Source: Acidipropionibacterium acidipropionici (GTDB lineage: Bacteria; Actinomycetota; Actinomycetes; Propionibacteriales; Propionibacteriaceae). From it: 64,000 nucleotides of DNA. Position 1 is the first letter of the stretch. Each line of letters opens with the position of its first letter. Below, piece by piece: positions 1 to 64,000 of this stretch. A program made the translations under genes and the position numbers. The DNA lies in assembly GCF_001441165.1 (NCBI RefSeq), contig NZ_CP013126.1:3563551-3627550 (forward strand), given 5' to 3'. Below the pieces are notes generated by a model. The model did no database searches, was not told the DNA's origin, and saw nothing but the letters and a program-made list of their open reading frames with translations.

Positions 1-56
1 ACTCCCGGCTGGCCGACCTGTCCCGCATCGAGCGCGAGATCGACGATCTCCGCTGA
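1..56 (+). CDS. 3' end of an unidentified CDS (partial)
   Basis: An open frame enters the window and ends at a TGA at 54-56. The visible C-terminus is SRLADLSRIEREIDDLR, an amphipathic and probably helical tail. It lies 44 bp before the dimethylargininase start on the same strand, so the two may be co-transcribed. Too little is visible to assign a family. Confidence 0.4.
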   Translation, partial: SRLADLSRIEREIDDLR

Positions 57-100
57 ACCGCACACGCTGCAGTCATCACCACACGAAAGGAACTCCCACC

Positions 101-874
101 ATGTCCACGATCGCACTCGTCCGTAAGCCCGGTCCCCGCCTCGACGAGGGCATAGTCGACCACATCGAGCGGGTGCCGGTGAACCTCCCACTGGCACTGC
201 GGCAGTGGGAGGGTTACGTCGAAGCGCTGCACGACGCGGGCTGGCGAACGCACGAGGTGCCGCCCGCCGACGACTGCCCCGATGCCGTCTTCGTCGAGGA
301 CTCGGTGGTGATGTTCCGCAATGTCGCGGTCTCCACACGTCCGGGAGCCCTGCCGCGGCGCGGCGAGATCGCCGGCACCCGCCAGGTCGTCGAGGAACTC
401 GGCTGCTCCGTCAACGCCATCAAGGAGCCGGGCACCCTGGACGGCGGGGACATCCTGAAGGTGGGCGACACCGTCTACGTCGGACAGGGCGGACGCACCA
501 ATCCTCAGGGCATCGCCCAGCTGCGCGCCATCCTCACCCCGCTGGGCGCCAGGGTCGTGACGGTACCCGTCACCAAGGTGCTCCACCTCAAGACCGCGGT
601 CACAGCGTTGCCCGACGGCACCGTCATCGGGTTCCCGGACTTCGTCGACAACCCCGCGATCTTCGAGCGGTTCCTGCCCGTGCCCGAGGAGCACGGCACC
701 GCCGTGCTGTGCCTGTCGGACTCCCACCTGCTCATGTCGGCGTCCGCCCCGCGAACCGCCGCACTGCTCGAGGGTCTCGGCTACACCGTGACGACCGTGG
801 AGATCACCGAGTTCGAGAAGCTGGAGGGATGCGTCACCTGCCTGTCGGTGCGCCTGCGCCACCTGGCGGACTGA
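101..874 (+). CDS. ddaH: Dimethylargininase (DDAH), amidinotransferase superfamily
   Basis: This 257-aa protein matches the N(G),N(G)-dimethylarginine dimethylaminohydrolase family, which cleaves methylated arginine to citrulline and methylamines through a covalent cysteine intermediate. Visible hallmarks are the FVEDSVV segment near residue 65, the DGGDIL motif near 115, the HLKTAVT catalytic-histidine region near 162 and a C-terminal EGCVTCLS motif carrying the nucleophilic cysteine. The length is normal for bacterial DDAH. The start ATG follows an AAAGGAA ribosome binding site. It stands alone before the tRNA cluster. Arginine deiminase is less likely, because that family is about 400 aa. 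Confidence 0.9.
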   Translation: MSTIALVRKPGPRLDEGIVDHIERVPVNLPLALRQWEGYVEALHDAGWRTHEVPPADDCPDAVFVEDSVVMFRNVAVSTRPGALPRRGEIAGTRQVVEELGCSVNAIKEPGTLDGGDILKVGDTVYVGQGGRTNPQGIAQLRAILTPLGARVVTVPVTKVLHLKTAVTALPDGTVIGFPDFVDNPAIFERFLPVPEEHGTAVLCLSDSHLLMSASAPRTAALLEGLGYTVTTVEITEFEKLEGCVTCLSVRLRHLAD

Positions 875-922
875 TCCCGGCCGCCTCCTCGGGGTGGCTC
901 ATCGCGGCGGCATCGCCCCGAG

Positions 923-952
923 TTGCCATCTCGAGGAGGGGGGCGCTAGTGT
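923..952 (+). promoter_or_regulatory. Promoter of the tRNA-Gly/Val/Asp cluster
   Basis: TTGCCA (923-928) and TAGTGT (947-952) are separated by 18 bp, a good sigma-70-type arrangement. It lies about 40 bp before tRNA-Gly. Confidence 0.6.
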
Positions 953-989
953 TCATACCCGCTGGTCGACGGAGAGATCCGACGGTCAC

Positions 990-1062
990 GCGGACGTGGC
1001 TCAGTTGGTAGAGCATCACCTTGCCAAGGTGAGGGTCGCGGGTTCGAGTCCCGTCGTCCGCT
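990..1062 (+). tRNA. tRNA-Gly (GCC)
   Basis: A complete cloverleaf: acceptor stem GCGGACG/CGTCCGC, anticodon loop TTGCCAA with anticodon GCC, T-loop TTCGAGT. CCA is not encoded. It is the first gene of a three-tRNA cluster. Confidence 0.97.
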
Positions 1063-1071
1063 CGAAGCCTG

Positions 1072-1146
1072 GGGCGGTTGGCGCAGCGGTAGCGCGCTTC
1101 CCTGACACGGAAGAGGTCGCCAGTTCGATCCTGGCATCGCCCACCA
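1072..1146 (+). tRNA. tRNA-Val (GAC)
   Basis: Acceptor GGGCGGT/ATCGCCC, anticodon stem CTTCC/GGAAG around loop CTGACAC (anticodon GAC), T-loop TTCGATC. The 3' ACCA is encoded. Confidence 0.96.
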
Positions 1147-1185
1147 GGAGTGTGCCGACGTCATCGGACGCCGGAATGCTCACCA

Positions 1186-1259
1186 GGCCCCGTAGCGCAG
1201 TTGGTTAGCGCGCCGCCCTGTCACGGCGGAGGTCGTGGGTTCAAGTCCCATCGGGGTCG
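1186..1259 (+). tRNA. tRNA-Asp (GTC)
   Basis: Acceptor GGCCCCG/CGGGGTC, anticodon loop CTGTCAC (anticodon GTC), T-loop TTCAAGT and discriminator G, as expected for tRNA-Asp. It is the last gene of the cluster. Confidence 0.96.
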
Positions 1260-1279
1260 CAACAGCGACACAGAGCGCG

Positions 1280-1315
1280 CAGAAGGGCCGGATCCTCGCG
1301 GATCCGGCCCTTCTG
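1280..1315 (+). terminator. Terminator after the tRNA cluster
   Basis: A perfect 15-bp inverted repeat with arms CAGAAGGGCCGGATC and GATCCGGCCCTTCTG around a 6-nt loop. There is no long T tract, which is usual in high-GC actinobacteria. Confidence 0.8.
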
Positions 1316-1380
1316 CGTCCGATTCTGGCCCACCTGTGCAGTCCGTCCTCCGCGGAGAACCACGGGACCGCGCCCGGTAA

Positions 1381-1386
1381 TAGGCT
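1381..1386 (+). promoter_or_regulatory. -10 element (TAGGCT) of the DyP-encapsulin operon
   Basis: TAGGCT ends 7 nt before the ATG at 1394 and no Shine-Dalgarno sequence intervenes, so transcription probably begins at or beside the start codon (leaderless). Confidence 0.5.
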
Positions 1387-1393
1387 GAGGGCC

Positions 1394-2440
1394 ATGTCAG
1401 TCCCTCACCCCCAGCCGGTCGTCGGGCCGCTGACCCCGGCCGCCATCTTCCTCACCCTCACGGTCGAGCCCGGCCGCGAGAGCGAGGCGCGGGCGGCCCT
1501 TGCCGGGGTCTCCGGGCTGGTCCGCAGTGTCGGATTCCGGGCCCAGGAGGGCGGGCTGAGCTGCGTGACCGGCATCGGCGCGCAGTTCTGGGACCGGGCC
1601 TTCGGGTCCCCGAGGCCGTCGGGTCTCCACCCCTTCATCGCCCTGGACGGCGGCGTCCATCATGCGCCCTCGACCCCCGGAGACCTCTTCTTCCACATCC
1701 GGGCGGTGCGCATGGACCTCTGCTTCGAGCTGGCCCGCCAGCTGGGCGACGCCCTGCGCGGCATGGCGCGGATCGTCGACGAGGTGCACGGCTTCCGCTA
1801 TTTCGAGGCCCGCGACCTGCTGGGATTCGTCGACGGCACCGAGAACCCCGCCGGGCAGCTGGCAGAGGGTGTCGCGATCACCGGGCCCGACACCGATCAC
1901 CCCGCTTCCAGCTATGTCATCGTGCAGAAGTACACCCACGATCTCGAGGCCTGGGAGCGGCTCAGCGTCGAGGACCAGGAGCACGCGATCGGTCGCACGA
2001 AGCTCTCCGACATCGAGTACCCCGACGAGGACAAGCCCGCGAATGCCCATATCGCCCTCAATGTGATCGAGGACGAGGAGGGGAACCAGCGTCAGATCCT
2101 GCGCGACAACATGCCCTTCGGAAGCGTGGGCGAGGGCACCTTCGGCACCTACTTCATCGGATACGCCGCCGATGTGACGACCATCGAGACGATGCTGGAG
2201 CGGATGTTCATCGGTGACCCGCCGGGCACCACCGACCGGATCCTCGACTTCTCGACGGCCCTCACCGGCGCCCTGTTCTTCGTGCCGAGCCAGGACGCCC
2301 TCGACGATCCCGACCTGCTCGACCCTCCGTCCACCTCCGACTCCCCCACGAGCCCCGGACCCCGCGACGACAGTCTTGGCGTCGGCGGGCTTCGCGGCAC
2401 CCCGCAACTCGGATCGATCCCCACTCCAGGAAGGACCTGA
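1394..2440 (+). CDS. Dye-decolorizing peroxidase (DyP), encapsulin cargo
   Basis: This 348-aa DyP-type heme peroxidase has the GFVDGTENP motif with catalytic Asp147, the probable proximal heme ligand His219 (NAHIALN), the distal Arg237 and a conserved GTYFIGYA segment. After the catalytic domain, a Pro/Ser-rich linker (about 300-325) leads to DDSLGVGGLRG at about 325-335, which closely resembles known encapsulation targeting peptides of DyP cargo. The encapsulin gene begins 1 bp after the stop, so the two form an operon and the enzyme should be packed inside the shell. The ATG is chosen because a TAGGCT -10 hexamer lies 7 nt upstream. Likely role: peroxide or redox-stress chemistry in a nanocompartment. 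Confidence 0.95.
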   Translation: MSVPHPQPVVGPLTPAAIFLTLTVEPGRESEARAALAGVSGLVRSVGFRAQEGGLSCVTGIGAQFWDRAFGSPRPSGLHPFIALDGGVHHAPSTPGDLFFHIRAVRMDLCFELARQLGDALRGMARIVDEVHGFRYFEARDLLGFVDGTENPAGQLAEGVAITGPDTDHPASSYVIVQKYTHDLEAWERLSVEDQEHAIGRTKLSDIEYPDEDKPANAHIALNVIEDEEGNQRQILRDNMPFGSVGEGTFGTYFIGYAADVTTIETMLERMFIGDPPGTTDRILDFSTALTGALFFVPSQDALDDPDLLDPPSTSDSPTSPGPRDDSLGVGGLRGTPQLGSIPTPGRT

Positions 2441-2441
2441 C

Positions 2442-3236
2442 ATGAACAACCTGCACCGTGAACTCGCCCCGATATCCGAGGCGGCCTGGAAGCAGATCGA
2501 CGACGAGGCCCGCGACACCTTCTCGCTGCGGGCCGCCGGGCGTCGCGTCGTCGACGTCCCCGAGCCCGCCGGCCCGACCCTGGGCTCGGTGAGCCTGGGC
2601 CATCTCGAGACCGGCTCGCAGACCGACGGCGTCCAGACCAGCGTGTACCGCGTCCAGCCGCTCGTTCAGGTCCGCGTGCCGTTCACCGTCTCGCGCGCCG
2701 ATATCGACGACGTCGAGCGCGGGGCCGTCGACCTCACCTGGGACCCTGTCGACGACGCCGTCGCCAAGCTGGTCGACACCGAGGACACCGCGATCCTGCA
2801 CGGCTGGGAGGAGGCCGGGATCACCGGGCTCAGCGAGGCGTCGGTGCACCAGCCCGTCCAGATGCCCGCCGAGCTCGAGCAGATCGACGACGCCGTCTCC
2901 GGCGCCTGCAATGTCCTGCGGCTGGCCGACGTCGAGGGGCCCTACGACCTGGTGCTGCCCCAACAGCTCTACACGCAGGTCTCGGAGACCACCGACCACG
3001 GCGTCCCGGTCGTCGATCACCTCACCCAGCTGCTGTCGGGCGGCGAGGTGCTGTGGGCGCCGGCCGCCCGGTGCGCGCTGGTGGTCTCGAGGCGGGGCGG
3101 GGACTCGTGCCTCTTCCTGGGCCGCGACGTCTCGATCGGCTACCTGTCCCATGACGCGCAGACCGTCACCCTGTATCTCGAGGAGTCCTTCACCTTCCGG
3201 GTCCACCAGCCCGACGCCGCGGTGGCGCTGGTCTGA
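2442..3236 (+). CDS. Encapsulin shell protein (linocin-M18/CFP29 type)
   Basis: This 264-aa protein starts MNNLHRELAPISEAAWKQID, the characteristic N-terminus of family 1 encapsulins (HK97 fold). Such proteins assemble into protein shells that carry ferritin-like or DyP cargo. The conserved RRVVDVPEP segment and the C-terminal RDVSIGYLSHD region are also recognisable. A GGAAGGA ribosome binding site overlaps the end of the upstream DyP gene, which supports co-translation of shell and cargo. Family members were once described as bacteriocins or proteases, but shell protein is the supported role. Confidence 0.96.
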   Translation: MNNLHRELAPISEAAWKQIDDEARDTFSLRAAGRRVVDVPEPAGPTLGSVSLGHLETGSQTDGVQTSVYRVQPLVQVRVPFTVSRADIDDVERGAVDLTWDPVDDAVAKLVDTEDTAILHGWEEAGITGLSEASVHQPVQMPAELEQIDDAVSGACNVLRLADVEGPYDLVLPQQLYTQVSETTDHGVPVVDHLTQLLSGGEVLWAPAARCALVVSRRGGDSCLFLGRDVSIGYLSHDAQTVTLYLEESFTFRVHQPDAAVALV

Positions 3237-3487
3237 GGTCGGCCGGTCGCAGACGCCCTCACCGCCGCCCGGGCCCCGGGCTGCGCCACCGGATCACCAG
3301 CCCGACAGCGGCACCGTCGCGAGAGCGAGAACGATCATCACGGGATCGAACAGTCCGTAGGCCACCCGCCAGTCCCGGCGGGTCCTCGTCCGGTCCTCAT
3401 CCGGCTAGACACCGGTGCCGTAGCTGCTCACGCCCGAGACCCTACTGGGGAAGGTCCACACCTGGTTGCCGGCGTGGTCGTCCGCGG
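3237..3487. other. Intergenic region with a possible gene remnant
   Basis: There is no complete gene here. On the minus strand, positions 3294-3404 read as a 36-residue stretch closed by stops, ending VMIVLALATVPLSGW. It resembles one membrane helix but lacks a credible start. It could be the 3' remnant of a lost membrane-protein gene. No clear terminator was seen after the encapsulin gene. Confidence 0.25.
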
Positions 3488-3560
3488 TGCCCCCGGCGGG
3501 ATTCGAACCCGCACTTCAGCGGGTTTAAGCCGCCTGCCTCTACCGTTGGGCTACGAGGGC
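3488..3560 (-). tRNA. tRNA-Leu (TAA) with a short variable arm
   Basis: The minus strand folds as a 73-nt cloverleaf: acceptor GCCCTCG/CGGGGGC, anticodon stem GGCGG/CCGCT, loop CTTAAAC with anticodon TAA, T arm GCGGG-TTCGAAT-CCCGC, discriminator A. The variable loop is only 5 nt (GAAGT), whereas bacterial tRNA-Leu normally has a long class II arm. The D stem has 3 pairs, as is common in tRNA-Leu. CCA is not encoded. The decoding assignment rests on the anticodon alone. Confidence 0.85.
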
Positions 3561-3585
3561 CGGTCCTTCCGGGCCACCAGAAGGA

Positions 3586-4524
3586 TCAGTCGTCGAGCAT
3601 CCCGGCGGCGATGCCGTCGAGGATGTCGCTCTCCGAGATGATGATCTCATCCGCGCCCATCCGGGCGGCGATCTCCTCGACGATGAGCCCGCCGGCGCAG
3701 ATCACCTCGGCCCGGCGCCGCTGCAGCGGCCCCATCGCCTCGGTCTGGTCGACCGTCGAGGCGAGCAGCACCTCGGCGACCCGATGGATCTCATCGGTGG
3801 TCAACCGTGATGCGTGCACCTTCTCCCGGTCGTAGACCTTCAGGCCCTGGTGGATGGCCGACAGGCTGGTGAGCGTCCCTGCCACGCCGATGACGGTGGC
3901 GGCCCGCGAGACGTCGACGGCGCTGCCGTCGAGCATCTGGCGCACCAGCTCCCGCGCCGCCCGGATCTGCCCGGCTGTCGGCGGGTCGTCGTGGAGGAAC
4001 CGCTCCCGAAGCCGCACCGATCCCACGTTGAGGCTGTCGGCGGCCTCGATGACCGGGCCCCCCGGCCCCTGGCGCCCGAGTACCAGTTCCGTGGACCCTC
4101 CACCGCAGTCGATCACCATGGCCGGTTCGTCGGTGACCTCGACCCCCGCCATCGCCCCGGCGAAGGACAGAGCGGCCTCCTCGGCTCCGGGGATCACCTC
4201 GGGGTCAACGCCCAGACGCGCCCGCACCCCGGCGGTGAACTCGTCTCGGTTCGAGACGTCGCGGGCCGCCGAGGTCGCCACGAAGCGGATGCGCCCGGCT
4301 CCCAGCTCCCGAATCACCGCGGCGTACTGGTCGCAGGCGGCGAAGGTGCGCTCCAGAGCGGCCGGGCTGAACCGGCCGGTGGCGTCGACCCCCTCCCCCA
4401 GCCGCACCAGCTCGAGCCTGCGGTCGTGGTCGATGAGCGACCCGTCGGCGCCGCGGGAGGCGACGAGAAGACGGATGGAGTTGGTGCCGCAGTCGATCGC
4501 AGCCACCCTCGCCTGCGGGGTCAT
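3586..4524 (-). CDS. ppx: Exopolyphosphatase, Ppx/GppA family
   Basis: A 312-aa member of the ASKHA-fold Ppx/GppA phosphatases, which hydrolyse inorganic polyphosphate or pppGpp. The phosphate-1 motif AIDCGTNSIRLLV lies near the N-terminus, and the MVIDCGGGSTELVLG motif carries the second nucleotide/phosphate loop. The short, single-module length matches actinobacterial Ppx enzymes rather than the roughly 500-aa enterobacterial form. The start ATG overlaps the stop of the upstream DUF501 gene (ATGA), so translation is probably coupled. Whether polyphosphate or pppGpp is the main substrate cannot be read from the sequence. Confidence 0.92.
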   Translation of the reverse strand: MTPQARVAAIDCGTNSIRLLVASRGADGSLIDHDRRLELVRLGEGVDATGRFSPAALERTFAACDQYAAVIRELGAGRIRFVATSAARDVSNRDEFTAGVRARLGVDPEVIPGAEEAALSFAGAMAGVEVTDEPAMVIDCGGGSTELVLGRQGPGGPVIEAADSLNVGSVRLRERFLHDDPPTAGQIRAARELVRQMLDGSAVDVSRAATVIGVAGTLTSLSAIHQGLKVYDREKVHASRLTTDEIHRVAEVLLASTVDQTEAMGPLQRRRAEVICAGGLIVEEIAARMGADEIIISESDILDGIAAGMLDD

Positions 4525-5060
4525 GAGTTCTCCTTCTCGCTCGTCCCGGTTCCTTCGGCCTCGCCCGACCACGACAGGCCCAGCATCTCGACCACCTCGT
4601 CGCCGAACGGATTGACGCCGGGGCCCACCGCCAGGGAGTGGGCCGCCAGGGCGTGGAGGCACTTCACGCGGGTCGGCATGCCACCGGCCGAGACGCCGTC
4701 AATCTCAGTGACGGGCTCCAGGCCGGCACGGGCCCCGAACCGGGCCCGATCGGCCAGATAGGACTCGTGGGCGGCCCGGTACCGGGCCGCCAGGTCGGGG
4801 TCGGCGGCGAGCCGGGCCGTCATGGCCGCCATCTCGCCGGAGGCCTCCACCGTGCCGATGCGGGAGGCCACCACGGGGCAGGTGAGGTAGTAGGTGGTCG
4901 GGAAGGGAGAACCCCCGGGCAGCCGGGGCAGGGTGACGATCACCCCTGGGTCCCCGCAGGGACACCGCCATGCGACCCCCACCACGCCGCGGGGTTCGCG
5001 TTCCAGCTGGGCGGCGACGGCTCGGCGGTCGTCCTCGGTGAATGGCTGCAGGGTGGTCAC
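4521..5060 (-). CDS. DUF501 family protein
   Basis: A 179-aa protein of the actinobacterial DUF501 family, function unknown. The GTG start gives VTTLQPFTEDDRRAVAAQL, the usual N-terminus. A CPCGDPGV motif near residue 35 and the TTYYLTCP segment contain cysteines that could bind metal, and the GGMPTRVKCLHAL motif is a conserved signature. It sits between divIC and ppx, the standard actinobacterial order, and overlaps ppx by 4 nt. Confidence 0.88.
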   Translation of the reverse strand: MTTLQPFTEDDRRAVAAQLEREPRGVVGVAWRCPCGDPGVIVTLPRLPGGSPFPTTYYLTCPVVASRIGTVEASGEMAAMTARLAADPDLAARYRAAHESYLADRARFGARAGLEPVTEIDGVSAGGMPTRVKCLHALAAHSLAVGPGVNPFGDEVVEMLGLSWSGEAEGTGTSEKENS

Positions 5061-5116
5061 CCGGTCATCATGGCGCCCCTGTGATCCCCTGACAAACCGG
5101 CGCACAGGCCGGACTC

Positions 5117-5731
5117 TCAGCGGGGGGTCTGGGAGGGCACCGCCCGCTGGGGAGAGTCGGCGGTCTTGATGCTGCCGACCATCCTGCGCCACCAGGAGTT
5201 CTGCTGGCCGGCCGTCGCGGCGTCTCCCGCGGGCTCCAGCGACACCCCTCCGCCGAGCACCTTGCCGTCCTTGCCGATCACCCGGTAGCCGGTCTCGCCC
5301 GGCACCACCCAGCCCAGCTGGGAGCGCGCCTGGGCGCGGACGTAGTTCGGGTCGTCCCAGCGCTTCAGCTCATCCTGGAGACTGGCGATGGACTTCTTGT
5401 GCTGGGCCTCCTCATCGGCCAGTCGCGACAGTTCGGCCTTCTGGTTGAAGTAGACGCCGAGGCTCGGGGTGATCATCACGAAGACCACGGCGACCGCGGC
5501 GGCGAGGATCAGTGCCCGCCAGGTGAGCCCGATCCTGCGCTGAGGGAACGGCCAGGGGCTGCGCCGCTGGTTCGACCGGCCCGATCCGTTCGATCCGGGG
5601 CGGGTCTGGCGGCCCTTCACCGAGGAGGTCCTGGTGGCCCTTCCCGCCCGCGGACGCGTGGGCCCGCGCCGACCGCTGTCGCGGGGCGGCCTCGGAGTCC
5701 GTTCGGACGGGGTTCTCGGTGAGCTGGGCAT
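5117..5731 (-). CDS. divIC: Septum formation initiator (FtsB/DivIC-like)
   Basis: This 204-aa bitopic membrane protein has a long Arg/Pro/Ser-rich cytoplasmic N-terminus (about 1-65), one transmembrane helix (ALILAAAVAVVFVMITPSL, about 72-92), a coiled coil (QKAELSRLADEEAQHKKSIASL) and the family's WDDPNYVRAQARSQLGWV motif. FtsB/DivIC proteins join FtsL and FtsQ/DivIB in the divisome. It lies downstream of eno in the usual actinobacterial order, separated by a strong hairpin. The extended basic N-terminus is typical of actinobacteria. Confidence 0.9.
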   Translation of the reverse strand: MPSSPRTPSERTPRPPRDSGRRGPTRPRAGRATRTSSVKGRQTRPGSNGSGRSNQRRSPWPFPQRRIGLTWRALILAAAVAVVFVMITPSLGVYFNQKAELSRLADEEAQHKKSIASLQDELKRWDDPNYVRAQARSQLGWVVPGETGYRVIGKDGKVLGGGVSLEPAGDAATAGQQNSWWRRMVGSIKTADSPQRAVPSQTPR

Positions 5732-5775
5732 CGGGACCCATCATGGCGCACGGCGCGCCGGAACCGGAGAAATGA

Positions 5776-5806
5776 CACGGCCCCGGGTCGATGACCCGGG
5801 GCCGTG
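5776..5806 (-). terminator. Terminator between eno and divIC
   Basis: A 14-bp perfect stem (CACGGCCCCGGGTC / GACCCGGGGCCGTG) with a 3-nt loop, followed on the minus strand by the T-rich run TCATTTCTCC. It would end most eno transcripts before divIC. Confidence 0.85.
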
Positions 5807-5844
5807 CAGATCCGATCAGATCTGTTCAGTTCCTCATATGGAAA

Positions 5845-7878
<2,034 letters not shown>

Positions 7879-7882
<4 letters not shown>

Positions 7883-8424
7883 GACCTGGCGCCCGTCCAC
7901 AGGCTGGACAGGGATCCGGAGCCGGCCACGGCCAGCTGCTCGGGGTACCACTGCCCCAGCCTCGGGTTCACCTGGACGCCGAGCTTCTTGACGTCGGCCA
8001 CCAGGGTCGCGGCGTCCGGGGAGTTGCCCGCCACCGCGTAGAGGGAGGCCAGACGGCGTCCCATGTCGCGGCACACCGGCTTGGTGGCCAGGGCGCTGAG
8101 CTGGTTCTGGGTCATGATGACGTCGCGCTGGGCGTTGGTGAGGGTGCGGCCCGATCGGGCCAGCAGCTCCTCGCCGACGGCGGCCTGGACCTCCGTGCTG
8201 GCGATGACCTGCCTCGGCGACATGGTCTGGGAGCTGGCCAGATCCGAGCAGTTCGCCACATCCTTCTCGAAGGTGGCCATCGTCACGGCCCGGTCGCCGG
8301 CCTGCACCGCGGTGCTGCCCGAGGGGGCGCAACCCGCGGTCCCCAGGGCGGCTGCGGCCGCCACGGCCGCTGCCAGCCGCATCGGCCATCGGGTGCTGGT
8401 GCGATGGGGTGACGACGTCGTCAT
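7879..8424 (-). CDS. SurA N-terminal-like lipoprotein
   Basis: A 181-aa secreted protein with a signal peptide and lipobox (LGTAGC), so it should be lipidated at Cys and anchored outside the membrane. The following region (AVQAGDRAVTMATFEKDVANC and later helices) resembles the SurA N-terminal chaperone fold, and no PPIase domain follows. The ATG at 8424 is chosen for its AAGGAGAT ribosome binding site and because it gives a clean signal peptide. It lies between mfd and mazG and overlaps mazG by 4 nt. A periplasm-side folding role is inferred, not shown. Confidence 0.75.
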
Positions 8425-8482
8425 GCCTGAATCTCCTTGTCGATGCGCATCGGGGGTGGCCTGGGCCACAACGCCTGCGATC

Positions 8483-11400
8483 CTACGCCCGGGCCGGCGT
8501 GGGTTCTGCCTTGTGGGCGGGCGGGGCGACGGTGAGGACGTCGGCGACGACCCCGCGTGCCCATTCGAGCAGCTCGGCCCCGCCGAGCGGACGGCCGCCG
8601 ATCCGGGCGGTCCTGGGCTTGGGCACCAGCACCAGCCCGGCGTTGTCCTTGACCACCGATCCGGGGTACAGCCTCTTGAGTCGCATCACCCGCGACTCGG
8701 GCAGGTGGACCGGGGAGAAACGGATGGAGTTTCCGGCGGGCACCACCTCGCGGATCCCCCGCGACCGGCACAGCAGCCGGAACCGGGCCACCCCCAGCAG
8801 GGCCTCGACGGTCTCGGGCAGCGGCCCGTAGCGGTCGAGCAGCTCCTCGCGGATGGCGTCGACGTCCTCGTCGGAGCGCACCTCGGCGAGCCTGCGGTAC
8901 ATCTCCAGGCGCAGCCTCTCGGACTCGACGTATTCGGTGGGCAGGTTGGCGTCGACGGGCAGCTCGATGCGCATCTCGGGCTCCTCCTCGGCGTCCTCGC
9001 CGCGGAAACTGGCGACGGCGTCGCCCACCAGACGGATGTAGAGGTCGAAGCCGACGTCGGCGATATGGCCGGACTGCTCCCCGCCGAGCATGTTCCCGGC
9101 GCCGCGGATCTCCAGGTCCTTCATGGCGATCGACATGCCGGCGCCCAGGTCGGTGTGCTGGGCCATGGTGGCCAGCCGGTCGTGGGCGGTCTCGGTGAGC
9201 GGCTTGTCGGCCGGGTACAGGAAGTAGGCGTAGCCGCGCTCGCGGCCGCGGCCCACCCGGCCGCGCAGCTGGTGCAGCTGGGACAGGCCCATCCGGTCGG
9301 CGCGGTCGACGATGAGGGTGTTGGCGGTGGAGATGTCCAGCCCGGACTCGACGATGGTGGTGCACACCAGGACGTCGGCGCGGCGCTCCCAGAAGTCCAC
9401 CATGATCTGTTCGAGCTGCTTCTCGTGCATCTGGCCGTGGGCGGTGACGACACTGGCCTCGGGCACCATCTCGCGGATCCGGGCGGCGGTCTTCTCGATG
9501 TCCTGGACGCGGTTGTGGATGAAGAAGACCTGTCCCTCACGGGCCAGCTCGCGGCGGATCGCCGCAACCACCTGGCCCTGGTCGTAGGGGCCGGCGAAGG
9601 TGAGCACCGGGTGGCGCTCCTCGGGCGGGGTGGCGATGGTGCTCATCTCGCGGATGCCGGTGACGGCCATCTCGAGGGTCCGCGGGATGGGCGTGGCGCT
9701 CATCGACAGGACGTCGACGTTGACCCTCAGCTTCTTGAGGGCCTCCTTGTGCTCCACGCCGAAGCGCTGCTCCTCGTCGATGATCACCAGGCCGAGGTCC
9801 TTGAAGTGGATCTGGTCGGACAGCAGCCGGTGGGTGCCGACGACGACGTCGATGGTGCCGCGCTGGATGCCCTCCTTGACCTTCCGGGCCTCGGCGTCGG
9901 TCTGGAAGCGCGACAGCGAGGCCACGTTGACGGGGAAGCCGGCGTAGCGCTCGGAGAAGGTCTGGGTGTGCTGCTGCACCAGCAGTGTGGTGGGCACCAG
10001 GACGGCGACCTGCTTGCCGTCCTGGACGGCCTTGAAGGCGGCCCGCACGGCGATCTCGGTCTTGCCGTAGCCCACATCGCCGCAGACCAGGCGGTCCATC
10101 GGGACCACCTGCTCCATGTCGCGCTTGACGTCGGCGATGGTGGTGAGCTGGTCGGGGGTCTCGACGTAGGCGAAGGCGTCCTCGAGTTCGTGCTGCCAGG
10201 TGGTGTCGGGGCCGAAGGCGTGGCCCTTGGTGGCCTGGCGGGCGGCGTAGAGCTTGATGAGGCCGGCGGCGATCTGCTTGACGGCCTTGCGGGCGCGGGC
10301 CTTGCGCTTCTTCCAGTCGGCGCCGCCCATCTTGTCCAGGGCCGGAGCGTCGCCGCCGACATAGCGGGTCACCTCGTCCAGGGAGTCCATCGGCACGAAG
10401 AGCCGGTCCCCGGGCTGGCCCCTGCGGGCGGGCGCGTACTCGATGACCAGGTATTCGCGGGTGGCTCCGGCGACGGTGCGCTGGATCATCTCGACGTATC
10501 GGCCGACGCCGTGCTGCTCGTGGACGACGAGGTCGCCGGCCTTGAGCTCCAGGGGCTGGATCTGGTTGCGGCGCCGGGCGGGCATCTTCTTGGCGGCGCG
10601 ATCGGCGCCGGGGGCCTCTCCGGTGAGGTCGGCCGAGCCGTGCACCACGAGTTTGAGGCGGTCGCTGGAGAATCCCTGACGCTGGTGGGCCCGCACGATG
10701 TGGACGACCGGGTCGGTGGTGTCGGCGTCGACGTCGTCCTCAAGACGTGCGGAGACGCCGTGGTCGGACAGCACCTCGACCATGCGGCGTCCCAGGCCCT
10801 CCCCCTCGACGGTGAGGATGACGGTCCAGCCCTCCTCCAGGCGGGTCCTCATGGAGGCGACGGCGGATTCGAGGTCGCCGTGCCAGGGTTCGACGGCGTC
10901 GAGATGGAGGTTGAGGGTGTCGGGGGCGGTGCCGAGATCCTCGTCGGTGGCCTGGGAGGGGCCGACCGGGGCGTCGAGGGAGAAGGACGACATGGACCAC
11001 CAGGACATGCCGCGGTCCAGGCAGCGGGTGCGCACCTCGGCCAGGGTGCGGTATCCCGACGCCGCCAGGTCGATGGGGGCCTGTCCTCCACCGGCGGCGG
11101 CCGCCCAGCCGGCGTGGAGGAACTCCTCGGAGGTGGCCACGAGCTCGGCGGCCCGCGACCGGATGAGTTCGGGGTCCGACAGGATCACCAGGGAGTTGGC
11201 GGGCAGAACGTCGGACAGCAGCTCGATCCTGTCGACCAGGGCGGGGATGAGGGCCTCCATGCCCTCCACGGCCTGTCCCTGGCCGATCTTCTCGAGCATG
11301 TCGGCCAGTTCGGGGTGGTCGGGCAGCAGGGCGCGGGCGCGGGCGCGGGCCTCGGGGGTGAGGATGAGTTCGCGGCAGGGGGCGGCGACGACGTCGTCGT

Positions 11401-12085
11401 GGGTGTCGTCGGTGGAGCGCTGGTCGGCGACGGTAAAGGTGCGGATCTCCTCCACCTCGTCGCCGAAGAAGTCGATGCGGACGGGGTGGTCCAGGACCGG
11501 GGGGAAGACGTCGAGGATGCCGCCGCGCACCGCGAACTCTCCGCGTCGGGTCACCATGTCGACTCGGACGTATGCGGCGGCGACGAGTTCGGTGGCCAGT
11601 TCGGTGAGGTCGTACTCCTGGCCGACGGCGATGCGCACCGGGGAGATGGCGCCCAGATCGGCCACCTGGGGCTGGAGGGCGGCGCGGATCGGGGCGACGA
11701 CGACGGAGGGGGGCGTCAGCCCGTCGGTGCCCATGATCCGCCGCAGCACCGACAGTCGGCGCCCGACGGTGTCGGAGCGGGGGCTGAGGCGCTCATGGGG
11801 AAGGGTCTCCCAGGACGGGTAGTAGCAGACCTCGTCGTCGCCGAGCCAGGACTCCAGGTGGGCGGTGACCTCCTCGGCCTCGCGGAAGGTCGAGGTGATG
11901 AGCAGGATCGGCAGGCCGCGCCCCGACCCCTCCAGGCCGCGGGCGATCGCCGCCGTCACGGCGGGCCGGGACGGCTGGGCGGCGCCCAGGTCGAGGGTGG
12001 GGACGTGGCCGGTGAGGCTTTCCCGGATCGCTCGGGTGAGAACGGGCTCACGGGACAGAAGGGACACCAGACCGCCAAGACTCAC
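8483..12085 (-). CDS. mfd: Transcription-repair coupling factor Mfd
   Basis: This 1200-aa ATP-dependent translocase removes stalled RNA polymerase and recruits UvrA. Domains in order: UvrB-like module (about 1-350), CarD-like RNA-polymerase-interacting domain (LKAGDLVVHEQHGVGRYVEM, about 500), RecG-like helicase core with Walker A CGDVGYGKTE, DEEQ box (IIDEEQRFG) and SATPIPRTL, motif VI QLRGRVGRGRE, and the C-terminal TRCF domain (PVHLPESRVMRLKRLYPG). The start is GTG. A TAGGCT hexamer lies 6 nt upstream, so the gene is probably leaderless and separate from pth. Confidence 0.98.
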   Translation of the reverse strand: MSLGGLVSLLSREPVLTRAIRESLTGHVPTLDLGAAQPSRPAVTAAIARGLEGSGRGLPILLITSTFREAEEVTAHLESWLGDDEVCYYPSWETLPHERLSPRSDTVGRRLSVLRRIMGTDGLTPPSVVVAPIRAALQPQVADLGAISPVRIAVGQEYDLTELATELVAAAYVRVDMVTRRGEFAVRGGILDVFPPVLDHPVRIDFFGDEVEEIRTFTVADQRSTDDTHDDVVAAPCRELILTPEARARARALLPDHPELADMLEKIGQGQAVEGMEALIPALVDRIELLSDVLPANSLVILSDPELIRSRAAELVATSEEFLHAGWAAAAGGGQAPIDLAASGYRTLAEVRTRCLDRGMSWWSMSSFSLDAPVGPSQATDEDLGTAPDTLNLHLDAVEPWHGDLESAVASMRTRLEEGWTVILTVEGEGLGRRMVEVLSDHGVSARLEDDVDADTTDPVVHIVRAHQRQGFSSDRLKLVVHGSADLTGEAPGADRAAKKMPARRRNQIQPLELKAGDLVVHEQHGVGRYVEMIQRTVAGATREYLVIEYAPARRGQPGDRLFVPMDSLDEVTRYVGGDAPALDKMGGADWKKRKARARKAVKQIAAGLIKLYAARQATKGHAFGPDTTWQHELEDAFAYVETPDQLTTIADVKRDMEQVVPMDRLVCGDVGYGKTEIAVRAAFKAVQDGKQVAVLVPTTLLVQQHTQTFSERYAGFPVNVASLSRFQTDAEARKVKEGIQRGTIDVVVGTHRLLSDQIHFKDLGLVIIDEEQRFGVEHKEALKKLRVNVDVLSMSATPIPRTLEMAVTGIREMSTIATPPEERHPVLTFAGPYDQGQVVAAIRRELAREGQVFFIHNRVQDIEKTAARIREMVPEASVVTAHGQMHEKQLEQIMVDFWERRADVLVCTTIVESGLDISTANTLIVDRADRMGLSQLHQLRGRVGRGRERGYAYFLYPADKPLTETAHDRLATMAQHTDLGAGMSIAMKDLEIRGAGNMLGGEQSGHIADVGFDLYIRLVGDAVASFRGEDAEEEPEMRIELPVDANLPTEYVESERLRLEMYRRLAEVRSDEDVDAIREELLDRYGPLPETVEALLGVARFRLLCRSRGIREVVPAGNSIRFSPVHLPESRVMRLKRLYPGSVVKDNAGLVLVPKPRTARIGGRPLGGAELLEWARGVVADVLTVAPPAHKAEPTPARA

Positions 12086-12091
12086 CGGGAC

Positions 12092-12097
12092 AGCCTA
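12092..12097 (-). promoter_or_regulatory. -10 element (TAGGCT) of mfd
   Basis: On the minus strand TAGGCT lies 6 nt before the GTG at 12085, and no ribosome binding site is visible. This fits a leaderless start just after the pth stop. Confidence 0.45.
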
Positions 12098-12109
12098 CGT
12101 TGCCTCCGC

Positions 12110-12712
12110 CTACGAGTTGAACCGGTTCTGCGCTGCGCCGAGTCCCTGGGTCATGAGGCATTCCACGGCGTCGGCCGCGAGGCTCACCTGGAGGTCGGCC
12201 TCGGCCCGCTCACCGGCGGCGAACTTCTTGAGGACGTAGTCGGCCGGGTCCTGACGGCCCGGAGGGCGCCCCACCCCCACCCTCACGCGCAGGAAATCCC
12301 CCGACCGCAGGTGTGAGCGCATGGATCGCAGCCCGTTGTGGCCGTTGTCACCGCCGCCCGCCTTGATGCGGATACGGCCGAGATCCAGATCGATCTCGTC
12401 ATGAACCACGATGATCCGGCCCACCGGGATCCGGTCGAAGTCCGCCACCTTGCGGACCGCCACCCCGGAGTCATTCATATACGTCCGCGAGCGCATCAGC
12501 ACCACCGGAACGGCCTGGGCCGCGGGCATACCCAGACCGGCGTCGGAGATGCGGGTGCGCGCCGTCTCGGCGCGCAGGCCCCGGGCCGACGAGAGTGTCT
12601 CGCCGGCCCGGCGGCACAGCTCGGCCACCACCATCGCGCCGACGTTGTGGCGCGTGGCGGCATAGGCCGGGCCGGGATTGCCCAGCCCGACCACCAGCCA
12701 GGGCTGGGTCAC
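12110..12712 (-). CDS. pth: Peptidyl-tRNA hydrolase
   Basis: This 200-aa enzyme releases peptides from prematurely dropped peptidyl-tRNA. The N-terminus LVVGLGNPGPAYAATRHNVG holds the catalytic His and Asn. Further signatures are RSRTYMNDSGVAV, IVVHDEIDLDLGRIRIK with the catalytic Asp, and GGDNGHNGLRSM. It starts inside the end of rplY (ATGA overlap), a common actinobacterial pairing. Confidence 0.97.
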   Translation of the reverse strand: MTQPWLVVGLGNPGPAYAATRHNVGAMVVAELCRRAGETLSSARGLRAETARTRISDAGLGMPAAQAVPVVLMRSRTYMNDSGVAVRKVADFDRIPVGRIIVVHDEIDLDLGRIRIKAGGGDNGHNGLRSMRSHLRSGDFLRVRVGVGRPPGRQDPADYVLKKFAAGERAEADLQVSLAADAVECLMTQGLGAAQNRFNS

Positions 12713-13326
12713 TCAGCCTCGTCCTCGCCCTCGGCGGCCTCGGCGTCCTCGCCCTCGGCGGCCTCATCGGTCGGCTCGGGCTCGGCGGCGGGCACCACGA
12801 TGGACACCGCGATGTCCTCGGGATCACCGGTGAGCTCGACACCCTCGGGCAGCGAGATCTCGCCCAGGGTGATGGAGTGGCCGGCGGGCAGGTCGGTGAC
12901 GTCGACGACCAGGTGCTCCGGGATGTTCAGCGGATCGGCCAGGATCTCGATCTCGTTGGAGTCAACGGTGGCGACGGTGCCGGGCTCGGGCTCGCCCTCC
13001 AGACGCAGCGCGACGGAGACGGTGACCTTCTCGCCGCGACGCACGGTGACCAGATCGACGTGACGCACGAAGCCGCGGATGACGTCGCGCTGCACCTCGC
13101 GGGGAAGGGCCAGCTGGGCGTCCTCACCCTCGATCTCGATCGACAGCAGCGGGTTCTCGGCGCGCAGCGCCAGCAGGGTCTCGTGACCCGGCAGGGTGAC
13201 GTGGACGGGGTCGATGCCGTGGCCGTACATGACGGCGGGCACCTTGTCCTCGCGACGGATGCGGCGGGCCGCACCCTTGCCGAACTCGGTGCGCTTCTCG
13301 GCCTTGATGCTGATGATGTCAGCCAT
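12709..13326 (-). CDS. rplY: 50S ribosomal protein L25/general stress protein Ctc
   Basis: A 205-aa long-form L25 (TL5/CTC type). The N-terminal 5S-rRNA-binding domain begins MADIISIKAEKRTEFGKGAARR and contains VPAVMYGHG. A beta-rich C-terminal domain follows, ending in a highly acidic Ala/Glu tail from about residue 180. A strong GGAGGAAAG ribosome binding site precedes the ATG. It is co-transcribed with pth. Confidence 0.96.
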   Translation of the reverse strand: MADIISIKAEKRTEFGKGAARRIRREDKVPAVMYGHGIDPVHVTLPGHETLLALRAENPLLSIEIEGEDAQLALPREVQRDVIRGFVRHVDLVTVRRGEKVTVSVALRLEGEPEPGTVATVDSNEIEILADPLNIPEHLVVDVTDLPAGHSITLGEISLPEGVELTGDPEDIAVSIVVPAAEPEPTDEAAEGEDAEAAEGEDEAE

Positions 13327-13433
13327 GGTCTTTCCTCCAACTCGGAACCGGACGGGCTCGACGAGTGGGGACGCCCGGAACTCCGGGCAGCCAGTCGATC
13401 ACGGACCCGCAGGTCCCTCGCCAAGCGGGTCTG

Positions 13434-13463
13434 AATGTACGCCACAACCCTCAGGCGGACCAA
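13434..13463 (-). promoter_or_regulatory. Candidate promoter for rplY-pth
   Basis: On the minus strand TTGGTC (13463-13458) and TACATT (13439-13434) are separated by 18 bp. This would give a leader of about 100 nt before rplY. Confidence 0.4.
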
Positions 13464-13597
13464 ACCCGACCCGGTCTGCATCGAAAGCACCAGGCTCCCC
13501 AGCGCGGTCACGGACCGCACCCGCAGCGCGAGGCCACGGGTGGATCCCGACCGATGCAGAGCCGCCCGCCGAGGGGGCAGCGAGCCCTGGCGAGCGT

Positions 13598-13615
13598 GGG
13601 GGAGTCACCTCCCCC
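13598..13615 (-). terminator. Possible terminator downstream of prs
   Basis: A 7-bp GC-only stem (GGGGGAG/CTCCCCC) with a 4-nt loop, starting 8 bp past the prs stop. No T tract follows, so termination efficiency is uncertain. Confidence 0.45.
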
Positions 13616-13623
13616 CTCTCGAA

Positions 13624-14592
13624 TCAGCGGAACAGCTGCGCCACCGAGCCGTCCTCGAAGACCTGCTGGATCGCCTTGGCGATGAGCGGGGCGATGGACA
13701 GCACCGTCATCTTCGGGATCTCGACGCCGTCGGGCACCTGCAGGGTGTTGGTGACGACGAGCTCCTGGATCGGGGAGGCGTTGATCCGGTCGGCCGCCGG
13801 GCCCGACAGCACCGGGTGGGTGGCGGCGGCGATGACCTTCGTGGCGCCGTGGTCCTCCAGGGCCTTGGCGGCCTGGCAAATGGTCCCGGCGGTGTCGATC
13901 ATGTCGTCGACCAGGATGCAGGTCTTGCCCTTCACCTTGCCGACCACCTCGTGGGTGGTGGCCTCATTGGCCTTGTTGGGGTCGCGGCGCTTGTGGATGA
14001 TCGCCAGCTGGCAGCCCAGCTTGTCGGTCCACTGGTCGGCCAGCCGCACGCGTCCGGCGTCCGGGGAGACGACCACGATGTCCTCCTGGCCGTACTTGTC
14101 CTTGACGTAGTCCGACAGCACCGGCAGGGCCCACAGGTGGTCCACCGGGCCGTCGAAGAAGCCCTGGATCTGGGCGGCGTGGAGATCCACGGCCATGATC
14201 CGGTCGGCTCCCGCGGCGGTGAACAGGTCTGCCATCAGACGCGCGGAGATGGGTTCGCGGCCCAGGTGCTTCTTGTCCTGGCGGGCGTAGGGGTAGAAGG
14301 GGGCGACGACGGTGATCCGCTTGGCGGAGGCGCGCTTGAGGGCATCGACCATGATGAGCTGTTCCATCATGGCCTCGTTGACGGGGGCGCAGTGGGACTG
14401 GACGACGAAGGCGTCGCAGCCGCGCACCGACTCCTCGAACTGCACGTAGATCTCGGAGTTGGCGTAGGTCACCTGGCGGGACGGCACCAGCTCGACGCCC
14501 AGTTCCTTGCCGATCTCCTCGGCCAGTTCGGGATAGGCCCGCCCCGAACACAGCATGAGGTGTTTGTTGTTGGGTCGCGTGGCACCGCTCAC
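13624..14592 (-). CDS. prs: Ribose-phosphate pyrophosphokinase (PRPP synthetase)
   Basis: This 322-aa enzyme makes PRPP from ribose 5-phosphate and ATP for nucleotide, histidine and tryptophan synthesis. Motifs: RQVTYANSEIYVQFEESVRG (ATP flexible region), YPYARQDKKHLGREPISA, and the ribose-5-phosphate loop ILVDDMIDTAGTI. Its ATG overlaps the glmU stop by 4 nt, the widely conserved glmU-prs coupling. Confidence 0.97.
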   Translation of the reverse strand: MSGATRPNNKHLMLCSGRAYPELAEEIGKELGVELVPSRQVTYANSEIYVQFEESVRGCDAFVVQSHCAPVNEAMMEQLIMVDALKRASAKRITVVAPFYPYARQDKKHLGREPISARLMADLFTAAGADRIMAVDLHAAQIQGFFDGPVDHLWALPVLSDYVKDKYGQEDIVVVSPDAGRVRLADQWTDKLGCQLAIIHKRRDPNKANEATTHEVVGKVKGKTCILVDDMIDTAGTICQAAKALEDHGATKVIAAATHPVLSGPAADRINASPIQELVVTNTLQVPDGVEIPKMTVLSIAPLIAKAIQQVFEDGSVAQLFR

Positions 14593-16091
14593 AGATGTTC
14601 CTCCGGGCTGGATGTGGTCTCTGGTGTTCCGGACCTGTGGTCCGAGCTCTGTGGCGGAGCGTCCTGCCCCTGATGCCGGGCGACCCAGCCCGGGCTGATG
14701 TGGCCGCGCTCCCTCGCGACGGCCAGGGCCCCTGCGGGGACGTCCTGGGTGATGGCCGATCCGGCCGCCAGGAAGGATCCCTCCGCGATGTCGACCGGCG
14801 CGACGATCACGACATTCGACCCGACGAAGGCTCCGTCACCCACCGTCGTGGTGCTCGTGGTGCTCCCGTCGGTGTTGGCGAACATCGCCCCGGCGCCGAT
14901 GGTGACGTCGCGCCCCACGGTGACGTCGCCGGCGTAGACGAGCCTGGGCACCGCGGTGCCCGAACCCAGATGCGCGTTCTTGGTCTCGACGAAGGCGCCG
15001 ATCTTGACGCCGGCGTCCAGGACGGTTCCGGGCCGCAGGTTGGCCCAGGGACCCACCCGGACTCCCTCGCCCACCACGGCCAGGGTGGCCTCGGTGCGGC
15101 TGACCACAGCCCCGGCGCCGACCTCGCAGTCGGTCAGGGTGGTGTCGGGCCCCACGGTGGCGCCCTCGCCGACGCTGGTGGCGCCGTTGAGAAGGGTGCC
15201 CGGGAGGATGGTGACGTCGGTGCCCAGATCAACGTCGGGCTGGATCCAGGTGGTGTCGGGGTCGGCGACCGTGACCCCGGCCCGCATCCATCCCTCGACG
15301 ATGCGGCGGTTGACCTCGGCATTGATCCGCGCCAGCTGGACCCGGTCGTTGACCCCCTCGGTCTGCCACAGGTCCTCGGTGCGGTAGGCGCCCACACCGG
15401 TCAGCGAGCGGTCGGATCCCGACAGCCGGCCCGAGGCGGCCATCGTCACCACATCGGTGAGGTAGTACTCGCCCTGCGCGTTGTCGTTGGACAGAGCGGC
15501 CACGCCCTGCTGGAGGGCCTCGGCGTCGAAGACGTAGATGCCGGAGTTGATCTCGGAGATGAGCCGCTGGGTGGGGCTGGCGTCCTTGTGCTCGATGATC
15601 CCCGCGACCCTCTCCCCCTGCCGCAGGATCCTGCCGTAGCCGGTGGGGTCGGGGACGTCGGCGGTGAGCACGGTGGCCAGGTATCCGCCGTCGCGGTGGG
15701 CCTGGACCAGCTCGGCGAGCGTCTGGGAGGTGAGCATCGGGACGTCGCCGTAGGTCACCACGACCTCCCCGGACAGATCCCCGAGCCCCTCCAGGCCGCG
15801 CGCCACGGCATGCCCGGTGCCCTTCTGCTCGGCCTGCACGGCGGTCGTGACGTCGGGGGAGTCGTCGGCCAGATGGGCCTCGACCTGATCGCGGAGATGA
15901 CCCACCACCACGACGAGATGGTCGGGGTGCAGCCCTCGGGCCGCGGCCACCGCCCAGGACAGCATCGGCCTGCCGGCGACCTCATGGAGCAGCTTGGAGC
16001 GCTGCGATTTCATCCGGGTGCCGCCTCCGGCCGCCAGCACGATCACGGCTGACACCCCGCTGATGTCGGGCTGGTCGCTCGTCGTGGTCAA
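14589..16091 (-). CDS. glmU: Bifunctional GlmU: GlcN-1-P acetyltransferase/GlcNAc-1-P uridylyltransferase
   Basis: A 500-aa bifunctional enzyme that makes UDP-GlcNAc for peptidoglycan. The N-terminal uridylyltransferase has LAAGGGTRMKSQRSKLLHEVAGRPM, and the C-terminal half has left-handed beta-helix hexapeptide repeats with the acetyltransferase region (FVETKNAHLGSG). The TTG start (16091) is preceded by GGGGAG and gives a short leader MTTTSDQPDISG before the catalytic fold. A downstream GTG within SGVSAVIVL is an alternative. The tail after about residue 460 is longer than in E. coli and Pro/Ser/Gln-rich, as in other actinobacteria. Confidence 0.95.
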   Translation of the reverse strand: MTTTSDQPDISGVSAVIVLAAGGGTRMKSQRSKLLHEVAGRPMLSWAVAAARGLHPDHLVVVVGHLRDQVEAHLADDSPDVTTAVQAEQKGTGHAVARGLEGLGDLSGEVVVTYGDVPMLTSQTLAELVQAHRDGGYLATVLTADVPDPTGYGRILRQGERVAGIIEHKDASPTQRLISEINSGIYVFDAEALQQGVAALSNDNAQGEYYLTDVVTMAASGRLSGSDRSLTGVGAYRTEDLWQTEGVNDRVQLARINAEVNRRIVEGWMRAGVTVADPDTTWIQPDVDLGTDVTILPGTLLNGATSVGEGATVGPDTTLTDCEVGAGAVVSRTEATLAVVGEGVRVGPWANLRPGTVLDAGVKIGAFVETKNAHLGSGTAVPRLVYAGDVTVGRDVTIGAGAMFANTDGSTTSTTTVGDGAFVGSNVVIVAPVDIAEGSFLAAGSAITQDVPAGALAVARERGHISPGWVARHQGQDAPPQSSDHRSGTPETTSSPEEHL

Positions 16092-16198
16092 CGTCTCACT
16101 CCCCTGTCCTGTCGCACAGTTCGCCTGTCTCCAGTCTGTCGCACCTCGTCCGGGATGGCCACCCGATGGTCGCCACCCGTTCAGCAACCGGACACCAG

Positions 16199-16277
16199 CT
16201 CCCCGGGCAGGAGTCGAACCTGCGTCGCTGATCCTGATTCAAAGTCAGGCGGGCCCTGCCGACAGACCAACCGGGGA
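16199..16277 (-). tRNA. tRNA-Gln (TTG)
   Basis: Minus-strand cloverleaf: acceptor TCCCCGG/CCGGGGA with the U1-A72 pair typical of tRNA-Gln, anticodon stem CCTGA/TCAGG, loop CTTTGAA (anticodon TTG), T arm GCAGG-TTCGACT-CCTGC, discriminator G. The variable loop is 9 nt and two bases link the D and anticodon stems, which makes the tRNA 79 nt. Confidence 0.9.
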
Positions 16278-16369
16278 CTGCTCCGGGCGGGCTCGGCCGA
16301 CCGCAGTTCCAACAAGCGGGCCCCACGATACGGCACCCACCCTCGCCCCGGCCATCGGGAGCGTCACGG

Positions 16370-16375
16370 TATCTT
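16370..16375 (+). promoter_or_regulatory. -10 element (TATCTT) of the TetR gene
   Basis: TATCTT ends 7 nt before the ATG at 16383, and there is no ribosome binding site. A leaderless start is likely. Confidence 0.45.
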
Positions 16376-16382
16376 CAGGTCC

Positions 16383-17066
16383 ATGACCGATCCGACTCCC
16401 GAGAACGCCCCGCAGGCCGCCGTGCGTCGCCACACCAGGGTTCGGATGACCAGCGCGCAGCGCCGCGACCAGCTCATCGGGGTGGCCCGCGGCCTCTTCG
16501 CCGCGAACGGCGTCGACGGCACCACGGTGGAGGAGATCGCCTCCACCGCGCAGGTCTCCAAACCGGTGGTCTACGAGCACTTCGGCTCCAAGGACGGGCT
16601 CTACGCGGTGGTCGTCGACCGGGAGGTGCAGCGCCTCCAGGGCAGCCTGCTCACAGCCCTCACCCGCCCTCACCAGAGCCCCCGCAGCATCCTGGAGTCC
16701 GGGGTCTTCGCCCTGCTCGACTACATCGACGCCCACCCCGACGGTTTCCGGATCATCTCCCGGGACTCCTCGGTGGGGTCGTCGACGGGCTCCTACGCGT
16801 CGATCCTCTCCGACGTCGCCGCCTGGGTCGAGGGGCTGCTCGCCGAGGACTTCGGCCGCCACGGCTACGACCCCGCATTCGCCGGGATCTACGCCCAGGC
16901 GCTCACCGGGATGGTCGGCATGGCCGGCCAGTCCTGGCTGGACGATCGTCAGCCCTCCAAGGAGGTGATGGCCGCCCACCTGGTCGATCTGGCCTTCAAC
17001 GGGCTGGCACGGCTCTCGCCGTCTCCCCACCTCACGCGTGGGACGGCCCGCCTCCGCGAGGAATGA
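16383..17066 (+). CDS. TetR/AcrR family transcriptional regulator
   Basis: A 227-aa repressor-like protein. The N-terminal HTH is clear: RRDQLIGVARGLFAANGVDGTTVEEIA followed by the recognition helix region QVSKPVVYEHFGSKDGLYA. The C-terminal ligand domain (about 80-210) has no assignable ligand. It stands alone and its 3' end overlaps the convergent MarR gene by 35 bp. No operator palindrome is evident. Confidence 0.9.
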   Translation: MTDPTPENAPQAAVRRHTRVRMTSAQRRDQLIGVARGLFAANGVDGTTVEEIASTAQVSKPVVYEHFGSKDGLYAVVVDREVQRLQGSLLTALTRPHQSPRSILESGVFALLDYIDAHPDGFRIISRDSSVGSSTGSYASILSDVAAWVEGLLAEDFGRHGYDPAFAGIYAQALTGMVGMAGQSWLDDRQPSKEVMAAHLVDLAFNGLARLSPSPHLTRGTARLREE

Positions 17067-17553
17067 TGCGATTCTCCTGATGCCCCAGGACCGCCCGCAG
17101 GCCGGCTCCCAGCTGCTCCACGTCGGCACTGTCCAGATCGTCGAGCAGTCGTCCCTCTGAGGAGAGCAGTTCCGACAGCGCCCCGTCCACCCTGGCCCGC
17201 CCCTCATCGGTGAGTTCCACCAGGGCGCTGCGACCGTCGGAGGGGTGACGCCGTCGCCTCACCAGGCCGCGGTCCGAGAGCCGCGCGATGCGGTTGGTCA
17301 TGGTTCCCGAGGCCACCTCGAGTTCCGACAGCAGCTGGCCGGGGCTCATCCGGTACGGTCGGCCGCTGCGCCTCAGCGCCGCCAGCACGTCGAACTCCCA
17401 TGCCTCCAGATCCCAGGTGGCGAAGGCCCGGGAGCGTTCCCGGTCGAGCAGCCGGGAGAGCCGTGTGACCCTCGACCAGACCTCCATCAGCCCCACCGGC
17501 AGATCGGGGCGCTCTCTGGTCCACGCCGCGATGATGCGGTCCACCGAATCCAT
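17032..17553 (-). CDS. MarR family transcriptional regulator
   Basis: A 173-aa winged-helix regulator. The core runs from LEAWEFDVLAAL through the recognition helix SPGQLLSELEVASGTMTNRIARL to the wing GLVRRRRHPSDGRSALVELT. It begins 1 bp after the ispE stop on the same strand, so it is probably co-transcribed with ispE and the genes upstream. The target is not evident. Confidence 0.92.
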   Translation of the reverse strand: MDSVDRIIAAWTRERPDLPVGLMEVWSRVTRLSRLLDRERSRAFATWDLEAWEFDVLAALRRSGRPYRMSPGQLLSELEVASGTMTNRIARLSDRGLVRRRRHPSDGRSALVELTDEGRARVDGALSELLSSEGRLLDDLDSADVEQLGAGLRAVLGHQENRIIPRGGGPSHA

Positions 17554-17554
17554 C

Positions 17555-18505
17555 TCAGCTCCCCGCCTCGAGGGTGCCGGCCATCAGCTGGGCCCCCTGG
17601 GCGGGGCCCCTGGCACCTCGCACCGAGCTCACCTGCGGCAGCGTCCGCAAGGTCTTGGCCACCGTCCTGCCGATCGCCTCCCCGCCGACCAGGAAGGCCA
17701 CCGTCGGCCCCGATCCGGAGATCAGTCCGGCCATCGCCCCCGCCTCGACACCGGCCTCCAGCACCCCTGCCAGCTCGGGTCGAAGGTCCAGGGCGGCCTC
17801 CTGCAGGTCGTTGCCCAGCCCCCCGGCGACCGCGTCGATATCCCCCCTGGTGAGGGCCGCGATGAGGGCGGTGGGCACGAGGTCTCCCCCGCCGCCGCCC
17901 AGCTCGTCGAACCTCCGGTAGACCGCCGGCGTCGACAGTCCCTCCTCCGAGGTGGCGAAGACCCAGTGGTGGGTGCCCCGGAAGATCACCGGGACGAGTC
18001 GGTCGCCGCGGCCCCGGCCCAGCGCCACCCCGCCGATGAGGGCGAAGGGCACGTCGGAGCCCAGTTCCGCGGCCAGGTCGTGGAGGTCGCCGGGGCCGGC
18101 GTCGATGTCCCACAGCACCGAGCAGGCCAGCAGCGCCCCGGCGGCGTCGGCGGATCCACCGGCCATGCCCCCGGCGACCGGGATCGACTTGGTGATGTGG
18201 AGGTCGACCCCCAGGTGCGGATCGGCGCACCGGGACCGCAGCAGTTCGGCCGCCCGGTAGGCCAGGTTCGACTCGTCGGTCGGTACCAGGTCGGCCTCGG
18301 GTCCCTCCACGGTGACAGCGATGACGTCGTCGTCGCGCGGCCCGGCGGTGATCGTGTCGTGGAGTCCGACGGCCTCGAAGACGGTGGCCAGCGGGTGGAA
18401 TCCGTCCTCTGCCCGCGGGCCGACTCCCAGCGCCAGGTTCACCTTGGCCGAGGCCCTCACCGTCACCGGTGGTGTCCTGGGCGTCGTGCGTGGTGTGCTG
18501 GCCAT
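17555..18505 (-). CDS. ispE: 4-diphosphocytidyl-2-C-methyl-D-erythritol kinase
   Basis: A 316-aa GHMP kinase of the MEP isoprenoid pathway. VRASAKVNLALGVGPRAEDGFHPL forms the N-terminal substrate region. The ATP-binding PVAGGMAGGSADAAGALLA replaces the usual GLGGGSS with GMAGGSA, and the C-terminal ISGSGPTVAFLV motif is intact. The ATG at 18505 lies 6 nt after a TACGGT hexamer, which suggests a leaderless start. It sits downstream of rsmA, as in most actinobacteria. Confidence 0.96.
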   Translation of the reverse strand: MASTPRTTPRTPPVTVRASAKVNLALGVGPRAEDGFHPLATVFEAVGLHDTITAGPRDDDVIAVTVEGPEADLVPTDESNLAYRAAELLRSRCADPHLGVDLHITKSIPVAGGMAGGSADAAGALLACSVLWDIDAGPGDLHDLAAELGSDVPFALIGGVALGRGRGDRLVPVIFRGTHHWVFATSEEGLSTPAVYRRFDELGGGGGDLVPTALIAALTRGDIDAVAGGLGNDLQEAALDLRPELAGVLEAGVEAGAMAGLISGSGPTVAFLVGGEAIGRTVAKTLRTLPQVSSVRGARGPAQGAQLMAGTLEAGS

Positions 18506-18511
18506 GCTCAC

Positions 18512-18517
18512 ACCGTA
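18512..18517 (-). promoter_or_regulatory. -10 element (TACGGT) of ispE
   Basis: TACGGT on the minus strand lies 6 nt before the ispE ATG in the 17-bp gap after rsmA, so ispE may have its own leaderless promoter. Confidence 0.4.
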
Positions 18518-18522
18518 TCCGC

Positions 18523-19371
18523 TCAGCGGGGCCGGGCGATCTGTTCGGCGATGCGGGCGAACTCGTCGATCCGCAGCGCCTCGCCGCGCAGCGTCGGGTC
18601 GATGCCGGCCGCCGCGATGAGTTCGGAGGCCCTCGCGGAGCCGCCGCACATCGGCGCGCATGCCGCGCGCAGCATCTTGCGCCGGTTGGCGAAGGCGCCG
18701 TCGACGACGCCGAAGACCTGTTCGCGGGTGGCCGAGGTCGCAGGGGGATCGCGCCGGGTGATCCGCACCAGGCCGGATTCGACATTGGGCACCGGCCAGA
18801 AGACCGACGCGGGCACGGTGCCGATCCGTTCGGCGCGGGCGTACCAGGCCAGTTTGGCGCTGGGGACGCCGTAGACCTTCGTGCCGGGCCCCGCCACCAG
18901 CCGGTCGGCGACCTCCAGCTGGACCATCACCAGGCCGGTGGTCCACTCGAGCGAGATCTCCAGAAGGTGCAGGAGCACCGGCACCGACACGTTGTAGGGC
19001 AGGTTGGCGACCAGGGCGGTGGGCTCGAGGGGCAGCCTGTCCACCTTGAGGGCGTCCCCGGTGATCAGGGTCAGTCTGTCGGCGGCGTCGGGCATCCGCT
19101 CCGCCACAGTGACCGGCAGCTGTGCGGCCAGCACATCGTCGAGCTCGATCGCCACCACCCGGGCGCCGGTCTCCAGCAGCCCGAGAGTCAGGGAGCCCAG
19201 TCCGGGCCCCACCTCCACGACGCGGTCGGACCCGTCGATCCCGGCGGCGGCCACGATCCGGCGGACCGTGTTGGCGTCGTGGACGAAGTTCTGCCCGCGG
19301 GTCTTGGTGGGTCGCAGCCCGATCCGCGCGGCCAGCTCTCGGATCTCCCTGGGCCCCAGCAGCGCGCTCAT
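18523..19371 (-). CDS. rsmA: 16S rRNA (A1518/A1519-N6)-dimethyltransferase
   Basis: A 282-aa KsgA/RsmA enzyme that dimethylates two adjacent adenines in helix 45 of 16S rRNA late in 30S assembly. SAM motif I VVEVGPGLGSLTLGLL, GQNFVHDANTVRRIV, and catalytic motif IV ANLPYNVSVPVL are intact. The ATG at 19371 overlaps the tatD stop (ATGA). An upstream in-frame ATG would add a non-conserved Gly/Arg-rich leader and was not used. Confidence 0.96.
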   Translation of the reverse strand: MSALLGPREIRELAARIGLRPTKTRGQNFVHDANTVRRIVAAAGIDGSDRVVEVGPGLGSLTLGLLETGARVVAIELDDVLAAQLPVTVAERMPDAADRLTLITGDALKVDRLPLEPTALVANLPYNVSVPVLLHLLEISLEWTTGLVMVQLEVADRLVAGPGTKVYGVPSAKLAWYARAERIGTVPASVFWPVPNVESGLVRITRRDPPATSATREQVFGVVDGAFANRRKMLRAACAPMCGGSARASELIAAAGIDPTLRGEALRIDEFARIAEQIARPR

Positions 19372-20264
19372 CGTTCCTCTCCCCCGTCCGCGAGGCCCCA
19401 CCCGCCGCCGTAGGCCGCCGAGGTGTTGGCGTCCAGCATCCGGCAGCAGTCCTGCTCGTCGATGCCCAGCCGCTCGGCGATGAAGCGGGCGGTGTGGGCC
19501 ACCAGGTAGGGGCCGTTGGACCTCCCGCGCCGGGGCGCCGGGGTGAGGAAGGGGGCGTCGGTCTCCACCAGGATCCGCTCGTGCGGGGTCACCGCCAGCG
19601 CCTCGCGCTGGGGGGCGGCTGAGTTGAAGGTCACCACTCCGGCGAAGGACAGCCAGGCGTCATGCTCCAGGCAGCGGCGGGCCAGGTCCGCCCCGCCGGA
19701 GAAGCAGTGCATGATGACGCGGTCGGGCCAGCCCTCGGCGTCCAGGACGTCGAGGATGTCGTCGTGGCCGTCGCGGTCGTGGATGGCCAGGGTGAGGCCG
19801 TGGGCCTTCGCGATGGCGATGTGGGCGGCGAAGGCCTCCCGCTGGACGCGGCGGCCCTCCTGGTCGCGGGTGCGGTACAGGTCGATGCCGGTCTCGCCGA
19901 CGGCACGGACGTGCGGCCCGGCCCCGGCCAGCCGGTCGACCTCGTCGATCGCCTCCGCCAGTGCGGCCGGGGAGTCGGCGGCCAGCCGTGCGGCGTCATT
20001 GGGGTGGATCGCCACCGCGGCGACCACGCCGTCGTGGGTGCGCGCCAGCTCCTCGGCGAAGCGCGACCCCTCGACGTCGCAACCCACCTGGACGATCCTG
20101 GCCACCCCGACCCGCGCGGCGGCCTCCAGGGACTCCTCGGGAGTCAGGCCCACCATCTCGGCGACCGTGTCGAGGTGGGTGTGGGAATCGGCGATCGGTG
20201 CCGCCAGAGGGTCTGGCAGCGGAGGAAGACCGAGGGACTCCAGCCGCTCTGTGAGGGTGCTCAT
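19368..20264 (-). CDS. tatD: TatD family metal-dependent hydrolase
   Basis: A 298-aa TIM-barrel metallohydrolase. Metal ligands are visible as HTHLD at about residue 29, GETGID, AIHDRDG, MHCFSG and LVETDAPFLTP. TatD proteins act as 3'-5' exonucleases or DNases. The rsmI-tatD-rsmA arrangement with ATGA overlaps is typical of actinobacteria. Confidence 0.94.
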   Translation of the reverse strand: MSTLTERLESLGLPPLPDPLAAPIADSHTHLDTVAEMVGLTPEESLEAAARVGVARIVQVGCDVEGSRFAEELARTHDGVVAAVAIHPNDAARLAADSPAALAEAIDEVDRLAGAGPHVRAVGETGIDLYRTRDQEGRRVQREAFAAHIAIAKAHGLTLAIHDRDGHDDILDVLDAEGWPDRVIMHCFSGGADLARRCLEHDAWLSFAGVVTFNSAAPQREALAVTPHERILVETDAPFLTPAPRRGRSNGPYLVAHTARFIAERLGIDEQDCCRMLDANTSAAYGGGWGLADGGEER

Positions 20265-21118
20265 CGGTCCTCCTGCTGCTGGGCGGCCAGCACGGCGTCG
20301 TAGAGGCTGCGACGGTTCAACCCGCCGCCTCGGGCCACCTCGCCGACCACCGCCGACATCTTCTCCCCATCGGCGATCCGCCGGCCCACCTCGTCGACGG
20401 CCTCCTCGAGGGTCATCGCCGGGCCATGGGCCCCGGCGATGACGATCGTGATCTCTCCGCGGGCGTTCTCACGCGCCCAGCCGGCCAGCTCGGCGAGGGT
20501 ACCGCGGCGCACCTCCTCATGGGTCTTGGTGAGTTCCCGGCAGACGGCGGCCGGTCGGTCGGCGCCGAGCTGCTCGGCGGCGTCGGCCAGCAGGTCGGCC
20601 AGCCGGTGCGGGGCCTCGTAGAGCACCATCGTGCGGGGTTCGCGGGCCAGTCCGGCCAGCGCGTTGCGCCGCTCTCCGGCCTTGCGGGGCAGGAACCCCT
20701 CGAAGCAGAACCGGTCGGTGGGCAGTCCGGAGACCGCCAGGGCCGTGGTGACGGCGGTGGGGCCGGGCACCGAGGTGACGGTGATCCCCTCGTCGACGGC
20801 GGCGCGCACCAGCCGGAATCCCGGATCGGAGACCGATGGCATGCCGGCGTCGGTCACCACCACGACGTCGCGCCCGGAGCGCAACTCGTCGAGCAGCTGG
20901 GGCAGACGCCGCGACTCATTGCCCTCGAAGAAGCTCACCACCTTGGCCGCGCTGGTCACCTCCAGGCGTCGCAGCAGGTCGTGGAATCTGCGGGTGTCCT
21001 CGGCCGCGATGACGTCGGCACCCTCCAGGATGTCCAGAAGTGCCTGCGATGCGGTGCGCCGGTCGCCGATCGGCGTGCCCGCCAGCACCACCCGACCGGC
21101 TGTCGTCTGCTCACTCAC
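20261..21118 (-). CDS. rsmI: 16S rRNA (cytidine1402-2'-O)-methyltransferase
   Basis: A 285-aa tetrapyrrole-methylase-fold enzyme that modifies C1402 in the ribosomal P site. Signatures: LAGTPIGD, AAEDTRRFHDLL, VVTDAGMPSVSDPGFRLV, VPGPTAVTTALAVSGL and EAPHRLADLL. The start is GTG, preceded by GGGAGGA. It is divergent from pmt with only about 35 bp between the two starts. Confidence 0.96.
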   Translation of the reverse strand: MSEQTTAGRVVLAGTPIGDRRTASQALLDILEGADVIAAEDTRRFHDLLRRLEVTSAAKVVSFFEGNESRRLPQLLDELRSGRDVVVVTDAGMPSVSDPGFRLVRAAVDEGITVTSVPGPTAVTTALAVSGLPTDRFCFEGFLPRKAGERRNALAGLAREPRTMVLYEAPHRLADLLADAAEQLGADRPAAVCRELTKTHEEVRRGTLAELAGWARENARGEITIVIAGAHGPAMTLEEAVDEVGRRIADGEKMSAVVGEVARGGGLNRRSLYDAVLAAQQQEDR

Positions 21119-21140
21119 CGGGCCATCCTCCCACGCCCTC

Positions 21141-21146
21141 TACGAT
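21141..21146 (+). promoter_or_regulatory. -10 element (TACGAT) of pmt
   Basis: TACGAT lies 7 nt before a GTG at 21154. An ATG inside this hexamer (21145) is the alternative start, but it would place the start codon within the promoter. Confidence 0.45.
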
Positions 21147-21153
21147 GGGCCGG

Positions 21154-22740
21154 GTGAGTGCCACGACCCGTCCCGCAGCCAGCACCGTCGACCGACTCGA
21201 TGACGGCCGGATGGGCGACAGGTTCAACAGTTGGGTCGTCGCCCTCGTCATCACCGGTTTCGCGCTGCTGCTGAGGCTCCACGACCTGGCCACCCCGAAC
21301 CGTCTGGTCTTCGACGAGACCTACTACCCCAAGGACGCCTGGACGATGCTCCATCTGGGCTACGAGGGCACCTGGCCGGACGCCAAGACCGCCAATGCCG
21401 ACATCGTGCGGGGGGTCGTCAACACCTGGAACCCGGACGCCGAGTTCGTGGTGCACCCGCCGCTCGGCAAGTGGCTGATCGCCCTGGGCGAGCAGATCTT
21501 CGGTATGAACTCCTTCGGCTGGCGCTTCGCCTCGGTGATCTTCGGCTCGCTGATGGTGCTGATGGTGATCCGGCTGGCGCGCAGGCTCTCCCGCTCGACT
21601 CTCGTGGGCGCCATCGCGGGAGTCCTCATCAGCCTGGACGGGCTGTCCTTCGTGATGAGCCGCACCGGCCTTCTGGACATCTTCCAGGCCTTCTTCCTGG
21701 TCGCCGGCGTCGCCGCCGTCGCCGCGGACCGCGACTGGTTCAGACACCGGCTCGCCGACCATCTGCGCGACGCCGGCCGGCTCAACCTGGGCGGCGCCTA
21801 CGGACCGCTGCTGCTGGTGCGCCCCTGGCGGCTGGTCGCCGGCCTCATGCTCGGCTGCGCCACCGCCGTCAAGTGGAACTCGATGTTCGTGCTGGCCACG
21901 ATGGGCATCGTCTCGGTGTGCTGGGACTGGTCCGCCCGGCGTCTGGCCGGTGCCGGCAGGAAGTCCTGGTGGTCGCTGCTGCGCGACGGCGTGCCGGCCT
22001 TTGCCCAGCTCGTCGTCGTGGCGGCGGGGGTCTACCTGGCCAGCTGGGCCCGCTGGCTGCAGGTCTACCCGAGGATGAAGTTCGGGTCCGGGTGGGCCGG
22101 CCCCTCCCCCGACCCCGGCCTGGCGAAGGTCGTCGGGCGCCCGCTGGCCGCTCTGTGGGACTACCACAAGCAGATCTACGCCTTCCACACCGGCGACTAC
22201 ATGAAGAGCCAGACCCATGTGTACTCGGCGAACCCGTCGGGCTGGCTCATCAACCAGCGCCCGATCGGCATCGACGCCGTCAACGACATCCAGCCCGGCA
22301 CCGACGGCTGCCGCGCCGTCAACGACACCTGCCTGAGGGTGATCTCGGCCACCGGGACGCCGGTCCTGTGGTGGCTGGCCGTCATCGCCCTGGCCGCCGG
22401 AGTCGTGTGGTGGCTCGCCGGACGGGACTGGCGGTTCACCCTGCCGATCGTGGCGATGGCCTCCACCTGGATCCCCTGGTTCCGCTACGACGACCGGCCG
22501 CTGTTCTTCTTCTACGCGATCTGCATCATCCCGTTCACCGTCACGATCCTGGCGATCTGGCTGGGCCAGATCCTCGGGCCCGCGGAGAACTCGACCAGAC
22601 GCCGGATCGGGGCCGCCATCGTCGGCGTCGCCGTCGCCCTGGTGGCCATCAACTTCACCTTCATCTACCCGATCCTCACCGACCAGCTCATGACCCGGAA
22701 GGCCTGGCTGGCCAGGATGTGGTTCCGTTCCTGGATATAG
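21154..22740 (+). CDS. pmt: Dolichyl/polyprenyl-phosphate-mannose-protein mannosyltransferase (Pmt)
   Basis: A 528-aa GT39 membrane enzyme that O-mannosylates secreted proteins outside the membrane using polyprenyl-phosphate-mannose. The luminal-type DE motif (VFDETYYPKDAW) and the VVHPPLGKWLIALGE loop follow the first helix, about ten hydrophobic segments are visible, and the extracytoplasmic YHKQIYAFHTGDY region is conserved. GTG 21154 is preferred because the TACGAT hexamer upstream suggests leaderless transcription. ATG 21145 would add three residues. The location next to rsmI is conserved in actinobacteria. Confidence 0.93.
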   Translation: MSATTRPAASTVDRLDDGRMGDRFNSWVVALVITGFALLLRLHDLATPNRLVFDETYYPKDAWTMLHLGYEGTWPDAKTANADIVRGVVNTWNPDAEFVVHPPLGKWLIALGEQIFGMNSFGWRFASVIFGSLMVLMVIRLARRLSRSTLVGAIAGVLISLDGLSFVMSRTGLLDIFQAFFLVAGVAAVAADRDWFRHRLADHLRDAGRLNLGGAYGPLLLVRPWRLVAGLMLGCATAVKWNSMFVLATMGIVSVCWDWSARRLAGAGRKSWWSLLRDGVPAFAQLVVVAAGVYLASWARWLQVYPRMKFGSGWAGPSPDPGLAKVVGRPLAALWDYHKQIYAFHTGDYMKSQTHVYSANPSGWLINQRPIGIDAVNDIQPGTDGCRAVNDTCLRVISATGTPVLWWLAVIALAAGVVWWLAGRDWRFTLPIVAMASTWIPWFRYDDRPLFFFYAICIIPFTVTILAIWLGQILGPAENSTRRRIGAAIVGVAVALVAINFTFIYPILTDQLMTRKAWLARMWFRSWI

Positions 22741-22749
22741 AAGGGGAGG

Positions 22750-22771
22750 GCTCGCTGACCCCTCAGCGAGC
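22750..22771 (+). terminator. Terminator after pmt
   Basis: A perfect 9-bp stem GCTCGCTGA/TCAGCGAGC with a CCCC loop, 9 bp past the pmt stop. Confidence 0.75.
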
Positions 22772-22832
22772 ACACCCGTAACAATCCCGCGCGATTCCTT
22801 CTGTACGCTTTGCCCCCGGAAAGGGGACAGGC

Positions 22833-24311
22833 ATGATCTGGAAACTCCATAACGGAGGTCGACTCGAACCGGGCGAGGTGGTCGCCCCCGATGAGCGCCT
22901 CGGTTGGGGGCGGACCGCCGGGCTCGGCGCCCAGCACGTCGTGGCGATGTTCGGGGCCACCTTCGTCTTCCCGGTGCTGATGGGCCTCAACCCTCAGCTC
23001 GCGGTGATGATGTCGGGCGTGGCGACCCTCATCTTCATCTTCGTCACCAAGCACGAGGTGCCCAGCTATCTGGGCTCCTCGGCGGCATTCCCGGGCGTGG
23101 CCACCGCGATCTACGCCTCCGGTGGCAAACCGAATGATGTCTCCGGGGCCCTCTTCGTCGTCGGCCTCACGCTGTTCATCTGCGGCGTCATCATCCACTT
23201 CGCCGGCGCCCGGGTGATCCACCGGGTGCTACCGCCCACCGTCACCGGCGCCGTCGTGATGCTCATCGGCTTCAATCTGGCCCCGGTCGTCGCCAAGACC
23301 TACTGGCCTGTGGACCAGTGGACCGCCCTGGTCACGATGATCGTCGTGGTGGTGCTGTCGGTGGGCCCCCGCGGATTCCTGTCACGCATCGCGATCTTCG
23401 TGTCGCTGGTCTTCGGCTATCTGCTCAGCTGGATCGAGGACCTGGTCCTCGGCCCCCTCACCCGCACCGTCAACGGGGCCACCACCACCGCGAACCGGGT
23501 GGACTGGAGCGGAGTGCGCGACGCCGACTGGTTCGGTCTGCCGCCGGTCACCGATCTGGCGCACTGGAAGTTCAGCATGGGCTCCGACGGCTCGGCCAAC
23601 TTCGCCGCCACCAATGTCGTCGGATTCCACCTGCCGGCCTTCCACCTGGCCTTCATCCTGCTGGCGCTGCCCGTGGTGATCGCCCTCATCGCCGAGAACA
23701 CCGGCCATGTCAAGGCCGTCTCCGAGATGACCGGCAAGAATCTCGACCACCAGGTGGGCCGGGCGGTCGCCGCCGACGGCGCCACCTCGATGCTGGCCAC
23801 CCTGCTGGGTGCCGGCCCCACCACCACCTACTCCGAGAACATCGGCGTGATGGCAGCCACCCGGGTCTACTCGACCGCCGCCTACGTCGTCGCCGCCGCG
23901 GTGGCGATCCTGTTCGGCTTCTCCCCCAAGTTCGGGGCGATCATCTCGGCCACCCCCGGCGGGGTCCTCGGCGGCATCACCGTCGTGCTGTACGGCATGA
24001 TCGGCCTGCTCGGGGCCAAGATCTGGCACGAGAACCGGGTCGACTTCGGCAATCCGGTGAACCTGGTGCCGGTCGCCGCCGGCATCATCATCGGCGTGGG
24101 CGACGTCTCCCTGAAGTTCACCGACCAGTTCACCCTGGGTGGCATCGCCCTGGGCACCATCGTCACCGTCGGCGTCTACCACCTCGCGCACTGGCTGGCA
24201 CCGAACTATCTGTCCGACGCCGCCGGCGGCACGAACATCATCCTGGACACCCCGGGCATGTACAAGGACAACACCCGGCCCCACAATGTGCGATCAGAAC
24301 GCGACGCCTAG
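22833..24311 (+). CDS. NCS2 family uracil/xanthine permease
   Basis: A 492-aa polytopic membrane transporter of the NCS2 (nucleobase:cation symporter 2) family, with about 12-14 hydrophobic segments. Family signatures include GLGAQHVVAMFGATFVFPVLMG in TM1, the substrate-site segment IALIAENTGHVKAVSEMTG and GAGPTTTYSENIGVMAATRV in the TM10 region. These favour uracil-type (UraA/RutG) over purine permeases. It follows a hairpin of pmt and has a GAAAGGGG ribosome binding site. Its 3' end overlaps the convergent kinase gene by 4 bp. No pyrimidine genes are adjacent. Confidence 0.92.
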   Translation: MIWKLHNGGRLEPGEVVAPDERLGWGRTAGLGAQHVVAMFGATFVFPVLMGLNPQLAVMMSGVATLIFIFVTKHEVPSYLGSSAAFPGVATAIYASGGKPNDVSGALFVVGLTLFICGVIIHFAGARVIHRVLPPTVTGAVVMLIGFNLAPVVAKTYWPVDQWTALVTMIVVVVLSVGPRGFLSRIAIFVSLVFGYLLSWIEDLVLGPLTRTVNGATTTANRVDWSGVRDADWFGLPPVTDLAHWKFSMGSDGSANFAATNVVGFHLPAFHLAFILLALPVVIALIAENTGHVKAVSEMTGKNLDHQVGRAVAADGATSMLATLLGAGPTTTYSENIGVMAATRVYSTAAYVVAAAVAILFGFSPKFGAIISATPGGVLGGITVVLYGMIGLLGAKIWHENRVDFGNPVNLVPVAAGIIIGVGDVSLKFTDQFTLGGIALGTIVTVGVYHLAHWLAPNYLSDAAGGTNIILDTPGMYKDNTRPHNVRSERDA

Positions 24312-25531
24312 AACACCAGCAGCAGGATGACGATCACCACGAGGGCCAGGCCCGCCGTGATCCCGGCCCCCAGGACGATGTCCTTGGCGGTGGCCCCCGA
24401 GGAGGCCTTCGCCCGCGGCATGTTCACTGACGCGGGGCTCTGAGGGGCCGGCACCGAGGGCCGCGGACCGGACCCAGGTGACGGGGCCCAGGTCGCCGGC
24501 CAGGGCCCCCGGTTCGGGGGCATTCCGCCGGCAGGCGGGGGCCCGTACCCGCCGCTGCCCTGACCTGCGGGCACCCGGTTGGGAACCGGCATCCGCTGCG
24601 AGGGGACCGACGGTCCGCTCAGCGGGGAGGGGGTCGCGGTGATCCGCGGCCCACGGGTCGCGGGCCGGACCCCCGGCAGCGGCTTGGTGGAGTTGTCGGG
24701 ACCGTCCGGCCCCCATCCGGGCGGCAGCGCCGGAGTGCGGTCGGGGATCGCGATCCGGGCCAGCCCCAGCCCGCTGCGCACCTGAGAGAGCTCCTTGCGG
24801 GCCTCGGCGGCACTCGGGAAACGACGGGTGACGTCCGCCAGGCATGCGGTGATGAAATGCCCCAGCGGGGTGGCGCGCTGCTCCGCGGACAGCACGGGCG
24901 GATCCTCGCCCGACGGGCGGGAGGCGGTGAGCAGCTGGGCCATCACGACACCGAGGGAGTAGATGTCCTGTGCGGGTTCGGGGTCGGCGCCCATCCGTGC
25001 CTCCGGGGACATGAATCCGGGCGTTCCGACGACCTCCGCGACCCGCGTCATCCGGGGCTCACCCACTTTGGCGGCGATACCGAAATCGGCCAGCCGGGCG
25101 TCCGGCAGGCCGGACGGATTGGGCTCCATGAGGATATTGGCCGGCTTGAGATCGCGGTGCACCAGGCCCGCCTCGTGAATGACCTCCAGGGCGTCGAGCA
25201 TCTGGTCGGCGATCCCGGCGACGTAGCCGGGCGGCAGTGCCCCGCGCTCACTCAGCAGGGCGGAGACCGCCCCGCCGTGCACCAGGGGCATCGAGAACAT
25301 GATCCGGTCGTCCTCGCCGACCCACCCCAGCGGGGCGACGATGTGCGGATGGTCGAAGCGCCAGCCGGTCTCCCGGACGAATCGCAGCAGCGAGGCAGAG
25401 TCCGACTGCTGGAGGACCTTCCCGGCGAGGTACCTGGAATCCCGGTGATCCCAGACGCGCCAGACATCGCCCGACCCGCCCCGACCGAGTGGATCCACCA
25501 GCTCGTAGCGCCCGCTGAAGATCTCACCCAT
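24308..25531 (-). CDS. Membrane-anchored Ser/Thr protein kinase (PknB-like)
   Basis: A 407-aa Hanks-type kinase. The glycine loop LGRGGSGDV (15-23), Lys38, HRDLKPAN (125-132), DFG (149-151) and a SPEA APE-box make a complete active site. A Pro/Gly/Ser-rich juxtamembrane linker (about 265-380) leads to one C-terminal transmembrane helix, with nothing outside the membrane. It therefore lacks PASTA or other sensor domains, unlike PknB. ATG 25531 starts directly before FSGRYELVDPLG; an ATG 13 codons upstream is possible. No cognate phosphatase lies nearby. Confidence 0.9.
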   Translation of the reverse strand: MGEIFSGRYELVDPLGRGGSGDVWRVWDHRDSRYLAGKVLQQSDSASLLRFVRETGWRFDHPHIVAPLGWVGEDDRIMFSMPLVHGGAVSALLSERGALPPGYVAGIADQMLDALEVIHEAGLVHRDLKPANILMEPNPSGLPDARLADFGIAAKVGEPRMTRVAEVVGTPGFMSPEARMGADPEPAQDIYSLGVVMAQLLTASRPSGEDPPVLSAEQRATPLGHFITACLADVTRRFPSAAEARKELSQVRSGLGLARIAIPDRTPALPPGWGPDGPDNSTKPLPGVRPATRGPRITATPSPLSGPSVPSQRMPVPNRVPAGQGSGGYGPPPAGGMPPNRGPWPATWAPSPGSGPRPSVPAPQSPASVNMPRAKASSGATAKDIVLGAGITAGLALVVIVILLLVF

Positions 25532-25579
25532 CGTGGCCAAGTCTGCCAGTTGACCGGCCCAGTGTTCCACCGATCCGCG

Positions 25580-27127
25580 TCACATCAGGCTGAACCTGAT
25601 CGTGGACTCCGGCGGCAGCTGAGCCAGGACGTCCAGATCGGCCGGCTCCACCACCCCGATCACCGGGTATCCGCCGGTCACGGGGTGATCGCGCATGAAC
25701 ACGACCGGTAGTCCGCCGGTGGGCACCTGCACCGCCCCGGCGACGGTCGGTTCGCTGGCCAGCTCCCCCTGTCGGCGACGTCGCAGCGGCTCCCCCTCAA
25801 GACGCAGCCCGATCCGGTTGGACTCGTTGCTGATGACCCATTCCTGCGAGGTCAATGAGTCCAGGGCCCCGGCGTCGAACCAGTCGTCGCGGGGCCCTGG
25901 GCGCAGACGGATCCGGGCATGGCCCTCCGGGAGCGGCGTCACCTGCGCCCCCGGGCTTCCCGCCGCGTTCCAGACCGGGACGCCGACGGCCAGCAGGTCG
26001 CCGGCGGCCAGCGGCGCCGGCCCCAGGCCCGACATCACGTCGGTCGACGCCGAGGAGAGCACCAGGGGGGCCTCGAATCCTCCCCGGACGGCCAGATAGC
26101 TGCGCAGGCCGGCGGTGGGCGCACCGAGGGTCAGGGTGTCGCCGTCGTCGAGCAGGATCGGGGAGTTGCGCTCAGGGATCCAGGGCGGACGGTCGGCACC
26201 CTCGGGAGGGTCGACGCGCAGCGGCACCCGGGCCCCGGCGACAGCCACGGTGCGGTGCCCGGCGGCTCGCACCACGAGCCCTCCGGCGAGGTTCTCGATG
26301 ACCGCCGCACCGGGCGGGTTGCCCGCCACGGCATTGGCCAGGCGGGCGGATCCGCGGTCCATCGCCCCTGACTCGGCCACGCCCAGATCGGCATGCCCGG
26401 GCCGGCCGAGATCGGTGAGCAGGCTCTGCATCCCGGTCGCCACCACGACCAGCCCGCCGGCCTCCGGAGCTGCCGCGGCGGTGACAGGTTCGGGGTCGAC
26501 GACCGTCGCCGCCTCGCGCACCGCCACATAACGCACCCGGTTGCCCGGCACCACGAGAGCGGGAGACGGCCGGGCGGCGTCCCACAGCGGCGCGGCGGTG
26601 CGCCCGATGAGCTGCCAGCCGCCCGGGGTGGTGCGGGGATAGGCCGCCGAGAACTCGCCGGCCAGCCCCACCGCCCCGGCCGGTACCGCGGTGCGCGGGG
26701 AGGGCCTGCGGGCCACGTCCAACAGGTGGTTCTCGCCGACGCAGTAGGCGAATCCGGGTGCGAAGCCGCCGAAGGCCGCCGTCCACAGCTGGCCGGTGTG
26801 CGCGGCGATGACGCCGTCGCGGCTCATCGACGTCAGCTCGGCGACGGCGTCCAGATCCTCCCCGTCGTAGCAGACCTCGATGTCGACCAGCGTGTCGTCA
26901 CGATCAGCCGCGTGTTCGAGATCCAGCCCGCGGACATGCTCGGCCAGGGCCCGCGCCGAGGCCGGGGTGTCGGCTCTCACCAGCACGGTCGTTGCGGCCG
27001 CCAGCACCTCCAGCTGACCTGGCCCCGGGTGCGCCGACAGCTCGTCGTGGAGGGCCAGCACCCGGTCCAGATCTGGAAGCTCCACCAGAAGTGCGCGGTC
27101 GCCGACCGGCCGGATGTCCACGCTCAT
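25580..27127 (-). CDS. pxpBC: 5-oxoprolinase subunits B-C fusion (KipI-KipA)
   Basis: A 515-aa natural fusion. The N-terminal half (about 1-215) is a PxpB/KipI carboxyltransferase domain, with [12 protein letters not shown] at the start and [14 protein letters not shown]. The C-terminal half (about 235-515) is a PxpC/KipA domain, with [32 protein letters not shown] and [16 protein letters not shown]. Together with PxpA these subunits hydrolyse the cyclic glutamate derivative 5-oxoproline using ATP. The start overlaps the pxpA stop by 4 nt, so PxpA and this protein belong to one operon. In many bacteria B and C are separate genes. Confidence 0.93.
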
Positions 27128-27874
27128 GTGAACCGCGCCGGCTCGATCCCGGCGTCGGCCAGGGCGCTGCGCACCGCGGCGGCGATGGCGACGGCACCGG
27201 GGGTGTCGCCGTGCACGCACACGCTCTCGGCGTCGAGGCCGACCACCGTCCCGTCGATGGCGATCACCTGATGGTCAGTGGCCATTCGCACCACCCGGGC
27301 GGCGATCTCATCCGGGTCGTGCAGCACCGCCCCCCGGTTCGCGGCGTGACACCAGAGTGCCGTCGGGGTTGTAGGCGCGGTCGGCGAAGGCCTCGCAGAC
27401 GACGCGCAACCCCTTCTTCTCGGCGATCCGGGCGATCTCGGAGCCGGGCTGGCACAGCACGGTCAGGGAGTCGTCGACCTCGCTGATGGCCTGGCCCACC
27501 GCCTCGGCCTGGGCGCTGTGGTGGACGATCGTGTTGTACAGGGCGCCGTGGGGCTTGACGTAGCGGACCCGGGTACCGGCCACCGCCGCCATGGCCTGGA
27601 GGGCACCGATCTGGTAGATCACCTCGTTGATGAGCTCATTCGGCGCGACGTCGACGAAGACCCGCCCGAAGTGGGCGAGGTCCCGGTAGGAGACGTGGGC
27701 GCCGACGGCCACGTCGTTGGCCGCCGCGGCCGTGATCGTCGAACGCATCACACTGGGGTCCCCGGCGTGGAAACCGCAGGCGACATTGGCGCTGGTGACG
27801 ATGGCCATCATGGCGTCGTCATCACCCATCCGCCAGCTGGAGAAGGACTCCCCGGAGTCCGAATTCAGATCCAT
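27124..27874 (-). pseudogene. pxpA: 5-oxoprolinase subunit A (LamB/YcsF), frameshifted
   Basis: The reading starts [19 protein letters not shown] after a GAGGAG ribosome binding site and covers the YcsF core ([48 protein letters not shown]). It then leaves frame at a run of six G on the minus strand (27330-27335). Reading five G restores [18 protein letters not shown] and continues to the normal end, with HGDTPGAV. The locus is 751 nt, exactly one base more than a 249-aa gene, which is the family length. Either the gene is inactive or the extra G is a sequencing error. The uninterrupted 67-aa tail frame should not be called as its own gene. Confidence 0.88.
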
Positions 27875-27948
27875 GTGCACTCCTCACCGTGGCTGAAAGT
27901 CTACGAGGCGATTGTGAGGAATGCCCGGGGCGGCAAGGATGGTCTTCC

Positions 27949-29610
27949 GTGCGAGACGTCAACGATCTGGAAGACCTGCTGCACTCGATCGACGGCCGCG
28001 GGTACGGCGGCTACAAGCGTCTGACCGGGGCCTTCGCGCTGCCGGGATGCCGGGTCGCCGTCGACCATGTGCAGGCCGATCCCTACGCCCCGCCCTCCCT
28101 GGTGCGGGTCATGGTGGACGCCGTCCGGGCCGGGCTGCCCGACGATCTGGTCGATGACCGGGCCGGTCGCATCGCGACTGCCGACTTCCTCACCCGCGGG
28201 CTCGTCGATGCCCTGCGTTCCCACCGTGACGTCTCTATCGGGCAGGTGGGCCAGGAGGTGCTCGAACGCACCCATATGGTGATCGGTTCCGAGCAGATCG
28301 AGGCCCGCCTTCAGGTGCAGCTGCCCGCGGCCGGACGCCGGGTGAAGGGCCGGCAGGCCTTCGGAATCCTCTCCGAGGACCTGCCCGAGGTCGCCGATCT
28401 GCTGCTCCACCGCAATCTGGACGCCGAGGCTCTGGAGAGTCACGTCGCGCTGTACCGGGATCAGGAGGCGCTGCGGGGCCGCCTCGCCGAGCTGGGCCTG
28501 GTGGCCTTCGTCGCAGACGGATCGATCCTGCCGAGACGGTCCGGGGATTCGGACCTGCCCCTGGACGACGCGGTGCCCTTCACCTCACCGGAGTCGCTGC
28601 GCGTCGACGTGGAGCTGCCGAGCGGGCGGCGTCTGACCGGCATGGGGGTGCCCGAGGGGGTCACCGTCATCGTCGGCGGCGGCTACCACGGCAAGTCGAC
28701 CCTGCTACGAGCCCTGGAGCGCGGCGTCGGCGCCCATATCGGCGGCGACGGCCGCGAATGGATCATCACCAGGCCCGACGCCGTGGCGGTGCGCGCCGAG
28801 GACGGCCGGTCGGTGACCGGCACCGACATCTCGGCCTTCATCTCCGACCTGCCCTCGGGCACCCGCACGGAACGCTTCTCCACCACCAACGCGTCGGGAT
28901 CCACCTCCCAGGCCGCCAACCTGGCCGAGGCGGTGGAGGCCGGCGCCTCGGCGCTGCTGATCGACGAGGACACCTCGGCCACCAATTTCATGATCCGTGA
29001 TGAGCGGATGCGCCGGCTCATCCCCGCCGACAGGGAGCCCATCACACCGTTCGTGGACCGGGTCCGCCCGCTGCGTCGCGAACGCGGCGTCTCCACCGTG
29101 CTCGTCGCGGGCGGATCGGGCGCGTTCTTCGACGTCGCCGACCACGTCATCGCGATGGAGCACTACCTCCCCCGCGACGTCACCGCAAGAGCACGCGAGA
29201 TCGCCGGCATCGATGCTCCCGTGGAGACGCAGAAGACGGTATTCGGGCCGGCCCCCGGGCGAATCCCCGCCCGGGGCTGCCTGCCGCCCGCCGGACGACG
29301 CCGCCCGGCCCGGGCGCGCGGGCTGGGCACGATCCAGATCGACCGCCAGACCATCGACCTGGCGGCGCTGAGCCAGTTGCTCGACCCGGCCCAGACCGCC
29401 GCGATCGCCAGAGCACTCGATCGGATCTCCGAGATGCTCGACGGCACGATCGGCATCGTCGAGGCGACCGCGAGCATTGATGAATTGATCGACGCCGAAG
29501 GGCTGGACGCGCTCTCTGGCTTCCGGGGGCATCCCGGATTCCTGGCGCGGCCACGGATCTTCGAGATCGCCGCCGCCCTCAACCGGTACCGGGATCTGCG
29601 GCTGCGCTGA
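27949..29610 (+). CDS. ABC-class predicted ATPase (ABC_ATPase family)
   Basis: A 553-aa protein of the uncharacterised soluble ABC_ATPase family. The N-terminal domain begins VRDVNDLEDLLHSIDGRGYGGYKRLTG. A Walker A-like loop VGGGYHGKSTLLRALE lies near residue 245, an ABC-signature-like NASGSTSQAANLAEAVEAG near 315, and Walker B ALLIDEDTSATNFM near 335. It has no membrane segments, so it is not a transporter ATPase by itself. Its biochemical role is unknown. The GTG at 27949 fits the family N-terminus. It is divergent from pxpA. Confidence 0.85.
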   Translation: MRDVNDLEDLLHSIDGRGYGGYKRLTGAFALPGCRVAVDHVQADPYAPPSLVRVMVDAVRAGLPDDLVDDRAGRIATADFLTRGLVDALRSHRDVSIGQVGQEVLERTHMVIGSEQIEARLQVQLPAAGRRVKGRQAFGILSEDLPEVADLLLHRNLDAEALESHVALYRDQEALRGRLAELGLVAFVADGSILPRRSGDSDLPLDDAVPFTSPESLRVDVELPSGRRLTGMGVPEGVTVIVGGGYHGKSTLLRALERGVGAHIGGDGREWIITRPDAVAVRAEDGRSVTGTDISAFISDLPSGTRTERFSTTNASGSTSQAANLAEAVEAGASALLIDEDTSATNFMIRDERMRRLIPADREPITPFVDRVRPLRRERGVSTVLVAGGSGAFFDVADHVIAMEHYLPRDVTARAREIAGIDAPVETQKTVFGPAPGRIPARGCLPPAGRRRPARARGLGTIQIDRQTIDLAALSQLLDPAQTAAIARALDRISEMLDGTIGIVEATASIDELIDAEGLDALSGFRGHPGFLARPRIFEIAAALNRYRDLRLR

Positions 29611-29702
29611 CCCCCTGTCTGGCGAGACGCTTGTGCAACCCCGGTGCCCGTGCAACCGTGAGAGGACAGCTGGAACCACGACACCGACGCAGGAGGAACA
29701 CC

Positions 29703-29909
29703 ATGAGCGATGAGCAGAGCCCCTTCGACAAGATCGCAGGCAAGGCCAAGCAGGCCGCTGGCAAGGTGAGCGGCGACAAGGATCTTGAGGCCGAGGGCAA
29801 GGTGCAGGAGACCGAGGGCAAGCTGCGCGAGGTGGCCGAGGACGCCAAGGCCACCCTCGGCGCGGTCGCGGACCGGGTCAAGGGCTCGGTCGACGAGCAG
29901 AAGGACTGA
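29703..29909 (+). CDS. CsbD family stress protein
   Basis: A 68-aa, highly charged protein of the CsbD family: FDKIAGKAKQAAGKVSGDKDLEAEGK is the family signature, with Lys/Glu/Ala-rich helices and no membrane segment. CsbD proteins are induced in general stress responses but their activity is unknown. A strong GGAGGAA ribosome binding site and its own terminator mark it as a stand-alone gene. Confidence 0.92.
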   Translation: MSDEQSPFDKIAGKAKQAAGKVSGDKDLEAEGKVQETEGKLREVAEDAKATLGAVADRVKGSVDEQKD

Positions 29910-29926
29910 GAAGCAGACACCCGACG

Positions 29927-29955
29927 GGCTCCGGCGACCCAGGGTCGCCGGAGCC
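29927..29955 (+). terminator. Terminator after csbD, possibly bidirectional
   Basis: A 14-bp stem (GGCTCCGGCGACCC/GGGTCGCCGGAGCC) with a minimal central loop, followed by GTTCTC. It ends 5 bp before the stop of the convergent gene, so it could serve both strands. Confidence 0.8.
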
Positions 29956-29959
29956 GTTC

Positions 29960-30622
29960 TCACACCCGCAGTCTCTTGGCCAGCTCGTGTCCCATCTCAC
30001 GGCGCTGGGTGAGGATCTGGACCACGAGAGCCAGACCGCTCACCCCGATGCAGATGGCTGAGGCGATCGGATTCGTCGTCCACCCGAAGATCAGGAAGAG
30101 GATCGGCACCAGCCCCAGAAGCACCGTGAGCCCGGCGTAGACCGTGTAGTCGCCGACCTCCATCCGCATCATCCGTACCGCGATGAGCAGGGCGATGATC
30201 GAGAATCCGCACACGATCGGGATGACGTAGGTCACCGACCAGCCGTGCCACCCCGACAGATAGTCCCAGTAGGCGCACACCAGCCCCACCAGGGCCACCA
30301 GGTACACAGTCCCCTTGGCGATATTGCGGCGCTTGCGGACCGCCATCACCACCACCAGCCACATCGCCGCGATCCCCAGCCAGATCGAGCGCAGCACCCC
30401 GACGTCGGCGTCGCGGCGGAAGGCCAGCTGCAGCCCGAAGGAGGCCAGGATCACCACCACCGAGGTGAGGAACAGCACCCGCACCAGGCGCTTCCGGGAG
30501 AACCGCAGAGCCACCGTCGGCAGCGGGGAGTCCGACGACGTCCCCTCGGTGATGGCACCGCAGAGCGGGCAGCGGGCCCACTCCCCCTCGATCTCCACCC
30601 CACATTTCGGGCAGTTCCTCAT
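29960..30622 (-). CDS. Zinc-ribbon multi-pass membrane protein (DUF6320-like)
   Basis: A 220-aa protein with an N-terminal zinc ribbon (CPKCGVEIEGEWARCPLCGA) followed by about six transmembrane helices and a basic C-terminus. The architecture resembles DUF6320 proteins, which often sit beside acyltransferase and esterase genes, as here. It overlaps the acyltransferase stop by 4 nt, so it is the last gene of a three-gene operon. The function is unknown; an accessory role for the two enzymes is inferred from position only. Confidence 0.75.
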   Translation of the reverse strand: MRNCPKCGVEIEGEWARCPLCGAITEGTSSDSPLPTVALRFSRKRLVRVLFLTSVVVILASFGLQLAFRRDADVGVLRSIWLGIAAMWLVVVMAVRKRRNIAKGTVYLVALVGLVCAYWDYLSGWHGWSVTYVIPIVCGFSIIALLIAVRMMRMEVGDYTVYAGLTVLLGLVPILFLIFGWTTNPIASAICIGVSGLALVVQILTQRREMGHELAKRLRV

Positions 30623-31917
30623 GACGGTGCCCCGCTGATCTCAGCCTCGGTGACCCTCTCCATCGCCACCTGCACCGGGACGCCCTGCCCGGTGAGCAGC
30701 CTGGCGAACTCCCGCACATGCCCCACCTCGACGAAGGGGGAGGTGAAGCTGACGGTGAGCAGCCCGGCGTGGGAGAGGGCGCAGAACTGCGGTCTCACCG
30801 CCGCGGTGTGGAAGGTCATCCGTCCGACATGGGACTCCGCGGGCTCGGGCAGCACCACCCTGCCCAGGTTCGACACCGCGACCGTCAGAGCCTGATTGTT
30901 GCCACGATTGATGCTGCGCAGGATCACGTCCTTGAGGATGCTCGGCACGATTCTCAGCAGTGGCATCCGCTCGAAGCGGATGAGCTTGTGGAGTTTGCGG
31001 TGAAGGGCCTCGCGGGTGGCGGCGGGGCGGAACTGGGCGTCCAGATCGCGAGCCACCGCCGTCACCGAGTTGTCGGCATCGCGGTAGTCGTGTTCGACGC
31101 GGATCGTGGCGAAGAAGTTGCGAGCCGAGGCCGAGGGGAAGAACTGTCTCAGGTTGACCGGGATCGACGCCGTCATCACCGGGGCCCGCCGGGTCGACGG
31201 GGTCGCCCGGCGGACCGACTCCAGGAACAGCGCCGTCAGATGCACCGTGAGCCCGACCCCGTCGCTCTTGGCCGCGGCCAGGACGGGGGCGGCGGGCATG
31301 GTGAGTTCGACGAGCCGGGTGCGGTCGTCGGGGGTGCGGACCCCCCGGACCCGCTGGACGTGACGGCCCAACGGATGCCGTGGCCCCCGGTCCCCCGACG
31401 ACTTCTCGGGAGCACGGCCCCGGAAGTAGTGCGCGAAGCTGTCGGGGGCGAGCTCCTGGGGCGGGTGCGCGTTCTCGACCGGTGGTACCGGATCGTCGGG
31501 GTGACGCAGCCGGGCGTAGGCGGCCAGCAGGTCGGTGAGGAACCACAGTGCACCGGTGCCGTCCGACAGGGCGTGGAAGATCTCCAGAATGATGCGGCGC
31601 CGGTGATGCATCACCCGGAACAGCAGGTTCCGGCGATCGGGCTGGTAGATCGGTGCGCAGGGGTACTGCACATCGGGGCCGACCTCCGGCCGCAGATCCG
31701 AGTCCTGGAGGTAGTACCAGAAGATTCCCCGCCGCAGCACGGCGTGGTAGAGGGGGTACTGGTCGAAGGTCTCGTCCAGGGCCTGCTGCAGCAGCTCGGG
31801 GGCGACGTCGTCGTCCATCTCGGCGCTGATCCGGAAGACCTTCGGATCGATCTCGCTGCGGGCCGCGAGGAAGATGTTGGAGGCGTTGTCCAGCGCCACC
31901 CAGGTGCGCCTGGTCAT
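30619..31917 (-). CDS. Condensation/alcohol-acetyltransferase-like acyltransferase
   Basis: A 432-aa protein of the CoA-dependent acyltransferase/condensation superfamily (WS/DGAT, PapA5 and alcohol acetyltransferase-like). The active-site HxxxDG motif is seen as EIFHALSDGTGALWFL near residue 120, and ASIPVNLRQFFPSASARNFF and AVSNLGRVVLPEP match conserved structural regions. The substrate is not predictable. It is translationally coupled by ATGA overlaps to the upstream alpha/beta hydrolase and the downstream zinc-ribbon membrane protein, which suggests a small ester- or lipid-modifying operon. Confidence 0.82.
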   Translation of the reverse strand: MTRRTWVALDNASNIFLAARSEIDPKVFRISAEMDDDVAPELLQQALDETFDQYPLYHAVLRRGIFWYYLQDSDLRPEVGPDVQYPCAPIYQPDRRNLLFRVMHHRRRIILEIFHALSDGTGALWFLTDLLAAYARLRHPDDPVPPVENAHPPQELAPDSFAHYFRGRAPEKSSGDRGPRHPLGRHVQRVRGVRTPDDRTRLVELTMPAAPVLAAAKSDGVGLTVHLTALFLESVRRATPSTRRAPVMTASIPVNLRQFFPSASARNFFATIRVEHDYRDADNSVTAVARDLDAQFRPAATREALHRKLHKLIRFERMPLLRIVPSILKDVILRSINRGNNQALTVAVSNLGRVVLPEPAESHVGRMTFHTAAVRPQFCALSHAGLLTVSFTSPFVEVGHVREFARLLTGQGVPVQVAMERVTEAEISGAPS

Positions 31918-32888
31918 GGCCGCTCCCCACCGGCGTCCTCATCGAGGAAGGCGTTGATCTGCTCGTAGGCCTCACGCAGCGGCCGGGCGAAACGAGGCAG
32001 GGTGATGAACCCATGGAGGGCCCCGGGCACCCGGTGGATCCTCACCCGGTTGCCGGCCTCCTGGAGGCGTCTGCCGTAGGCCTCCCCCTCATCGCACAGC
32101 AGGTCCAGCTCGGCGCTGATGAGCAGCGTGTCGGGCTGGCCGGAGAGGTCGGTGGCCATCAGCGGAGAGACCCGCGGGCTGCGGCGCTGTGCCGGGTCGG
32201 GGGCGTAGAGCTCAAGGTAGTCCTGGACCTCCGTGTTGGTGAGCCGGTAGTCGGCGCCGTGCTCGCGCACCGAGGCGAAGGGGGAGGTCTGCGGGTCGTG
32301 GTCCCAGTGGGTGACCGGGTAGAGCAGGACCTGACGGCCGGGCATCGCCGAGTGCTGTTCGCGCAGCATGAGGTTGGTGACGGCGGCCAGGTTGGCGCCG
32401 GCGGAGTCGCCGACCATGACGATCCGCGACGGATCTGCGACTCCGGCGATGTCGGGCTCGTCCAACACCAGCCGGGCGATCCGGTGGCAGTCCTCCAGGC
32501 CCGCCGGGAAGGGGTACTCGGGGGCGAGCCGGTAGTCGACCGACGCGACGACGGCCCCCGTGAGCTCGGCCATGGTGAGGCAGGCCGGGGTGTAGGAGTC
32601 GATGTCTCCTGTGACCCATCCCCCTCCGTGGAAGAAGAGCAGCACCTCGTCGCGGCGCACCGCAGACGGTTCGAAGACGCGGACCGGGATGGAATGGCCG
32701 CCGTCGGCCGAGCGCACCTCCCGGTCCAGGTCGTGGTAGCGCATCGCCGGCAGGGCGGCCATCTGGCGCTGCAGCCGCCGGACCTTCTCGTAGTCCTCGC
32801 GCATGTTGACCCGTGGGGCGGCGAAGAGACTCATCACGGCGCGCGCCAGCCGGCTGACGGGCCGGTGGGTCGGATGATCGGTTCCCAT
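31914..32888 (-). CDS. Alpha/beta hydrolase, hormone-sensitive lipase family
   Basis: A 324-aa esterase or lipase. The oxyanion-hole motif LFFHGGGWVTGD and nucleophile elbow VGDSAGANLAA define the HSL family. The catalytic Asp and His lie in the LLISAELDLLCDEG and GALHGFITL regions. There is no signal peptide, so it is cytoplasmic. It is the first gene of the three-gene operon. A TAGGCT hexamer 6 nt before the ATG points to a leaderless start, although GGAGG in the same gap could also act as a ribosome binding site. Confidence 0.9.
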   Translation of the reverse strand: MGTDHPTHRPVSRLARAVMSLFAAPRVNMREDYEKVRRLQRQMAALPAMRYHDLDREVRSADGGHSIPVRVFEPSAVRRDEVLLFFHGGGWVTGDIDSYTPACLTMAELTGAVVASVDYRLAPEYPFPAGLEDCHRIARLVLDEPDIAGVADPSRIVMVGDSAGANLAAVTNLMLREQHSAMPGRQVLLYPVTHWDHDPQTSPFASVREHGADYRLTNTEVQDYLELYAPDPAQRRSPRVSPLMATDLSGQPDTLLISAELDLLCDEGEAYGRRLQEAGNRVRIHRVPGALHGFITLPRFARPLREAYEQINAFLDEDAGGERP

Positions 32889-32894
32889 GCCTCC

Positions 32895-32900
32895 AGCCTA
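32895..32900 (-). promoter_or_regulatory. -10 element (TAGGCT) of the hydrolase operon
   Basis: TAGGCT on the minus strand is 6 nt before the ATG at 32888. Confidence 0.45.
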
Positions 32901-32982
32901 GGGAGGCGGGGCCGAACCGAGGTGGGGACAGCCCGACAACCGGAGGCCGGGTGACCTGATGGCCGTCGGCCGCGCCGGCTTC

Positions 32983-32988
32983 TAGGTT
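32983..32988 (+). promoter_or_regulatory. -10 element (TAGGTT) of the two-component operon
   Basis: TAGGTT ends 7 nt before the ATG at 32996, matching the leaderless pattern seen across the window. Confidence 0.5.
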
Positions 32989-32995
32989 GGGGACC

Positions 32996-34273
32996 ATGCG
33001 AAGTTCACCGGTGTCACGATGGTTCTCGAATGTGGGGCGGCGCTACGGCTACGAGTTCTGCGGGTTCGTCGTCGCCGTGGTCGCCTTCGTCCTGGTGATC
33101 CCCTTCTTCTTCCTCGGGGTCGGCACCACCATCATCTGGATCGGCCTGCCGATCCTGGTCTTCGCCACCCTGCTGGCCAGGGGCTTCGCGTTCACCGAGC
33201 GCGCGATGATGCGAGGGATGCTGAGGGTCGACGCCCCGACTCCGCAGCGCAGGGAGCCCCGCGCCGGGGCGGGCTGGTTCTCGAGGATGCTGACGCCGCT
33301 GCGCGACCCCCAGTCGTGGCTCAACATGGCCTGGGTCTTCGTCGACTTCTTCCTGAAGGTCGTCACCTTCATCATCTCCACCGTCTGGTTCGCAGCCTCC
33401 CTGGTGACGATCGCCGGGCCCGTCACCGAGATCCTGCTGCGACTGGTGCTGCCGGAGGACGACTACAGCGGTCTGGGCGAGCTGCTGGGGTTCAGGGGCC
33501 AGGCCGCACTGGTCTTCGACCTCGTCTCCGAGTTCCTCGTCGGGCTGGTCTTCCTGCTCACCCTGTCCCCCGTGCTGCGCGGCCTGACCGGCCTGCACCG
33601 GGCCATCAGTCACGGCATGTTGTGCTCGCGCTGGGACGCCCAGCAGGAGCTGGAGCGCACCAGGGCGTCGCGCTCGGCCGGCCGGGTGGCGGAGTCCGAG
33701 GGGCTGCGCCGGCTGGAACGGGATCTGCACGACGGGCCGCAGCAGCGCCTCATCCGCTCCTCGATGGATCTGGCCCGGGCCGAGCGCCTCCTCGGCAATG
33801 ATCCGGAGCGGGCCGCCTCTCTCATCGGCGAGATCCGCAGCCAGACCAACGCCACGCTGGCGGAGCTGCGTCAGCTGTCGCGCGGCATCGCCCCGCCGCT
33901 GCTGGTGGACCGCGGGCTGGAGGCGGCGCTGGCCGAGATCGCCGGCAACTCGACGATCCCGACGTCGGTCGACTGCCCTCCGGGACGACTCCCCCTGCAT
34001 GTGGAGACCGGCATCTACTACGTGGCCTCCGAGGCCCTGGCCAATGCGAACAAGCACTCCCGGGCGGCGTCCATCACGATCACCGTGACCCTCGACCGTC
34101 GCAACGCGAGGGTGCGTATCGTCGACGACGGGATCGGTGGAGCCCAGAACCTGGCGGGCCACGGTCTGCAAGGATTGGCCGAGCGGGTGGCCTCGCTGGA
34201 GGGCGCCCTGAGAATCGACTCCCCGGCCGGGGAGGGCACCACGGTGGAGGCGGTGATCCCATGCGAATCGTGA
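32996..34273 (+). CDS. NarL-type sensor histidine kinase
   Basis: A 425-aa membrane kinase. An N-terminal sensor module of about four hydrophobic segments (about 20-62, 112-150 and 170-198) precedes the HisKA_3 dimerisation domain with phospho-acceptor His245 (LERDLHDGPQQRL) and a HATPase_c domain (VASEALANANKHS, DDGIGGA, GHGLQGLAERV). It pairs with the response regulator, whose ATG lies inside the 3' end of this gene (13-nt overlap). The signal is unknown. The ATG at 32996 is supported by the TAGGTT hexamer. Confidence 0.93.
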   Translation: MRSSPVSRWFSNVGRRYGYEFCGFVVAVVAFVLVIPFFFLGVGTTIIWIGLPILVFATLLARGFAFTERAMMRGMLRVDAPTPQRREPRAGAGWFSRMLTPLRDPQSWLNMAWVFVDFFLKVVTFIISTVWFAASLVTIAGPVTEILLRLVLPEDDYSGLGELLGFRGQAALVFDLVSEFLVGLVFLLTLSPVLRGLTGLHRAISHGMLCSRWDAQQELERTRASRSAGRVAESEGLRRLERDLHDGPQQRLIRSSMDLARAERLLGNDPERAASLIGEIRSQTNATLAELRQLSRGIAPPLLVDRGLEAALAEIAGNSTIPTSVDCPPGRLPLHVETGIYYVASEALANANKHSRAASITITVTLDRRNARVRIVDDGIGGAQNLAGHGLQGLAERVASLEGALRIDSPAGEGTTVEAVIPCES

Positions 34274-34902
34274 TCGCCGACGACTCGGCGCTCATCCGGG
34301 AGGGTCTGAGACTGATTCTGGAGGACGCCGGCCACGAGGTGGTGGCCACGGCCGGTTCCGAGCCCGAGCTCGTCGCCGAGGCGCTGCGCACCCGCCCCGA
34401 TCTCACCATCGCCGACATCCGGATGCCCCCGCACCACACCGACGAGGGGCTGCGGGCGGTCAAGCGGATCCGCTCGGAGTGGCCGGGCGCACCGGTGCTG
34501 CTGCTCAGTCAGTACGTCGTGGTGTCCTACGCCGAGGAGCTCATGGCATCGGGGTCGCAGGCCACCGGCTACCTCCTCAAGGACCGGGTCTCCGACATCG
34601 ACGCCTTCACCGACGCCGTGGACAGGGTCGCCTCCGGAGGCCTGGTGATGGACCCGGAGGTCGTCTCCCAGGTGATCTCGGCGCAGCGGCACACGCCGCT
34701 GGACACGCTGACCGCCCGGGAGCGCGAGGTCCTCGAACTCATCGGTCAGGGCCTCACCAATGCCGCGATCGCCGAGCATCTGGTGGTCACCGACGGCGCC
34801 GTGGAGAAGCACATCCAGCGGATCTTCGCCAAGCTGGGGCTGTCCGCCGACGCGAATGTGCACCGCCGGGTGATGGCGGTGCTCACTCTGCAGAACGGCT
34901 GA
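34261..34902 (+). CDS. NarL/LuxR-type response regulator
   Basis: A 213-aa regulator. The receiver domain has the acidic pair in VIADDSA, phospho-acceptor Asp52 (IADIRMPP) and the K of LLKDRVS. The C-terminal LuxR HTH reads LTAREREVLELIGQGLTNAAIAEHL with EKHIQRIFAKLGL. It is translationally coupled to the kinase. Its targets are unknown. It converges on gap with 16 bp between the stops. Confidence 0.95.
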   Translation: MRIVIADDSALIREGLRLILEDAGHEVVATAGSEPELVAEALRTRPDLTIADIRMPPHHTDEGLRAVKRIRSEWPGAPVLLLSQYVVVSYAEELMASGSQATGYLLKDRVSDIDAFTDAVDRVASGGLVMDPEVVSQVISAQRHTPLDTLTAREREVLELIGQGLTNAAIAEHLVVTDGAVEKHIQRIFAKLGLSADANVHRRVMAVLTLQNG

Positions 34903-34918
34903 CCGCCCTACTGCCGGA

Positions 34919-35923
34919 TCAGAGGGCCGAGCCGATCCTCTCGGAGAACTCGACGAGCCGGTTCGAGAATCCCCACTCGTTGTCGTACCAGCCGAGCACC
35001 TTGACCTGGCGTCCGGCGACCTTGGTCAGCGGGGCGTCGTAGATCGAGGAGTAGGGGTTGCCGGCGATGTCGGCCGAGACGATCGGGGCCGTCGAGTACT
35101 GGAGGTACCTGCCCAGACGCTGCGACTCCGACGCCTCCTTGAAGGCCGCGTTGACGTCGTCGACGCTCACCGTCTTGTCCAGCACGGCGGTGAGATCGGT
35201 GATGGAGCCGACCGGCACCGGGACCCTCAGCGCGAATCCGGTGAGCCGTCCGTCCAGTTCCGGGATCACCGTGCCGATGGCCTTGGCGGCCCCCGAGGTG
35301 GTGGGGATGGTGGACAGGGCGGCGGCGCGGGCGCGGCGGAGGTCCTTGTGCGGGGCGTCGTGGAGGCGCTGGTCGCCGGTGTAGGCGTGCACGGTGGTCA
35401 TCAGGCCGGACTCGATGCCGAAGGAGTCGTTGAGCACCTTGGCCAGCGGGGCCAGCGAGTTGGTGGTGCACGACCCGTTTGAGAAGACGTCGGCGGCGCT
35501 CGGGTCGAGAGTGTCGTCGTTGACTCCGAGGACGAAGGTGGGCACGTCTCCCTTGGCCGGGGCCGATACGATGACCTTCTTCGCCCCGCCCGACAGGTGC
35601 GCCCGGGCCTTCTGCCCATCGGTGAAGCGACCGGTCGACTCGATGACGACGTCGACCCCCTGGTCCCCCCAGCCGATGGCGGCGGGGTCGGGCTCGGAGA
35701 GGACCGCGATCGAGCGGTCGCCGACGTGGATGGTGCTCCCCTCGACCGTGACCTGGTCGAGATGCCCGGAGATGGAGTCCCATTCGAGCAGGTCGGCCAG
35801 GGTGGCGGCGTCGGTGAGGTCGTTGACGGCGACCACCTCGACGTCGGCGTCATTGGCCAGTGCGGCGCGCAGGTAGGTGCGCCCGATGCGGCCGAATCCG
35901 TTGATTCCGATTCGTACAGTCAT
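34919..35923 (-). CDS. gap: Glyceraldehyde-3-phosphate dehydrogenase
   Basis: A 334-aa type I GAPDH, the glycolytic oxidative phosphorylation step. NAD fold TVRIGINGFGRIGRTYLRAAL, catalytic Cys in SNGSCTTNSLAPLAK (the usual SASCTTN is SNGSCTTN here), AAALSTIPTTSGAAKAIG and C-terminal WYDNEWGFSNRLVEF. AAAGGA precedes the ATG. It stands apart from pgk/tpi, so it may be a second copy elsewhere represented in the glycolytic operon. The adjacent TetR gene ends 1 bp after its own stop on the other side of the gap start, on the same strand. Confidence 0.96.
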   Translation of the reverse strand: MTVRIGINGFGRIGRTYLRAALANDADVEVVAVNDLTDAATLADLLEWDSISGHLDQVTVEGSTIHVGDRSIAVLSEPDPAAIGWGDQGVDVVIESTGRFTDGQKARAHLSGGAKKVIVSAPAKGDVPTFVLGVNDDTLDPSAADVFSNGSCTTNSLAPLAKVLNDSFGIESGLMTTVHAYTGDQRLHDAPHKDLRRARAAALSTIPTTSGAAKAIGTVIPELDGRLTGFALRVPVPVGSITDLTAVLDKTVSVDDVNAAFKEASESQRLGRYLQYSTAPIVSADIAGNPYSSIYDAPLTKVAGRQVKVLGWYDNEWGFSNRLVEFSERIGSAL

Positions 35924-35924
35924 G

Positions 35925-36524
35925 TCAGCTGTCCTTTCGTGAGGTCTGCGGTGATGGGGTCATCGACACAGCCCGGAGCAGATCGACCGCTCCGGCCCGG
36001 GCACTGTCGAAGGGGGCCCGGTCCTGCGCCGCGATCGCCAGGACGTAGCCGCCCTGGATCGATGTGGTCATGAGGTCTGCCAGGTGGTCGGCGTCCAGGC
36101 TGTCGGGCAGCTCCCCGGCGTCCATCGCCTCGGCGATGACCCCCGCCAGCATCGTGTGGATGGTGGCGAAGGAGTTCTTGACCGGTGCCAGCAGGGCCGG
36201 ATCGGACACCACCTCAGGGTCCTGGGTGAGACGGCCGACCTTGCAGCCCTTCAACGGCTCGTGGTCGTCGCGCGTCAGGTAGCCGATGAGTCGCTCCAGC
36301 GGCGAACCGGGGCCCTCCAGGATGTCGACGGAGCCGGGCAGCAGGGTGCTGCAGTTGTGCTCCACGGCCGCCACGCCCAGATCCCGCTTCGAGGGGAAGT
36401 GGTAGTACATGCTCCCCTGCCCCACCCCGCAGCGCTCGCGCACCGCGCGGGGGCTCGTCGCGGCGTATCCGCGCTCCCACAGGAGGTCGCTCATCGCATC
36501 GACCAGTTGCTCTCTCGATCCCAC
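35925..36524 (-). CDS. TetR/AcrR family transcriptional regulator
   Basis: A 199-aa repressor with the HTH core AMSDLLWERGYAATSPRAVRERCGVGQGSMYYHFPSKRDLG and a C-terminal TetR_C ligand domain. The GTG at 36524 is chosen because a TACAGT -10 hexamer (36532-36537, minus strand) lies 7 nt upstream. A GTG three codons earlier would fall within the promoter. A 22-bp palindrome overlaps this promoter and lies about 45 bp before the divergent TMEM175-like gene, so autoregulation and control of that gene are likely. gap lies immediately downstream. Confidence 0.9.
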   Translation of the reverse strand: MGSREQLVDAMSDLLWERGYAATSPRAVRERCGVGQGSMYYHFPSKRDLGVAAVEHNCSTLLPGSVDILEGPGSPLERLIGYLTRDDHEPLKGCKVGRLTQDPEVVSDPALLAPVKNSFATIHTMLAGVIAEAMDAGELPDSLDADHLADLMTTSIQGGYVLAIAAQDRAPFDSARAGAVDLLRAVSMTPSPQTSRKDS

Positions 36525-36531
36525 GCAGATC

Positions 36532-36537
36532 ACTGTA
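36532..36537 (-). promoter_or_regulatory. -10 element (TACAGT) of the TetR gene
   Basis: TACAGT is 7 nt before the GTG at 36524 and lies inside one arm of the palindromic operator. Confidence 0.5.
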
Positions 36538-36554
36538 CCTACCTCTAGGTACAG
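36533..36554. promoter_or_regulatory. Probable TetR operator (22-bp palindrome)
   Basis: Perfect 9-bp arms CTGTACCTA and TAGGTACAG flank a CCTC spacer. The site covers the regulator's -10 element and lies in the divergent intergenic region, the usual position for TetR binding. Confidence 0.75.
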
Positions 36555-36586
36555 ACACAACCCCCTTCCCCGCACCGGCCGGGACC

Positions 36587-36592
36587 TACAGT
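36587..36592 (+). promoter_or_regulatory. -10 element (TACAGT) of the TMEM175-like gene
   Basis: TACAGT ends 7 nt before the GTG at 36600. The same hexamer and gap occur at the divergent TetR gene. Confidence 0.45.
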
Positions 36593-36599
36593 GAGCCGG

Positions 36600-37252
36600 G
36601 TGCACGACGTGACAGACGGTGACCATCAGCCGGCCGCAGCGCCGGCCTCCGGCCGATTCGGAAGGGAGTCGCTCGAGCGGCTCATGACATTCGGGGACGC
36701 CGTGGTGGCCATCGCCATCCCCCTCATCGTGCTGCCCCTGGTCGACACCGCGATGGATGTGGACACGCGGCGGGGTTCTTCTCAGGGCACTGGGACACCC
36801 TGCTCGCAGCAGCGCTCTCGTTCGTGGTGGTGGCGGTCACCTGGCACGCCCACCACAAGTTGTTCATCGGCGCGAGCGGTTACAACGCCACGATCTTCTG
36901 GTTGGAGGTCGTCTGGCTCGCCGCCGAGGTCTTCCTGCCGGTCGCGACCGTCCTCGACGTCCTGGGCGACGGGGTCGGCCGCGCCGCCCTGGGCACCTAC
37001 ATCGGAGACCTGCTCCTCATCGTGTCCACCATGCGTTTCCAGGGGGTCGTCCTGGAGAGAACGGGCCTGGTCCCCCGCTCCCGGGGCCCGTGGTGGGCGC
37101 GTTGGCACGTCGTCGTGACCTGGTGCGTCATTCTGGTTCTGGCCCTGACGTTCCCGGGCGTCGGCGGGTACTGGATGCTGCTCGCACTCGTCGACGCCCT
37201 GGTCGTCAGGATGATCGGCCTCAGCTCAGCGCGGCGAGGATCTGACGGTTGA
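36600..37252 (+). pseudogene. TMEM175-family potassium channel-like protein, frameshifted
   Basis: The first part reads RESLERLMTFGDAVVAIAIPLIVLPLVD, the TM1 signature (FSDAVFAIA-like) of bacterial TMEM175 K+ channels. Around 36762-36770 the frame breaks, and the rest (AAGFFSGHWDTLLAAAL, then VTWHAHHKLF and further helices) continues in the -1 frame to 37252. The span is 653 nt, one less than a multiple of three, so a single base is missing; one extra G near 36767 would restore a 217-aa protein. This is either real inactivation or a sequencing error. It is divergent from the TetR gene with a shared operator. The 3' end overlaps the convergent PfpI gene by 32 bp. Confidence 0.8.
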
Positions 37253-37772
37253 AGGCCGGCAGATCGTTCGGGGTCCGCGAGGTGATGAGGGTGTATCCGT
37301 TGGCGGGGCACACCTTCGCCTCCTCGTCGACCCAGGTGGCTCCGGCATTGGCGAGGTCGGCCTGGAGGGTCGGGTAGGAGGTGAGCGTCTTGCCCTTGGC
37401 GACACCGGCATTGATGAGCAGCCAGGGCCCGTGGCAGATGGCCGCCACCACCTTGCCAGCCCCGGCCACACCGGCGACGATCCGCTGGGCGTCCCGGTCG
37501 ACACGAAGGCCATCGGCATTGATCGTGCCGCCCGGGATGACGACCGCGTCGTAGTCCTCGGCCTTCGCCGAGGCCAGTGCCAGGTCGGGATCCACCGTCG
37601 GGCCGGGTTCCCGGTCCCCCTTGAGGGTCTGGATCGGGGAGACCTCGGGAGCGGCGACCGTCACCTCGGCGCCCTGCTCCTTGAGATACTCCAACGGCTT
37701 GCCGATCTCATCGGTCTCGGTGCCGTAATTCGTCGAGATGATCAGAATCTTCTTGCCGGTCAGTTCGGACAT
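37221..37772 (-). CDS. DJ-1/PfpI family protein
   Basis: A 183-aa class I glutamine-amidotransferase-fold protein. It has VVIPGGTINADGLR and the nucleophile elbow AAICHGPWLLINAG with the conserved Cys-His, and it ends soon after LITSRTPNDLPAF. PfpI/YhbO-type members act as proteases, glyoxalases or deglycases under stress; which applies here is unknown. The ATG at 37772 has GAGGAATT upstream. It is divergent from the 178-aa hypothetical gene. Confidence 0.92.
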   Translation of the reverse strand: MSELTGKKILIISTNYGTETDEIGKPLEYLKEQGAEVTVAAPEVSPIQTLKGDREPGPTVDPDLALASAKAEDYDAVVIPGGTINADGLRVDRDAQRIVAGVAGAGKVVAAICHGPWLLINAGVAKGKTLTSYPTLQADLANAGATWVDEEAKVCPANGYTLITSRTPNDLPAFNRQILAALS

Positions 37773-37858
37773 TGAGAATTCCTCCTCAGAGACTGCGTTC
37801 ACCCACTGCAACAGGACCCCGCTTTCATGTGTTCCACCCGGAGTGGAAGAGTTGACCC

Positions 37859-38395
37859 ATGGGGTCCACAGACCAACAGAACCAGCAAGATCAACGAATT
37901 CAACAGCTGGCAAGCAATATCCGCTCGGCCTGCCGGGTTCGCAGATGGCAGGCCGGGGAGCTGGCCGACGAGGTCTCGCGCAGAGGGGTGACGCTCACCG
38001 AGGAGGCCGCCGCAGAGTTGCTCGCCGGCGACCGGGAACCGCTGATCGGGGAGGCCGCGGCCGTGGCCGCCGCCTTCGGCACCTCCGTCGACGCCCTCAT
38101 GACCAGCCCCGACGATTTCGAGCGCACCCTGGCCTGGACGTCGGTGCGTCACAGCTACAAGGAGGCCAGGCGCCGCCTCATGAGATCGGCCGCCGATTAC
38201 GAGACGGCCGCCGAGATGCTGTGCGACTACATGGACGGGGACTCGCATATCCCCCCTCTGGAGCGCGACGATCTGGAGCATCAGCTGGCCCAGTCCTGCG
38301 CCTGGGTGGCGATGGACGGTTACGAGGACCACAACCCGTGGCGGAAGCGCTGGGGCATCGACGTCGACCCCGACGACCCGGTGACCAAGATCTAG
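37859..38395 (+). CDS. Hypothetical protein with possible N-terminal HTH
   Basis: A 178-aa soluble protein that I do not recognise. Residues about 12-85 resemble an XRE/Cro-type helical DNA-binding region (two helices, then GEAAAVAAAFGTSVDALM, the typical helix after the HTH). The C-terminal half is helical and acidic, ending WGIDVDPDDPVTKI. It has no membrane segment. It is divergent from the PfpI gene, and its stop overlaps the convergent MerR-HEAT gene by 4 bp. The start is uncertain. Confidence 0.6.
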   Translation: MGSTDQQNQQDQRIQQLASNIRSACRVRRWQAGELADEVSRRGVTLTEEAAAELLAGDREPLIGEAAAVAAAFGTSVDALMTSPDDFERTLAWTSVRHSYKEARRRLMRSAADYETAAEMLCDYMDGDSHIPPLERDDLEHQLAQSCAWVAMDGYEDHNPWRKRWGIDVDPDDPVTKI

Positions 38396-39417
38396 CCCAG
38401 CAGGTATTCGGCCACAGACCGCACCGCCGGGTCGGGGTCCCGGGCGAGCCCCGCCAGCACCTCTGCGGCGTCCGTCCCGCCGACCTCCCCGAGAGCCTGG
38501 GCGATCCGGCTGCGGACCTGCGAGGCATCGGCGCCGCGGGAGTCCAGACGGGCGGACAGCGCGTCGACCACCTCGGCAGCCGCATCGGGCGAGGCGTGGG
38601 CGAGTGTCGCCAGCGCCTCGGCCGCCTCGACGTCATTCATTCCCGCGACCACCATCGTCACGAGCCGGGCGATGAGCACCCTGGGCTCGGCGGCGCCCGA
38701 TCCACGCCGTGCCAGGAAGAGGGCGGCGTGCCCGGCGACGGCCAGGTCCGGATCGCCGAGGAAGCCTGCGAGCAGGGACGACGAGGCGGGATCGTCGAAC
38801 TCGTCGAGTGCGAGCACGATCCTCAGGCGCACCTGCCGGTCGATGTCGCGCGCTCTGTCCGCCAGCGCCTCCAGAGCGGGGCGTCCCGCACGGGCCACCG
38901 CCCAGCGCAGGGTGCCGGCGACGCCGTCATCGGGCTCGTCCAGATAGCTGTCGACGAGTTGACCGGCCATCCGCGGGCCCTCCTCACCCGTCGGCTCGGA
39001 CCCTGTCGACAGCGCCGCGGCGACGCGCCGGGCGGGGTCTCCCGAGCGCAGTGCCGACAGCAGCCCGACGACGTCGAGAACGTCCTGGCGGCTGCGGGGC
39101 TCGCTGGCCTCGATCCCGCGCAGGCGAACCAGGAGTGAGTGCTCGGCGGCGATCCTGGCCTCGGTCTCGCCGATGAGCCGCTCGATCACCCCGGCGGCGT
39201 CGAAGTCGGGATCATCCAGGGCCTGCCCCACCTGGGCCAGGGACAGGCCCAGGGTGCGCAGCGCCTCGGCCGCCAGCAGCCGCTGGAGATCCTGCGGCCC
39301 GTACTCGCGGTATCCGGTGCCGGTGCGCGCCGAGGGCTTCACCAGGCCGATGCGGTCGTAGTGGCGCAGCATCCTCACGCTCACCCCGGAGCGACGCGAC
39401 ACCTCACCGATCAGCAT
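38392..39417 (-). CDS. MerR family regulator fused to HEAT repeats
   Basis: A 341-aa protein. The N-terminal MerR winged HTH is clear (MLIGEVSRRSGVSVRMLRHYDRIGLVKPSARTGTGYREY), followed by the dimerisation helix (to about 110). The rest (about 125-341) consists of alpha-helical HEAT-like repeats (ALAGFLGDPDLAVAGHAALFLARRG; QALGEVGGTDAAEVLAGLARDPDPAVRSVAEYLL). It lies 4 bp downstream of the HEAT-only gene in the same operon. HEAT repeats usually bind proteins, so the effector could be a protein partner; this is inference. Confidence 0.88.
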   Translation of the reverse strand: MLIGEVSRRSGVSVRMLRHYDRIGLVKPSARTGTGYREYGPQDLQRLLAAEALRTLGLSLAQVGQALDDPDFDAAGVIERLIGETEARIAAEHSLLVRLRGIEASEPRSRQDVLDVVGLLSALRSGDPARRVAAALSTGSEPTGEEGPRMAGQLVDSYLDEPDDGVAGTLRWAVARAGRPALEALADRARDIDRQVRLRIVLALDEFDDPASSSLLAGFLGDPDLAVAGHAALFLARRGSGAAEPRVLIARLVTMVVAGMNDVEAAEALATLAHASPDAAAEVVDALSARLDSRGADASQVRSRIAQALGEVGGTDAAEVLAGLARDPDPAVRSVAEYLLG

Positions 39418-39421
39418 GAGG

Positions 39422-40078
39422 TCATTCTCCCAGGGCGTAGACCCGCTTGGCCTCCTCGACGGCGTCATCGAATGCGGTGTCGGGATCGTCCAGCATGGTG
39501 AGGACGGCCCGGGCATGCACCCGGGCACGCCGCCCGCCCTCGGCGGCCACCTCGTCCAGGACGGGGCGCGAGGCCTCGCCCAGGCCCAGCAGAGCCATCC
39601 CGAGGCTGAGCCTCATGCCTCGATCGCCGCGTCCCAGCTGGGTGGCCAGACGCCGGGCCAGGGCCTCCTGACCGCCGTCGGGCACCAGCGCGACCGCTGC
39701 CCGCCATGCCGCCCTGGCGATCTCGACATCCTCGGATGCGATGAACTCGTCGGTGACGGCCGGCCAGCCGCGCGGATCGCCCACCTTCGACAGAGCGTGG
39801 AGGGCCTGCGCCCTGGCCTCGGGGTTGGCCGATCCGAGCTCGGCGATGAGGGCCGGGACGGTGACGTCGGCGGGGTGACTGAGCAGCGCCCAGACGAGCA
39901 TGTCGCGGACGAAGAAGTCGGGATCGACGCCGGCGCGCCCGATGAGCACGGGCACATCACCGGGCTGCGGATCGGCTCCGGCGGCCATCGCCACCTGAAG
40001 CCGCTGCGAGGGCGAGGTGGATTCGAGGGCCCGGATGAGCTGCTCTGTCGTACGGGGGTTCCTGGGGTTCGTGGTCAT
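39422..40078 (-). CDS. HEAT repeat protein
   Basis: A 218-aa all-alpha protein made of HEAT/PBS-lyase-like repeats (VPALIAELGSANPEARAQALHALSKVGD; WPAVTDEFIASEDVEIARAAWRAAVALV). There is no catalytic motif or signal peptide. It is the first gene of an operon with MerR-HEAT and has a strong AAGGAGG ribosome binding site at 8-nt spacing. The repeats resemble those in its operon partner, which suggests a shared origin or interaction. Confidence 0.88.
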   Translation of the reverse strand: MTTNPRNPRTTEQLIRALESTSPSQRLQVAMAAGADPQPGDVPVLIGRAGVDPDFFVRDMLVWALLSHPADVTVPALIAELGSANPEARAQALHALSKVGDPRGWPAVTDEFIASEDVEIARAAWRAAVALVPDGGQEALARRLATQLGRGDRGMRLSLGMALLGLGEASRPVLDEVAAEGGRRARVHARAVLTMLDDPDTAFDDAVEEAKRVYALGE

Positions 40079-40100
40079 GTCGACCTCCTTCTGCCCATTC

Positions 40101-40131
40101 ACTGAACAACCTGACACCGTGTGAGAGTCAA
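40101..40131 (-). promoter_or_regulatory. MerR-type promoter/operator of the HEAT operon
   Basis: On the minus strand TTGACT (40131-40126) and TTCAGT (40106-40101) are 19 bp apart. Between them lies the dyad CTGACACCGTGTGAG (40111-40125; CTnACAC-n-GTGTnAG). An over-long spacer holding a dyad is the hallmark of MerR-controlled promoters. Confidence 0.65.
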
Positions 40132-40162
40132 ACGGTCCGGCTACGCTGCGGGCGATCACCGC

Positions 40163-40765
40163 TCAGGTGTCGGCGATTGGCAGCGCGGCGGCCAGGTCGG
40201 CCGCCGACATGCCCCGGTCGAAGCTGGCGCGCGACGTCAGCACGGAGCCGAAGACCGCGCTCCAGAAGATCCGCACCGATCGGTCGACTCCCAGCCCGGC
40301 CTTCCAGCCCCGATCCCGCAGAACGGTCCTCAGGTAGCCCGAGGACTGGCGGAACAGGACGGTGAGGCCGGCATCCACCGCCGGCTGGACCGATGGGTTC
40401 GCCCGGGCGACCGCCATCGCGCCCACCACCACCGACAGGGAGGTCATCGACATCGCCGTCGACGCCAGGGTCCGCCCGAGATTCCCAGGGGTCGCGGCGC
40501 CGTGCCCGGCCTCCCGCAACCGCTCGGACTGGCGCAGCAGCAGACCGAAGGCCGAGCCGACGTAGAGGGCGTCCTTCGACCCGAAGTGGTGGGTGATCTG
40601 GTTGGGGAAGACCCGGGCGGCGGCGGCGATCTCCTTGACCGTGACGTCCCCGAAGGACCGTTCCTCGAACAGCGCCATCGCCGCGTCCCGGATCCTGAGG
40701 CGCGCGTCGTCCCCGCGCGGCGAGGCTCCCCTCGAGCGGGGTCGGGATGTCGGGCGTTTGGGCAC
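40163..40765 (-). CDS. TetR/AcrR family regulator (probable FabF repressor)
   Basis: A 200-aa regulator with the HTH RIRDAAMALFEERSFGDVTVKEIAAAARVFPNQITHHFGSKDALY. The GTG at 40765 is preferred over an ATG 13 codons upstream because TACAAT lies 6 nt before it and the longer version would start inside the operator. It is divergent from the ketoacyl synthase gene. Two copies of a 15-bp palindrome occupy the shared promoter region, so it probably represses both. Confidence 0.88.
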   Translation of the reverse strand: MPKRPTSRPRSRGASPRGDDARLRIRDAAMALFEERSFGDVTVKEIAAAARVFPNQITHHFGSKDALYVGSAFGLLLRQSERLREAGHGAATPGNLGRTLASTAMSMTSLSVVVGAMAVARANPSVQPAVDAGLTVLFRQSSGYLRTVLRDRGWKAGLGVDRSVRIFWSAVFGSVLTSRASFDRGMSAADLAAALPIADT

Positions 40766-40772
40766 GGCGTTA

Positions 40773-40787
40773 TTGTATGCGATACAA
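40773..40787. promoter_or_regulatory. TetR operator copy 1
   Basis: TTGTATGCGATACAA, a perfect 6-bp-arm palindrome with a 3-bp centre. It overlaps the TACAAT -10 element of the TetR gene (minus strand, 40772-40777). Confidence 0.7.
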
Positions 40788-40793
40788 ATAGAC

Positions 40794-40808
40794 TTGTTCG
40801 TCATACAA
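40794..40808. promoter_or_regulatory. TetR operator copy 2
   Basis: TTGTTCGTCATACAA matches copy 1 at 11 of 15 positions. The two centres are 21 bp apart, two helical turns, so dimers would bind the same DNA face. Confidence 0.6.
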
Positions 40809-40827
40809 CATGACTGGGAGTGTCGCT

Positions 40828-42036
40828 ATGAGGATTGCCATGACGGGATACGGGGCCGTGACGCCGTTCGGCCTCGGCGTCGACGCGCTGTGGTCGGGTC
40901 TGGTCGAGGGACGGTCCGGAGCCCGCGCCCTGGAGGGCGAGACCTGGGAGGGTCTGCCGGTCAAGATCGCCGCGCCGGTCACCGAGGACCTCGAGGCGGT
41001 CCTCGGCCACCCGAAGGCCCGCCAGCTCGACCGCTCCCAGCAGTTCGCGATGGTCGCCGCCGGCCAGGCCTGGGCCGACGCCGGGCAGCCCGACGTCGAC
41101 CCCGAACGCCTGGCGGTGGTCATCGGCACCGGGATCGGCGGCGTCACCACCCTGCTCGACCAGGACGACATCCTCGAGGCCCGAGGGGCCCGCCGGGTCT
41201 CCCCCCGCGCGGTCCCGATGCTGATGCCCAACGGGGCGGCAGCCCAGGTGAGCATCGAGTACGGGGCGAAGGCGGGCGCCTTCACCCCGGTCTCGGCGTG
41301 CGCATCCGGGGCCGAGGCCATCACGATGGCGGCCCGGCTCATCGCCTGCGGGGAGGCCGACGTCGTCATCGCCGGGGGCACGGAGGCCGCCGTCGCCCCG
41401 ATCACCATGGCCGCGTTCTCCCAGGCCACCGCTCTGGCCCGCCCCGAGCACCGGCCCGACCAGATCTCCCGCCCTTTCTCGGCCGACCGGCACGGGTTCC
41501 TTCTCGGGGAGGGGGCCGGAGTGGTGATCCTGGAGAGCGTCGAGCACGCCACGGCCCGCCGGGCCCGCACCCGTGCGACGCTGGCCGGATGGGCGGTGAC
41601 CTCCGACGCCTATCACGTGACCGCCACCGAGCCCACCGGCGCCCAGCAGGTCCGCGCGATCCGCACCGCTCTGACCCACGCCGGGCTGTCACCCGAGGAG
41701 ATCGGCCTGGTGAACGCGCACGCCACCAGCACCCCGGTCGGGGACCTGTCGGAGGCCAACGCCGTCGAGACGATCCTGGGTGACGACGTCCCGGTCACCG
41801 CCCCGAAGGGGGCCATCGGACATCTGCTGGGTGGCGCCGGGGCCGTGGAGACCATCGCCACCATGCGCTCCATCGAGACCGGGATCATCCCGCCGACGCT
41901 GAACCTGGAGGAGCAGGATCCACAGATCCACATCAATGTCGTCCACGGTTCGCCGCTCCACCAGCCGGTCGGAGCGGCCCTCAACAACTCCTTCGGCTTC
42001 GGGGGCCAGAACGTCACCCTGGCCATGACCTCCTGA
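40828..42036 (+). CDS. fabF: Beta-ketoacyl-ACP synthase II-like (FabF)
   Basis: A 402-aa thiolase-fold condensing enzyme that elongates acyl chains with malonyl-ACP. The catalytic triad is Cys158 (VSACASGAEA), His in VNAHATSTPVGD and His in GAIGHLLGGAGA; GFLLGEGAG and the C-terminal NNSFGFGGQN are also conserved. The ATG at 40828 has GGGAG 8 nt upstream; an in-frame ATG at 40810 abuts the operator. There are no other fatty acid genes nearby, so it is a stand-alone, TetR-controlled ketosynthase, possibly for membrane lipid adjustment. Confidence 0.92.
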   Translation: MRIAMTGYGAVTPFGLGVDALWSGLVEGRSGARALEGETWEGLPVKIAAPVTEDLEAVLGHPKARQLDRSQQFAMVAAGQAWADAGQPDVDPERLAVVIGTGIGGVTTLLDQDDILEARGARRVSPRAVPMLMPNGAAAQVSIEYGAKAGAFTPVSACASGAEAITMAARLIACGEADVVIAGGTEAAVAPITMAAFSQATALARPEHRPDQISRPFSADRHGFLLGEGAGVVILESVEHATARRARTRATLAGWAVTSDAYHVTATEPTGAQQVRAIRTALTHAGLSPEEIGLVNAHATSTPVGDLSEANAVETILGDDVPVTAPKGAIGHLLGGAGAVETIATMRSIETGIIPPTLNLEEQDPQIHINVVHGSPLHQPVGAALNNSFGFGGQNVTLAMTS

Positions 42037-42092
42037 CCCGCCGGCAGCGGCGACTACGGTTGGGGGAGACCGTCACCCAGGAGGAGACCGAC

Positions 42093-42917
42093 ATGTCCCA
42101 GACCGCGCAGGACACCCGCTTCGCCGCCGACTGGCAGAGCTGGCATGACGCCCACGAGAAGGCCCGCACCGATCCTCTGGGGATCCTCGCCGCGACCGGT
42201 CTCTACTTCCTCGACGACGACCCGCTGAGCGTCGACGGCGTCCCGGGATCCTGGCAGCTGGTCGACGGGCAGCCGCAGGTGACCCTGGCCGACGGCGAAA
42301 CTCTGGACGACGCCGGGCGCACCCTCACCGGCACCGTCGCGCTGGGCGAGAGGATCTCCCGGGGCGGAGTGCTGCTGGGCTACACGGACGGGGACGCCCA
42401 TGGGGCGGCCGAGGTGGCGTGGCGAGGGTCCCAGGTGATGCTGCGGCCGCGTCGCGACGACGGAGCCTACCTGGCCCACTTCCCGGGGACTCCGGCCTAC
42501 CCGGCCGATCCGGCGTGGGCCGTCCCCGCTCACTTCGAGGCCTACGAGCAGGCCCGCGAGGCCACTGTAGGGGCGGTGATCGACGGCCTGGAGCACCACT
42601 ACACCGCACCCGGCGTCCTCACCTTCTCCATCGACGGGACGCAGTACCAGCTCACCGCCTTCACCGGCGGGCGCGACGGCTCCCTCATGGTCCTGATGCG
42701 CGACGCCACCAGCGGTGTCACGACCTACGGGGCATCGCGCACCCTGGGGGTGCCGGCCCCGGATGGCGACGGGAACACCGTCATCGACTTCAACCGGGCC
42801 TCGAATCTGCCCTGCGCCTACACCAACTACGCCACCTGCCCGCTGCCGCCGGTCGAGAACAGGCTGCCGATCGCCGTGGAGGCCGGCGAGAAGCTGCCGC
42901 CCGCCAGGGTCGAATGA
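42093..42917 (+). CDS. DUF1684 family protein
   Basis: A 274-aa protein of the DUF1684 family, function unknown. Signatures are the N-terminal WQSWHDAHEKARTDPLGILAATGLYFLDD and the C-terminal DFNRASNLPCAYTNYATCPLPP, a conserved Cys-containing motif. There is no signal peptide or membrane helix. GGAGGAGACC precedes the ATG. It lies 56 bp after fabF on the same strand and may be co-transcribed. Confidence 0.9.
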   Translation: MSQTAQDTRFAADWQSWHDAHEKARTDPLGILAATGLYFLDDDPLSVDGVPGSWQLVDGQPQVTLADGETLDDAGRTLTGTVALGERISRGGVLLGYTDGDAHGAAEVAWRGSQVMLRPRRDDGAYLAHFPGTPAYPADPAWAVPAHFEAYEQAREATVGAVIDGLEHHYTAPGVLTFSIDGTQYQLTAFTGGRDGSLMVLMRDATSGVTTYGASRTLGVPAPDGDGNTVIDFNRASNLPCAYTNYATCPLPPVENRLPIAVEAGEKLPPARVE

Positions 42918-42928
42918 CCTCCGAGTGA

Positions 42929-43495
42929 TCAGGACCGGTCCGGTCCCGGCAACCCCAGACCCTTCATGAGGGCCGCGACGTCGGCCCGCGCGGTGGGCGG
43001 GTCCATGGCCGTCACCACGACCCCGTAGCAGGCCCGCAGGGTCCGCAGCAGATCCATCGTCGTCACCAGGGTGGCCACCTCCCCCGCCTCGCGGGCCCCT
43101 GCCAGCAGAGGCTCGAGGAGTCGGCCGAGCCGGGTGTCGGCGCCCCGGGCACGGGTGTCGCGACGCGCCGCGACTGCCATCTCGATGAAGGCGACGTCGG
43201 TGAGCACCATTTCGAGCACCTCCTGCCACACGACCTTGAAGGCACGGCCCCGGTGTTCCTGGCGGGCCGCGGCCGCCACCTGGTCGAGATGGGCCAGGTT
43301 GTCCTCGAAGACGGCCATGGCCAGGGCCGACCGGTTCGGGAAGTGGCGATAGAGCACCCCCTGGCCCACCCCCGCGTCCTTGGCGATCGCCGAGAGCGGG
43401 ACGCCGATGCCCCGTTCCGCGAACAGGCGGCGCGCAGAGGCCAGAAGCGCCCTCCGGTTACTGTCGGCTGCGGCCGGCCCGCGGTTGGACTTCAT
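42929..43495 (-). CDS. TetR/AcrR family regulator (probable flavoprotein repressor)
   Basis: A 188-aa regulator with the HTH ALLASARRLFAERGIGVPLSAIAKDAGVGQGVLYRHFPNRSALA and a C-terminal TetR_C domain of the SACE_7040-like type. It is divergent from the flavoprotein gene, with a 20-bp interrupted palindrome (43534-43553) between the two. A TATAGT hexamer on the minus strand (43524-43529) can serve as its -10. Confidence 0.9.
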   Translation of the reverse strand: MKSNRGPAAADSNRRALLASARRLFAERGIGVPLSAIAKDAGVGQGVLYRHFPNRSALAMAVFEDNLAHLDQVAAAARQEHRGRAFKVVWQEVLEMVLTDVAFIEMAVAARRDTRARGADTRLGRLLEPLLAGAREAGEVATLVTTMDLLRTLRACYGVVVTAMDPPTARADVAALMKGLGLPGPDRS

Positions 43496-43525
43496 CGGAC
43501 TCCTTCGTCGGTGCAGATGCTCAAC

Positions 43526-43531
43526 TATACT
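43526..43531 (+). promoter_or_regulatory. -10 element (TATACT) of the flavoprotein gene
   Basis: TATACT sits 63 bp before the ATG. The overlapping minus-strand reading TATAGT could serve the TetR gene, so this is a compact divergent promoter. Confidence 0.45.
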
Positions 43532-43533
43532 GA

Positions 43534-43553
43534 ACCGGACAGCGTCGTCCGGT
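43534..43553. promoter_or_regulatory. Probable TetR operator
   Basis: Perfect 7-bp arms ACCGGAC and GTCCGGT with a 6-bp spacer, just downstream of the TATACT -10 in the divergent region. Confidence 0.6.
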
Positions 43554-43594
43554 ACTGGGATCCCCCTTCCGGTACCGATCGGAAGGGGTTCGAG

Positions 43595-45232
43595 ATGCCA
43601 GATGCACATGACGAGACCTACGACGTGGTGGTGGTCGGTTCCGGTGCCGCCGCGTTCTCCACCGCCCTCGGAGCCGCGGACGAGGGCCTCAGCGTCGTCA
43701 TGATCGAGAGCACCGATCAATGGGGCGGCAACACCTCCATGTCGGGCGGGGGTCTCTGGCTGCCGAACAATCCGCTCATGAGGCGCGAGGGCGCCGCGGA
43801 CTCCCGCGAGGAGGCTCTGGAGTACATGCTCGCCACGATCGGCGAGCCCGGCCCGGCGTCCTCGAGAGCGCGCATCGAGGCCTTCATCGACGGCGTCGAC
43901 GATTTCGTCCTCACCGCCGAGAGGCACGGCATGCGCTTCATGCGCGACCCGGACTACCCCGACTACTACCCCGAGCTGCCCGGCGGCAAGATCGGCCGGG
44001 CCGTCGAGGGGATGAACTTCGATGTGCGGAGACTCGGCGAGTGGGCCGCGACCCAGCGCGGCGTCGTCCCGATCCCGGTGCGCACCAACGACGTGTGGCT
44101 GCTGGGCCGGGCCTGGTCGACGCCGGGCGGGTTCGTCAGGGGCGCCCAGTTCGTCTTCCGGACCCTCGGGGGCCTGGTGAGGGGTAAGAAGCTCGTCGGC
44201 CTGGGCGGGGCGCTGGCCGCCCACTTCGCCCATGCCGTGCTGGTGGACGCCCGGGTCCCGCTGCGCCTCAACAGCCCGGCCACCGGCCTGCTCACCGAGG
44301 GCGAGCGGGTGGTCGGCGTCAGGGTCGGCGACGGGTCGACGGTGCTGCGGGCGCGCCGGGGCGTCATGCTGGGTGCCGGCGGCTTCGAGTCCAACCAGGA
44401 GTGGCGGCACAGGTATCAGGACGTCACCGGGTACACCTCCGGCAACCCCGGCAATCTGGGAGGGCCGATCGCCATCGCCCACGACCTGGGAGCGGCTCTG
44501 GACTACATGGAGGACGCCTGGTGGGGGGCCTCCCTGGCGCCCTACCAGGAGGGCCCGGTGATGGGCTTCCTGGTCGGCGAACGGGCACTGCCCTACATGA
44601 TGATCGTCGACGGGCAGGGGCGACGATTCGCCAACGAGGCCGAGTCCTACATCGATCTGGGCCATCACATGAACGCTCACGACCGCGGCGGCGACTACTG
44701 GATGATCAATGACGCCCGCTACAACAGGCGCTACTTCCGCACCTTCTCCATCCAGCCCGGCCTCATGAAGGGCATGGCGGCCAAGGGACTGCTGGCCAGG
44801 GCGGACACCCTGGAGGATCTGGCCGGGCGGATCGGCGTCCCGGCCGGGAATCTGCGCACCACCGTGGAGCGGTTCAACGGCTTCGCCCGGACAGGCCGCG
44901 ATCAGGACTTCGGCAAGGGGGACTCGGCCTACGACCGCTACTACGGGGACCCGACGGTGCGCCCGAACTCCTGCCTCGGCCCGCTGACGAAGGGACCCTT
45001 CACCGCCTACAAGCTGGTCCCCGGGGATCTGGGCACCAAGGGCGGTCTGGTGACCGACGTCGACGCCCGGGTGCTGCGCGAGGACGGGTCGGTCATCGAG
45101 GGGCTGTACGCGGCGGGGAACACGACCGCATCGGTGATGGGCCACACCTACCCGGGGCCGGGGTCGACGATCGCCCCGGCCTCGGTGTTCGGGCTGAGAG
45201 GGGCTCGCCACATGGCAGCCTCCCAGCAGTAG
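43595..45232 (+). CDS. FAD-binding dehydrogenase, KstD/fumarate-reductase-like
   Basis: A 545-aa flavoprotein. The N-terminal Rossmann motif is VVVVGSGAAAFSTALGAADEG with the acceptor Glu of MIESTDQWGG. GGNTSMSGGGLWLPNN and the C-terminal GHTYPGPGSTIAPASVFG closely match 3-ketosteroid-delta1-dehydrogenases, though fumarate-reductase-type enzymes share the fold. There are no steroid genes nearby, so the substrate is uncertain. AAGGGG precedes the ATG. Confidence 0.88.
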   Translation: MPDAHDETYDVVVVGSGAAAFSTALGAADEGLSVVMIESTDQWGGNTSMSGGGLWLPNNPLMRREGAADSREEALEYMLATIGEPGPASSRARIEAFIDGVDDFVLTAERHGMRFMRDPDYPDYYPELPGGKIGRAVEGMNFDVRRLGEWAATQRGVVPIPVRTNDVWLLGRAWSTPGGFVRGAQFVFRTLGGLVRGKKLVGLGGALAAHFAHAVLVDARVPLRLNSPATGLLTEGERVVGVRVGDGSTVLRARRGVMLGAGGFESNQEWRHRYQDVTGYTSGNPGNLGGPIAIAHDLGAALDYMEDAWWGASLAPYQEGPVMGFLVGERALPYMMIVDGQGRRFANEAESYIDLGHHMNAHDRGGDYWMINDARYNRRYFRTFSIQPGLMKGMAAKGLLARADTLEDLAGRIGVPAGNLRTTVERFNGFARTGRDQDFGKGDSAYDRYYGDPTVRPNSCLGPLTKGPFTAYKLVPGDLGTKGGLVTDVDARVLREDGSVIEGLYAAGNTTASVMGHTYPGPGSTIAPASVFGLRGARHMAASQQ

Positions 45233-45240
45233 GTGACGGC

Positions 45241-46230
45241 TCAGGCGACGGGTCGGGTGAGCAGCACCTCCTCCAGCCTGGCGTAGGACATCTCCATGCC
45301 CTCGACCACGCCGGTGCCCAGGATCATGTCCCGCGTGGCGACGTCGGGGTAGGTGATGACCGTGGTGAGCAGGGTGAGGCCGTCCTCCTCGGTGAGGGTG
45401 AGGTCATTGGTCGTGGTGGGTCCGTCCATGCCGGTCATCCGCTCAGTGGTGACGGCCCGGAAGGGTTCCTCCAGCAGCAGCACCTCTCCGTCGAAGCCGA
45501 AGGGCTCCCCCTCGACGCCGGGATCGGGGGCCCACGCGAAGCGGTACGTCCCGCCCGCCTCGGCCGGGGCGTCGAAGGTGGTCATCGACCACCCGTCGGG
45601 CCCGAGCATCCACTGCGGGATGAGGGCCGGATCCGTCTGCGCTCTCCAGACGACCGTTCTAGGGGCCTCGATCACCCTGGTGATGCGCACCATGGTGTCG
45701 GTGAGCACCTCCATGCGGGTGCCCTTGCCGGCGAACCACTCGCGCAGCCCGGCCAGGACGGCGTCGATCTGGCCCATGGCCAGGCGGGTGCCCTCGACCA
45801 CGCCCATCTCGAGGACGGTCTGGAGGGCCTCGAGGGAGGAGAAGTCCGAGGTGGTGGTCATCCGGGTGCCCTGATCGGTCGCCTCGAAGGCGAATCTCAT
45901 CCGCATCACCGGCATCCCTGGGGCCGGTTCGCCGCTCTCGTCGGCGAAACAGTCGTCGACGGTGAAGCTGCGCTCCGGTTCGATGGAGACGAAGTCCCAC
46001 CGGGCGTAGGACTTCTCCCCGGCGGGGCCGTTCATGTGGTACAGCGCCCGGCCGCCCACCCGATGGTCCCATTCGGTGAAGGTGGCGGGGAAGGTGGGCG
46101 GCCCCCAGAACCGCTCGAGCTGGCGGGGGTCGGTGTAGGCGTTCCACACCCGCGAGACGGGGTGGGCGAAATCGGCGATGACGGTGAGGGTGAGGTTCTT
46201 CTCGTCGGTGATGACGTCGGTGACTGGCAT
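45241..46230 (-). CDS. Tandem SRPBCC (AHSA1-like) domain protein
   Basis: A 329-aa protein with two SRPBCC/AHSA1 domains: about 15-160 (HPVSRVWNAYTDPRQLERFWGPP, then MVVEGTRLAM-like MGVVEGTRLAMGQ) and about 172-329 (APRTVVWRAQTDPALIPQWMLGPDG, then GTGVVEGMEMSYARLEEVL). Each half carries the full pattern, so the gene looks like an internal duplication. The domain binds hydrophobic ligands or Hsp90-like partners; the ligand is unknown. It is downstream of an ArsR gene on the same strand, a common pairing. Confidence 0.9.
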   Translation of the reverse strand: MPVTDVITDEKNLTLTVIADFAHPVSRVWNAYTDPRQLERFWGPPTFPATFTEWDHRVGGRALYHMNGPAGEKSYARWDFVSIEPERSFTVDDCFADESGEPAPGMPVMRMRFAFEATDQGTRMTTTSDFSSLEALQTVLEMGVVEGTRLAMGQIDAVLAGLREWFAGKGTRMEVLTDTMVRITRVIEAPRTVVWRAQTDPALIPQWMLGPDGWSMTTFDAPAEAGGTYRFAWAPDPGVEGEPFGFDGEVLLLEEPFRAVTTERMTGMDGPTTTNDLTLTEEDGLTLLTTVITYPDVATRDMILGTGVVEGMEMSYARLEEVLLTRPVA

Positions 46231-46271
46231 GTCTGGCTCCTCGTGGAGTCGGGTGGAGCGGAGGCGGGGTT

Positions 46272-46604
46272 TCACCCGTTCAGGAGGGAGTCGAGTCGGT
46301 CGACGCGGCCCCGCCACAGATCCTCGTACTGCGCCAGGAGCGTACGCGCCAGGGCGATCCGCTCGGGATCGGCTCTGACCATACGGGTGCGCCCCTGCGC
46401 GCGCTTGACGATGAGCTCGGCCTCCTCCAGGACGGTCACGTGCTTCTGGACCGCCGCGAAGGACATCTGATAGGAGCGGGCGAGTTCCGAGACGCTGACC
46501 TCCCGTGTCATCGTCCGGCGCAGAATATCGCGCCTGGTCGACGCCGCCAGGGCGTGGAACAGGCGATCCGTCTCGGCCTCGCTGAGCCCAACTTGTGTAA
46601 CCAT
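46272..46604 (-). CDS. ArsR family transcriptional regulator
   Basis: A 110-aa winged-HTH repressor: LFHALAASTRRDILRRTMTREVSVSELARSYQMSFAAVQKHVTVLEEAELI. No metal-binding ELCVCDL motif is present, so it belongs to the non-metal class usually paired with SRPBCC genes. The ATG at 46604 is 8 nt after TAATCT (46613-46618, minus strand), which suggests a leaderless start. The palindrome AACCATTTGGTT covers the start codon. It is 41 bp upstream of the SRPBCC gene and probably in one operon. Confidence 0.92.
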   Translation of the reverse strand: MVTQVGLSEAETDRLFHALAASTRRDILRRTMTREVSVSELARSYQMSFAAVQKHVTVLEEAELIVKRAQGRTRMVRADPERIALARTLLAQYEDLWRGRVDRLDSLLNG

Positions 46605-46610
46605 TTGGTT
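46599..46610. promoter_or_regulatory. Probable ArsR operator over the start codon
   Basis: AACCATTTGGTT (arms AACCA/TGGTT, 2-bp centre) includes the regulator's own ATG and lies just past its TAATCT -10. This is a good autorepression site. Confidence 0.6.
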
Positions 46611-46664
46611 GTAGATTACCCGGTACCGGGTCACACTCAAGTACTCGGCGCCGACGATCCGGGA

Positions 46665-46670
46665 TACCGT
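46665..46670 (+). promoter_or_regulatory. -10 element (TACCGT) of the GH114 gene
   Basis: TACCGT ends 6 nt before the ATG at 46677, with no ribosome binding site. Confidence 0.45.
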
Positions 46671-46676
46671 CAGCCC

Positions 46677-47480
46677 ATGCTCCGCACCCGCCGCCCGGCA
46701 CTTCTCGCGATGCTGGCGGGGTTCCTGGTCCTGGCCTCATGTTCGCCCGGTCCCACCTTTCCCCCGGCCGCGGGCCGGGCCGACTACCAGATCGGGGGCG
46801 CCTACCGCCCCGATGACGATGTGGCCATCGTCATCCGCGATGTCGCCGACACCCCCGTCGCCGGCCGCTACAACATCTGCTACGTCAATGCCTTCCAGAC
46901 CCAGCCGGGCACCCTCCCCCGCTGGCGCCGGGAGCATCCCGGCCTGGTCCTGTCGAAGGCCGGCGCACCGGTCACCGATCCCGACTGGCCCGACGAGGCA
47001 CTGCTGGACACCTCGACTCCCGCCAACCGCACCGCGATCGTCAGCGTCATCGGCAAGGATCTCGAGCGCTGCGCACAGGCCGGCTTCGATGCCGTCGAGC
47101 TCGACAACCTCGACTCCTATCTGCGCTCCGGCGGCCGGATCTCCCCTGCGGACAACGCCGCCATGGCCGGTCTGCTGGCCCGCCGGGCGCACTCGCTGGG
47201 GATGGCGGCCGCCCAGAAGAACGCGCCGGAGATCGGGGACGCGGGTCGCCGCGCCGGCCTGGACCTGGCCGTCGCCGAGGAGTGCCAGGTCTATGACGAG
47301 TGCGACCACTACACCCGGCTCTACGGGAGCCGCGTCATCGAGATCGAGTACACAGACAATGGCGTCCGCGCCTTCGAGCAGGCCTGTCGGGCCCGAGGTT
47401 CTCGGATCTCGGTGCTGCTGCGCGACCGCGACGTGGTACCGCGTGGCCGGCGAGGCCATGTGGCCCGGTGGTGCTCCTGA
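46677..47480 (+). CDS. Endo-alpha-1,4-polygalactosaminidase family (GH114) lipoprotein
   Basis: A 267-aa secreted protein. The signal peptide ends in a lipobox (LVLASC), so it should be membrane-anchored outside the cell. The TIM-barrel GH114 domain has the YNICYVNAFQTQPG strand, the acidic GFDAVELDNLDSYLRSGG site, AAAQKNAPEIG, AEECQVYDEC and the C-terminal RDRDVVPRG motif. GH114 enzymes cleave galactosamine-containing exopolysaccharide; whether this one does is unproven. Leaderless features support the ATG. Confidence 0.9.
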   Translation: MLRTRRPALLAMLAGFLVLASCSPGPTFPPAAGRADYQIGGAYRPDDDVAIVIRDVADTPVAGRYNICYVNAFQTQPGTLPRWRREHPGLVLSKAGAPVTDPDWPDEALLDTSTPANRTAIVSVIGKDLERCAQAGFDAVELDNLDSYLRSGGRISPADNAAMAGLLARRAHSLGMAAAQKNAPEIGDAGRRAGLDLAVAEECQVYDECDHYTRLYGSRVIEIEYTDNGVRAFEQACRARGSRISVLLRDRDVVPRGRRGHVARWCS

Positions 47481-47488
47481 TCCACAGG

Positions 47489-47692
47489 GTGAACCGGGTG
47501 ATCGGCGTCGCGCCAATGATCCTGCGCCTGTTCACGATCGCCTTCCTCGAGTACGGCCAGGGCGTCTCGAACATCCTGCTGCCGGTGATCGCCCTGATCG
47601 TGGGCATACCGGTGTTCTGCACGGGACTTCTCAGCAGGCGCGAGGCGCCTCCGTCGGTGAAGAAGCCCCTCGGCACGGTCCCGCCCGACTGA
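47489..47692 (+). CDS. Small membrane protein, unknown
   Basis: A short frame (up to 67 aa from GTG 47489, or 58 aa from ATG 47516) with two hydrophobic stretches (ILRLFTIAFLEYGQGVSN and ILLPVIALIVGIPVFCTGLL) and a basic, proline-containing tail ending before the SNF2 stop. The membrane-like composition supports a real gene, but no family is recognised and the start is uncertain. It follows the GH114 gene by a few bases. Confidence 0.45.
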   Translation: MNRVIGVAPMILRLFTIAFLEYGQGVSNILLPVIALIVGIPVFCTGLLSRREAPPSVKKPLGTVPPD

Positions 47693-47695
47693 TGC

Positions 47696-50600
47696 TCAGC
47701 TGAGCAGCATCCGGACGTCCTCGGCGCTCAGCTTTGATCCGCCCGTGGCGGCGGCCCCCTCGCCGGCGTCGAGGACCCCGGAGATGAGCCTGCGCTTGGT
47801 GTCCTGGAGGGCGAGCACCTTCTCCTCGATGGTGTCGCGGGCCACCATCCGGTAGACGTGCACCGGCCGGGTCTGGCCGATCCGGTGGGCGCGGTCGACG
47901 GCCTGATTCTCAGCCGCCGGATTCCACCATGGATCGGCGAGGATGGCGTAGTCGGCCTGGGTGAGGTTGATGCCGACCCCGCCGGCCTTGAGGCTGATGA
48001 GGAAGACCGGGTCATCGCCCTTGGTGAATCCGTCGATGACGGCCCTGCGTTTCGGGGTGGTGCCGTCCAGATACGAGTAGGCGATGTGCTCGCGGTCCAG
48101 GCGCTCGGCGATGCGCCTCAGGTAGCGGGTGAACTGGCTGAAGACCAGCACCCGATGGCCCTCCTCGGCCGCCTCGACCAGCAGCGGCACCAGGGCGTCG
48201 AGCTTGGAGGACGGCGCCGTCGTCTCCTGTCCCTGATCGACCAGCCCGGGGTCGATGGCCAACTGACGCAGCCTGGTGAGGGCCGAGAGCACCTCGATCT
48301 GGTTGTGATCGATGTCCTCGGTGAGCTGCAGGACGCGCTGGCGCTCGTGCTGGAGTTGACGCTCGTAGGCGCGCCGGTGGGCGGGGGCCAGATCGACGTG
48401 GAGCACCTGCTCCTGCTTGGCGGGCAGATCGAGGGCGATCTGGCTCTTGGTGCGGCGCAGCAGGAAGGGCCCGATTCGCCGGCGCAGGGTGTTCATCCGG
48501 CCCTCGGCGTCGTCATCGCTGCGCTCGATGGGTTTGCGGAAGGCCGCCTGGAACTGCTTGTGACTGCCGAGCAGGCCGGGGGCGGCCAGGGCGAAGATGG
48601 CCCACAGCTCGTCCAGGTTGTTCTCCATCGGGGTGCCGGTGATCGCGTAGACCACCGGTGCGCCGACGGTCTTGATGCAGGAGAAGACCTTCGACGCCCG
48701 GTTCTTGGCGTTCTGCGCCTCGTCGAGCAGCATCCCCGCCCAGGGCTGGGCGGCGTAGTCGTCGGACTCCAGGCGCAGCAGCGCGTAGGAGGTGACGACG
48801 ACGTCCGCCCCGGCCGCGATCTCGGCCAGCGGGGTGCCGCGGCGTCTGCGGGTCGCGTCGATCATGGCCACCCGCAGCCCCGAGGTGAATCGGGCCGCCT
48901 CCTCCACCCAGTTGGGCACCACGGAGGTGGGGGCCACGACCAGCCAGGGGAGCTTCGGACCGTCAGGGGCCGGGTGCTCCCGTTCGTCGAGAATCATCGC
49001 CAGGGCCTGAACCGTCTTGCCGAGTCCCATGTCGTCGGCGAGCACCCCGCCCAGGCCGGAGCGCCGCAGCCCGGCGAGCCACTGGAACCCGGCCAGCTGG
49101 TAGGGCCGCAGATCGGCGACCAGGCCGTCGGGGGTCGTCGCGGGCTCGGGGGGTTCGGCGATGGCGCGGCGCACGGCGTCGAACCACTGGTCCTGGGAGG
49201 TCTGGACGATGCCGAGTGCGAGGAGATCCTCCCACCAGGAGATCCGCACCGCGGGCACCTGGACGCCCTTGCGGCGCTGGTCGCCCAGTTCGGCGGCCTC
49301 GGCGAGCAGCTGGCGCAGCTGGTCGAGTTCCGGGTTGTCGAGGGTGAAGTAGGAGCCGTCCTCCAGGAAGATCGCCTCCTGCTTGAGGGTGAGTCCCCTG
49401 ATGAGAGAGGAGATCGGCAGACGGTGGCCGTCCACCTCGACGGTGATCTCCAGATCCAGCCAGTCGTTTCCGGCATCGGAGCCCAGCCCGACGTGGATCT
49501 CGGGGGTCTCGGTCTCACGGAACTGCGGCAGTTCCCCGGCGTCCACGACGACGCCGAGTTCCTCCAGCCGCGGCAGGACATCGTCGACGAGGGTGATGAC
49601 GTCCATGCCCTCCAGCCGGGACTCGGGGAGGATGTCCTGCTCGGCGGAGTCTGCGAGAGTGGCCGGGACGCCGGCCAGGGCGCCGGTGACCGGTGCGAGG
49701 ATCTCCTCCTCCCGGGCGATGTCGCGGCCCGGATCGAACCGGCCGGCCCGCAGAGCCAGGGGGCCGCGTCCGCGGCCCTGCTCGTCGCGGTAGTGCCAGG
49801 ACCAGCGCAGCCTGGCCCGGGGGGTCGGATCGGTGCCCGAGGCGCCGGTCACTCCGAGCTCAAGGTGCAGGGCGGGTGCGGGCGGGGCCGGCGGTGTGAA
49901 GGAGTCGTCGGGTGAGGCCCAGTCGAGCTGTGCGATCCGGGGGAAGACGTCGGTGATGAAGTGCTCATATCCCTCGGCCGGGATGCGCAGCGCCTCGGGC
50001 TCGGCGGCCAGCTGGACCCATGAGCGGTCCGCGACGCGTTCCAGGGCGGCGAGGTGGATGCCGTCCTCGTCGCTCCAGGCCAACCCGTGGGGCGGATCGC
50101 CGAGCCGCACGACGGGGGCGTCGGGTGCCATCGCGGGGTGACGCAGGTCGGCGCGAATGGCGAGATCACCCGACTCCTCGCGGGTGATCTGGATGGTGGA
50201 GACGGCCGGCTCCGCCTCGATGCGCACCGGGGTGAAGCGCCCGTCATCGGCCACCAGCGGGACGCCGACGTCACGGATGCGCTCCAGCACCGGCCAGAGG
50301 GCCTGGCTGTCGATCTCCTGAAGGGGCAGCGGATCCTGGCCGCCGAGGTAGGAGGCGCCGTTGTAGAGCTTGCGCAGCGCGTCGACGGCCTCGGTCTGGA
50401 CCGGTGACATGGTGGCCGCCTCGCCGGCCTGGACCGTCCACCACGAGACCTTGCTCTTCACCCACTTCTTCGTCTTGCCGGGGCAGACCGGGCGGACGGT
50501 CACCGATCCCGGGGTGATGCCGTATCCGAATCCGTCGCTGCCCACCCACGGCGCCCGGAACCGCTCCCCCTTGTGGGCCGGGGTGAATCGCACGAGCAGC

Positions 50601-51046
50601 CCCAGGGGCCGCACTGCGCTGTCGGTCCCGGTGGGGGCCAGCGAGGGACTGAAGATCCGGTCCAGGGCACGGCTCCACACCGGCGTCACGGGTTCGGGCG
50701 GAGAGGGCCGGCGGTACTGCCTGTAGTCGGGTTCGATGTCGGAATCGATGAGATCGATCCCCTGGACCTCCAGGTCGCTGAGCATCACCGCCACGCAGTG
50801 CTTGCAGTTGTATCCGACGGGGCAGGTGCACATGCCCTCGAGGAAGAAGATCTGGCCGTACTCGTCGGCCTCGTAGGAGACGTGGACGGTGTAGTTGCGT
50901 CCGCGCGATCCCTTGCAGCGTCCGAGCAGCTCTCCTGTTGCGGGGTCCACTCCGACGATCTTGGAGCGTCCCTCGCGGGCGTACTCCTGTCCCAGCGCCC
51001 ACGTGCTCGGGGTCGCCAGGTCGAGGGAGGGAACGGACCAGCTCAC
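47696..51046 (-). CDS. SNF2 family helicase with SWIM zinc finger
   Basis: An 1116-aa SWI2/SNF2-type DNA translocase. A SWIM zinc finger lies near residue 70 (CTCPVGYNCKHCVAV), followed by a long SNF2_assoc-like region. The helicase core has Walker A LADDMGLGKTVQALA, DEAQ box LLDEAQNAKN, ITGTPMENNLDELW, SLKAGGVGINLTQAD and motif VI QAVDRAHRIGQTRPVHVYRM. HepA-like proteins of this type remodel protein-DNA or RNA polymerase complexes. The GTG at 51046 is chosen because TACGCT lies 7 nt upstream (leaderless). Confidence 0.94.
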   Translation of the reverse strand: MSWSVPSLDLATPSTWALGQEYAREGRSKIVGVDPATGELLGRCKGSRGRNYTVHVSYEADEYGQIFFLEGMCTCPVGYNCKHCVAVMLSDLEVQGIDLIDSDIEPDYRQYRRPSPPEPVTPVWSRALDRIFSPSLAPTGTDSAVRPLGLLVRFTPAHKGERFRAPWVGSDGFGYGITPGSVTVRPVCPGKTKKWVKSKVSWWTVQAGEAATMSPVQTEAVDALRKLYNGASYLGGQDPLPLQEIDSQALWPVLERIRDVGVPLVADDGRFTPVRIEAEPAVSTIQITREESGDLAIRADLRHPAMAPDAPVVRLGDPPHGLAWSDEDGIHLAALERVADRSWVQLAAEPEALRIPAEGYEHFITDVFPRIAQLDWASPDDSFTPPAPPAPALHLELGVTGASGTDPTPRARLRWSWHYRDEQGRGRGPLALRAGRFDPGRDIAREEEILAPVTGALAGVPATLADSAEQDILPESRLEGMDVITLVDDVLPRLEELGVVVDAGELPQFRETETPEIHVGLGSDAGNDWLDLEITVEVDGHRLPISSLIRGLTLKQEAIFLEDGSYFTLDNPELDQLRQLLAEAAELGDQRRKGVQVPAVRISWWEDLLALGIVQTSQDQWFDAVRRAIAEPPEPATTPDGLVADLRPYQLAGFQWLAGLRRSGLGGVLADDMGLGKTVQALAMILDEREHPAPDGPKLPWLVVAPTSVVPNWVEEAARFTSGLRVAMIDATRRRRGTPLAEIAAGADVVVTSYALLRLESDDYAAQPWAGMLLDEAQNAKNRASKVFSCIKTVGAPVVYAITGTPMENNLDELWAIFALAAPGLLGSHKQFQAAFRKPIERSDDDAEGRMNTLRRRIGPFLLRRTKSQIALDLPAKQEQVLHVDLAPAHRRAYERQLQHERQRVLQLTEDIDHNQIEVLSALTRLRQLAIDPGLVDQGQETTAPSSKLDALVPLLVEAAEEGHRVLVFSQFTRYLRRIAERLDREHIAYSYLDGTTPKRRAVIDGFTKGDDPVFLISLKAGGVGINLTQADYAILADPWWNPAAENQAVDRAHRIGQTRPVHVYRMVARDTIEEKVLALQDTKRRLISGVLDAGEGAAATGGSKLSAEDVRMLLS

Positions 51047-51053
51047 GCGCCCC

Positions 51054-51059
51054 AGCGTA
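51054..51059 (-). promoter_or_regulatory. -10 element (TACGCT) of the SNF2 helicase gene
   Basis: TACGCT on the minus strand is 7 nt before the GTG at 51046. Confidence 0.45.
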
Positions 51060-51111
51060 GACAGGACCTCCGACAGTTCTGCAACCCTTCGATCGGGCAG
51101 ACTGAGGAGTT

Positions 51112-51756
51112 GTGAATCCCGAGGCTGTCTTCCCACCCTTCGGGCTGCGCATCGAGGCGGGTCCCATGGTGCTGCGCCCCATCACCGACGACGTCCTGCC
51201 GCTACTGATCGACGCCGCCCTGGCCGGAATCCACGATCCCGCGTTCATGCCCTTCACCACGCCGTGGACCGATGCCTCCCCCGAGGATCTCCCCATGGCC
51301 GTCGCGCAGTACCACTGGGGCGTGCGGGCGAGGTGGTCGCCTGCCGCGTGGTCCCTGGAGCTCGCGGTGGAGTGGGAGGGCCGGATCGTGGGGGTCCAGG
51401 CGTTCACCACCGAGAACTACCTCGTCACCAGGACCGGTGAGACCGGTTCATGGCTGAGGCTGGCCGATCACGGCCGGGGCATCGGCACCCGGATGCGCCA
51501 GGCGGTCTGCCGGTTCGCCTTCGACCACCTGGACGCCGCACGAGTCACCTCGGCCGCCTTCACCGACAACCCCGCCTCCCTGGCGGTGAGCCGGAAGACC
51601 GGCTACCGCCCGAACGGTTCCACCTGGCACGCGCGGCGAGGGAGACCCGCTGAGATGCGCAGGATGGTGCTCCGCCCCGAGGATCTGGTCCGAGGGGAGC
51701 CGATCACCGTCGAGGGGGCCGGGCCCTTCCGCCGCTTCATCGGACTGGAGGAGTAG
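51112..51756 (+). CDS. GNAT family N-acetyltransferase
   Basis: A 214-aa acetyltransferase of the RimJ/RimL-like group. MVLRPITDDVLPLLIDAAL opens the fold, WLRLADHGRGIGTRMRQAVCRFAFDHL is the acetyl-CoA loop (normally Q/RGxGxG/A), and SAAFTDNPASLAVSRKTGYRPNG is the conserved end. The start is GTG with GAGGAG upstream. Its stop abuts the ATG of the EamA gene, so the two are co-transcribed. The substrate is unknown. Confidence 0.88.
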   Translation: MNPEAVFPPFGLRIEAGPMVLRPITDDVLPLLIDAALAGIHDPAFMPFTTPWTDASPEDLPMAVAQYHWGVRARWSPAAWSLELAVEWEGRIVGVQAFTTENYLVTRTGETGSWLRLADHGRGIGTRMRQAVCRFAFDHLDAARVTSAAFTDNPASLAVSRKTGYRPNGSTWHARRGRPAEMRRMVLRPEDLVRGEPITVEGAGPFRRFIGLEE

Positions 51757-52617
51757 ATGGGCACGGCCGAGATCGCCCTGGTGCTGGTGGCGGCGGTGGC
51801 CCATGCCATATGGAACACCGCCGCCAAGTACCAGCGCGGCGACTCGGTGCTCTTCGTGTGGGCCTACACCTGCGCCGCCACCCTGCTGTGCCTGCCGCTC
51901 GGGCTGGCGCCTGTGCTCGACGGCTCCCAGCCCCTCGACCGGTGACTGCTGGTGGCCGCGCTCGTCTCGGCGGGGCTGCACATCATCTACTCGTTGACTC
52001 TTCAGGGCGGCTACGACCGGTTCGACATGGGTGTCGTCTACCCGGTCGCCCGGGGCACCGGGCCGGTGCTGTCGATGATCGTGGCCATCACCCTCCTCGG
52101 GGAGCAGCCGCACGCGGTCGAGGTCGGCGGGGCGATCATTGTGGTCGCCGGGATCTGCGTGGTGGCCGGGAACCCGTTCACCGGCGCAGAGGGACGGTCG
52201 ATGCGCGGAGTGCTGTGGGGTGCGGCGACCGGTGCGGCGATCGCCGGCTACACGCTGTGGGACTCCTGGTCCGTCAGGCATCTAGATCTGGCGGCGACCA
52301 CCTATTTCACCGGCACCTACTTCATCCAGAGCCTGCTGCTCACCCCACGGGCGCTGAGACGCCGCGCGCAGATCCCACGGTCCCTGAGGACGAACTGGAC
52401 GCCGATCCTCATGGTCGCGGTGTTCTCGCCGCTGGCCTACATCCTAGTGCTCGACGTCATGAAGACCGCCCCGGTCTCGATCGTCGCGCCGCTGCGCGAG
52501 TCCTCCATCGTCATCGGCTCCCTGCTGGCGCGGAAGCTGTTCGGCGAGGGGCATCTGGCCCGGCGCCTGGTCGGGGCGGGCATTGTGCTCGCAGGGATCG
52601 CCGTCATCAGTCTGTGA
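51757..52617 (+). pseudogene. EamA/DMT family transporter with an in-frame TGA
   Basis: The locus reads as a 286-aa two-repeat EamA transporter (EIALVLVAAVAHAIWNTAAK at the start, GGYDRFDMGVVYPVARGTGPVLSM, and a second EamA half ending LVGAGIVLAGIAVISL). A TGA at 51943-51945 interrupts it in frame after QPLDR. A TGG Trp codon there would restore DRWLLVAALVSAG. The rest of the frame is intact and shows no other damage, so the change is recent, or is a base-call error. The two pieces alone are unlikely to transport. Confidence 0.85.
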
Positions 52618-52684
52618 GCAGCGCCGGCGCCCCGGGCACCTACCGCTAGGGTGACCGCTGACATCGACCATCCGAGGACCTCTC

Positions 52685-53863
52685 ATGAAACTCTCCCGCC
52701 ACGTCGCCGACATGCAGCCCTTCCACGCCCTGGCATTCGGGCAGCGGGCCGATACGATGGAGGCGGCCGGGCAGCATGTCGTGGCGCTGTCGATCGGGGA
52801 GCCGGATTTCGGGGCGCCGTCGGCGGTACGCGAGGCGATGCTCGATGTGATGGACGGGCGCCCGCTTCCGTACACCTCTGCATTCGGCCTGCCGGCGCTG
52901 CGAGAGGCGATCTCCGGTTTCTACCGGGACCGCCACGGCGTCGACGTCGACCCGGCGAGGATCGCGATCACATCGGGGGCCTCCTGCGCCCTGGTGATGG
53001 CCACCGCCGCCACTGTCGACGACGGTGATGAGGTGATCCTCGCCGACCCGTCGTACCCCTGCAACCGCGAACTGGTGACGTCTTTCGGCGGGCGGGTGGT
53101 GGCCGTGCCGACCACGGCGGCGACCCGCTACCAGCTGGACACCGCGGCTGTGGATCGGGCATGGAGTGAGCGCACGACGGCGGTGATGGTGGCCACCCCG
53201 TCCAATCCCACCGGAACGTCCATCCCCTTCGAGCAGCTGAGTGCCATCTGCGAGCTGGCCCGGTCCCGCGGGGCCTGGCGGATCGTCGACGAGATCTACC
53301 TGGAGCTGGCCGATCCTGGTGCCGACGGCCGTGCGGCGCGCACGGTGCTGGAGACCGATCCGGACGCGATCGTGGTGTCGAGCTTCTCGAAGTACTTCGG
53401 AATGACGGGCTGGCGGCTGGGCTGGATGGTGGTGCCCGAGACGCTGGTGGATCCGGTCGAGCGGCTGGCGATGAACTTCTTCCTGTCGGCCTCCAACCCC
53501 GCCCAGCAGGCGGCCCTGGCGTGCTTCGCCCCAGAGACCCTGGCGATCTGCGAGGAGCGCCGCGTCGAACTGGGGCGACGCCGCCGTCTGGTGCTGGACG
53601 GGCTGGCCCGCATCGGGCTGCCGGTACCGGTGGAGCCCGACGGCGCCTTCTACGTCTATGTGGACGTCAGCGGCACCGGCCTGGACGCGTGGCAGTTCTG
53701 CGAGCGGGCGCTGGAACAGGCCCACGTCGCCCTCACGCCGGGCCGCGATTTCGGAGCGACGACGGCCGACACCCACGTCCGGCTGTCCTACGCCGCGTCC
53801 CCCGAGGAGCTGCAAGAGGGGCTGGACAGGCTGGGACGGTTCGTCGCCGGTCTGGCCTCCTGA
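52685..53863 (+). CDS. PLP-dependent class I/II aminotransferase
   Basis: A 392-aa fold-type I aminotransferase (AspC/AatA-like). LSIGEPDFGAP, YTSAFGLPALREAI, VATPSNPTGTSIP and the PLP lysine in SSFSKYFGMTGWRLGW are all present, and the conserved Arg lies in HVRLSYAASPEEL. The length is normal. The donor and acceptor cannot be named. A GAGGACCTCTC leader precedes the ATG. It converges on the DUF222 gene with 1 bp between the stops. Confidence 0.93.
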   Translation: MKLSRHVADMQPFHALAFGQRADTMEAAGQHVVALSIGEPDFGAPSAVREAMLDVMDGRPLPYTSAFGLPALREAISGFYRDRHGVDVDPARIAITSGASCALVMATAATVDDGDEVILADPSYPCNRELVTSFGGRVVAVPTTAATRYQLDTAAVDRAWSERTTAVMVATPSNPTGTSIPFEQLSAICELARSRGAWRIVDEIYLELADPGADGRAARTVLETDPDAIVVSSFSKYFGMTGWRLGWMVVPETLVDPVERLAMNFFLSASNPAQQAALACFAPETLAICEERRVELGRRRRLVLDGLARIGLPVPVEPDGAFYVYVDVSGTGLDAWQFCERALEQAHVALTPGRDFGATTADTHVRLSYAASPEELQEGLDRLGRFVAGLAS

Positions 53864-53864
53864 G

Positions 53865-55166
53865 TCACGCGAAGAAGATGTCGATCCTGCGGTTCCGGTA
53901 CCGGACACCGTCGGGGATCCTGACCGTGCGGCCTCGGGAGACTCTCCAGCGTCGGCCGGTCCGGTTGGTCCACTCGTAGACGCCGGGCTCGGGCTGGCTC
54001 AGCTTCCAGATGCCCGCGGTCTTGGCCCGGTGCTCCCTGCGGCTCAGCGGGCCGAGGTTGGAGATCCGGGTCTGGCCGGGCGGGGCCGGGGAACCCGGCG
54101 TCGATCTGCGGTAGGCGACGGTGTGGTCCAGATCGGTGGTGCGGGATCTGGATGTTGAGTAGGGGAAGACGGAACTGTCCTCCCGAATGGCCAACTGTCG
54201 GCGGATCCTGTCGGGGATCTCGTAGGCGTCCACCGACGGGTCCCCGGCCAGGTCGGTGACCGGCAGCACCCGGATGCGATGGTGACCCAGCAGGTCCGCC
54301 AGCTGGTCGACCAGTACCGGGCCGACGTCACCGCCGCGGGCGAGGACGCGGGCCACATTCGTGGCGTCGGTGGCTGCGGTGTCGAGGGCTTCGGCGGCGA
54401 TGTGGACCACCACGTCGGCCAAGGGCAGGCCCGGGGTGCCGGTGGTGTCTTCGGTGGTGGGAGTGGCGATCTCCTCCAGGGCCCGGGCCGCGAGAACCGG
54501 CAGCGGCTCCTGGGCCCCGTCCTTTCTCATCCGGGTCGTGATCCGGGTGATCTCGGCTTCCAGGGTGAGCGCTGCGGCGGTGTCGATGCGGGCCGTCAGC
54601 ACCGAGGTCGAGTCCCCCAGGTGCCGGATGGACAGGAACCGGTCACGCCGGGCGATCTCGGCCTTCCGTCTTGCCAGGTCGGCGTCCGCACGCACGACCA
54701 GGCCCTGCAGGCGCCGCCGGATCCGCGGCCACGGGACGACGCCCCACACCGCTTCGAGCTTCTTGTCGACCCACCGGGCCGCCTCAGCCGACAGCTCCTC
54801 GGCTGCCAGGGCCACCTTGCGGGCCTGCCACGCCTCGACCCGCAGGTCGGCGACCGCCGCCCAGAGGCGGGGGTGGCGGGACCGCAGGTTCGCCACGTCA
54901 TGCACGAGGCTCCAGGCTGCCGGCTCGCTCAGATGCAGCAACGCACCGACCTCCAGGGCCACGAACTCCCCGACCGACCCGGCGCCCTCCGCACCCGCTG
55001 AGACGGTGCGTTCGGCGGCCGGAGAATCAACCATCGGCTCCGGTGCGGGGTAGGTGTCGATCATGCCGGCCACCGCCAGCAGGCGGTCGGCCTCGGCGCG
55101 ACGCACCGCGGTATCGGCGTCGACCAGCCGGTCGCTCGCCGCCCTGAACCGCGTCATCGCCTCCAT
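53865..55166 (-). CDS. DUF222/HNH-type protein (degenerate HNH)
   Basis: A 433-aa member of the DUF222-HNH family, abundant as paralogues in actinobacteria. The N-terminal DUF222 region (about 50-260) is helical and Arg/Ala-rich. The C-terminus has the HNH skeleton TTDLDHTVAYRRSTPG-TRISNLGPLSRREHRAKTAG with the DH and N residues, but lacks the CxxC zinc ligands. Some family members encode nucleases of mobile elements; activity here is uncertain. A second Met four codons in is an alternative start. Confidence 0.85.
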   Translation of the reverse strand: MEAMTRFRAASDRLVDADTAVRRAEADRLLAVAGMIDTYPAPEPMVDSPAAERTVSAGAEGAGSVGEFVALEVGALLHLSEPAAWSLVHDVANLRSRHPRLWAAVADLRVEAWQARKVALAAEELSAEAARWVDKKLEAVWGVVPWPRIRRRLQGLVVRADADLARRKAEIARRDRFLSIRHLGDSTSVLTARIDTAAALTLEAEITRITTRMRKDGAQEPLPVLAARALEEIATPTTEDTTGTPGLPLADVVVHIAAEALDTAATDATNVARVLARGGDVGPVLVDQLADLLGHHRIRVLPVTDLAGDPSVDAYEIPDRIRRQLAIREDSSVFPYSTSRSRTTDLDHTVAYRRSTPGSPAPPGQTRISNLGPLSRREHRAKTAGIWKLSQPEPGVYEWTNRTGRRWRVSRGRTVRIPDGVRYRNRRIDIFFA

Positions 55167-55226
55167 GGATCAAGCCAACCAGCCGGGTCTGACGGTTTCC
55201 GCCGACAGAACCACCAGAATCCCACT

Positions 55227-55260
55227 ATGTGGACACCGTTTTTCTGAGAATTCTCCACAT
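55227..55260. repeat. Nested palindromes between divergent genes
   Basis: Inverted arms ATGTGGA (55227-55233) and TCCACAT (55254-55260) enclose a region that includes the 10-bp palindrome GAGAATTCTC (55246-55255). They lie in the only AT-rich patch of the DUF222/DinB intergenic region, a plausible regulator site. Confidence 0.4.
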
Positions 55261-55297
55261 CTCGCAGACGCCCCTTCGGACTGGCCCGGACCCGGCC

Positions 55298-55303
55298 TAA
55301 CGT
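55298..55303 (+). promoter_or_regulatory. -10 element (TAACGT) of the DinB-like gene
   Basis: TAACGT ends 6 nt before the ATG at 55310, with no ribosome binding site. Confidence 0.45.
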
Positions 55304-55309
55304 CTCTCC

Positions 55310-55795
55310 ATGGATGTCTGCGAGGGCTGTGGTCTGGACCGTGACGCGATCACGGCCGATGAGGTGATCCCGCGGGTGCGGGCCGGTCTGTCGGGTTTCC
55401 TCGGCGCACTCGCACCGGGCACGCCTGATCTCGCGCGCCGCCCGGCGCCCGGCGTCTGGTCGGTGCTGGAGTACTCGGCCCACATTCGCGACGTCCTGCT
55501 CAACCAGCGCGAAGGGATCATCGTCGCGCTCGTCGAGGACGGGCCGGTCAAGCAGAAGATGTACCGGGAGCAGCGCGTGGATCTGGGCATGTACGCCCTC
55601 GAGACCGCCGCCGAGATCAGCCAGAGTATCGAGGTCGCCGGTCGGCTGTTCACCAACACCTTCGCCGTCCTGTCCCCGGAACACCTCGCCCGCACCGCCG
55701 TCTACGCAGGACAGCCCCGCACCCTCCGGTGGGTCGGCACGCAGGCCGTCCACGAGGTGGAGCACCACCTGGCCGACGTCCGCGCGCAGCTGTGA
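55310..55795 (+). CDS. DinB superfamily protein
   Basis: A 161-aa four-helix-bundle protein of the DinB/YfiT type. Three histidines typical of the metal site are visible: VWSVLEYSAHIRDVLL, and the C-terminal AVHEVEHHLADV. Such proteins include metal-dependent thiol-S-transferases, but the substrate is unknown. An N-terminal CEGCGLD could add a metal-binding element. Leaderless features support the ATG. Confidence 0.85.
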   Translation: MDVCEGCGLDRDAITADEVIPRVRAGLSGFLGALAPGTPDLARRPAPGVWSVLEYSAHIRDVLLNQREGIIVALVEDGPVKQKMYREQRVDLGMYALETAAEISQSIEVAGRLFTNTFAVLSPEHLARTAVYAGQPRTLRWVGTQAVHEVEHHLADVRAQL

Positions 55796-55830
55796 ACCGC
55801 GTCATTCAGCATCAGCGGTGAGGCATCGGC

Positions 55831-56457
55831 TCAGACCAACCCGTTGGCCGCCGCGAACGGATCCCATGTCGAGTCGGCATGGGCCTCCAGCTCGATCGCC
55901 TGAACGACGTCCTCCGCCGCGGCCTCGCCGTCCAGATCCCTGATGATCGCCGCAGCCATGTCCATCCCCGCGGCGACGCCCGATGACGTCCACCGGTCGC
56001 GGTCATGCACCCAGCGCGCCTTCGGGAGCCATGTGACGCCCCGGCCATGACCGGATGCCCACGCGAAGGCCCTCTTGTTCGACGTCGCCCGGTAGCCCTC
56101 CAGCAGGCCGGCGGCGGCCAGCACCGCGGATCCGGTGCACACCGAGGTGACCATCGATGCACCCGAGGACCAGGATGCGAGCCGCTCGAGGAATCCGCGA
56201 TCCCCGACCAGCCTGCGCGTCCCCATGCCCCCCGGCACGAGCACGATGTCGGCCGGTACCGCCTCGTCCAGGGACTCGGTGGCCATCACCTCAACGCCCT
56301 GGGCGCTGCGGACCGGCCCTGGTTCGGGGGCCACCCAGGCCAGGCGATACCGGTCCGGAAGCTGGCCGAAGAGTTCGACGGGGCCGAAGACGTCGAGCAC
56401 CTCGAACCCGTCGAAGAGCACGATCCCGACCCGTCGCTGCATCTCTACCTCACCCAT
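55831..56457 (-). CDS. DJ-1/PfpI (GATase1-like) domain protein
   Basis: A 208-aa protein of the DJ-1/ThiJ group related to the sensor domain of AraC-type regulators: VGIVLFDGFEVLDVFGPVELFGQL, LVPGGMGTRRLV and the Cys nucleophile elbow VTSVCTGSAVLAAAGLL, then SGVAAGMDMAAAIIRDL. It has no HTH, so it is enzyme-like (isonitrile hydratase and similar). Its start overlaps the end of the upstream DHFR-like gene by 8 nt, so the two are probably one operon. The ATG at 56442 is an alternative start. Confidence 0.9.
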   Translation of the reverse strand: MGEVEMQRRVGIVLFDGFEVLDVFGPVELFGQLPDRYRLAWVAPEPGPVRSAQGVEVMATESLDEAVPADIVLVPGGMGTRRLVGDRGFLERLASWSSGASMVTSVCTGSAVLAAAGLLEGYRATSNKRAFAWASGHGRGVTWLPKARWVHDRDRWTSSGVAAGMDMAAAIIRDLDGEAAAEDVVQAIELEAHADSTWDPFAAANGLV

Positions 56458-57049
56458 GTGAACGCCTCGGCCCGACACCCTCGGGAATCTCACCATGGAG
56501 ATGCGGCTCATAGACGAGCTTGACGGTCCGCCCGTCGAACACTGTCGTCTCAACCAGATCGAGGTCGAACTCCGCCCCTCCCTGGAACAGCGCTGCGTAG
56601 CCCGCACGGCCGGTGATCGCCGGGAAGACCATCACCTCGAGGCGATCGACGAGACCGGCCGCCAGGAGCGCGCGATTCAGGGAGATACTGCCGTGGCAGC
56701 GCATCGGCACGTCGGTCGTGCGCTTCAGGCGCTCGATCGCGGTGACAGCGTCCTCATTCAGGACGGTGGTGTTGCGCCAGCCGGGCGCAGCCGGATCGAT
56801 GGTGCTCGAGAACACGATCTTCGGCAGATCGGTGAGGCTCTGGTAATACGGCTCGTCGTACTCGACGATGAACCTCGCGAACTCCCGGAACGTCGTCGCA
56901 CCGAAGACGAGCACCTGGTCCTGCGCGAAGGTCCTCACGCGGTCCCCGACCACCTCAGGGCCCTCCTTCCCCCAGTACCCGGGCCACCCCTCGGCCGAGC
57001 CGTATCCGTCGAGACTGCAGAAGAAGTCGACCGTGAAGTCAGCGCTCAT
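56450..57049 (-). CDS. Dihydrofolate reductase/RibD C-terminal domain protein
   Basis: A 199-aa member of the DHFR-like RibD_C family. FTVDFFCSLDGYGSAEGWPGYWG at the start, VLVFGATTFREFARF, and the NADPH-site region MRCHGSISLNRALLAAGLVDRLEVMVFP are characteristic. Genuine folate activity is unlikely; these proteins are probable NAD(P)H-dependent reductases of unknown substrate. It is the last chromosomal-looking gene before the lower-GC region. Confidence 0.9.
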   Translation of the reverse strand: MSADFTVDFFCSLDGYGSAEGWPGYWGKEGPEVVGDRVRTFAQDQVLVFGATTFREFARFIVEYDEPYYQSLTDLPKIVFSSTIDPAAPGWRNTTVLNEDAVTAIERLKRTTDVPMRCHGSISLNRALLAAGLVDRLEVMVFPAITGRAGYAALFQGGAEFDLDLVETTVFDGRTVKLVYEPHLHGEIPEGVGPRRSHG

Positions 57050-57145
57050 GATGATCTCCCTTGATCGGGCCGCATCCGGTGAGTTGCGTCAATTCTCCAC
57101 GACGCCTCAAAGAGCGGCGGCCCGGAGCACTCGCCCCGAAAACCA

Positions 57146-57187
57146 CCTCGAACCCTGCCCGCAGGATTCGCGGATCAGGGTTCGAGG
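57146..57187. repeat. 12-bp inverted repeat at the edge of the defence region
   Basis: CCTCGAACCCTG (57146-57157) and CAGGGTTCGAGG (57176-57187) are perfect inverted arms with an 18-nt loop. It lies between the DHFR-like gene and the HTH gene, where base composition changes. It could be a terminator hairpin, an operator or part of an integration boundary; none is proven. Positions 57050-57145 hold no supported gene. Confidence 0.5.
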
Positions 57188-57634
57188 ATGTCACTTCTGG
57201 TGGACCTAGCGGGAGGCTTGTCGAAACCTGCCCCGTCGCTTGTTCGCATGGGGTCGCTGCACCGAACGATCCGCGCTCGCGCAGCGCGACCTACCCAACG
57301 TGGGCTGACACCGGTCAGCGTGCACCGCACCATCAGCGACGAGTCGCTCGACACCGTGGAAGGGCGGTACCACGCTGGCGAGACCCTCCGCGCCATCGCG
57401 AACGATGTCGGTCTTAGCCGTCACCGGCTGGCATCGCTGCTCCGGGAGCGCGGCGTCCGCATCCGCCGGGCTGCTCCTTCTCCGGCCGAGGTTCAAGAGA
57501 TGGCTCGGCGCTACCAGGACGGGGAGTCGCTCGAACGCGTTGGTCGGCGCCTGGGTTTCTCAGCTGGCACGATCCGGAACCACTTGATCGCCTCAGGAGT
57601 GACTCTGCGTGACCCGCAGGGTCGTGAGCGATGA
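57188..57634 (+). CDS. Double helix-turn-helix protein (recombinase-like HTH)
   Basis: Up to 148 aa. Two HTH units are visible: GETLRAIANDVGLSRHRLASLLRERGVRIR and ESLERVGRRLGFSAGTIRNHLIASGVTLRD. They resemble the C-terminal HTH of Hin/resolvase-type recombinases, but no catalytic recombinase domain is present. The protein is either a small DNA-binding regulator of the island or a fragment of a mobile-element gene. The start is uncertain (ATG 57188, ATG 57248 or GTG near 57317); residues before about 40 look non-conserved. Confidence 0.55.
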   Translation: MSLLVDLAGGLSKPAPSLVRMGSLHRTIRARAARPTQRGLTPVSVHRTISDESLDTVEGRYHAGETLRAIANDVGLSRHRLASLLRERGVRIRRAAPSPAEVQEMARRYQDGESLERVGRRLGFSAGTIRNHLIASGVTLRDPQGRER

Positions 57635-57723
57635 GGACCCGCGCACGGGCGCTCGGCGCGCAGGCGTGATGGGGTCGTCATGGAGTCCGGACGTTTGTCG
57701 GCACCGCTTGCGACAATGAACCC

Positions 57724-58749
57724 GTGAAGTTCAAGCGCCGCAACCTCGAAGCCCTCGGTGACCTCGTGGTGGGCAATGTAGGTCGTGACGACGCCGACAA
57801 CGAGGACGAGGCCAAGTACTTTCCGTATCGCTCCAGCATGTACATCACGGAGTTCTTCCAGGAACTCGACACGGAGTACCAGCACGACGGCTCAACTCGC
57901 CATCGCTGGGTGGCTGACGTGCTAGAGCAGATGCTGGCTGAGCCGCATAATGGTCCCACCCGCCCGCCGGAGATCTTCTGCCGACTGACCGCTCAGCTGA
58001 TGAGCCGGTCCGATCGGCATAACGAAGGACCTGACCGCTCGCGGGCGCTGGCCCAACTCAACGAGGTCCTCGGCCGGGAAGGTTTCGAGGCCTTCTACGG
58101 CGAGGACAATCACTGCTATCTCCGCCACGTCGGCACCCAGGCCATCCCGCTGCTTGCAGCAAACCCCCACCGGCCGTTCAGCAAAGCCGAGCAGGAACGC
58201 CGGCAGCTTTTGGCCAGCTACCTCGACCACTGCAGTGAGGACGACCTCATTGAGGAGGTGCTGCTTCCGCTGTTCCGGCAGCTCGGGTACCACCGCATCA
58301 CGGCGGCCGGGCACAAGGACAAGGCGCTGGAGTACGGCAAGGACATCTGGATGCGCTACACCTTGCCGACCCAGCACGTTCTCTACTTTGGTCTTCAGGC
58401 GAAGAAGGGCAAGCTCGACGCCTCAGGCGTCACCAAGGCTGGCAACGCCAACATGGCAGAGATTCACAACCAGGCGCTCATGATGCAGGCACACGAGATC
58501 TTCGATCCCGAGACCAACCGCCGGGTGCTGGTCGACCACGCGTTCATCGTTGCGGGTGGCGAGATCACAAAGGCGGCCCGCAACTGGCTCGGCAACGCCC
58601 TCGACGCCACCAAGCGCAGTCAGATCATGTTCATGGACCGCGATGACATTTTGAACCTATACGTCGTCACCAGCCTGCCCCTGCCCGAAGGAGCACTACC
58701 GGCTCCACCCCCGAACCCGTGGTCGCGGAGTGATGAACCGCCGTTCTGA
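57724..58749 (+). CDS. AbiJ-NTD3-like/PD-(D/E)XK nuclease defence protein
   Basis: A 341-aa protein. The N-terminal ~75 residues (YFPYRSSMYITEFFQELD ... STRHRWVADVLEQM) resemble the AbiJ-NTD3 module found in abortive-infection proteins. Residues about 175-260 look like a PD-(D/E)XK nuclease: Glu178, EYGKD (203-207) and QAK (225-227), followed by conserved ALMMQAHEIFDPETNRRVLVDH and GGEITKAARNWLG. The likely role is an abortive-infection or restriction effector. It is convergent with the helicase gene. The GTG at 57724 lies 6 nt after GACAAT, so it could be leaderless. Composition is less GC-rich than upstream genes. Confidence 0.7.
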   Translation: MKFKRRNLEALGDLVVGNVGRDDADNEDEAKYFPYRSSMYITEFFQELDTEYQHDGSTRHRWVADVLEQMLAEPHNGPTRPPEIFCRLTAQLMSRSDRHNEGPDRSRALAQLNEVLGREGFEAFYGEDNHCYLRHVGTQAIPLLAANPHRPFSKAEQERRQLLASYLDHCSEDDLIEEVLLPLFRQLGYHRITAAGHKDKALEYGKDIWMRYTLPTQHVLYFGLQAKKGKLDASGVTKAGNANMAEIHNQALMMQAHEIFDPETNRRVLVDHAFIVAGGEITKAARNWLGNALDATKRSQIMFMDRDDILNLYVVTSLPLPEGALPAPPPNPWSRSDEPPF

Positions 58750-58878
58750 GGCTGGCACCAGGCCTCATCGGCGTCATATGCGACAGACTGTGCCTGACAA
58801 GAGCTCAGACTCGGAGGAACAAGCGTGCGCCAAGGCAACATCGCCGAGCGCGCTACGCGGACTTTAATGGCCGTCGGA

Positions 58879-61452
58879 TCAATCGCCGGGTCTAATCCGG
58901 TTCTGGGTGAGCCGATCGATGACCTGACTTGGCAGGCAGCCATTCTCGGTCATGACTGATCTGACGTGTAGCTTCAGGGCCTGCTCCGATGCGATTCCGA
59001 CTGCAGTCGTCAGCAGGTCCGCCCAGACGACGGCAGCATCGCTGGCGATCTCCTTCGCGACTGCGGTAGAGGCCAGGTAGACGTTTGGGTTTGCTGCCTG
59101 AGAGTGCTGGGGATCTACCGACAACTTGTCCGACACGATGATTGCTGGGCTGCCCGCTGGCGGATGATCCATCCCTCGATCCGCCGCCAGTTGGTCGAGC
59201 TGAGTGTTGGCCTGGCGAACGTCCTTGAGCGGTAGCAGGCCATCGTCGTGTTCCTCGGACTTGGCCTCAATAGTCATCCAGATTGCAGTGCCCCATACCC
59301 AGGCAGAGTCGCAGCGGCCTTGGCCCTTTGGCTTGGAAGCCTCGGCTCCGAGGAACGATCCCAGAATCGTCAGGCCGCGTTCGTATTGGGTCGCCTCATC
59401 CTGGGCGAGACCCTCCTGCATCTCGGCGAGGGCAGCGTTGATCTGCTTTGGTTTGAGTTGGCCGCGCAGGCGGGCGACGACGTGATTCACAGCCACGATG
59501 TCCTCAGGAACGAGCGGGACGCTTTCGGCGTCGGGAAGCTCCCGCATCTCCTTGAGCCAGGTGCTGCGATTGGCGGCGAGTGCGGCGTCTCGAACAAGCC
59601 GTCGGGAACGTGACCGCTGGGTCTCGTCTTGGGCACCAAGGTGCAACCACATACCGGCGAGATACAGCAATAGGCCGCGATAGCCCCGTGTGGCCGCCGG
59701 CCCGACGTGCGGCACCGCTTCCTGGAGCTTCTCGCTAGCGCCAATCCAGTCGCCGCCGAAGGCCAGCTGCCACGCCTCAACCTCCAGCGCAGCAGCCTTG
59801 CCGAGAGCGTCGGTTCCTGGTGGCTCAACCTTGACGGCGTCCTGTCGGAATTCGGCCACCGCTGGCTCACCTTGCTCACGCCAGTCGGCCCCATGTTCAA
59901 GGAACATCTCGACGTTCTCTATCAGCTCGTCAGGTGCGACGCCCCTACTGTTCTGCCAACCGAACTCGACCTCGGCCTGCAACTCCGGTTCGAGCGCTCT
60001 GAGGTTCTCGGGCCGAGAGAAGTACTTCATGATGTCCGAACCGAGCACGACTACCACGGCGTAGTCGTTCGGACCACGAGTGCAGCGGCCGGCGCCCTGC
60101 ACGATGCGGGTGCGAAGGCGCTCGGCGAGAGCGGCATTGGCTTCCGCTCGCTCGCTCAGGAACCGCTCCTGCAGCCCGACGGCATCCGGTTTGCCACCGA
60201 GGACAACGATCCGGCAAGCGTTACCCGGCAGGTCGAGCCCGTCGTAGCGGTTGGCCAGGCCCAGCACCCCAGTTGGAGCCGCGGCGAAGGACTCCAAGCC
60301 GTGCTGTTCTAGGTGATCTCGCCCCATAACCGGCACGCCATCACCAGCCAGGGCCGCGGCTGCTGCCTCGGCGTTCGCGACAGTTTCCTGACTCAGCACG
60401 AGCGCCTTGTCGGTGAGACCGATGATCTGCTTGGTAAGTCCGATCGCATCCCCACCCTTCACCAGGTCCGGGAAGACAAACAGCCGACGACCAGAGCGCG
60501 GAGGTGTCTTGGTCGGAAGCGGCATTCTCACGATCTCCCGCCGGCCGAAGGCGCGTTCGAGCTCGCCGCCCGAGCCGAGGGTCGCTGACAGGTAGATGCG
60601 CTGCTTGGCCCGAGCGAAGATGTGGTTCTCGTAGGTCGGCGGGATCATCGGGCGGATCTGGATGCCACCGTAGGACAGGTAGACACAGCAGGCTGCCAGG
60701 CCTGACCGGATCATGGCGAGCTTGTACGAGTGAGGCTTGGTGAGACCGGCCAGTGCCGCGTCGAGCTTGGTCAGTGCCGTCTGATCGACCGCGGGCAGGA
60801 TGAGGCGCACCTGGTGGTGCGCGCCGGGATCGGGCTCGCCTTCCAGGCGCTGGATGAGGAGACCAGACAGGAACGGCTTCAGCGCTTCCAATACCTCGAG
60901 GTAGGCATCCTCGTCGTCGTAGCGACGGATGCTGATGCCGTACTCGTTTCCGACGAACTGCTCACCAGCATGAGCGTCATCGAAGATCAGGAGTCGGGGC
61001 TCGGGCAGCTTTGGGCTGCTGTTGAAGACGGCACTGTAGGTCGTGAGCCCGATCGCCTCGCCGCCCTCGACCGATGCCTCATCCGCGGGATCCCAGTGCT
61101 TGGCGCTACCGGTCAGGTTGGAGACCGGAACGCCCTCGCGCTCAGCCGTCGCCGCCACCTGACGCGCGAGCTGCTTGGTTGGAGTCGCGTAGATAACTGG
61201 CCCCGCGGTCTTCCGCCGTACCCACTCCGCGATGAGCAAGCCGGGTAGCGTCTTGCCTGTACCCGTCGGCAGTTCCAGCGCGAGATCTGGGGTGTCTTGG
61301 TGGCCCTCCGCGTAAGCACGAATGACGTCGCCTTGATGCAACCAGAGCGAGTCAACAGCGGCCGTGGTCCGTGGCAGAGTTCCGCTGAGGTACAGCTCCT
61401 CCGGCGACGGGAACTCTTGAACCGTCCGCTTGGTCTTGCCCAGGAATGCCAT
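58879..61452 (-). CDS. Rad3/DinG-like DEAD/DEAH helicase with C-terminal nuclease-like domain
   Basis: An 857-aa SF2 helicase. Walker A PTGTGKT (62-68), Walker B variant DDAH (158-161), SAT (289-291), the XPD-like YDGLDLPG (403-410) and motif VI QGAGRCTR (452-459) form a complete motor. A helical region (about 490-700) follows. Residues about 705-760 look like a PD-(D/E)XK site, with Asp715 and EAK (729-731) and then a Gln-rich helix (RQANTQLDQL). The family is probably a phage-defence helicase-nuclease. It is downstream of the NACHT gene on the same strand, and no recognised four-Cys iron-sulphur cluster was seen. Confidence 0.75.
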   Translation of the reverse strand: MAFLGKTKRTVQEFPSPEELYLSGTLPRTTAAVDSLWLHQGDVIRAYAEGHQDTPDLALELPTGTGKTLPGLLIAEWVRRKTAGPVIYATPTKQLARQVAATAEREGVPVSNLTGSAKHWDPADEASVEGGEAIGLTTYSAVFNSSPKLPEPRLLIFDDAHAGEQFVGNEYGISIRRYDDEDAYLEVLEALKPFLSGLLIQRLEGEPDPGAHHQVRLILPAVDQTALTKLDAALAGLTKPHSYKLAMIRSGLAACCVYLSYGGIQIRPMIPPTYENHIFARAKQRIYLSATLGSGGELERAFGRREIVRMPLPTKTPPRSGRRLFVFPDLVKGGDAIGLTKQIIGLTDKALVLSQETVANAEAAAAALAGDGVPVMGRDHLEQHGLESFAAAPTGVLGLANRYDGLDLPGNACRIVVLGGKPDAVGLQERFLSERAEANAALAERLRTRIVQGAGRCTRGPNDYAVVVVLGSDIMKYFSRPENLRALEPELQAEVEFGWQNSRGVAPDELIENVEMFLEHGADWREQGEPAVAEFRQDAVKVEPPGTDALGKAAALEVEAWQLAFGGDWIGASEKLQEAVPHVGPAATRGYRGLLLYLAGMWLHLGAQDETQRSRSRRLVRDAALAANRSTWLKEMRELPDAESVPLVPEDIVAVNHVVARLRGQLKPKQINAALAEMQEGLAQDEATQYERGLTILGSFLGAEASKPKGQGRCDSAWVWGTAIWMTIEAKSEEHDDGLLPLKDVRQANTQLDQLAADRGMDHPPAGSPAIIVSDKLSVDPQHSQAANPNVYLASTAVAKEIASDAAVVWADLLTTAVGIASEQALKLHVRSVMTENGCLPSQVIDRLTQNRIRPGD

Positions 61453-61646
61453 GTCCGTCGATGCCTGCCTGTCGTCCGAGTGCCTGTTGCTCTGCTCCAG
61501 CTCTCGCCGCTCCGGACCAGGCGGTCATCGTGGCTCTGAACTGATGCCGTCATCACGGTACTTGAGCTGGAGCGCTCGTGGACAATTCCGTACTCCTGAG
61601 GTCCGCCGACGCGAGGTCACCGGAACGCCGGGCGCGAACGCCGTTT

Positions 61647-64000
61647 CTATCGGTAGACGGGCTTTGCGTCGACTTTCAGCCACTTCCCATCCCGGGCCAC
61701 GCTGAGCAGCGAGGGCACAGACTCCGGGCTGTCGCGCGACGCGGGCGCTACACCATCTCGCCCTGTTGTCGACGGTGCCCAGGTTCGGAGTTGGTTCAGA
61801 GCAGCCAGCTCCGGATTGTCCGTGGCCGCTGTGACTGGCCGGTCCTTCAGCCAACCGTAACGAGCGATCTGTTCGGCGGCTCGGAGGACCGTGCCGCGAC
61901 GTGACGCAGGGAGCTGAGTGAGCACGGACTCCAGTGATGACCACAGCTCTGTCACGACAGGCGAGGACGCTACGCACCACAGAGCAAGTACCCACTCGGC
62001 TCTGGCCAGGTCGTCGTCAAGGGCATCGAGCTGTTCCCGCCACCATTGGGAGTTGCGGTTGTTGGCGCGGACTTGCGCGAGGAGTTCGGACGGGTGGCTC
62101 GTGTCCCCGAAGGGCCCGGCACCGGGCTTCTTCACATAGGCAGGCGATAAGGGTGACGCGGCGCCGATGATCGCGATCTCGGACACGAGCCAGCGGCGTC
62201 CGACGTGGTCGTGCAGTGCAGCGGCCGTCTCAGCCCAGGGGAATGTACTGCCCTTCTGGCCCGCTTTGAAGGCTCGCTGCTTGGCGATCTGGGTGTACGC
62301 AGAGCCTGCCCGCCGGAGCTGGCTGATCGCCTCGTTTCGGCGCCGCTTGGCCTTCTCGTCACCGCCGACGAACCCGGTGTTGGAACTTGTGAGGAAGTCG
62401 CCCGGCGACAGGGCGACCGCGACTTGCGCCGGCATGGAACGCGTCGATGTCACGCAGGGGCATTCCCCCTCTAGGACTGCGTCGAGAAGCGCTGCTTCGA
62501 GTGAGCTTCCTGACGGGGGGACCAGACCGGCGCTCAGGACCAGCTCGGCGGCACCATTGGACAGGTCCATGTGCTCGAGCGACGCAATGAGGCCTGCGCC
62601 GGCCTCGCACTGAGCGCCGATCTTGAGCCATGCGTTCTGCTCGGGTGTGCCGATGGCTGCGGTGAGTTGGGCATGCCACCACGCACCGAACTGGCTGCGC
62701 TGGTTCAACAGTTCGCGCAGAGCGCGTACTCGCTGAGCGTTGCCCCTATCGGCCGGGTCCTTGCTGACCAGGGTAGTGAGCCGGACCCAGGTGGGATCAG
62801 GTCCGTCCTCGTCCGGGAGGTCGGGCAGTCCGGGCAGCGAGATGATGTCGCGACGGTCTAGCGCCGAAAGTAGGACCGTGATCCCGAAGTCGGAGCAGAG
62901 TGCGGTGAGAATTTTGCGCGCTTCGCGGGGGCGACGCAGAAACACACCATCGGTGAGGAGGGCCCATGCGGCGAGATAGGAAGCGGGTGAGGTGCTCTGC
63001 GCCAGCTCTTGCTCGATCCCCGCGGTGAGCGTATAGATGCCGTTGCCCTTGGCGTTGCCGCCGTAGAACCTGGCGGTGTTGAGCCAGTACGGCCGCCGAA
63101 GCAGCTCGCGCAGCACGGTCGCACTGTCGAAGTCCGTGTTGTCCTCGCCTGCGTTGTGGTAGAGGAACCGGGCCGCGAAATACTCCCGTAGAGAGAGCAC
63201 CTCAAACTCGTAGGTTCCGTCAACCTTGCTGGTCAGCGCCCACAGCCGATCGCTCGCTCCTTCGAACAGCTGGTCGACGATCGACTCGCGGTTGCCATAG
63301 GTGCGTTGGAAGTGCCGCATTGCTTCCTTGAGTTCGTCCACGCTCATACGGCCGTTGATCTGTGATTCCTCGGTGTGTGCGTGGAGGTACCAGCCGAGGA
63401 ATGGAATGATCTCAAGCAGTTCTTCCTTGTGGTCGCGCACCGCCTTGGGATGCTTGTTCGCTTCGCGGGCCAGGAGAAGCTCGACGTACTTGTCGTAGAG
63501 ATCCGTACGCTGGGTCGGCGTGGCAGCACCCTGTTGGTGGAGGAGATCCAGCAGGATCGTGAGCTGCATCGGGTTGCCGGCGAGTTCGTTGATGTAGGGC
63601 TCGCGGCTCTTATCCTTAAAGCTCTTCCGCAAGGCGCGACCGTCCTTGCCCTTGATCCCCCGGACCGCGCACCATTTGCGCAGGTACGTGTCCCGTTGGT
63701 CGACGGTGAGTTGGTTAAGGGTCACGATCTCGAACAGGTTGGTTGACGGCTCGGGAAGTTCACCGGCGCTGGGGCGCGTGGTGACGACGACCTTGGGCGG
63801 GTCGGAGTATGCCTTCCCGCGACTGACGAACTTGTCGATCTCTCTAACGATCCTGCCGCGCATGGTGCTGCTGCCGACTTCGTCGAGCCCGTCCAGCACG
63901 ACGAGGCTGGGGACTCGCTCGAAGATGTCCTGCACCGTCTTCGCATCGGTGGTGATTCCGCCGCTCTCGTGCGCCATCAGGTCGGCGAGGAAGCACTCGA
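61647..64000 (-). CDS. NACHT-domain STAND NTPase (5' end outside the window)
   Basis: The frame stays open to the window edge, reading ECFLADLMAHESGG before the first visible Met, so the N-terminus and Walker A are missing. The visible Walker B is the hallmark LDGLDE of NACHT NTPases (SLVVLDGLDEVGSS), followed by VVVTTRPSAGELPEP (sensor 1) and a helical ELAGNPMQLTILLDLLHQQG segment. A long helical C-terminus without an identifiable effector runs to residue 776. In bacteria such proteins act as phage sensors with a variable N-terminal effector, which here lies beyond the window. It lies 194 bp upstream of the helicase gene on the same strand. Confidence 0.8.
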   Translation of the reverse strand, partial: ECFLADLMAHESGGITTDAKTVQDIFERVPSLVVLDGLDEVGSSTMRGRIVREIDKFVSRGKAYSDPPKVVVTTRPSAGELPEPSTNLFEIVTLNQLTVDQRDTYLRKWCAVRGIKGKDGRALRKSFKDKSREPYINELAGNPMQLTILLDLLHQQGAATPTQRTDLYDKYVELLLAREANKHPKAVRDHKEELLEIIPFLGWYLHAHTEESQINGRMSVDELKEAMRHFQRTYGNRESIVDQLFEGASDRLWALTSKVDGTYEFEVLSLREYFAARFLYHNAGEDNTDFDSATVLRELLRRPYWLNTARFYGGNAKGNGIYTLTAGIEQELAQSTSPASYLAAWALLTDGVFLRRPREARKILTALCSDFGITVLLSALDRRDIISLPGLPDLPDEDGPDPTWVRLTTLVSKDPADRGNAQRVRALRELLNQRSQFGAWWHAQLTAAIGTPEQNAWLKIGAQCEAGAGLIASLEHMDLSNGAAELVLSAGLVPPSGSSLEAALLDAVLEGECPCVTSTRSMPAQVAVALSPGDFLTSSNTGFVGGDEKAKRRRNEAISQLRRAGSAYTQIAKQRAFKAGQKGSTFPWAETAAALHDHVGRRWLVSEIAIIGAASPLSPAYVKKPGAGPFGDTSHPSELLAQVRANNRNSQWWREQLDALDDDLARAEWVLALWCVASSPVVTELWSSLESVLTQLPASRRGTVLRAAEQIARYGWLKDRPVTAATDNPELAALNQLRTWAPSTTGRDGVAPASRDSPESVPSLLSVARDGKWLKVDAKPVYR

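Follow-up and report, generated by a model that had tools for sequence, protein, structure and literature searches.

A low-G+C patch with four genes

The window analysed here is a 64,000-nucleotide stretch of the Acidipropionibacterium acidipropionici chromosome (NZ_CP013126.1). Positions 57146-64000 hold four genes, referred to below as HTH, NUC, HEL and NACHT:

57188-57634, plus strand: small HTH protein, 148 aa (open reading frame; Pfam HTH_58, 1.2e-9)
57635-61587, no strand assigned: 3953-bp block containing NUC and HEL, absent from genome G180 (locus L107)
57724-58749, plus strand: NUC, 341 aa, with an AbiJ-NTD3-like domain (residues ~1-150) and an Mrr-type PD-(D/E)XK nuclease domain (~151-325)
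58879-61452, minus strand: HEL, 857 aa, Hna-like SF2 helicase with a C-terminal PD-(D/E)XK nuclease (PADLOC PDC-S28; open reading frame and homology)
61647-64000 in the window, continuing to 65015, minus strand: NACHT, 1122 aa in full from the chosen start codon, with a PD-(D/E)XK-like N-terminus and a NACHT NTPase (open reading frame)

The four open reading frames were present where the original prediction had placed them, and the HTH protein it named was recovered by the Pfam match above. Its description of the genes as foreign-looking in composition agrees with a G+C content of 64.0% for 57146-64000 (0.640), compared with 68.7-71.6% (0.687-0.716, mean 0.702) in 202 overlapping stretches of equal length from the remaining window. 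All four genes have homologues elsewhere and their named motifs are intact, so the locus is more than a product of chance.

HEL resembles the abortive-infection protein Hna

The reading of HEL as a helicase with a nuclease-like C-terminus was borne out by a DEAD match (1.9e-8) and by its catalytic residues. In an alignment of 12 sequences, window included, the ATPase motifs (G64, G66, K67, T68; DDAH at 158-161; Q452, G453, G455, R456) and the nuclease residues D715 and E729-x-K731 were invariant. HEL matched PADLOC PDC-S28 over residues 11-853 (E=4.9e-93) and, using phmmer, the structures PDB 10UJ and 9YKJ over residues 55-614 (E=6.8e-31), a match that leaves the C-terminal nuclease part outside. 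PMC13381803 identifies both entries as Hna. The ECK of a rhizobial homologue (L110), which aligns at E729-x-K731, is the ECK 727-729 of Hna.

Homology thus relates HEL to Hna of S. meliloti, a helicase-nuclease that works as a stand-alone abortive-infection protein. HEL would most likely act alone too, with the helicase-nuclease kept inactive until phage replication, when its release as a 3'-5' ssDNA exonuclease would abort infection. The trigger in Hna is the phage single-stranded-DNA-binding protein, and its relatives suggest that HEL may share this activity and trigger.

The NACHT protein extends beyond the window

The full NACHT gene is not contained in the window (L004:6198-9566, corresponding to window positions 61647-65015). 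The complete protein exceeded the cut-off for PF05729 (E=1.4e-6; 28.7 bits, cut-off 26.7), confirming the predicted NACHT NTPase; the portion encoded within the window does not reach that cut-off by itself. The Walker motifs GQGKST and LDxLDE were conserved in 8/8 sequences, as were the N-terminal residues D42, D46 and Q60-V61-K62. The N-terminus gave a weak PADLOC REase match (E=2.1e-4) and no Pfam nuclease match, and a search of the PDB with the NACHT sequence returned no match at E<=0.01. By analogy with its relatives, NACHT would most likely act alone as a bNACHT-type sensor, in which the triggered NTPase would cause the N-terminal PD-(D/E)XK domain to cut DNA.

Relatives of the four genes mostly have other neighbours

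Co-direction of NACHT and HEL, on which the proposal of one undescribed NACHT-helicase system had drawn, holds true, with 194 bp between the genes. We compared this arrangement with 20 helicase stretches from 19 of 22 further genomes (G143, G094 and G069 were left out). A NACHT homologue occurred in one of the 20 (L045), and 18 contained neither a NUC nor a NACHT homologue. NACHT homologues were absent from the 18-kb stretches around the six closest HEL relatives found within the taxonomic order (68-90% identity; L033-L038). Likewise, neither of the NACHT relatives that ranked closest among those seen (72% and 71%, on plasmids L230 and L231) had a helicase or small nuclease within 8 kb. On this neighbourhood comparison a linked NACHT-helicase system was rejected.

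Some observations point the other way. Leaving the window's genome aside, stronger NACHT homologues co-occurred with HEL in 3/7 genomes, somewhat more often than by chance (p=0.011, without correction and with kinship disregarded). In G056 a NACHT homologue precedes a split HEL by 2.7 kb in the same direction; in G228 and G238, which share much of one neighbourhood, the distances to the helicase are about 11 and 12 kb, respectively. Such co-occurrence and proximity are expected of genes that share islands.

Relatives of the HTH gene (27-43% identity) lie near NUC in other loci, and a small-protein family among the NUC neighbours proved to be the HTH family itself. Decayed HTH remnants stand directly upstream of NUC, collinear with it, in two Corynebacterium loci (L109, L139). 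A single undescribed system comprising HTH, NUC, HEL and NACHT could draw on the adjacency of the four genes, the co-directional NACHT and HEL, the G056 arrangement, the genome co-occurrence and the recurrent HTH-like proteins. Against this, all four occur together in no other locus examined, the close relatives of each gene have other neighbours, HTH has decayed beside NUC in Corynebacterium, and HEL belongs to a known single-gene system. We regard such a system as highly improbable.

The proposal of one undescribed NACHT-helicase system was accordingly not upheld. The original prediction had itself stated that it would fall if homologues never co-occurred or if each gene matched a separate stand-alone system, and this is largely what was found: the helicase matches the known stand-alone system Hna, and a NACHT homologue accompanies it in one of the 20 stretches compared.

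NUC combines an AbiJ-NTD3-like domain with a nuclease

The predicted AbiJ-NTD3-like plus PD-(D/E)XK composition of NUC was judged good, the N-terminal match being weak but above controls. The nuclease core is nearly invariant: E203, G205, K206, D207 and K227 were kept in 64/64 sequences and Q225 in 63/64, giving E-x-G-K-D in all 64 and Q-x-K in 63. The window protein itself scored over the gathering threshold of no Pfam family, had no NCBIfam match and matched no PADLOC 2023 model at E<=1, a set that extends to systems published up to that year. Among the 64 family members, weak Mrr_cat and AbiJ_NTD3 matches were each found in 8, and PADLOC matches were to Stk2 in 8 (best 1.9e-4) and AbiJ in 2 (best 0.0041).

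The best AbiJ_NTD3 (PF18860) E-value among members was 0.012, and one alignment reached 13.3 bits against a cut-off of 32.5. With hhalign the NUC N-domain scored 30.5 against AbiJ_NTD3 (62 columns, probability 40%), compared with at most 23.7 in 100 column shuffles and 13.5 for a control comparison using the NUC C-domain; the NUC profile against a single AbiJ_NTD3 protein gave a probability of 8.5%. Fold matches were weak in both PDB and viral models, with query-normalised TM scores of at most 0.31 among the matches listed; in the PDB, FokI ranked first and MspJI second. A sequence search of the PDB found nothing at E<=1. None of the searches turned up a named homologue of NUC, which is annotated as a hypothetical protein where annotated in the records seen, and was not described in the open-licence literature searched by accessions, AbiJ-NTD3 names or architecture.

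NUC is rare, mobile and slowly evolving

A scan of genomes of 84,980 species found NUC relatives encoded in 210 stretches. They occurred in 191/5426 complete E. coli genomes; a class-wide search found NUC in 1/394, the window's own genome only, and 50,697 phage records gave no match. Relatives across many phyla are 60-91% identical with nearly saturated silent sites; when this actinobacterium is compared with E. coli, NUC is conserved to approximately the same degree as RecA. Observed identity at fourfold sites was 0.300 versus 0.268 predicted from composition in 45 sequences at 60-70% protein identity, and 0.380 versus 0.336 in 14 at 70-80%; above 80% the sites were less saturated (0.508 versus 0.339; 4 sequences). 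Since agreement at fourfold sites is close to the level expected from composition, recent spread was rejected as the main cause of the conservation.

From 80 NUC loci 78 were counted, leaving out L147, which contains a stop, and L185, whose length is not divisible by three. The commonest neighbour family was an integrase (6/78), followed by HEL (5/78, or 6 with the truncated L144) and HTH-like proteins (5). PADLOC was also run on 150 of 472 non-redundant NUC neighbour genes; redundant kinase models dominated, 25/159 families were among the matches listed, the matches do not translate into counts for individual genes, and we gave this result no weight.

Defence proteins usually diverge fast. 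The RecA-like conservation of NUC is unusual for such a protein and, together with the frequent integrases and the relaxase homologues near 5/103 loci outside the window (L109, L126, L128, L129, L139), would suit a conserved DNA-processing enzyme of mobile elements, serving for example plasmid entry or transfer, rather than defence. The lack of a match among the phage records and the AbiJ-NTD-like domain argue against this, as do the copies in E. coli and Kosakonia, which in a small, unsystematic sample are carried as cargo on prophages or plasmids, next to restriction, Abi or toxin-antitoxin genes. We consider the mobile-element role unlikely. NUC is most likely a stand-alone defence nuclease, so far undescribed, that moves together with Hna in some cases; any role in defence is read from its architecture only. 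As the third stand-alone module of the stretch, NUC would use the AbiJ-NTD3-like domain to sense infection or to keep the protein inactive, and the Mrr-type nuclease to degrade DNA.

NUC and HEL recur together

In the related genome G180 the HTH gene, 86% identical to that of the window, is separated by 2 bp from the 3' end of NACHT, and the NUC-HEL block is missing. The difference may reflect an insertion into the window or a loss from G180; the Corynebacterium HTH remnants fit a deletion just as well. Its gain or loss as one unit raises the prospect that NUC and HEL form a two-gene module beside a separate NACHT, in which NUC might cut or nick DNA to provide ends for the Hna-like exonuclease, or might guard HEL. 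Consistent with such a module, HEL occurs in the flanking sequence retrieved around NUC at 9/104 loci searched (window included) and is among the most frequent NUC neighbour families. One of the nine is on Ensifer plasmid pC, where the gene next to NUC matches Hna along its entire length (E=1.9e-122), and in Tsukamurella (L160) and Nocardia (L131) the genes are co-directional, ~28 and ~54 bp apart. Apart from the window's genome, NUC and HEL also co-occurred in 3/7 genomes (uncorrected p=0.011), but HEL and stronger NACHT homologues reach the same p value.

Several observations count against such a module. The remaining 95/104 NUC loci had no HEL in the flank examined. Three gene orders were seen, since the window, L144 and L141 have the genes convergent and L110 and L033 have them divergent, and this variation argues against a fixed operon. 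The HEL partners come from branches only 20-22% identical. In G170 and G190, HEL occurs at 86-88% identity, and searches of its surroundings (L034, L035) and of the genomes revealed no NUC. Moreover, Hna is reported to protect alone (PMC12445080, PMC13381803). A two-gene module is, in our estimate, quite unlikely. Their joint recurrence still exceeds that of scattered genes, and full independence is perhaps too strong a statement.

Probably three separable modules, one of them unnamed

What can be read directly from the sequences is homology, intact catalytic motifs, separability and conservation. The stretch is most likely a patch of foreign DNA carrying three separate anti-phage genes, not one new multi-part system, and we assign a probability of about 0.75 to a defence island of separable modules on a horizontally acquired element. 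The predicted island as such is supported, and a tempting multi-gene system is corrected into known modules plus one gene, NUC, that seems still to be without a name, HEL being a relative of the known Hna.

Because defence proteins usually diverge fast, a nuclease as rare, mobile and slowly evolving as NUC is a testable oddity, and its recurrence beside Hna offers a concrete pair in which synergy might be sought. Speculatively, NUC could found an undescribed single-gene anti-phage nuclease family, constrained like a core gene by a target that changes little from phylum to phylum, that repeatedly pairs with Hna-type helicase-nucleases and is more effective together with them; we hold this improbable. 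That target might be SSB, a repair protein of the host or a structure in DNA.

Comparison with known systems

In domain architecture NACHT resembles bNACHT25 and bNACHT32 (bNACHT clade 6), with which it shares an N-terminal PD-(D/E)XK domain, a central NACHT and a long C-terminal part.

Like AbiJ-NTD3 proteins (PF18860), NUC has an N-terminal alpha plus beta domain of ~140 aa, and an N-x-x-L-x-x-x-G-x-E motif stands at the matching place in several of six domains compared. In contrast to those proteins it falls below the Pfam cut-off and is joined to an Mrr-type nuclease instead of an AbiJ HEPN. The E-x-G-K-D and Q-x-K core is shared with Mrr-type REases (PF04471) and the cleavage domains of FokI and MspJI, from which NUC differs in its N-terminal domain and in having no Pfam match over the cut-off.

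HEL, like Hna, is a single protein of similar length (857 versus 845 aa) with SF2 helicase halves and a C-terminal PD-(D/E)XK nuclease bearing E-x-K. It has no cysteine between Walker A and DDAH, in keeping with the absence of an iron-sulphur cluster from Hna. HEL represents a distant branch, with ~21% identity to the rhizobial homologue of L110, yet K731, the counterpart of the Hna lysine needed for nuclease activity (K729), is present.

Gene content and surroundings of the island

The region comprises four open frames:

57188-57634, + strand, HTH, a small HTH protein
57724-58749, + strand, NUC, a protein of 341 aa
58879-61452, - strand, HEL, a helicase of 857 aa
from 61647 and running off the window end, - strand, the NACHT protein

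The source genome is a single 3.65-Mb contig, of which the window spans 3563551-3627550, and the flank beyond the window (L004) supplied the whole NACHT protein (1122 aa). The region has a G+C content of 0.640; across the rest of the window, 202 overlapping stretches range from 0.687 to 0.716. Outside the window an rve-family transposase gene (405 aa) apparently interrupts a DprA/ShosA-like gene (L004:10266-12642, ~65.7-68.1 kb window-equivalent), and after it comes a TrwC/MobF-type relaxase gene (L004:12720-16265). Given the split gene and the relaxase, the island is probably part of an element that is, or once was, mobile. The N-terminal start of the relaxase is duplicated with 93% identity ~2 kb further on (a short second match, L004:18243-18376).

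The helicase resembles Hna

HEL matched PADLOC profile PDC-S28 (E 4.9e-93, residues 11-853), and a sequence search against solved Hna structures gave E 6.8e-31 over 55-614. Entries 10UJ and 9YKJ are Hna according to the data-availability passage of PMC13381803. That paper describes Hna as a single effector of abortive infection, 845 aa long, in which two helicase domains precede a C-terminal PD-(D/E)XK nuclease; it is a 3'-5' ssDNA exonuclease, held inhibited by ATP and activated by phage SSB, whose exonuclease activity is abolished by K729A (PMC13381803). In an alignment of 12 sequences, HEL kept the Walker A, DDAH and QGxGR motifs and D715/E729-x-K731. The helicase beside NUC on an Ensifer plasmid (L110), which matched Hna with E 1.9e-122, carries an aligned ECK that is the counterpart of Hna ECK 727-729; HEL is ~21% identical to this rhizobial homologue. 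By the features tested HEL is a distant Hna member, and as far as sequence can say its mode of action would be like that of Hna. In two other loci, L033 and L036, the genes directly upstream of the helicase are a pair of unknown kind, one encoding 254-307 aa and the other 486-500 aa.

NUC is an unnamed putative nuclease family

The original prediction suggested one undescribed system linking NACHT and helicase. Profile and sequence searches assigned the helicase to PDC-S28/Hna and the NACHT protein to PF05729. The NUC of the window had no match at E<=1 in Pfam, PADLOC or NCBIfam. Among 64 aligned members, weak matches to Mrr_cat (best 0.0099) and to AbiJ_NTD3 (best 0.012) were each found in eight. 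Profile comparison of NUC residues 1-150 with six AbiJ_NTD3 domains scored 30.5; 100 column-shuffled controls reached at most 23.7, and the NUC C-terminal domain 13.5. In the AlphaFold2 model (mean pLDDT 81.7), a largely helical N-terminal domain that finishes with two strands is followed by an alpha/beta nuclease domain; next to the catalytic motif, pLDDT falls below 50 in parts of 195-205. The top two PDB matches of the model in Foldseek were FokI (E 4.1e-4) and MspJI (E 2.0e-3), each at a low TM score. E203, G205, K206, D207 and K227 were invariant in the alignment, and Q225 was present in 63/64. PMC3710099 describes AbiJ-NTD3 as a domain of ~140 aa that lies N-terminal to HEPN, REase, kinase and other effectors; such domains are proposed there to contact viral targets or keep the effector inactive. 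From this description we infer that the N-terminal domain of NUC may contact a viral target or restrain its effector.

A scan of genomes from 84,980 species yielded 210 stretches encoding a NUC relative; the best 80, which were kept, include Actinomycetota, Pseudomonadota, Bacteroidota, Cyanobacteria, Acidobacteria and Bipolaricaulota by record title. Relatives also occurred in 46 plasmid records and on 9 IMG/VR contigs, and in none of 50,697 phage records. A search of 5426 E. coli genomes with a copy from an E. coli plasmid found a relative in 191, of which 189 are 80-90% identical to that query and possibly clonal. Within the window's order NUC was found in 8/293 genomes, once as a fragment only. 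Two loci on E. coli chromosomes, L124 and L125, have prophage-type surroundings: in one NUC lies near dicB/hokD and tail-fibre genes, and in the other it adjoins pinE and a type II restriction-modification pair.

Selection on NUC

The window NUC shares 61-91% protein identity with 63 relatives, and at fourfold-degenerate sites the agreement is close to that expected from base composition, save in the four closest. Conservation of the protein is thus due more to purifying selection than to recent transfer. Two E. coli copies are 62% and 64% identical to it, and RecA is 66% identical between the window genome and E. coli. The aligned set was found using conserved stretches with the best 80 kept, and could miss more diverged members. 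A tblastn search of plasmids, which lacks this bias, returned 35 records with a query coverage of 80% or more; identity is 60-88% in 34 of them and 49% in the other, which aligns in three pieces. Lower partial matches in Ketogulonicigenium (41.5% over 64% of the query) and four E. coli plasmids (46% over the N-terminal half) show that parts of NUC do have more diverged relatives.

One system or separate genes

Helicase homologues were present in 23/293 genomes of the order and NACHT homologues in 30/293, strong in 8. HEL co-occurred with NUC in 3/7 genomes outside its own (p=0.011), and with strong NACHT homologues likewise in 3/7 (p=0.011), all p values being uncorrected and ignoring kinship. 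With all NACHT homologues the co-occurrence was not significant (3/29, p=0.38). Among 20 helicase stretches from 19 other genomes, a NACHT homologue was near in one (L045) and NUC in one (L033). Helicase and NACHT homologues were separated by ~3 kb in genome G056, ~11 kb in G228 and ~12 kb in G238, the last two neighbourhoods having many genes in common. In G056 (L045, 7234-11487) the helicase homologue is broken by a gene with homologues in other loci, probably a transposase, with the NACHT homologue upstream; in G238 (L101, 7593-14516) the NACHT homologue is in pieces with other genes between, adjoining a relaxase. On plasmids, the nearest relatives of NACHT (72% and 71%) and of HEL (70% and 67%) had no other member of the set within 8 kb, and all four genes together were seen in no other locus among those examined. 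A linked four-gene or NACHT-helicase system is therefore unlikely.

A helicase profile was run on 104 NUC loci, the window's included, some being short or from the same genome. A helicase lay near NUC in nine: co-directional in L131 (Nocardia) and L160 (Tsukamurella), convergent in the window, L144 and L141, and divergent in L110, L033, L168 and L170. The L168 and L170 helicases, ~5 kb from NUC, are nearly identical to that of L110; the L131 copy is split between frames and the L144 copy truncated. Among 1067 neighbouring genes in 78 NUC loci, the helicase family recurred at 5 loci, or 6 counting L144; an integrase family was seen at 6 and relatives of the window HTH at 5 (L132, L140, L141, L144, L167; three match clearly). 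The helicase is thus not uniquely frequent near NUC. A NUC-Hna partnership is possible. The HTH relatives, which occur in otherwise unlike loci (L140:9041-9694, L141:13458-14078, L167:7340-7795), could be either a regulator of NUC or just common mobile-element cargo. NUC also has relaxase homologues nearby in L109, L126, L128, L129 and L139.

In genome G180 the HTH gene (89% DNA identity) joins the NACHT 3' end (82%) with 2 bp between. This direct junction indicates that the 3953 bp carrying NUC and HEL entered or left in one piece. Decayed HTH remnants precede NUC in two Corynebacterium as well, which makes both gain and loss possible.

Comparison with known systems

The place is of an ordinary kind, a defence island, as originally predicted, and contains a helicase-nuclease and a NACHT protein of known type together with one unnamed, strongly conserved nuclease family. 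It is this NUC family that merits its own test. The full-length NACHT protein passed the PF05729 cut-off, and both its NTPase motifs and its PD-(D/E)XK-like N-terminus (D42, G44, D46, Q60-V61-K62) were conserved in eight aligned homologues, the window's included. By description, this N-terminus is like those of bNACHT25 and bNACHT32, for which PMC12169576 reports an N-terminal PD-(D/E)XK DNase whose D48 is required for defence.
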